Virus record (IMG/VR): IMGVR_UViG_3300009502_000244
Location: 1 to 20,496 of that record
DNA from: a virus
Length of the DNA: 20,496 nt
Direction: 5' to 3' (one strand)
The position numbers were made by a program, and so were the translations under genes. Every line of letters starts with the position of its first letter. Position 1 is the stretch's first letter. Positions 1 through 20,496 of this stretch are shown one piece after another. Under the pieces are notes generated by a model. The model was given only the letters and a program-made list of their open reading frames with translations, was not told where the DNA came from and did not search any database.

Positions 1-590
1 GTTAATGTATAATCACCACCAAATAAATATTCGACATAAGATGATGTTACACTACCCATTCTTATTAAATCACTTGTATATAATAATGTTGTTGGCTGTA
101 TACCATTATCAGAAAATAATCTTAATCTAATATACCCATCAATATTAGTAATTGTTCCAATACTTTTAAGACGAATTGATAAAGAGCCCATTGTGTGGTT
201 GCCACTCGCAGTAAATTTCCATCCATACCAGGGATTAATTAATGTTTCATCGTAGCCAGTCGAATAAATATCTTGTTGAAGAACCTCCGCAGTTTGAACC
301 GAATTTATACCATAAACTGTTCTTTGATTAGATGTGTTAACAATATCTAATTGATGAGATGGCGTTGTGTTTATACCTAAATTTCCACTTAGTGCACCAC
401 CAGATAATGGTAAATAATTTAACAGTAAAGACGAATCTGCATTTAATACCCACACACCATCACTTTTATGAATATACCCTACACCAGTGATATAATTAAA
501 CCAATGTTGACCTAACCCATAACCAGATGCAATGTTATTGCTTGTAGTAGGATTAGTAGATTCATAATATGTTATTATATGTTTTTCCAT
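1..590 (-). CDS. Tail-fibre/appendage protein, 3' part missing
   Basis: The reading frame starts at an ATG (588-590), six bases after the stop of the preceding gene, and runs off the left edge after 196 codons without a stop. The translation begins MEKHIITYYEST and at about residues 62-78 has the segment NYLPLSGGALSGNLGI, followed by TPSHQLDIVN. This 'LSGG-LSGNLGI...LDI' pattern is typical of phage tail-fibre and receptor-binding proteins just before a trimeric distal domain. It is the last of three leftward appendage genes. The receptor and the C-terminal domain cannot be judged because the end is missing. All Trp codons seen here are TGG. Confidence 0.7.
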   Translation of the reverse strand, partial: MEKHIITYYESTNPTTSNNIASGYGLGQHWFNYITGVGYIHKSDGVWVLNADSSLLLNYLPLSGGALSGNLGINTTPSHQLDIVNTSNQRTVYGINSVQTAEVLQQDIYSTGYDETLINPWYGWKFTASGNHTMGSLSIRLKSIGTITNIDGYIRLRLFSDNGIQPTTLLYTSDLIRMGSVTSSYVEYLFGGDYTL

Positions 591-596
591 AATAGT

Positions 597-938
597 TTAG
601 TCCCAAGGTAAAATATCATATATTATTTTTGTAGTAGATGTTTGGTTTTTCATATAATTTACAGGGTCAACCATTTGATATAATTTATCCTTTTCATTAT
701 TTATTTCTGTTACTGTGTTAATCCATTGTAACACTATTTCTTCTGTTAAGTTATCATAAGAAATGTAATCATTGTCAGTCATTTCTGGAATTGTACATAT
801 AATATATTGTGATTGTACCATGCCATTTTCATTATTAGTAGCCATCAACTCGTAATGAACTCTTGTTGTTACATTTATTAAACCATTTAATAAAGGTTCA
901 ACCTCTAATCTTTGTATCTTAATTTCGTATGTTATCAT
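597..938 (-). CDS. Small virion-associated hypothetical protein (113 aa)
   Basis: A complete 113-residue reading frame with ATG start and TAA stop lies between two tail-fibre genes, 22 bases downstream of one and 6 bases upstream of the other, so it is part of the same leftward operon. The protein is acidic, has no membrane segment, and begins with an alternating hydrophobic/charged beta-rich stretch (MITYEIKIQRLEVEP). Its C-terminal half has the helix-like segment YDNLTEEIVLQWINTVTEI. Small proteins of this layout are common next to tail-fibre genes of Bacteroidota phages, and I recall a DUF7936-like appearance, but this is not secure. The leader before the ATG is almost pure A/T (long A-runs) and lacks a Shine-Dalgarno, as is usual in Bacteroidota. 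Confidence 0.75.
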   Translation of the reverse strand: MITYEIKIQRLEVEPLLNGLINVTTRVHYELMATNNENGMVQSQYIICTIPEMTDNDYISYDNLTEEIVLQWINTVTEINNEKDKLYQMVDPVNYMKNQTSTTKIIYDILPWD

Positions 939-960
939 ATTTTTTTGTTTTTTTATTTTT

Positions 961-3300
961 TTATAATCTTATTATATTTATATCCCCATAAACATCAGTC
1001 CATTCAATTTTTACTTTATCACTAGTTTGTGTTATTTGATGGTTATATGTTTTAGACACTAACTCGGTCACATTACCGAGGTCTTTACGAATCAACGATG
1101 TACCGCCCACATTATTTCCTATTGTATTATATGAAAAATAATAACCACTTGAATTACTAATATTATTATATCGTACATTATCGCCTATAGTACAATACCG
1201 AACTTCTTGAATATAGTTATATGAAAAATTAATTCCAAATGTATTATACTTAGATTCCCACTCGTTTGTATTATTACTAAAATTATCACCACATGTGTTG
1301 TATTGGAAATACCCCCCGATATTATTTGTATTAAAATAATTACCAATTGAATTTGATTGGAAATAAACATTATCCAAAAGAGTGTTCGAATAAAAATATC
1401 GACCTATCTTGTTATATGATAAATAATTACCAATTAAATTAGAATAAAAATAAACATCAATATTATTATTGGTGAAAGAATTACCGATTTTATTTTTGTT
1501 AGATAATTCACCTATATTATTATATTGACAAGTGTCGCAAACTACATTAGAATAGAAATAATTATCGGTATTATTACGAGAAAAATAATTACCAATTGAA
1601 TTATAATAAAATAATTGTTTTATATTATTAAAAGAGAAATTGCTGTTAATTGAATTATATCTAAAAAACATTCCAATAATATTGTTTGTAAATGAATTGC
1701 CAATAGTATTGCTTACAAAGTAACTGTTAATGGTATTGTCATTAATTGATGACCCAAAAAATATGGAGTTATTATTAGTTAATATTGATGATGTATTTCC
1801 TGCAAATATATTATTGTATATGTTTGTATATGCTGATTGAGCACCATTAACAGTGTTATTTGTTGAAAACATATAATAATCCATATAATCTGAACTAACA
1901 GGAATTGAATAATTATAATTATCAACAGCCCAGTTATATTGCGAATAACTTGAATAAGTTAAATTATCAAATTCAAAACGCTTCCATGATGATGTAACCG
2001 TGAATAAAGCGGGCGTATTATTTATTTTAAAATAAATTTCAGATGTTCCAGTTTTGTTAACAACAGAACCAACACCAAACATTCCAACCATACCTGTCGC
2101 ATCCGTAGTTGTAACATTCAATTTCCATCTTCTAAATTTTACTTGTCTGTAATCAAAACCAATATCGTTTTTCTTTTTTGTGTCAATTCTTCTGTATATA
2201 TAACCTTTTGTACATCCAGGAACAACAGATGTATCGTTAACAACATTATAATAAATTTGGTCTTGAGGGAATAAAGCACTTGAACAAATAGGATTTAATG
2301 TATTAATACTTGATGCAGTAATTAGTAATGGTTCTGTATCCCCACTCATCGGAGCATTGCTAACAGGTTGCGTGTAGGTTGTTACATAATCAGTTAATAA
2401 ATAATTTTGACCTATAATTAACTGTGAGTTAGCTATCAAGTTTATTAATTGTGAGTATGTAACTGGAATATGCACCCCAATAAATTCATCTGCATTATGC
2501 GTTATAATGCTGCCAAGATTCAAGTCCAAGATTAATTGAGCCGCTACACCAGCATCTTCTTTTGTTGATACAAGTGCCATATCTGAATTAAAACTATTTT
2601 CCGAACCAACATATCCTCCATCAATAGCTCCTTGATAAGCTGTTTTTCCATCAAGACCATTGGAACCTTCGGCTAATATTCCGGTATCAATCAACCCTAT
2701 AAATCAGTTTTTATTTTCTCCTATATTCGGAGTAGTTCCATTTGTTCCAATCGCAATAATTCCAGTAGACACCCCATTTATATACCAATAGTTATTTTGT
2801 ATATAAGGGGTATATCCATCATCTCCCTTTTCTCCAACTAACGACAATAACTGTTCTTCTGTAAAATCTTCATAAAGAAATGGATCTCCTCTATCTCCTT
2901 TTAATGCGTTTTGTAATACAACATTAGTAGTTGTAATTGTATTCGATATATCTATTTCAACCAACATATTATATCCATCGTTTTCAGTTGGTGTATGATA
3001 GTCTGTTGGAAGTCTTTCAAATAACACTCCAGCAACAATAGTTTGTTTAACTCCGCCAGTACCATCTAATATAATTATCAAATCCCTATATCCACGCATT
3101 AAAAACGTATCATCGCTTGATAAGAATATTTTATAGTAACCATCTTCTTGAATTATAATTGGGTTATCTGTAGTGGAACCTATCAAAACACCACCTAAAT
3201 AAACTAGCATCTTTGTGTCTGCTGGAAATGTTTGTCCTGATTTTAATTTCAACCATATTGAAAAGCTATCGCCACACTTAATCGAGGTAGTTGTCAGCAT
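961..3300 (-). CDS. Tail fibre/spike with collagen-like linker and beta-helix repeats (779 aa, one TGA read as Trp)
   Basis: The frame is open from ATG 3298-3300 to TAA 961-963 if the TGA at 2704-2706 is read as Trp. That codon lies in the motif GENKN-(TGA)-FIGLIDTGI, which matches the widespread tail-fibre motif NWFIG.xDTG, so Trp is expected. Domains in order: an N-terminal beta-sandwich-like part (about 1-110); a linker with LKGDRGDPF and GEKGDDGYTP (about 130-170), short collagen-like pieces; the NWFIG region (about 198-225); and, in the C-terminal half, a long low-complexity repeat of the type NxIGNxFxxNxIxxYFxxN, more than fifteen turns, which I infer forms a right-handed parallel beta-helix. 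The likely role is host recognition or glycan binding. It follows the portal gene after a hairpin. Confidence 0.85.
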
Positions 3301-3328
3301 TTATATTTTATTTTTAAAAATTAGTATC

Positions 3329-3352
3329 CCAGCAACCGTTCAAAGTTGCTGG
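3329..3352 (-). terminator. Hairpin after portal gene, possible weak terminator
   Basis: CCAGCAA pairs with TTGCTGG (7 bp, 10-base loop) in the 60-base gap between the portal stop and the tail-fibre start. On the minus strand a run of five T follows only after about 8 bases, so it may be a weak or leaky terminator or an RNA-processing hairpin rather than a full stop. Confidence 0.4.
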
Positions 3353-3360
3353 ACTTATTG

Positions 3361-5751
3361 TTATTTTGGGACTTTAGATTTTTGCATTTTCTTTATTTCA
3401 ATTTCTTTTTCTTGAAGTTGATTTTGAATTTCATCTTGCCTTACTTTATGCTGATGTTGTGCGTTCTTTAACGCCATCTCTTCATCAAGTTTTTTAATCT
3501 TTAATTCTAAATCATCCTTAGAATAATCTTCTGGAAGTTCTACTTGATTAGCCATTTCTGCAATAAGGATTCTAGTTTCATTATCACGTTGATTTAATGT
3601 ATCTTCAAGTTGTATCTTTTGTTGTTCAACATCTTTTCTAGACTGCAATTCTTGCTGTTGCATTTTCATTGCATCCTGTTGTTCCTTAGATTTACGATCA
3701 TTCATATCTTTTTCATCTTTTTCAATGATTCTATGAACTTCAGCCATAGATGGAGAAGATAACACTTTCATCATTGCACCAAAAGACATCATTTGGTTTT
3801 GCATAGCCGCATGAGCCAGTTGCAATAATCCATCTTCTAGTCTCTGGGATTCATTACTATTGTCAAGAACTAATCCATAATCACATTCAGAAAACTCATC
3901 CCCATCAATATCAGCTATTTTAGATGCTCCATCAGATAATATATATTGAAACTTTTTAGAACCGCCTTTTAATGCTGCCTTAGATGTTTCTAAGAAGCAT
4001 TCAAGAGCTCTTTTCTTAACGTCATCATGCTTAGCAAATAACCACTCAGTAATATGTGAAGATTGTAGATTAGAACGTTCAACACCACCTACAGTTTCAG
4101 AAGATGATATTTGCCCTTCTCGTTGTTTGGATATTCCAGCAGCTTCAGACATTTCCATCTTCACAAACTCTAACAAGTTTATATGCTGTTGTATGTAATT
4201 ACCTTGCTCTAAATCTAACACACCAGAAGATTGTTGCATCATTCCAGATATCTTTCCTGTAGCTGCACCAATATTACCTTCCTTAAAACTATCAATTACT
4301 GCAATGTGATTTACCTTTGCATAATAAAGTCATTTATCAACTTCCCATCCTTTTGGAACCATCGCTAAATCTAACTTGAGCATCTTGCCTCAGTTAGCGG
4401 CTATAGCCTTATTTAAACGGTCATGTAAGGCATTATACATGTATTGGTAGGGTTTCATTACGTCTACCAAAGAAAATGGTTTAGTGTCGTTTATGTTGTA
4501 TATTGAACCTACAAAACCAAAGTGACATCTTGATGGGTTAGATAATCTATTAAACTGTACAACTCTTGGTCGCATATTTACATAAATCTCCTTACCAATC
4601 TTAGTTCCCTCCCAGGCTTCATTAATCCAAAATACTTCCTCCTCTTGACCTAAATCTTTATCACATTTGTATGTTTCTGGATAGAAGTCAAATTCTTCAT
4701 CTCCAGTTTCAGGATTGTATGATTTTACTTTTTTAATCTTACGTTTAGAACGCCAGTATGTTCTTACAACACGAATGTTACCATTGTTATCGAAATAATT
4801 TGTAGTAGCGGCAGAACCAGTTGTTTGTGCGAATATAGAATAATTGTCTATTACTGAGCCATATCCACCTTCAAATCCATTAATCTCATTTATATTGATA
4901 AAAGCATTACGCTCATCAATATTTGACATACTATCTCCAGAATAAACTTGTGGTAAGTTTTCTAAATATTCACAATCCGATTCCGTTAGAACATCATAGA
5001 ATGTATCTATAATTCTTCCTGGACTCCAAAAGTCTATATATGTAAGAATATCAGCATCTTCAATTCTATTAGAAAAACCGCTTTTAAATGTATGACATTT
5101 TAATGGATTAATTCTTTCAAAGGTAGGCTCTCCGCCAACAATATCACACTGGTAAATTTCTTCACCAACAATCATTGCATCCATGAATCCAGAATTGAAT
5201 TTATCTTTGATAGATAATTCTTTGATGTAGTGATTAAGAATTAGATTACCACGCTCTTCTCTGGCGTCTTGCCATTCATAAGTATAGTAATATGACATCT
5301 TATCCATCTCTGCATTAAAAGATTCTTCGTCTGGGTGACTTGCTTTTATTGCATCTTGTAAACTCCCCATTAATGCACTCTTCTTATTCTCTTCTATTTC
5401 AGAAACTGCATTAGGATTGGTAATTATTAAATATCAGTCAAACCTACGTTTTCGTTCTTCACCTAACAATAGATTTAGTTTACCTAACATTATTGGATAA
5501 TGCTGTATATTCTCTGGGACATAACTAGCGTCTGTATTATCTGGATTTAGAATCAATGACATATCGTTCAAATCCAATATGCCATTAACTAAATTATAGT
5601 TTATTCGCTTGCGTATGAATGACTTACGCACGACTGAATCTGAGTAGTAAATTTTACGATCTGACCAGTCGCAGACACTCTTACGCCATTCAGCATTTTT
5701 AGCGTTAAACGCAAGTTTTTGTCGAGGGAATGAGCTTACTTGTGTAGCCAT
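3361..5751 (-). CDS. Portal protein (796 aa, three TGA codons read as Trp)
   Basis: Three stretches separated by TGA at 5434-5436, 4390-4392 and 4330-4332 are in one frame and give a 796-residue protein from ATG 5749-5751 to TAA 3361-3363. The junctions read naturally with Trp: GEERKRRFD-W-YLIITNP, AIAAN-W-GKMLK and WEVDK-W-LYYAKV; the last pair also holds a TGG codon, so both codons are used. The N-terminal basic region, the GEERKRRFDW motif, the middle segment VVQFNRLSNPSRCHFGF and the region GISKQREGQISSSETVGGV are what I recall for crAss-like portal proteins. The last 100 or so residues are a Gln/Glu/Lys-rich coiled coil. The portal forms the dodecameric ring at the capsid vertex where DNA enters and the tail attaches. 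A promoter and a terminator lie just upstream. Confidence 0.85.
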
Positions 5752-5799
5752 ATATATTGTATTTTATTTAACATGTTTGCGAAAATTTATAAATTTCTG

Positions 5800-5807
5800 C
5801 AAAGGTA
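5800..5807 (-). promoter_or_regulatory. Putative Bacteroidota-type -7 box before portal
   Basis: The minus strand reads TACCTTTG (TAnnTTTG), about 50 bases before the portal ATG and right after a terminator. No good TTTG -33 box is found at 19-21 bp; a TTTG occurs at only 12 bp and a T-run covers the right position. Function as a promoter is likely but weaker than for the three other sites. Confidence 0.5.
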
Positions 5808-5820
5808 CGAATAATCTTTC

Positions 5821-5855
5821 AAAAAAAATGCCCACTACCAAAAAAGTAATAGGCA
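5821..5855 (-). terminator. Rho-independent terminator between terminase operon and portal
   Basis: On the minus strand a 10-bp stem (TGCCTATTAC with GTAGTGGGCA, including G-T pairs) with loop TTTTTTG is followed directly by eight T (5821-5828). It ends leftward transcription from the terminase and the 66-residue gene. Its 3' arm GTAGTGGGC recurs in the terminator at 8929-8960. Confidence 0.85.
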
Positions 5856-5871
5856 CTATATTTTAATTATA

Positions 5872-6072
5872 TTAGCATTCAAAAACACTAAAGGGATTTC
5901 CTTTGACATTTTTGTTTAAATAATCACTCCATCTGAACGAACCACATTTTGAGCATTGCCATACAGAGCGTTTATTACAAGCATTTATTTCATCACCATA
6001 TATATTTCTAACGAATATATCTTTATTGTGATTGCATAAAATTCTTTTAATTATATTTTTTTGACGTATCAT
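5872..6072 (-). CDS. Small zinc-finger-like protein (66 aa)
   Basis: ATG 6070-6072 lies three bases after the terminase stop, so the gene is likely translationally coupled to it. The 66-residue product has Cys and His at positions suited to one zinc site: C13-N-H15 near the N terminus and CSKCGS at about 40-45. The segment FVRNIYGDEINACNKRSVWQC resembles a small protein family seen in many phages and bacteria. The function is unknown; a single treble-clef or zinc-ribbon fold is an inference. It is followed by a strong terminator. Confidence 0.75.
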   Translation of the reverse strand: MIRQKNIIKRILCNHNKDIFVRNIYGDEINACNKRSVWQCSKCGSFRWSDYLNKNVKGNPFSVFEC

Positions 6073-6075
6073 TTA

Positions 6076-8373
6076 TTAGAATTTTAATTTAGACTTTGTA
6101 AAATCATTCTTTCTATAGTTATTCTCAAAGAACTTATCTTTCCCAAGATAGTTAACATCTCTGTTTTGTCCAGCATCTCTGGCAGAGGTATCACCAAGCA
6201 ATCTCAGTTTATCTTCTCTAAGAAGCATAAGCATACACAACGCATCATGTCTATCATAATTTCCATCTACAGTGTACATCGCTAATTCCTGAAGAAGTCC
6301 CTTAGACCAAATCTTTTGATAATTAAATACAGATGTTATTTCCTCAACAACATTGCCATCAACTTCTTTAATAACTATTTCTGGAATTGATTTTAATAAA
6401 TAATCTCTAATACATCTTCTAGCATAAGGAGCTACCTGACCATAATTCCCAGTTCCTTTTGAGCGATTACCGTACATGCCAGACTTTACTATCTCTTTGT
6501 CTTTTAGAAACTCAAGTGTATCTGATAACAAGTATAGGCAATTGTGTTGAGAGAAGTACTTAAATAGTCCTTTCTTATTGTTTTCATAATTACATTCTGC
6601 ATTATACATAAGCAATGCAAGTCTTGCATTTTCATATGCATCATCTGCAAACATTGGCCTTCCAGTATATTCAAATACTAGTTCATCAGTTCATGTATCT
6701 AGTATAAACATGCTAAATAAAGAAGTGGTTTCAGAGGCGTCATCGTCATATGTGTCGATTCCGCTTATATATCTGCCTCATGGCACATTGCCAGAACTAC
6801 TCTTCACTGGCATATGTTTAATACATATCGCTCCCTCAATTTTGTTGTCTTTATGTGGAAACTCTGTTATATATTTTAAATCATTATCAGGCTTGTATTC
6901 AACTTCACCACTCTTTGATAAACTTAATCTTCCAATTCACATATCATTTGTGTATTTTGGATTAAGATTAATTTCATTAATTACATCGTTGAGTTTATCT
7001 GTTGGATATAATGAACCATCACGTTTCATAATAGCATCCTGGATAGTAAAGGCGGTTTCAGCTTTACGTCTGGTAAGTTGTAATGGGTCGGAAGAGTTGT
7101 ATTTGAGATTAATCCTATGCCTAATCTCTGAAATTAGCGCAGCAATTACATCACTTACACCATCTTCGTTATAATAGTCTCCAGAATTTATATATCCAGG
7201 AAAGAAAAATATCGTTCTCTTTTGCCCATTAGCCCCCTTATCCCAGAAGTTTGGTAATGAATATACATTATATCCATCAGGGTGAAGCAGCATTTCAAGT
7301 GCGCCGTTGAAGTCACTACCAGGAGTTCCACCTGTACCTATTGCATAAGCCATTCCCGATACAATATCTTCTATTTGAACGTTAGGTAAACATGTCTGCC
7401 ACACGTCCAAAAATTTAGGAAATGTACCAAACTCTTCATAAAACATTCTATCAGACCTTTTACCACGAGGTTTGTCTGGGTCGTCTTTAATTGCCACAGC
7501 TAATACTTCATTTAAACTACCCTTTGGTCTACCAGTGTCTTTATCTATAAATCCAGACTGCCATGTCATTTCCGACATAGATTCTTTTAGTCTCTTGGAT
7601 GGAAATTGAGTATTTTCTGCGCAATGATTTATACCATCAATAAATTTGTTTATTATAGCATCCTTTGTTAAGAACTCTTTTCCATAAGCAACAACTAAAC
7701 TCTTGATTTTCTTTCTGGCAAATTGATGTTTACCTAGTATAAACATTTTTGCAAGTACTGCTGCAAGACTGTAGCTTTTCGAAGCCCCCCTTTTAGCTAT
7801 CTCACAACCATGCTTCGCACCTTTAAAGTTATCGTATATTCCTCCAGTCACAGCTTGATTCATATAATGAAATCTTCAGTAAACTCCTTCCCACATTCTT
7901 GGAAAGTCAACAACCCTATCTGCCTGTTTGGTTCCTTCGATAGTTTTAGCCTGAATTATTGGGAAGTAATTTAAATAGAAATACATATCTCCAGTTATTC
8001 ACTCACCATCGGACTCTCTAACCATCCCATCTCAACACCTACTTACCTCTCGTTTAAGCCATTGCATATACTCTGATTGAGGATTTGGGTTTGGCATTAA
8101 TTTTGTGTAACATCCATGCTTTTTAAAATGTCTAGCAGATGCCGTAAAATAACTCATATCGGTCAGTATATGGGGATTGCACAAATCCACCAAAATTCTA
8201 CCTTTTGAATCTCTCCCTAAGTCTTTTGCATATTTTCTATCAGGAGATATAAGCCTTTTAATAAATTCAACATTATTTATCATGTCAAATAAATCATTCC
8301 GCTCCTCCTCCTTTAGCGATGCAATAAACTCATCGGTAAGTTGCGTTTGATGTTTATTTACTTCTACACCCAT
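6076..8373 (-). CDS. terL: Terminase large subunit (765 aa, six TGA codons read as Trp)
   Basis: This is the ATP-driven DNA packaging motor and headful nuclease. The 765-residue frame needs TGA at 8032, 7999, 7876, 6937, 6778 and 6691 (first bases) to be read as Trp. Context supports Trp: GE-W-ITGDMYFYLNYFPI carries the crAss-like terminase motif WITG..YFYLNY. Domains: an N-terminal region (1-165); an ATPase with Walker A AKRGASKS (about 193-200) and Walker B RMFYEEFG (about 309-316); and an RNase H-like nuclease starting GIDTYDDD (about 538-545), with a further acidic site in GNYDRHDAL (about 704-712). The start ATG lies two bases after the stop of the upstream gene. Walker A is atypical but keeps the lysine and serine. 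Apparent short ORFs inside are fragments created by the standard code. Confidence 0.93.
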
Positions 8374-8375
8374 AA

Positions 8376-8915
8376 TTAATTAAATAATCCTTCAAAACCA
8401 TTATCTAAAATTGTAGTCGCACGGTCGCCTCTTGCATTGGACATCTCTTCGACCTCTTTAATAACAGTCTTTTCAGCCTCTGATATTTTCTGAGATAATG
8501 GAATTAATGCCGTCAACGCCTTTGTGTATTTATCAAAAGTCTCATCGTCTACTGGGGCATCTCTAAGATAAGTTCTTAGTTTGTCAACACCGACCTTCAA
8601 ATCTTTAATAAGCAAAGATGATGCAGTCTCTGTCATTGATATATAAACATCTATTGCTTTTTGTAGTATAGAATCTATTTTGAACTTACTGTCAAATCCA
8701 ATAAGCTCTTTTACTTTATCTATTCTTTCTTGCTCATCTACTATAAATTGTAAATCACTCCTTGGGTCATATACAAAATATATAAATGATAATTCTTTTT
8801 CTAACTGACTTTTATTTACAGTCCTATCTCTTTGGTCTAACTTTTTAAATGCACCTATTGTAAACACTATAGGCTCTATGACTAATTTGTAGTCAACTTT
8901 TTTGAATAATTTCAT
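8376..8915 (-). CDS. Conserved virion-module protein (179 aa), function unknown
   Basis: The gene has an ATG start and TAA stop and is spaced two bases from terL. The protein is mostly helical and charged. The N-terminal segment FIYFVYDPRSDLQFIVDEQERIDKVKEL contains a YDPRSD..-.-DE.ER pattern that I recall from a protein lying next to the terminase in crAss-like phages, where it belongs to the capsid/packaging block. A role as terminase partner or head protein is an inference from position only. No membrane segment or catalytic motif is visible. A terminator hairpin precedes it, so it heads the terL transcript or is reached by read-through. Confidence 0.8.
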   Translation of the reverse strand: MKLFKKVDYKLVIEPIVFTIGAFKKLDQRDRTVNKSQLEKELSFIYFVYDPRSDLQFIVDEQERIDKVKELIGFDSKFKIDSILQKAIDVYISMTETASSLLIKDLKVGVDKLRTYLRDAPVDDETFDKYTKALTALIPLSQKISEAEKTVIKEVEEMSNARGDRATTILDNGFEGLFN

Positions 8916-8928
8916 CTTATTATATCCT

Positions 8929-8960
8929 AAAAGAGCCCACTACTTATGGTAATGAGCTCT
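8929..8960 (-). terminator. Terminator-like hairpin
   Basis: On the minus strand AGAGCTCATTAC pairs with GTAGTGGGCTCT (12 bp including G-T pairs, loop CATAA), followed by four T. It sits in the 52-base gap between two leftward genes. Its 3' arm GTAGTGGGC is shared with the terminator at 5821-5855. Confidence 0.7.
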
Positions 8961-8967
8961 ATATTAG

Positions 8968-9372
8968 TTAGTTAATTAATTCAGGATTAAAATCCACGTA
9001 TTCAAATTCATCAATCTTTAATTCAATATCAGATAAGTCAACAAGCATATGTTCTCCGCCATTATACATCATGACTGGCATCTCATAATAAATCTGTTTA
9101 TTGTATTCTTCATCAATTCCAAAATCATGCTTCTTGACATTTTTAGTCTTTTTATAATTCTCATAAGATAATGCTACTAATGCTCCTTCTACAACTCCTC
9201 GTTCAATACAACCCTTTGATGGACTAACAACTGTTTGAATCTCTTTAATCCTGCCAGTCATTGATACATCCTCAATTCCATCGTATGTAGTATCTTCTGT
9301 GGTATATCTATCACATGTAACAATAATGCCAGTTGACATTGGTGTTGCTTTTTTAATACTAAATATTTTCAT
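8968..9372 (-). CDS. Small virion-module protein, possible GroES-like fold (134 aa)
   Basis: The start ATG overlaps the end of the upstream gene by 14 bases. The order of features recalls the co-chaperonin GroES: a beta-rich N terminus, GRIKEIQTVVSPSKG (compare 'GEVLAVG.G'), then a hydrophobic strand after a glycine (GVVEGALVALSYENY, compare 'VKVGDIVIF'), an insert, and finally EHMLVDLSDIELKID (compare 'VLIMSESDILAIV'). I recall similar proteins widespread in gut Bacteroidota phages without an assigned job. Because this phage also encodes GroEL, a GroES-like partner is attractive, but the mobile loop of GroES is not recognisable and the identity is inference. It could equally be a head-decoration or completion protein. 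Confidence 0.45.
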   Translation of the reverse strand: MKIFSIKKATPMSTGIIVTCDRYTTEDTTYDGIEDVSMTGRIKEIQTVVSPSKGCIERGVVEGALVALSYENYKKTKNVKKHDFGIDEEYNKQIYYEMPVMMYNGGEHMLVDLSDIELKIDEFEYVDFNPELIN

Positions 9373-9661
9373 TCTTCTCCCTTTTATTCTTTATATTATT
9401 ATTAATTGCTACTATTCTATTCTTATGCGTATATAACTTTCCAATTGAGCCAATATTATAACTCAATGGAAAGTCTATATCTGTATTTTCATCAACCAAA
9501 TCTAAGTTTGATTTACTAATTGATTCTTTTATATTATCCCAGAAACTATAATAAGCCATTACAACTACTTGTGCTGGTATGTTTAATTTAATCGACACTT
9601 TCTTTGCCATCTCCAGTATCTCCTTGTTGGAGTACTGTCTTCTCGACTTTGTATTTGTCAT
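9359..9661 (-). CDS. HU/IHF-like DNA-binding protein candidate (100 aa)
   Basis: The gene starts at ATG 9659-9661, overlaps the upstream gene by 74 bases and the downstream gene by 14 bases. The protein has the layout of an HU/IHF subunit: an N-terminal two-helix part (YSNKEILEMAKKVSIKLNIP, then VVVMAYYSFWDNIKESIS), then SYNIGSIGKLYTHKNR, where 'IGSIGKL' stands in for the 'PGFGTF' turn before the beta arm. An IHF-like subunit has been described in the capsid gene block of crAss-like phages, which fits. The arm is short or absent at the C terminus, so DNA bending by intercalation is not certain. Confidence 0.55.
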   Translation of the reverse strand: MTNTKSRRQYSNKEILEMAKKVSIKLNIPAQVVVMAYYSFWDNIKESISKSNLDLVDENTDIDFPLSYNIGSIGKLYTHKNRIVAINNNIKNKREKNENI

Positions 9662-10043
9662 CTATATCAAATATAATTGTTAGTCTATATTGTCCAGTAT
9701 CTTTTTGTATGTTTGGAATGTAATGCTTATTTATCTTTTTACCATCCATTACTCCAGAACGCCTCATCTTTGATATAAGAATATTAAATTGAGGTGTAGT
9801 TAATCCTATTACCTCACGAATATCTTTGCGTATATCAATACTATTAAGCACGTTGTCTAGCATATTCTCATCTCTAATTATCTGAGACAACTCATGTCTC
9901 TTAGCAAGAAATGAAGCTAATACTTGTCTTTCCGATTTGGTTAATTTGTGTAATGGAGTTGTAAATGATAGCCATTTATAAAAGAACCCGATATCTAAGG
10001 CGCAATGCACCTTTGCTATGTTCGAGTTTTTTGCGATGTCCAA
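9588..10043 (-). CDS. Conserved crAss-like virion-module protein (151 aa), TTG start
   Basis: The start is TTG at 10041-10043; no in-frame ATG is available near it, and a strong purine box AGAGGAGG ends nine bases upstream, an unusual Shine-Dalgarno for this AT-rich phage. The protein contains LTKSERQVLASFLAKRHELSQIIRD and a later MRRSGVMDGKKINKHYIPNI, a pattern I recall from a conserved protein in the crAss-like structural block. Residues 85-125 look like a winged-helix or similar helix-turn-helix (IREVIGLTTPQFNILISKMRRSGV, cited in parts), which would suit DNA binding or transcriptional control of late genes. Function remains unproven. Confidence 0.75.
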   Translation of the reverse strand: MDIAKNSNIAKVHCALDIGFFYKWLSFTTPLHKLTKSERQVLASFLAKRHELSQIIRDENMLDNVLNSIDIRKDIREVIGLTTPQFNILISKMRRSGVMDGKKINKHYIPNIQKDTGQYRLTIIFDIDDKYKVEKTVLQQGDTGDGKESVD

Positions 10044-10044
10044 G

Positions 10045-10314
10045 TTACTTAACCTCCTCTATGTCAGATTGTTTTACTTCTTCTGGAATGGTAATAGTAC
10101 TTACTATTTCATCAATACATTTACCAATAAATTCTTCTGGAAATACACCCCTAAATTCAAGTGTTTTATAAAGATAATCCAATCGTTTATAGAATGATTC
10201 TCCTTGCTGTTTTTGTAGTTGCTCAATTAGAAATTTATTCTGCTGCTGTAGTTGTCCTGCAACATTCTTTAATTCCTCATGTGACAACTCTTTCTTCTCT
10301 TTATTCTCTCCCAT
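10045..10314 (-). CDS. Small coiled-coil hypothetical protein (89 aa)
   Basis: The 89-residue frame has an ATG start (10312-10314) and TAA stop, and ends one base before the TTG start of the next gene. It is Lys/Glu/Gln rich; ELKNVAGQLQQQNKFLIEQL is a predicted coiled coil, followed by a second helical part around residues 42-75. Its last codons carry the AGAGGAGG box used by the next gene, so the two are coupled. A scaffold or chaperone-like small head protein is possible from its position, but nothing in the sequence proves this. Confidence 0.7.
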   Translation of the reverse strand: MGENKEKKELSHEELKNVAGQLQQQNKFLIEQLQKQQGESFYKRLDYLYKTLEFRGVFPEEFIGKCIDEIVSTITIPEEVKQSDIEEVK

Positions 10315-10319
10315 TATAA

Positions 10320-10538
10320 TTATTTTTTAAATTTAGTCTTTTTATTTCTTAACTCTTCAATCTCTACAATACCATATTTACCTGTAACTGCAATATCCGT
10401 ACTTCCACAATCATCACAATAACATGGTGTTGGGTCTCCTATAAAATCTTCATCTGTTCCAGATGAATTTAAAATTCTCATTGACAAGCAACTTCTGCAA
10501 TACCAAATAGGTTCTTCTTCGTAATCAATTTTATTCAT
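10320..10538 (-). CDS. Zinc-ribbon protein of the virion module (72 aa)
   Basis: Two knuckles, WYCRSCLSMRI (about 12-22) and CYCDDCGSTDI (about 39-49), give a C-x2-C ... C-x2-C zinc ribbon. I recall small proteins with 'YC..CLSL' and 'YC..CGS' in crAss-like genomes near portal and terminase. The start ATG overlaps the upstream gene's end by 8 bases. A zinc ribbon of this size may bind nucleic acid or an RNA polymerase; the role is not known. Confidence 0.75.
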   Translation of the reverse strand: MNKIDYEEEPIWYCRSCLSMRILNSSGTDEDFIGDPTPCYCDDCGSTDIAVTGKYGIVEIEELRNKKTKFKK

Positions 10539-10746
10539 TAATTTTATATAGTTTATCTATAATGACATTCCCATTATATGTTGATATTAATTCTGTTGAT
10601 TGTTTTGAATTATGTACTCTAAACTCATAATCATCCATTTCGCTAAAATGTTTTAGAACATCCTTCAATTCATCTATAGTTATATCATCCACAAAGATAT
10701 CAACAGTCTTTTCTTTTGGATTTATATTAATTTGTTTTCCTACCAT
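10531..10746 (-). CDS. Small acidic hypothetical protein (71 aa)
   Basis: A complete frame with ATG start and TAA stop, three bases after the upstream gene's stop and overlapping the downstream gene by 8 bases, so clearly part of the same operon. Sequence features are KEKTVDIFVDDITIDELKDVLKHF, an alternating beta-alpha pattern, and a C-terminal hydrophobic strand. No known family is recognised. Confidence 0.7.
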   Translation of the reverse strand: MVGKQININPKEKTVDIFVDDITIDELKDVLKHFSEMDDYEFRVHNSKQSTELISTYNGNVIIDKLYKINE

Positions 10747-10749
10747 AAC

Positions 10750-11019
10750 CTAATATTCAAAGACTTCTTCTGTTGTTAATTCCCAAGCTTGTTTAAACTG
10801 TATATTCCTACCATTACCTAATGGTTCATATTCTATTCCGCGATAATACATGTGTGTATCAACTCCTACTTCTACAACTGTATAATAACCAGTAGGTGCT
10901 ATTCTTGGAGAATCTATCGTTTGTTCTAATTCTCCAGTATTCTCGTTGACCGTAACTCCTGGTCTACCAACTCTAGCTGTTAGAATTGGGTCAAAAAAAT
11001 GTAATATTGTTTTTCCCAT
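10750..11019 (-). CDS. Small virion-module protein (89 aa)
   Basis: The open frame continues upstream into the tRNA-Thr gene, but the likely start is the ATG at 11017-11019 (MGKTILHFFDPILTARVG), which lies 15 bases after the tRNA 3' end and follows an A/T-rich leader. The stop is TAG. The 89-residue product is beta-rich with HFFDPILTARVGRPGVTVNE near the N terminus and YYTVVEVGVDTHMYYRGIEY in the second half. It is the first protein gene after the tRNAs in the leftward transcript. Function unknown; position suggests a virion or head-assembly role. Confidence 0.75.
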   Translation of the reverse strand: MGKTILHFFDPILTARVGRPGVTVNENTGELEQTIDSPRIAPTGYYTVVEVGVDTHMYYRGIEYEPLGNGRNIQFKQAWELTTEEVFEY

Positions 11020-11034
11020 AATATTATTTATTTG

Positions 11035-11106
11035 AGCAAGTAGATGGAATCGAACCACCGCTATCTGATTACAAAACAGATGCACTAACCACTATACTAT
11101 ACCTGC
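11035..11106 (-). tRNA. tRNA-Thr, anticodon UGU
   Basis: The minus strand folds as a full cloverleaf: acceptor GCAGGTA with TACTTGC (7 bp, one G-T), D arm with loop AGTGGTTA, anticodon loop TTTGTAA (anticodon TGT at 11071-11073), T arm GGTGG-TTCGATT-CCATC and discriminator T. G1-C72 and C2-G71, known threonine identity pairs, are present. The pair closing the anticodon loop is T-T. No CCA is encoded. It decodes ACA, a codon favoured by AT-rich genes. Confidence 0.9.
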
Positions 11107-11109
11107 AAG

Positions 11110-11222
11110 TGAGAAGCAAGGCTAACTTCTCATGCGTTTATCATTGCGGACTCCACAATAAAAGGATTTTGTCACACAAACAAGTGTGTTGCCGGCTACG
11201 ATTACCCTAAACCTATGACCTT
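11110..11222 (-). ncRNA. Structured non-coding element between the two tRNAs (copy 1 of a repeated module)
   Basis: No reading frame fits here. On the minus strand three hairpins follow in order: CACAC-TTGTTT-GTGTG (11173-11188), ATTGTGG-AGT-CCGCAAT (11143-11159, 7 bp including one G-T) and TGAGAAG with CTTCTCA (11110-11132), the last ending 3 bases before the tRNA-Thr. The first two recur as a pair at 14124-14163. The G-T pair forms only in the minus-strand RNA, which favours transcription with the tRNAs. The function is unknown; a processing signal or small RNA is possible. The stretch 11223-11300 is very A/T rich and shows nothing clear. Confidence 0.5.
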
Positions 11223-11300
11223 TTTTATAAATTTAAAAACAATTAAAAAATGAATTAAAAGATATACTTTCACAAGTACTTAATTATGAAACAATTATAG

Positions 11301-11393
11301 CACGAGCTGCCCGATTCGAACGGACGGTGCAAGGTTGGAATTTGCAACGGAGATTTTGAAGATCCCTGGGTTAAACCGCTACCCTAAGCTCGT
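11301..11393 (-). tRNA. Suppressor tRNA with anticodon UCA (reads UGA), long variable arm
   Basis: Full cloverleaf on the minus strand: acceptor ACGAGCT with AGCTCGT (7 bp perfect), U8-A9, D stem GGGT/ACCC, anticodon stem GGGAT/ATCTC with loop CTTCAAA (anticodon TCA at 11357-11359), variable arm with 5-bp stem TGCAA/TTGCA and 9-base loop, T arm GTCCG-TTCGAAT-CGGGC, and discriminator G73. A UCA anticodon reads UGA. G73 fits Trp but also Ser and Sec. The long variable arm is a class II trait and not that of ordinary tRNA-Trp. The 7+5 acceptor/T stems and U8 argue against selenocysteine. Given the 13 in-frame TGA codons of this phage, it is the expected partner of the recoding; the amino acid is inferred as Trp from protein context. 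Confidence 0.88.
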
Positions 11394-11398
11394 ATGTT

Positions 11399-11423
11399 AT
11401 CGTTGATTAACTGGCTCAACGAT
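11399..11423 (-). other. Hairpin just upstream of the UCA tRNA
   Basis: ATCGTTGA pairs with TCAACGAT (8 bp perfect, 9-base loop). It ends 6 bases before the tRNA 5' end and lacks a T-run, so a tRNA-processing or attenuation hairpin is more likely than a terminator. A second small hairpin CTACC-ATT-GGTAG lies at about 11444-11456. Confidence 0.5.
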
Positions 11424-11464
11424 AAAAGCCTTTGGACATTTTACTACCAATGGTAGAGAATCAA

Positions 11465-11665
11465 CTATTTATTCAATCCAGTAGAACTATAAGTCATGTT
11501 TAATCCGTTCTGATTAACGATTAAATCATCACTAAACATTACTACTCTTGGATTATCACTAAAACATTCTGTAATATTAAATGTCTTTCTTAGAGAACAT
11601 TCGGTTTGTAGTTTCTCTCCCCAATTCGGATTATCTTTTTTACTCTGATAACAATTCTTTCTCAT
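11465..11665 (-). CDS. Small hypothetical protein (66 aa)
   Basis: The frame could extend to a TTG at 11687, but that codon lies inside the promoter's -7 box; the ATG at 11663-11665 (MRKNCYQSKKDNPNWGEK) is the sensible start, about 20 bases after the box. The stop is TAG. The product holds three Cys (5, 24 and 34) and a single TGG Trp. It is the first gene of a leftward transcript that continues into the tRNAs and virion genes. No family is recognised. Confidence 0.65.
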   Translation of the reverse strand: MRKNCYQSKKDNPNWGEKLQTECSLRKTFNITECFSDNPRVVMFSDDLIVNQNGLNMTYSSTGLNK

Positions 11666-11686
11666 ATGTTTATTTTTAAATCCTGA

Positions 11687-11718
11687 CAAAGATAATACAA
11701 GTTATTGGATTACACAAA
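11687..11718 (-). promoter_or_regulatory. Bacteroidota-type promoter for small gene, tRNAs and virion operon
   Basis: Minus strand: -33 TTTG (11715-11718), 20-base spacer, -7 TATCTTTG (11687-11694), matching the Bacteroidota primary sigma consensus TTTG-N19-21-TAnnTTTG. It lies between groEL and the 66-residue gene, so the downstream unit has its own promoter. Confidence 0.75.
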
Positions 11719-11742
11719 TATTCTATTAAAGTTTAACAATCA

Positions 11743-13323
<1,581 letters not shown>

Positions 13324-13479
13324 TTATTTACTTTTATGATTAAACACTGCTATTAACTTATCTCCATCAAATACTTCATACATCCTAATTATCAAATCAC
13401 TTTCATAATTATTTATAAACTTAAAGAAACTACGATAATCATGAAAGCACATTATTCCATCTATTTTGTCGAAATCCAT
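13324..13479 (-). CDS. Small hypothetical protein upstream of groEL (51 aa)
   Basis: Short frame from ATG 13477-13479 to TAA 13324-13326, one base after the preceding gene's stop and abutting the GTG start of groEL with no gap, which points to translational coupling. The translation starts MDFDKIDGIMCFHDYRSFFK and ends FDGDKLIAVFNHKSK. It is too small to assign; it could serve only as a coupling peptide for groEL. Confidence 0.65.
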   Translation of the reverse strand: MDFDKIDGIMCFHDYRSFFKFINNYESDLIIRMYEVFDGDKLIAVFNHKSK

Positions 13480-13480
13480 G

Positions 13481-13762
13481 TTATTGCACTGGTTTATAAA
13501 TATTGTATGGACTCTTTAGCCAATATGTTGCAGACTTACCAAAACTACTAGCTCCATTAGGTTCGCTAACTATACCAGTTATATCATAACACTTACCATC
13601 TAATCTTGTTAATACGTGATCTCCATCGTATATACACTCAGCCTCTGGAAATACCTCTTTTAGAATTAGGTAGAAGTGATAACAACTACCTTCAGTATAA
13701 ACTTGTTGAGACCCTATAAATGAATCTCTAATTGTTGAAATAAATTTCTCTACATCTATCAT
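13481..13762 (-). CDS. Hypothetical protein (93 aa), first gene of the groEL operon
   Basis: The frame can be extended to a TTG at 13784, but that codon overlaps the -7 box; the ATG at 13760-13762 (MIDVEKFISTI) is chosen because it lies about 22 bases after the box in an A/T leader. The 93-residue product has GSCYHFYLILKEVFPEAECIY and DGDHVLTRLDGKCYDITG. The Cys-Tyr-His-Phe and D.DHV parts with 'DGK.YDITG' resemble small phage proteins of papain-like or transglutaminase-like appearance, with Cys and His, but a full triad is not evident. Function unknown. It precedes the 51-residue gene and groEL. Confidence 0.75.
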   Translation of the reverse strand: MIDVEKFISTIRDSFIGSQQVYTEGSCYHFYLILKEVFPEAECIYDGDHVLTRLDGKCYDITGIVSEPNGASSFGKSATYWLKSPYNIYKPVQ

Positions 13763-13783
13763 ATTTATTATTTTAAATCTTGA

Positions 13784-13815
13784 CAAAATTACAATTAATT
13801 ATTCAATCTACCAAA
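13784..13815 (-). promoter_or_regulatory. Bacteroidota-type promoter of the groEL operon
   Basis: Minus strand: -33 TTTG (13812-13815), 20-base spacer, -7 TAATTTTG (13784-13791). The -33 box continues as TTTGGTAGATTGAA, identical over 14 bases to the promoter at 15868-15899, so the two units may share a regulator or be a duplicated promoter. Confidence 0.8.
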
Positions 13816-13844
13816 TATTTATCAAAACTTTAACTTCTTTTAAT

Positions 13845-13877
13845 AAAAAAGCCATGACTAAATTAATAATCATGGCT
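13845..13877 (-). terminator. Rho-independent terminator
   Basis: Minus strand: AGCCATGA pairs with TCATGGCT (8 bp perfect, 12-base loop) followed by six T (13845-13850). It ends the leftward transcript from the HExxH gene and the following non-coding RNA, just before the groEL promoter. Confidence 0.85.
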
Positions 13878-14193
13878 AGAAACACTTTTGTGTCGGACAA
13901 GGAATACTATTCCAAGAGATGTAAAATGAGTCATAAACAGTTCTTGTGGTATGTAATATGACTACTGTTATTTGCTCAGAACAAATGACTTAGACTTGAA
14001 CGGAGACTTTACTTTATTGTAGATAATGGCAGCAAGGCTCAACATACCTCGAAGTTCTTTTATATTAATGTGGAGAGAAACTGACTCCAGTCCGTGAATT
14101 ATACCATTATCTATTTATTTACGATTGCGGACACCACAATCCTTTAGCACTTTTTACCAGTGCCTTTTGTTTTCTTTGTAGGTTTTGATTTCA
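13878..14193 (-). ncRNA. Structured non-coding stretch, includes copy 2 of the two-hairpin module
   Basis: There is no gene in these roughly 315 bases. On the minus strand, reading leftward: GCACT-GGTAAAA-AGTGC (14147-14163), ATTGTGG-TGT-CCGCAAT (14124-14140), ACTG-GAGT-CAGT, ATTTG-N7-CAAAT, a larger loop closed by AGTCATA/TATGACT, GGAAT-AGT-ATTCC and ACAC-AAAA-GTGT, then the terminator. The first two hairpins repeat the module at 11143-11188. Such hairpin density between a gene and a strong terminator suggests a stable 3' RNA or processed small RNA. No tRNA T-arm is found. Confidence 0.45.
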
Positions 14194-15057
14194 CTATGTT
14201 ATATTATTATTTAAGAAATTGTCTGGGAGTTGATCTGATTGATTGTTTTTAGCAACATTATTAAGTAATCATAAGGCGTCTTTATTACTATAATGCTCTA
14301 AGAATCTTTTACCACCAGATGACTTCATACTTTTAATCATATCTAGATGTTTTTGTTCTATTGGTTTATTTAAAACATCAATTCCTTTCTGATATAATTC
14401 ATATCTTAAAGTATTCATGTCGGATTTGTTTTCTTCTTTCCATGAATCATGCATGTCTTTATTTTTAAAATCTGGAAGCAGCCTATTGTTTAATTCATTA
14501 GAATCTTTTTCGTTTAATGCATTACCATCAGTATCAGTTTCTTTATGTCCATATTCATGGACTTCTATAGATGATATTGGCACGTTAAGTTTCTTTGCTT
14601 CTTTTGTATCTACGACTATATTTCCAGGAAAGTTAGACCCACTAAATCCTTCAGTATATGGAATATTATGAATATCATTATATACCTGTTTGTCTCAAGA
14701 TGGTGTTCCACTTTGATAAACAGTATTTGTTTTTTTAACCCTGTTTAGTCTATTTTTAATCTCATCATTAACGTTCGTATATCCACTGCTAGATAATCTG
14801 TCTTTATATATAGGTGATTCTATGTATTTTTCTGTAAACTCTTTTGGCCCTAATTGTTTCTCAACGGTTCTAGTAGTGTATTTATCTGGAACAAAACTAA
14901 AATTATCTGGAGATGGTTGCATCATTATTGGTTTTCCACCATTTCCAAAAGCATTATAACTCTCCCTTATCCCATCCAAATCCCTTATACCATTCTGTAT
15001 ATGTAATCTCATTACATCTCTCTTATCTCTCATAGAGAGATCATTTCAATTACCCAT
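14194..15057 (-). CDS. Putative zinc metallopeptidase with HExxH motif (287 aa, three TGA codons read as Trp)
   Basis: The protein is whole only if TGA at 15046, 14695 and 14269 (first bases) is read as Trp. The ATG (15055-15057) overlaps the upstream stop as TAATG. The N terminus, MGN-W-NDLSMRDKRDVMRLH..NGIRDLDGIRESYN, is a short helical motif I recall at the start of several crAss-like virion proteins. Residues about 155-175 read VPISSIEVHEYGHKE; HEYGH is a zincin HExxH zinc site, preceded by a beta strand (NIVVDTKEAK), the usual order in minimal metallopeptidases. The third zinc ligand is not obvious; ERFLEHYSNKD further on has E and H candidates. It could process virion proteins or the host wall; this is inference. 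Stop is TAG. Confidence 0.65.
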
Positions 15058-15287
15058 TATTCTAAGTTATTCTTGGGTTTATATTCCTTTAATCTATCCT
15101 CAAAGATAGACTTTTTATTCTTCTCATATATCTCATTTAATGCATCAATGATAAATGGTACATTATAGTTATTTATAATGGCAATTCTTCTAACAATAGA
15201 TAAGTCTATACCATATTCTTTAGCTAAATCTTTAAGCTTATTTTGCTTTGTTGGATTGTATCCATTAGCAGCTTTGTCTAGTCCCAT
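15057..15287 (-). CDS. Small basic hypothetical protein (76 aa)
   Basis: ATG 15285-15287; the gene overlaps the upstream gene by 23 bases and shares its stop with the next start (TAATG). The protein is helical; AKEYGIDLSIVRRIAIINNY looks like a small helix-turn-helix or ubiquitin-associated-like three-helix unit, followed by DALNEIYEKNKKSIFEDRLKEY, a charged helix. No family is assigned. Its place between two virion-type genes suggests a virion or assembly protein. Confidence 0.7.
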   Translation of the reverse strand: MGLDKAANGYNPTKQNKLKDLAKEYGIDLSIVRRIAIINNYNVPFIIDALNEIYEKNKKSIFEDRLKEYKPKNNLE

Positions 15288-15450
15288 AACAATTTATAAT
15301 TGAAGCACGTTCTTTAATCCAATCATTATATCCATCAACAGTAGACTTAATTGACTCTCGCTCCCTGTCATGAGCTTCTTTCTCAAACTTAATTCGCAAC
15401 TTAGCATTATACTTTTCTAAATTATCTAAAAACTCTTTATTCTTCGTCAT
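15265..15450 (-). CDS. Small charged hypothetical protein (61 aa), first gene after the structured leader
   Basis: ATG at 15448-15450 is preceded by AAAGG seven bases upstream. The 61-residue product is highly charged and helical (LDNLEKYNAKLRIKFEKEAHDRERESIK), a likely coiled coil, ending with two Cys (53 and 61). It overlaps the next gene by 23 bases. It heads the leftward operon that includes the HExxH protein. No family recognised. Confidence 0.65.
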   Translation of the reverse strand: MTKNKEFLDNLEKYNAKLRIKFEKEAHDRERESIKSTVDGYNDWIKERASIINCYGTRQSC

Positions 15451-15867
15451 GATATACCTTTATGAATACGTCACGAATAACCTCGTGCGTTGATAACTAA
15501 TTAGTTATTGTTGTTTATGTTTTAAATTAATAGATATAAGAGGTCCTAACCAAGTTAATGATTAAGACCAGTCGTTACCTCAGGCGATATAAACCTTAAA
15601 CTTTAATAAGATGCGTCTACCATTATTTGGAAATGGATTACCCCTAGGAGCCTTTTGTCCTCAACCCATATTAATTGCTGGGTGGCTCAATCTTATCTAT
15701 ATTAAGGCAGTTTGCGTCAGTGTAGGAGAAACCTCTGTGAATGTTTTTAAATGCGCACATACAATCCTACGTCTATTCCATAGTTTATAATGCCTCTTTC
15801 TCATTATATATATGGAAGTTCTACTTGCAAATCCAGTAGCTGACTAGTTTAATATTTTAAACTTGTA
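15451..15867 (-). ncRNA. Long structured 5' leader of the leftward operon
   Basis: About 400 bases lie between the promoter at 15868-15899 and the first ATG, with no gene. Paired parts include GTAGGA (15722-15727) with TCCTAC (15765-15770), and a multi-arm element closed by ATAAGAT (15606-15612) with ATCTTAT (15690-15696); inside it GAGCC/GGCTC, ACCCA/TGGGT (nested on one arm) and CCATT-N7-AATGG (second arm). It may be a leader regulator, a separate small RNA, or a protective 5' structure. No known riboswitch class or tRNA was recognised. Confidence 0.5.
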
Positions 15868-15899
15868 CAAAGGTAAACAAAGTTTTTCAATCTACCAAA
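15868..15899 (-). promoter_or_regulatory. Bacteroidota-type promoter of the leftward late operon
   Basis: Minus strand: -33 TTTG (15896-15899), 20-base spacer, -7 TACCTTTG (15868-15875). Box extended as TTTGGTAGATTGAA, as at 13.8 kb. It fires leftward from the strand-switch region into the structured leader. Confidence 0.8.
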
Positions 15900-16112
15900 C
15901 TTTTTCTATATTATTTTTGGTATATCGCTATAATAATTTTTTATAGAAATTTTTTGCAAAATATTTTTGAAATTTTTCTGAATTGGTTAGAGAGTGGGAT
16001 ACCCCCATACCAACCCCCGCCCCTTGCTGCCGCAGGTGGGTGTCCCCCTGTCGGTATTCAAAACACATTGTTTTGTCTTATAATTTATTCATTTATTTAA
16101 TACATTTATTTT
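15900..16112. other. Strand-switch region with a GC-rich G-tract island
   Basis: Transcription diverges here. Bases 15900-15990 are nearly all A/T and hold two plus-strand TAnnTTTG boxes (15912-15919 and 15962-15969) without clear -33 boxes. Bases 15994-16058 form an abrupt GC-rich island: GTGGGATACCCCC and GTGGGTGTCCCCC are near repeats, and ATACC/GGTAT can close the island. The minus strand holds GGGGCGGGGG, TTGGTAT and GGGGG in sequence plus one more G5 tract, so a quadruplex is conceivable. From 16059 an AAAACA/TGTTTT hairpin and an A/T leader lead to the first rightward gene. An origin or regulatory divide is an inference. Confidence 0.5.
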
Positions 16113-16400
16113 ATGAAATCAATTTCGGAATTAATCAAAGAAAACAAGTTTACACGTTTACCTTTGGCATCTAAATTTAGCTGCAAATTTGACGGCTTTA
16201 AAGAAACTGCATCAGGTAATGGCATTTTAATGAAATTCAATGCAACCGAAGTTACAACCGCCAAAACTTACAAAGGTGTACTTTGGTTAGCAAACAATTC
16301 TATTCAAACTGAAGAATTTAACAAGGATGAAATTTTCATTATTGAAACTGAATCTGAATTAAATGCAGACGGTTATGTTGTAATCAATTTAGTTGACTAA
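16113..16400 (+). CDS. Hypothetical protein (95 aa), first rightward gene
   Basis: ATG start and TAA stop with an A/T leader, followed by a perfect terminator, so it is a single-gene unit. The product begins MKSISELIKENKFTRLPLAS and has a beta-rich centre FSCKFDGFKETASGNGILMKF and AKTYKGVLWLANNSIQ. Small beta-barrel (OB-like) nucleic-acid binding is imaginable but unproven. Codon use is richer in G/C than the genes further right, and it uses TGG. Being alone next to the GC island, it is a candidate early gene. Confidence 0.75.
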   Translation: MKSISELIKENKFTRLPLASKFSCKFDGFKETASGNGILMKFNATEVTTAKTYKGVLWLANNSIQTEEFNKDEIFIIETESELNADGYVVINLVD

Positions 16401-16406
16401 TATCTA

Positions 16407-16437
16407 ATAACTATATAGAAATATATAGTTATTTTTT
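16407..16437 (+). terminator. Rho-independent terminator
   Basis: ATAACTATATA-GAAA-TATATAGTTAT (11-bp perfect stem, GAAA tetraloop) followed by a run of T (16432-16437), seven bases after the stop of the first rightward gene. Confidence 0.9.
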
Positions 16438-16446
16438 ATATTCACA

Positions 16447-16570
16447 GTCAACAAAGGTCAAGTTTTTTAAGGTTTAATGTCAACAAAGGTTAATATGTAT
16501 CACGCATTCTTAACTATGATTATTTATCGACAAAGCGTTGTCGTATTATGATACATTCTTTGTTGACATT
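16447..16570 (+). repeat. GTCAACAAAG repeats and large inverted-repeat element (E1)
   Basis: GTCAACAAAGGT occurs directly repeated at 16447-16458 and 16479-16490, and AATGTCAACAAAG (16476-16488) is met in inverted form by CTTTGTTGACATT (16558-16570): a 13-bp closing stem. Inside, ATGTATC pairs with GATACAT (7 bp) and CGACAA-AGCG-TTGTCG forms the tip. It may be a protein-binding site (iterons/operator), a replication origin, or a structured RNA. Confidence 0.6.
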
Positions 16571-16578
16571 ATTTATTT

Positions 16579-16682
16579 ATAACTGCGTAGTTAGGCATTG
16601 CTACGTTATCATAAATGCATTGAGAGGTTGCTTTCAACCTCAACACTATGCACGATAATCAACCACCGAGGTTGGCAGTTAT
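16579..16682 (+). ncRNA. Four-way-junction element (E2)
   Basis: The closing stem ATAACTGC (16579-16586) pairs with GCAGTTAT (16675-16682). Inside sit three arms with almost no unpaired linker: GTAG/CTAC (16587-16590 with 16601-16604); a long arm made of TTATC/GATAA, TGCAT/ATGCA and GAGGTTG-CTTT-CAACCTC (16606-16658); and CAACC-ACCGA-GGTTG (16660-16674). This cloverleaf layout lacks tRNA-conserved bases. It is read as a structured RNA or DNA cruciform; function unknown. Confidence 0.6.
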
Positions 16683-16689
16683 TTTATAT

Positions 16690-16765
16690 ATCCACAATAA
16701 TACAACAAGCTATAAAAGTACTTATTAGTCCAATAAGAATTTAAGTGATTAGGAGTGTTGTGGAT
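16690..16765 (+). ncRNA. Stem-closed element (E3)
   Basis: ATCCACAA (16690-16697) pairs with TTGTGGAT (16758-16765); inside is CTTATT-AGTCC-AATAAG (16721-16737). It starts seven bases after E2 ends, so the elements are laid end to end. Confidence 0.5.
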
Positions 16766-16808
16766 TTATTTATTTTTATTCTCTGCGAAGCCTATAATAA
16801 AGTCTTTC

Positions 16809-16860
16809 TATAATTAAAGTTGATGATATTCAACCTTATTCTAAAGTAACCTTAATTATA
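16809..16860 (+). ncRNA. Stem-closed element (E4)
   Basis: TATAATTAA (16809-16817) pairs with TTAATTATA (16852-16860), with inner hairpin GTTGA/TCAAC (16819-16834). It is A/T rich, so chance pairing is easier than for E1-E3. Confidence 0.4.
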
Positions 16861-16894
16861 ATGAATTCAATTCAAAATTTATTGTTAGAGTACA

Positions 16895-16931
16895 CGCGCA
16901 CGCACTCGACTATCGTCTCGCGCGACGCGAA
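16895..16931. other. CpG-rich patch in non-coding DNA
   Basis: About ten CpG steps occur within 37 bases, made of CGCGCACGC, CTCGACTATCGTC and TCGCGCGACGCG, flanked by pure A/T DNA. CpG is otherwise rare in this window. No coding frame or known site is recognised; it may be a protein-binding or modification-sensitive site. Confidence 0.4.
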
Positions 16932-16950
16932 TTAATTATTATAACACAAT

Positions 16951-17015
16951 TAACCCCAACCTACCAAGCAATTGTTAATCAAATACTTATGTATAAGTGG
17001 TTAGTGTTGGGGTTA
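16951..17015 (+). ncRNA. Stem-closed element (E5)
   Basis: TAACCCCAAC (16951-16960) pairs with GTTGGGGTTA (17006-17015), a 10-bp perfect and G/C-bearing stem. Inside is ACTTA-TGTA-TAAGT. The loop has no coding frame. Confidence 0.55.
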
Positions 17016-17316
17016 TTTATAATAGTTGAAGTTTTACTTTAGATTTGTTAGCTAAGTTGTTGGTAATGAGAGTGATAATATCCCATCATCCCTACTTTTG
17101 CCCGTTATACATAACTCGGTACTATGCATTACATAGTACTATATGATAACTATTTTATATCGCGCTTAATTTATCAATCAACTATTGTTTCATGTTATTT
17201 TACTAGAGTGCATACCATAATTATGTGGTAGGTTTATATGATTATGTATAAGTTTAGGTCAATATAATACTATTTGTGTATTAAATTAGATGCTCAAACT
17301 CTAAAATTATTATATT
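17016..17316 (+). other. Non-coding stretch with two hairpins
   Basis: No gene is seen. Hairpins GTACTATG-CATTA-CATAGTAC (17119-17139, 8 bp) and TACCA/TGGTA (17213-17230) are present. The last 60 bases form the A/T leader of the next gene. No convincing promoter box was found. Confidence 0.4.
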
Positions 17317-17583
17317 ATGGATATAGTTATATTCGATAAAGATTGTGTAAATGCGATAGCAACAGTTCATCCAACAGGTGTTGATATAAATAGAAATAAA
17401 GTTATTCAAATTATATTTGATCAGAAATTAGAATTGCATAACTTTATATCAGAATTAATATTAATAGACCAAGACTTTGAGTATAAATTTGGACGTATAC
17501 TTATAAAATTGCAATCAATTAAAAGATTATCATTTATAATTAGAGAGAAAGACCCTAATAAAAAATGGTGGGATCAAAAGTAA
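17317..17583 (+). CDS. Hypothetical protein (88 aa)
   Basis: ATG start, TAA stop, flanked on both sides by structured non-coding DNA. The product MDIVIFDKDCVNAIATVHPTG.. is soluble and mixed alpha/beta, with a basic C terminus (REKDPNKKWWDQK, both Trp as TGG). No known family is recognised. Its codon use is strongly A/T biased like its right-hand neighbours. Confidence 0.65.
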   Translation: MDIVIFDKDCVNAIATVHPTGVDINRNKVIQIIFDQKLELHNFISELILIDQDFEYKFGRILIKLQSIKRLSFIIREKDPNKKWWDQK

Positions 17584-17587
17584 TTTA

Positions 17588-17630
17588 TAGTTTAATTTAT
17601 GCTCCTATGTGTATAGGAGCAATTAAACTA
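17588..17630 (+). ncRNA. Long two-part hairpin (E7)
   Basis: TAGTTTAATT (17588-17597) pairs with AATTAAACTA (17621-17630); after a TAT bulge GCTCCTAT pairs with ATAGGAGC with a GTGT tetraloop. In all 18 bp. No T-run follows, so it is not a classic terminator; it directly follows the 88-residue gene and may protect its 3' end. Confidence 0.55.
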
Positions 17631-17693
17631 AATCATTAAACTAAACCAACAGAGTTTTCAAACCTATTTATAGGGGAGGAAACTTTAATTATT

Positions 17694-17835
17694 AACAACA
17701 CAAATAAGGTTATTACGAATTATACGCTATGGCCTAGTATAAGACTATAATCACTCACCAAGCTCCGTGTGTACATGCGCCTTGCTCTGTTTAAAATTAG
17801 GTGAGGAGTAAATTCCTCACTTGTGTTGTTTTTTT
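17694..17835 (+). ncRNA. Multi-arm element ending in a T-run (E8)
   Basis: AACAACACAA (17694-17703) pairs with TTGTGTTGTT (17821-17830), followed by T through 17835. Enclosed arms: TATAC/GTATA (17721-17741), CAAG/CTTG (17759-17784) and GTGAGGA-GTAAAT-TCCTCAC (17801-17820, 7 bp). So a four-way-like RNA finishes in a terminator-like tail, as expected for a free-standing small RNA. Confidence 0.6.
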
Positions 17836-17842
17836 AATCATA

Positions 17843-17938
17843 ATCCAATAGAATATAATAATACATAATTCCATGACTGTAGGACATGTCCGTCGTTAAA
17901 TAAAGTGATAAATAATTATTATATCTATTGGATTTTTA
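17843..17938 (+). ncRNA. Long-stem element (E9)
   Basis: ATCCAATAG plus ATATAATAAT pairs with ATTATTATAT plus CTATTGGAT (17843-17862 with 17915-17933), a 19-bp stem with one bulged A. Inside is the palindrome GGACATGTCC. Five T follow the stem (17933-17937). It begins 8 bases after E8. Confidence 0.6.
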
Positions 17939-17985
17939 AAACAAACTTATTAAACAATTATACAAACAATTTAAATTAAACTATT

Positions 17986-18270
17986 ATGCTTACAACCTTT
18001 ATTATTCTTTTAGCTCTAATTATTACTAGCTCAATTATAGTTGGTATTATACAAAGCAATAACGCTGATTTTGCAGGATTACACGCATTAGCAATTGTTA
18101 TAGTTCTTATATTTTCTATCGCTTTTATAACTTATATCAATGAAAATGAGAAAAACATTGATAGTAAAACATTATTAAAGCCCTCAATTAAAATTGAAAC
18201 TATTAAAAATGATAGTAATATCATTAAATCAGACACAACTTATATATATAAGTTTAAAAACAACAATTAA
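17986..18270 (+). CDS. Small two-pass membrane protein (94 aa)
   Basis: ATG start after the leader AAATTAAACTATT, which is repeated before the next gene. Two hydrophobic segments are plain: LTTFIILLALIITSSIIVGII (about 2-22, quoted in parts) and HALAIVIVLIFSIAFITYI (about 33-51), joined by a short polar loop, then a charged cytoplasmic-type tail rich in Lys/Asn/Ser. It has no known family. Superinfection exclusion or other membrane roles are typical of such small phage proteins but not shown here. Confidence 0.7.
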   Translation: MLTTFIILLALIITSSIIVGIIQSNNADFAGLHALAIVIVLIFSIAFITYINENEKNIDSKTLLKPSIKIETIKNDSNIIKSDTTYIYKFKNNN

Positions 18271-18295
18271 TATAAATCTTTTAAATTAAACTATT

Positions 18296-18538
18296 ATGGA
18301 AGCTACGGCAACTTTAAACAGACGTCAACGTCGACAAGCTATGAAAAATAGCAAGTATTCTCACAACAATCGCAAGAATGAACAAAAGAGTGTTCAAGTA
18401 ATTTACTCAGAGCCTAAAATAATTATGGTTGGTAGTTATACTACTAAATCAGGTCAAGTAAAAAATCGCTATCGTGTTAATCCTAACGCAAAAGCGGTTA
18501 AGATTATTACTCACAAAGTGTATCATATTAATTATTAA
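18296..18538 (+). CDS. Small very basic protein (80 aa)
   Basis: ATG start preceded by AAATTAAACTATT as in the gene before, 25 bases after its stop. The N-terminal third is highly basic (LNRRQRRQAMKNSKYSHNNRKNEQK), suited to binding nucleic acid; the second half reads PKIIMVGSYTTKSGQVKNRYRVNPN and is beta-like. No family is assigned. The basic tail would suit RNA binding, noteworthy next to the structured RNA elements, but that is speculation. Confidence 0.65.
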   Translation: MEATATLNRRQRRQAMKNSKYSHNNRKNEQKSVQVIYSEPKIIMVGSYTTKSGQVKNRYRVNPNAKAVKIITHKVYHINY

Positions 18539-18661
18539 TATCATACAAATACTTTAATAAATAACAAAAATATAAATACTAATTAATTAATTATAATAAC
18601 CAATTATAATGAGTTTGTAGGCTTTTTGTTTTATTGATACGGATAGTTATTTATTATTAAT

Positions 18662-18754
18662 ACACATATAATTGAATGAAGCGTCATTATTGTGTGTGTA
18701 AGTATTTGTTTTATAAAAATTGTGTAAAATAAATTATTATAAAAAACAAACTTA
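18662..18754 (+). ncRNA. Two hairpins between small genes (E10)
   Basis: ACACA(T)ATAAT pairs with ATTATTGTGT (18662-18695, 10 bp with one bulge) and AAGT/TTTGTTTTATAA pairs with TTATAA(AA)AACAAA/CTT (18700-18754). They fill the gap before the 39-residue gene. A/T-richness makes chance pairing possible. Bases 18539-18661 show nothing else. Confidence 0.4.
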
Positions 18755-18777
18755 AATATTCTATAGAGACTATATTA

Positions 18778-18897
18778 ATGACTTCTATAATGATCTATTC
18801 AGCAAGTAAACCTGAAATATACCACATTATCATACCAATGATCTTTGAAGTGATGACAGCATTTAGTATAATAGCTTTAGTTACTTGTAGAAAATAA
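18778..18897 (+). CDS. Tiny membrane-type peptide (39 aa)
   Basis: ATG 18778-18780 to TAA 18895-18897. The product MTSIMIYSASKPEIYHIIIP continues with IFEVMTAFSIIALVTCRK, giving one hydrophobic segment at the C-terminal half and a short basic end, as in one-pass phage peptides. Coding status rests only on an open frame and composition. Confidence 0.4.
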   Translation: MTSIMIYSASKPEIYHIIIPMIFEVMTAFSIIALVTCRK

Positions 18898-18901
18898 TAT
18901 T

Positions 18902-19062
18902 AAAAGAAAACTTCCATTCAATAAGTTATAGTCGAACATTAATTTTAGATGGTGTGAGTTACTCGAACCTACATAATGTTTACATTCCTAGCAACTAGAG
19001 TCAGGGCGGAAGTCTAATAATTATGTACACAAGAATGACAATCTTGTGGATAGTTTTCTTTT
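18902..19062 (+). ncRNA. Multi-arm element (E11)
   Basis: AAAAGAAAACT (18902-18912) pairs with AGTTTTCTTTT (19052-19062), 11 bp perfect. Arms inside: ACATAAT/ATTATGT (18971-19026) holding CTAG-CAA-CTAG, and CACAAGA-ATGACAA-TCTTGTG (19028-19048). A further CCAT/ATGG pairing may close the first part. No gene fits. Confidence 0.6.
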
Positions 19063-19072
19063 ACAATAATAT

Positions 19073-19160
19073 AAAGAGCTAAATAAAATAATGTGGTTAT
19101 ATTGTGTTAGAATATTACGACACATAATAATTATGTATGAAGATAAACCTTTAGCTCTTT
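19073..19160 (+). ncRNA. Stem-closed element (E12)
   Basis: AAAGAGCTAAA (19073-19083) pairs with TTTAGCTCTTT (19150-19160), 11 bp perfect, with TGTGT/ACACA and CATAAT/ATTATG inside. It begins 10 bases after E11 ends. Confidence 0.55.
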
Positions 19161-19200
19161 CAATACAATATTACCTCAAAGATGATGCGAGGAATATTTA

Positions 19201-19279
19201 GATGTGGTCAGTGGGCTATCTGACAAATTGCATGTATGTAAACGCACGCGGATTTACGAGGTTCGAGTCCTCGCACATC
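19201..19279 (+). ncRNA. tRNA-like element, degenerate cloverleaf
   Basis: GATGTG (19201-19206) pairs with CACATC (19274-19279). Arms: GTCAG-TGGGCTAT-CTGAC (like a D arm), a middle arm AAATT/GATTT with a large loop in place of a 7-base anticodon loop, and CGAGG-TTCGAGT-CCTCG, a perfect T arm with canonical loop. Bases 8-9 are missing and no proper anticodon is visible, so I do not call a functional tRNA. A hairpin CCTC/GAGG flanked by AATATT lies just upstream (19168-19199). Confidence 0.55.
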
Positions 19280-19322
19280 ACAATTAATAATCAAATTATA
19301 AACTCACTAAAAATTCAAATTT

Positions 19323-19472
19323 ATGAAAAAGCAATATCAATTAGTAGACAATGATGATACAGTCATTGACTCAAGCAATGAAAATGATGGCAGATTGGAA
19401 GATTTAGCCAATGATTTAGAGTTCGAAACAAAAGTAGTAATGGTTATAATTAAAGATAATTATGAGGCATAG
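19323..19472 (+). CDS. Small acidic protein (49 aa)
   Basis: ATG 19323-19325 to TAG 19470-19472, overlapping the next gene by 11 bases. The product MKKQYQLVDNDDTVIDSSNE continues acidic and ends VVMVIIKDNYEA. Coupled overlap with the following frame supports its coding. No family recognised. Confidence 0.55.
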   Translation: MKKQYQLVDNDDTVIDSSNENDGRLEDLANDLEFETKVVMVIIKDNYEA

Positions 19473-19701
19473 AATATGTATAGCTATAGTAACAGCCACT
19501 TCTTGCGGAACAGTAGTATACAAGGAGTCAAAAGAAGTTATCAGACAGCAACTATCTGATAAAGCCAGACTAAAAGAGTACAATAAACGTCATGATGAAT
19601 TTATGGCATTAGGTGGTACTCGTGAATTAAAATCTTACAGCGATAACGTAGCTATGCAAATAGCTCAATTTAAACAATCAAAAGCAAGAGTGATGTTATA
19701 G
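19462..19701 (+). CDS. Hypothetical protein with hydrophobic N terminus (79 aa)
   Basis: ATG 19462-19464 lies inside the end of the preceding gene (ATGAGGCATAG), stop TAG. The start MRHRICIAIVTATSCGTVVY is basic then hydrophobic and may be a membrane anchor or weak signal; the Cys context (TATSC) is not a standard lipobox. The rest is charged and helical (KEVIRQQLSDKARLKEYNKR), probably a coiled coil. No family recognised. Confidence 0.6.
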   Translation: MRHRICIAIVTATSCGTVVYKESKEVIRQQLSDKARLKEYNKRHDEFMALGGTRELKSYSDNVAMQIAQFKQSKARVML

Positions 19702-19728
19702 TCATTTTTGTATAATAAACTTATTATC

Positions 19729-19896
19729 ATGAAAACAACATTTAAAATAAAATACTTTATTGGCTCTTTAATTTTTGGAGCAATAATAATCTCATCCATA
19801 ATACACACAGATAGATATGATATTTTTATCCCTATTATATTTGGAACATTATTTATATTCTCAATATCACTATTAATTGTGGATAAAAAGATATAA
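19729..19896 (+). CDS. Small two-pass membrane protein (55 aa)
   Basis: A TTG at 19708 could start the frame, but ATG 19729-19731 (MKTTFKIKYFIGSLIF) is the likely start. Two hydrophobic stretches, YFIGSLIFGAIIISSII and IFIPIIFGTLFIFSISLLIV, are separated by the short polar HTDRYD. It is a typical small phage inner-membrane protein; function unknown. Confidence 0.6.
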   Translation: MKTTFKIKYFIGSLIFGAIIISSIIHTDRYDIFIPIIFGTLFIFSISLLIVDKKI

Positions 19897-19901
19897 ATGT
19901 T

Positions 19902-20018
19902 ATGAGAAAATTGTCTTTAATTAAAAAAGTATATCAAAGAATTATTGAATTAAAGATAATTTCTTTGATATATTTAAATATATTCTTAAAAAAACACAAG
20001 AAAAATGGATACAAATAA
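19902..20018 (+). CDS. Tiny basic hydrophobic peptide (38 aa), uncertain
   Basis: ATG 19902-19904 to TAA 20016-20018, overlapping the next ATG by 14 bases. The product MRKLSLIKKVYQRIIELKII continues LIYLNIFLKKHKKNGYK, one amphipathic helix. The same stretch holds a 10-bp inverted repeat TATCAAAGAA/TTCTTTGATA (19932-19970), so it may instead be another stem-closed element of the array. I cannot decide between the two. Confidence 0.4.
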   Translation: MRKLSLIKKVYQRIIELKIISLIYLNIFLKKHKKNGYK

Positions 20019-20274
20019 TTATTATGATAAAAAAGCAGATAAAACAATATCCACATTAAAGTTGTTTTTAATATGGCTTGCATACACACTAGTATTAATA
20101 ACTTTATGGAATATCAATATAATCTTATTTATAATTTATTCAATATTTATAATAAATAAATTATTTAAATTGCATTTAATTTGTAAAATATTTGGACATA
20201 TACCAGCAGAGCATATAAATAGCGGAACGATTAAATGTATGCATTGCAATAAACCTTTATATAGAAAGAGATAA
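20005..20274 (+). CDS. Membrane protein with C-terminal zinc knuckle (89 aa)
   Basis: ATG 20005-20007, TAA stop. The N-terminal soluble piece is followed by two hydrophobic segments (STLKLFLIWLAYTLVLITLW and INIILFIIYSIFIINKLF) and a short cysteine-bearing tail: LICKIFGHIPAEHI..GTIKCMHCNKPLYRK. The pattern C-KIFGH ... C-x2-C resembles small phage proteins of the DUF1660 kind ('CK.FGH...C.RCG'), here fused to a membrane anchor. A single zinc site facing the cytoplasm is inferred. All Trp codons are TGG. Confidence 0.65.
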   Translation: MDTNNYYDKKADKTISTLKLFLIWLAYTLVLITLWNINIILFIIYSIFIINKLFKLHLICKIFGHIPAEHINSGTIKCMHCNKPLYRKR

Positions 20275-20276
20275 AA

Positions 20277-20351
20277 ATGACTATTAAACAAGTAAAAAAA
20301 CAAGAAAAAGAAATAAATAATATTAATAAAAAGTTTAAATATTATCAATAA
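20277..20351 (+). CDS. Possible 24-residue lysine-rich peptide
   Basis: ATG two bases after the previous stop, TAA just before the next gene. The product MTIKQVKKQEKEINNINKKF is a short charged helix. Composition is as expected for any A-rich DNA, so coding is doubtful; it may serve only to couple its neighbours. Confidence 0.25.
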   Translation: MTIKQVKKQEKEINNINKKFKYYQ

Positions 20352-20352
20352 T

Positions 20353-20496
20353 ATGAAACAATTATTAATATTTTTTTTATTATTTTTAACAACAATTTTA
20401 TATTCCCAAACATTTCCATATGTTTCGATATCAACAAATATAAATGGTATAGAATATTGGAGTACATCTAATCATTGGGCTAAACACCCAACAAAA
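20353..20496 (+). CDS. Exported protein, N-terminal part (48 codons, runs off the window)
   Basis: ATG 20353-20355; the frame stays open to the right edge. The start MKQLLIFFLLFLTTILYSQ is a clear signal peptide with the Bacteroidota-typical end 'LYSQ' before a likely cleavage site, followed by TFPYVSISTNINGIEYWSTS. The mature protein is therefore exported to the periplasm or the outside. Its job is unknown because most is missing. Phage proteins with Sec signals often act on the host envelope (lysis or superinfection exclusion); this is an inference. Confidence 0.6.
   Translation, partial: MKQLLIFFLLFLTTILYSQTFPYVSISTNINGIEYWSTSNHWAKHPTK

Follow-up and report, generated by a model that had tools for sequence, protein, structure and literature searches.

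The crAss-like phages rank with the most abundant viruses of the human gut, although only a minority of their early functions is understood. Stable non-coding phage RNAs are known in T4, where the species 1 and 2 RNAs are located near tRNAs. Stable intergenic ncRNAs also occur in PhiKZ (PMC8545117), and gut phages carry self-cleaving theta ribozymes (PMC10879173). The closest known kind of system is Ro60 (TROVE) with its Y RNAs. In bacterial YrlA, one domain resembles a tRNA (PMC7790460), and the TROVE gene of crAss001 is an early gene (PMC10136315). The tRNA-like RNAs found beside TROVE in cultured crAss-like phages related to the one described here are probably Y RNAs.

Here, we analyzed a 20,496-nucleotide stretch of viral DNA (the window). 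It covers part of the genome of a Steigviridae-like phage (Crassvirales) in which TGA is read as Trp. In this gut-type bacterial virus, structured non-coding DNA adjoins early genes. A preliminary description had reported a chain of stem-closed segments in this DNA and suggested that it could be an undescribed set of phage non-coding RNAs, serving as tRNA-like decoys, regulators or packaging/replication structures. In a literature search (without most subscription journals), no report of RNAs of this kind in crAss-like phages was found, and no discussion of intergenic DNA of these phages as RNA genes was found in the searchable literature.

Stem-closed segments in the early non-coding DNA

Closing stems were defined as perfect Watson-Crick helices of at least 8 bp, with at least 2 GC pairs, that enclose 25-165 nt. 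The non-coding DNA of 16401-19322 contains 11 disjoint stem-closed segments, compared with approximately 2.8 in dinucleotide shuffles. Taken separately, the window's three non-coding stretches have 5, 2 and 4 disjoint stems, versus 1.26, 0.45 and 1.08 in 100 dinucleotide shuffles of each stretch. When 15 early non-coding stretches from the window and relatives were pooled, 33 stems were detected (12.0 ± 3.1 in shuffles). Coding controls showed no excess (43 bp of stem vs 60 ± 20), and no stem was found by the same criterion in the divergent junction (15451-16112). The chain noticed earlier is thus a real excess, and each of the eleven segments is present, with a closing stem near the length reported; the description itself was slightly inconsistent, giving "at least nine" segments, eleven stems and eleven intervals.

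Single-element folding was mixed when compared with shuffled sequence. Nine segments had z-scores of -2.3 to -6.1; the other two, D (16809-16860; -1.4) and the tRNA-like element N (approximately 19200-19281; -1.5), were not significant. Strong values were obtained for A (16476-16570; -4.9), B (16579-16682; -4.4), E (16951-17015; -3.0), G (17588-17630; -6.1) and M (19073-19160; -3.9), and moderate values (-2.3 to -2.8) for C (16690-16765; -2.7), I (17694-17835; -2.7), J (17843-17938; -2.8) and L (18902-19062). Sliding-window energies of the island differ little from those of coding DNA in the vicinity and do not stand out, and its two strands fold about equally. Terminator-like sites number 8, versus 1.2 in shuffles, and no Bacteroides-type promoter was found inside the island on the + strand. 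Elements A-M had no Rfam match above the gathering score, ribozyme and riboswitch families included.

All features are given on the + strand. A terminator-like hairpin, AACTATATAGAAATATATAGTTATTTTTTA (16406-16437), lies 3' of a 95-aa early gene and is present in a relative, L002, with a changed stem. Element A is closed by 13 bp, and its 5' word, GTCAACAAAGG, occurs a second time at 16447-16457; A is ~92% identical in L002. Element C is closed by 10 bp, and the matching position of another relative, L184, holds a module closed by ATCCACAATAAG/CTTATTGTGGAT. Part of the weak element D is kept in L002. Element E has a 10-bp closing stem, and G resembles an 18-bp hairpin. Element I is closed by AACAACAC/GTGTTGTT, followed by T7, and encloses a terminator-like inner hairpin; J is followed by T5. 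Element M is closed by 11 bp, and its place in L184 is taken by an unrelated module closed by 14 bp. Homologues of E, G, I, J and M were not found in the relatives.

The preliminary description had missed three conserved stretches and a hairpin. Element F (17204-17305) is 80-84% identical in L002, L184 and a third phage, L177, and ends ~11 nt before a start codon; its covariation was no better than that of shuffles, so its structure is unsupported, and neither D nor F has statistical support. Element H (17640-17680; GAGTTTYCAAACC..GGGGAGGAAAC) is leader-like, with one copy in L002 and two in L184, upstream of different genes. Element K (18635-18705) is a conserved hairpin stretch with TGAAGCGTCA, 85% identical over 114 nt in L002. 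The hairpin AATATTACCTCAAAGATGATGCGAGGAATATT (19164-19198; z -3.4) is directly 5' of N and nearly invariant in L002 and L184.

Conserved candidate RNAs in a reshuffled island

Many window elements are retained in the two diverged relatives, L002 and L184, with only 3-4 homologues per element. Scans of viral contigs with L, N, H and F patterns found no true relatives besides L002, L184 and L177, and a portal-based scan added one relative that lacks the region. Exact motif searches of GTDB genomes for B and the hairpin before N found none. A pattern match to L in L083 was a chance match inside an unrelated tail gene, and matches of the covariance models of B in W02 and of L in G017 (models R3 and R2) were also judged to be chance. 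Integron attC-like cassettes were rejected by eye, as the closing stems break the AAC...GTT rule.

The order of elements differs between phages: D is located before B in L002, and the K motif is at another location in L184. The same elements stand upstream of different genes in different phages. The same early region of sister phages also contains known RNA genes, i.e., a tmRNA in L177 and a Pistol ribozyme in L002, as well as further tRNA-like RNAs. Given the changes in order, the different downstream genes and the sister tmRNA and Pistol ribozyme, the region resembles an island in which small RNA genes are modules.

Covariation in relatives, a check proposed with the preliminary description, supported two elements. 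Element L (18902-19062) consists of a long closing helix, an inner multi-helix arm and a 3' hairpin, with conserved sequences GGGCGGAAG and TATGTACACA. Ten of its 37 pairs are changed on both sides in a compensatory manner, pairing is 95%, and none of 500 shuffles reached this level; its covariance model scored 179-181 bits in L002 and L184. Element L is a new RNA family. Element B (16579-16682) has a four-way junction and a T-run 3' of its stem; the loops UUAGGCAUU and ACCGA are conserved, and the middle arm is variable. It is present in L002 and L184 (covariance-model scores of 98-105 bits in both), and an identical fold is predicted for L002. For L and for the tRNA-like element N, covariation supports a conserved RNA structure; for B, a conserved fold does so in part.

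Element N (19200-19280) is a tRNA-like RNA of 81 nt with an acceptor, a D arm with GG and a T arm with a UUCGAGU loop. In the position of the anticodon arm, it has a distal arm of 10 bp with bulges and an 8-nt loop that is invariant across three phages. With this extended, sequence-invariant arm, N cannot decode. Covariation was found in all three stems (acceptor, D and T): both partners differ in 11 of the 26 pairs of N, pairing is 96%, and 0/500 shuffles matched this. Its folding z-score is weak, yet its covariation support is strong. For both N and L, covariation was far above shuffles and slid controls, and a covariance model trained on N by itself picked up genuine tRNAs as its next matches. 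If the opposite strand were the RNA, the invariant U-G pairs of N and L would turn into A-C mismatches, which indicates a + strand RNA; L, N and B are the best supported as such. An ordinary tRNA is ruled out by arm geometry, and N was not called by ARAGORN or the Rfam tRNA model. It is not a tmRNA either, being 81 nt long, without a tag reading frame and uncalled by both ARAGORN and Rfam. A hidden protein was also rejected, as a stop interrupts the frame of the ORF at 19202-19354 in L184 and the substitutions show no preference for synonymous positions.

The earlier suggestion of an undescribed ncRNA set therefore stands for part of the chain: two segments covary, a third has a conserved fold and none matches Rfam, but the segment at 16809 is not separable from chance by its folding and those at 17588, 17694, 17843 and 19073 lack a detected homologue. 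The term tRNA-like suits N and not the other ten of the eleven.

Possible roles of the island

On balance, we favor the interpretation that the island is composed of independent small structured RNA genes of the early transcript that act in trans, with N as a mimic or decoy. In its favor are the stem excess, the covariation and invariant U-G pairs of N and L, the tRNA matches of the N model, the changes in order and downstream genes, and the known RNA genes of sister phages. The RNAs would be read on the + strand, either inside the rightward early transcript of this Steigviridae-like crAss phage or next to it, and the two ends of each RNA would pair as a cap that protects it from exonucleases. 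Their excision from this transcript may rely on host RNase P and tRNA 3' maturation for N and on cuts at terminal stems or T-runs for the others, and they could then act in trans during host takeover. Most likely, N would use a tRNA scaffold to expose its invariant distal arm to a tRNA-binding partner of the host, a putative tRNA-processing or tRNA-attacking enzyme for which it would serve as mimic or decoy. In short, stable trans-acting RNAs cut from an early transcript, one of them a tRNA mimic, are our best guess. Counting against such genes are the absence of a Bacteroides-type + strand promoter inside the island, the small number of homologues (3-4 per element), the four elements without homologues and the unremarkable sliding-window energies; F and H, right before start codons, fit cis leaders better.

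The main competitor, to which we assign a minor but appreciable chance, holds that the elements act in cis, as leaders, attenuators, terminators or cleavage sites by which tiny early genes on one polycistronic RNA are kept apart and tuned, N being an RNase P punctuation mark. The position of F and H directly upstream of start codons, the T-runs that end some elements, the excess of terminator-like sites and the lack of detected internal promoters are consistent with it. However, downstream genes and element order change between phages, several elements are in tandem with no genes between, and conservation of the distal arm in N exceeds that required for cleavage. It is unlikely that N, and perhaps others, are phage Y RNAs that tether Ro60 to an exoribonuclease or guard tRNAs. 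The early crAss001 gene, the YrlA domain and the location of TROVE genes next to tRNA-like RNAs in PhiCrAssBcn17 and cr111_1 suggest this role, but the two fragmentary records with N homologues (78.7 and 57 kb) have no TROVE gene, and N had no Rfam Y-RNA match (at E up to 10) and lacks the insert of the PhiCrAssBcn17 RNAs.

Structures acting as DNA, i.e., replication, packaging or recombination sites at a genome end, are quite improbable. The matching junction of DAC15 is inside a 1842-bp direct terminal repeat and folding is similar on both strands, but the tRNA-type loops and invariant U-G pairs indicate RNA, and the elements are many and unlike rather than one repeated site. Least credible are chance inverted repeats in A+T-rich DNA: the non-significant folding of D and F and the unremarkable sliding-window energies agree with chance, but closing stems are in three- to fourfold excess and L and N covary. 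A chance origin is refuted for the element set; for D and, to a lesser degree, for I and J it may yet apply.

More tentatively, a rapidly exchanged island of stem-capped RNA genes may give Steigviridae-like crAss phages an RNA-based kit for host takeover, whose conserved core would be a non-decoding tRNA mimic that presents an invariant arm of ~29 nt on its tRNA scaffold to a host partner, accompanied by two new families, L and B. The dense covarying island, the putative tRNA mimic and the tmRNA, ribozyme and probable Y RNAs of sister phages suggest that RNA tools serve host takeover or counter-defence. The row of folded RNAs, absent from RNA databases and including one shaped like a tRNA, suggests a use of RNA tools by abundant phages of this kind. 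Relatives are cultured on Bacteroides: crAss001 and PhiCrAssBcn on B. intestinalis, 'frurule' on B. cellulosilyticus and DAC15 on B. thetaiotaomicron.

Comparison with known RNAs

Like YrlA, the partner of Ro60/Rsr (TROVE), N appears to be a non-coding RNA with a tRNA-like domain, and in related Steigviridae TROVE and tRNA-like RNAs are side by side; unlike YrlA, N has no long inserted module, and the records that carry it, which are fragments, have no TROVE gene. Canonical tRNAs (RF00005) share with N the acceptor, D and T arms, the D-loop GG and the T-loop UUCGAGU, but have a 5-bp anticodon stem and a 7-nt loop in place of its 10-bp distal arm and 8-nt loop. The tmRNA (RF00023), found in the early array of L177, also has tRNA-like ends; N, at 81 nt, differs in having a D stem and in lacking a tag reading frame and pseudoknots. 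Theta and Pistol (RF02679) ribozymes are likewise structured RNAs of recoded gut phages, and Pistol occurs in this region of L002, but no window element matches a ribozyme family. Finally, the PhiKZ and T4 ncRNAs are, like the window elements, small phage RNAs from intergenic DNA; in contrast to them, the window has at least 10 elements in 2.9 kb, with unrelated sequences and a common end-paired architecture.

The phage and its genetic code

The window record is a virus fragment of 20,496 bases whose large terminase and portal genes match crAss-type PHROGs. The portal is 58-63% identical to those of Steigviridae phages, and the gene order is that of named Steigviridae, with GroEL, TerL and portal on one strand and tiny early genes on the other; an INPHARED search with positions 15450-20496 gave no nucleotide match. 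In-frame TGA codons break up both the portal and the large terminase gene, and translating TGA as Trp makes the two full-length; the late genes restored in this way are at 3361-5751, 6076-8373, 961-3300 and 14194-15057 (minus strand). ARAGORN identified, close to a tRNA-Thr, a tRNA whose anticodon is UCA. It is likely an opal suppressor, and recoding of UGA and UAG is known in crAss-like phages (PMC7886860). The 73 nt directly 3' of this tRNA (11228-11300, minus strand), A+T-rich and without an Rfam match, are 93-99% identical in the records L003, L004 and L005, a level far beyond that of the flanking DNA. TerL of L003 and L004 also has intein-like and homing-endonuclease-like insertions.

Stem-closed elements in early non-coding DNA

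The early region carries several plus-strand RNA structures, which are reshuffled and exchanged among related phages and are not tied to one gene. All eleven segments that the preliminary description had claimed to be closed by terminal stems fold as described. We counted disjoint, perfect stems of at least 8 bp enclosing 25-165 nt. In the window, the three non-coding stretches contain 5, 2 and 4 such stems versus 1.26, 0.45 and 1.08 in shuffled sequences; pooled over 15 early non-coding stretches, from relatives as well as the window, the count is 33 versus 12.0 +- 3.1. By the same count, coding DNA and the divergent junction had no excess, and the corresponding gaps of the named relatives frurule, tikkala, DAC15 and cr108 had a smaller one (22 versus 12.7 +- 2.8). 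The expectation that each element folds better than shuffled sequence was borne out strongly for A (16476-16570), B (16579-16682), E (16951-17015), G (17588-17630) and M (19073-19160), moderately for C (16690-16765), I (17694-17835), J (17843-17938) and L (18902-19062), and, by energy alone, not for D (16809-16860) and N (19200-19280). Sliding-window energies, which ignore element ends, did not separate the region from nearby coding DNA; the signal thus lies in the closing stems and not in overall stability.

Two diverged relatives, L002 and L184 (the record from which L004 derives), share the divergent junction and the early region with the window (~70-90% identity), and the more distant, Steigviridae-like contigs L177 to L183 have the same layout, in which gaps of up to ~1300 nt lie between tiny early genes. 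Elements B, L, H (17640-17680; two copies in L184) and N with its upstream hairpin have homologues in both L002 and L184, as does F (17204-17305), which also occurs in L177. A has a homologue in L002 and C in L184; D occurs in L002 in changed order, and K (18635-18705) in L002, with its motif at another place in L184. The place of M is taken in L184 by an unrelated module with a 14-bp closing stem.

A small membrane-protein-like frame at 18741-18897, intact with ATG in L002 and L184, has ATA in place of ATG in the window and is a pseudogene or has an unusual start. Left of the divergent junction, the non-coding stretch 15459-15880 (minus strand) is conserved in L004 and L107 (72-73%), with a Bacteroides-type promoter match at 15868-15899; it is possibly another structured RNA or a leader on the minus strand.

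Covariation and the tRNA-like element N

Compensatory changes, predicted for the relatives, were found in N and L, in samples of only three or four sequences, so that the changes may reflect few events. Both sides have changed in 11 of the 26 pairs of N (96% of cells paired) and 10 of the 37 pairs of L (95% paired); none of 500 shuffles matched the covariation score of L, and neither 500 shuffles nor any slid control came near that of N. Invariant U-G pairs in both elements mark the plus strand. In B, the closing stem and two arms are nearly invariant, with one compensated pair, and the middle arm is a helix without common sequence in the window and L002, the same four-way junction being predicted for both. 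Covariation gave no support for F.

The compensated pairs of N are in the acceptor (6/7), D stem (3/4) and T stem (2/5). A descriptor requiring an acceptor, a D arm with GG and a T arm with a UUYRANY loop matched N together with roughly a dozen more elements that ARAGORN does not call, versus fewer than one expected. With a covariance model trained on N and its two homologues, these homologues scored 104 and 94 bits, and 21 of the 23 next matches checked were called or annotated tRNAs. ARAGORN and the Rfam tRNA model did not recognize N. In place of a 5-bp stem and 7-nt loop, N has a bulged 10-bp arm with an 8-nt loop; N is therefore not a decoding tRNA. This distal arm, hardly changed, is the part of N most conserved in sequence, and the hairpin just upstream (19164-19198) is nearly invariant. 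A scaffold maintained while its sequence drifts, beside a fixed distal arm, suggests that the scaffold is held by a protein of the tRNA world, with the arm doing the specific work.

RNA genes of sister phages and known systems

The early region of L177 encodes a tmRNA (7219-7594; RF00023, 75 bits), whose tag frame, by eye, may end ...AYRAAA*, unlike the peptide proposed by ARAGORN. Elsewhere in L177 (8180-10060), a palindromic segment follows each small ORF and, by eye, resembles an integron attC site, a pattern that would fit captured gene cassettes or a chimeric contig. The corresponding early region of L002 holds a Pistol ribozyme (1974-2036, 59 bits); it lies at the 3' end of non-coding DNA of ~700 nt (1240-1960) that looks structured and has no Rfam match. 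In this region, L178, L180, L182 and L184 have tRNA-like RNAs whose anticodon part is unusual or carries an insert, and tRNA genes with long anticodon- or variable-region inserts (113-157 nt in whole), not called by ARAGORN, occur in L178 (reverse complement, 7485-7641), L182 (reverse complement, 14874-14992 and 15119-15231) and L002 (7558-7686). In frurule (OQ198718.1; L214 18316-19451, minus strand), a cultured phage of Bacteroides cellulosilyticus, inspection by eye showed a tRNA-like element missing from the annotation (AAGTTGA...TCAACTT, T arm AGAGGTTCGACTCCTCT) and, before a T6 run, an RNA closed by 12 bp.

A TROVE (Ro60-type) protein is named among crAss001 early genes (PMC10136315), and we found TROVE genes in PhiCrAssBcn17 and cr111_1. 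In PhiCrAssBcn17 (OQ221552.1, ~81091-83160; L222 2592-4659), two tRNA-like RNAs come after this gene; they have 80-100 nt where the anticodon arm would be and share the word TTACTTCAA, of which the stretch has four copies. The two RNAs are probably phage Y RNAs; bacterial Y RNAs have a tRNA-like domain (PMC7790460). N is not assigned to this class, since the N-carrying records, which are fragments, contain no TROVE gene.

The elements are probably RNAs that are excised from the early transcript, are protected by their paired ends and act in trans. The main alternative, that they serve in cis as leaders and cleavage sites, fits F and H better than the remaining elements. No element matched Rfam 15, GTDB genomes had no exact copy of two conserved motifs, and no description of RNAs of this kind in crAss-like phages turned up in the literature searched. 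Non-coding RNAs of phages are known in general, for example from PhiKZ (PMC8545117), as are phage tRNAs that counter defence (PMC11555353, PMC12409363); what is new here is the number, density and architecture of the elements, together with a non-decoding tRNA mimic.
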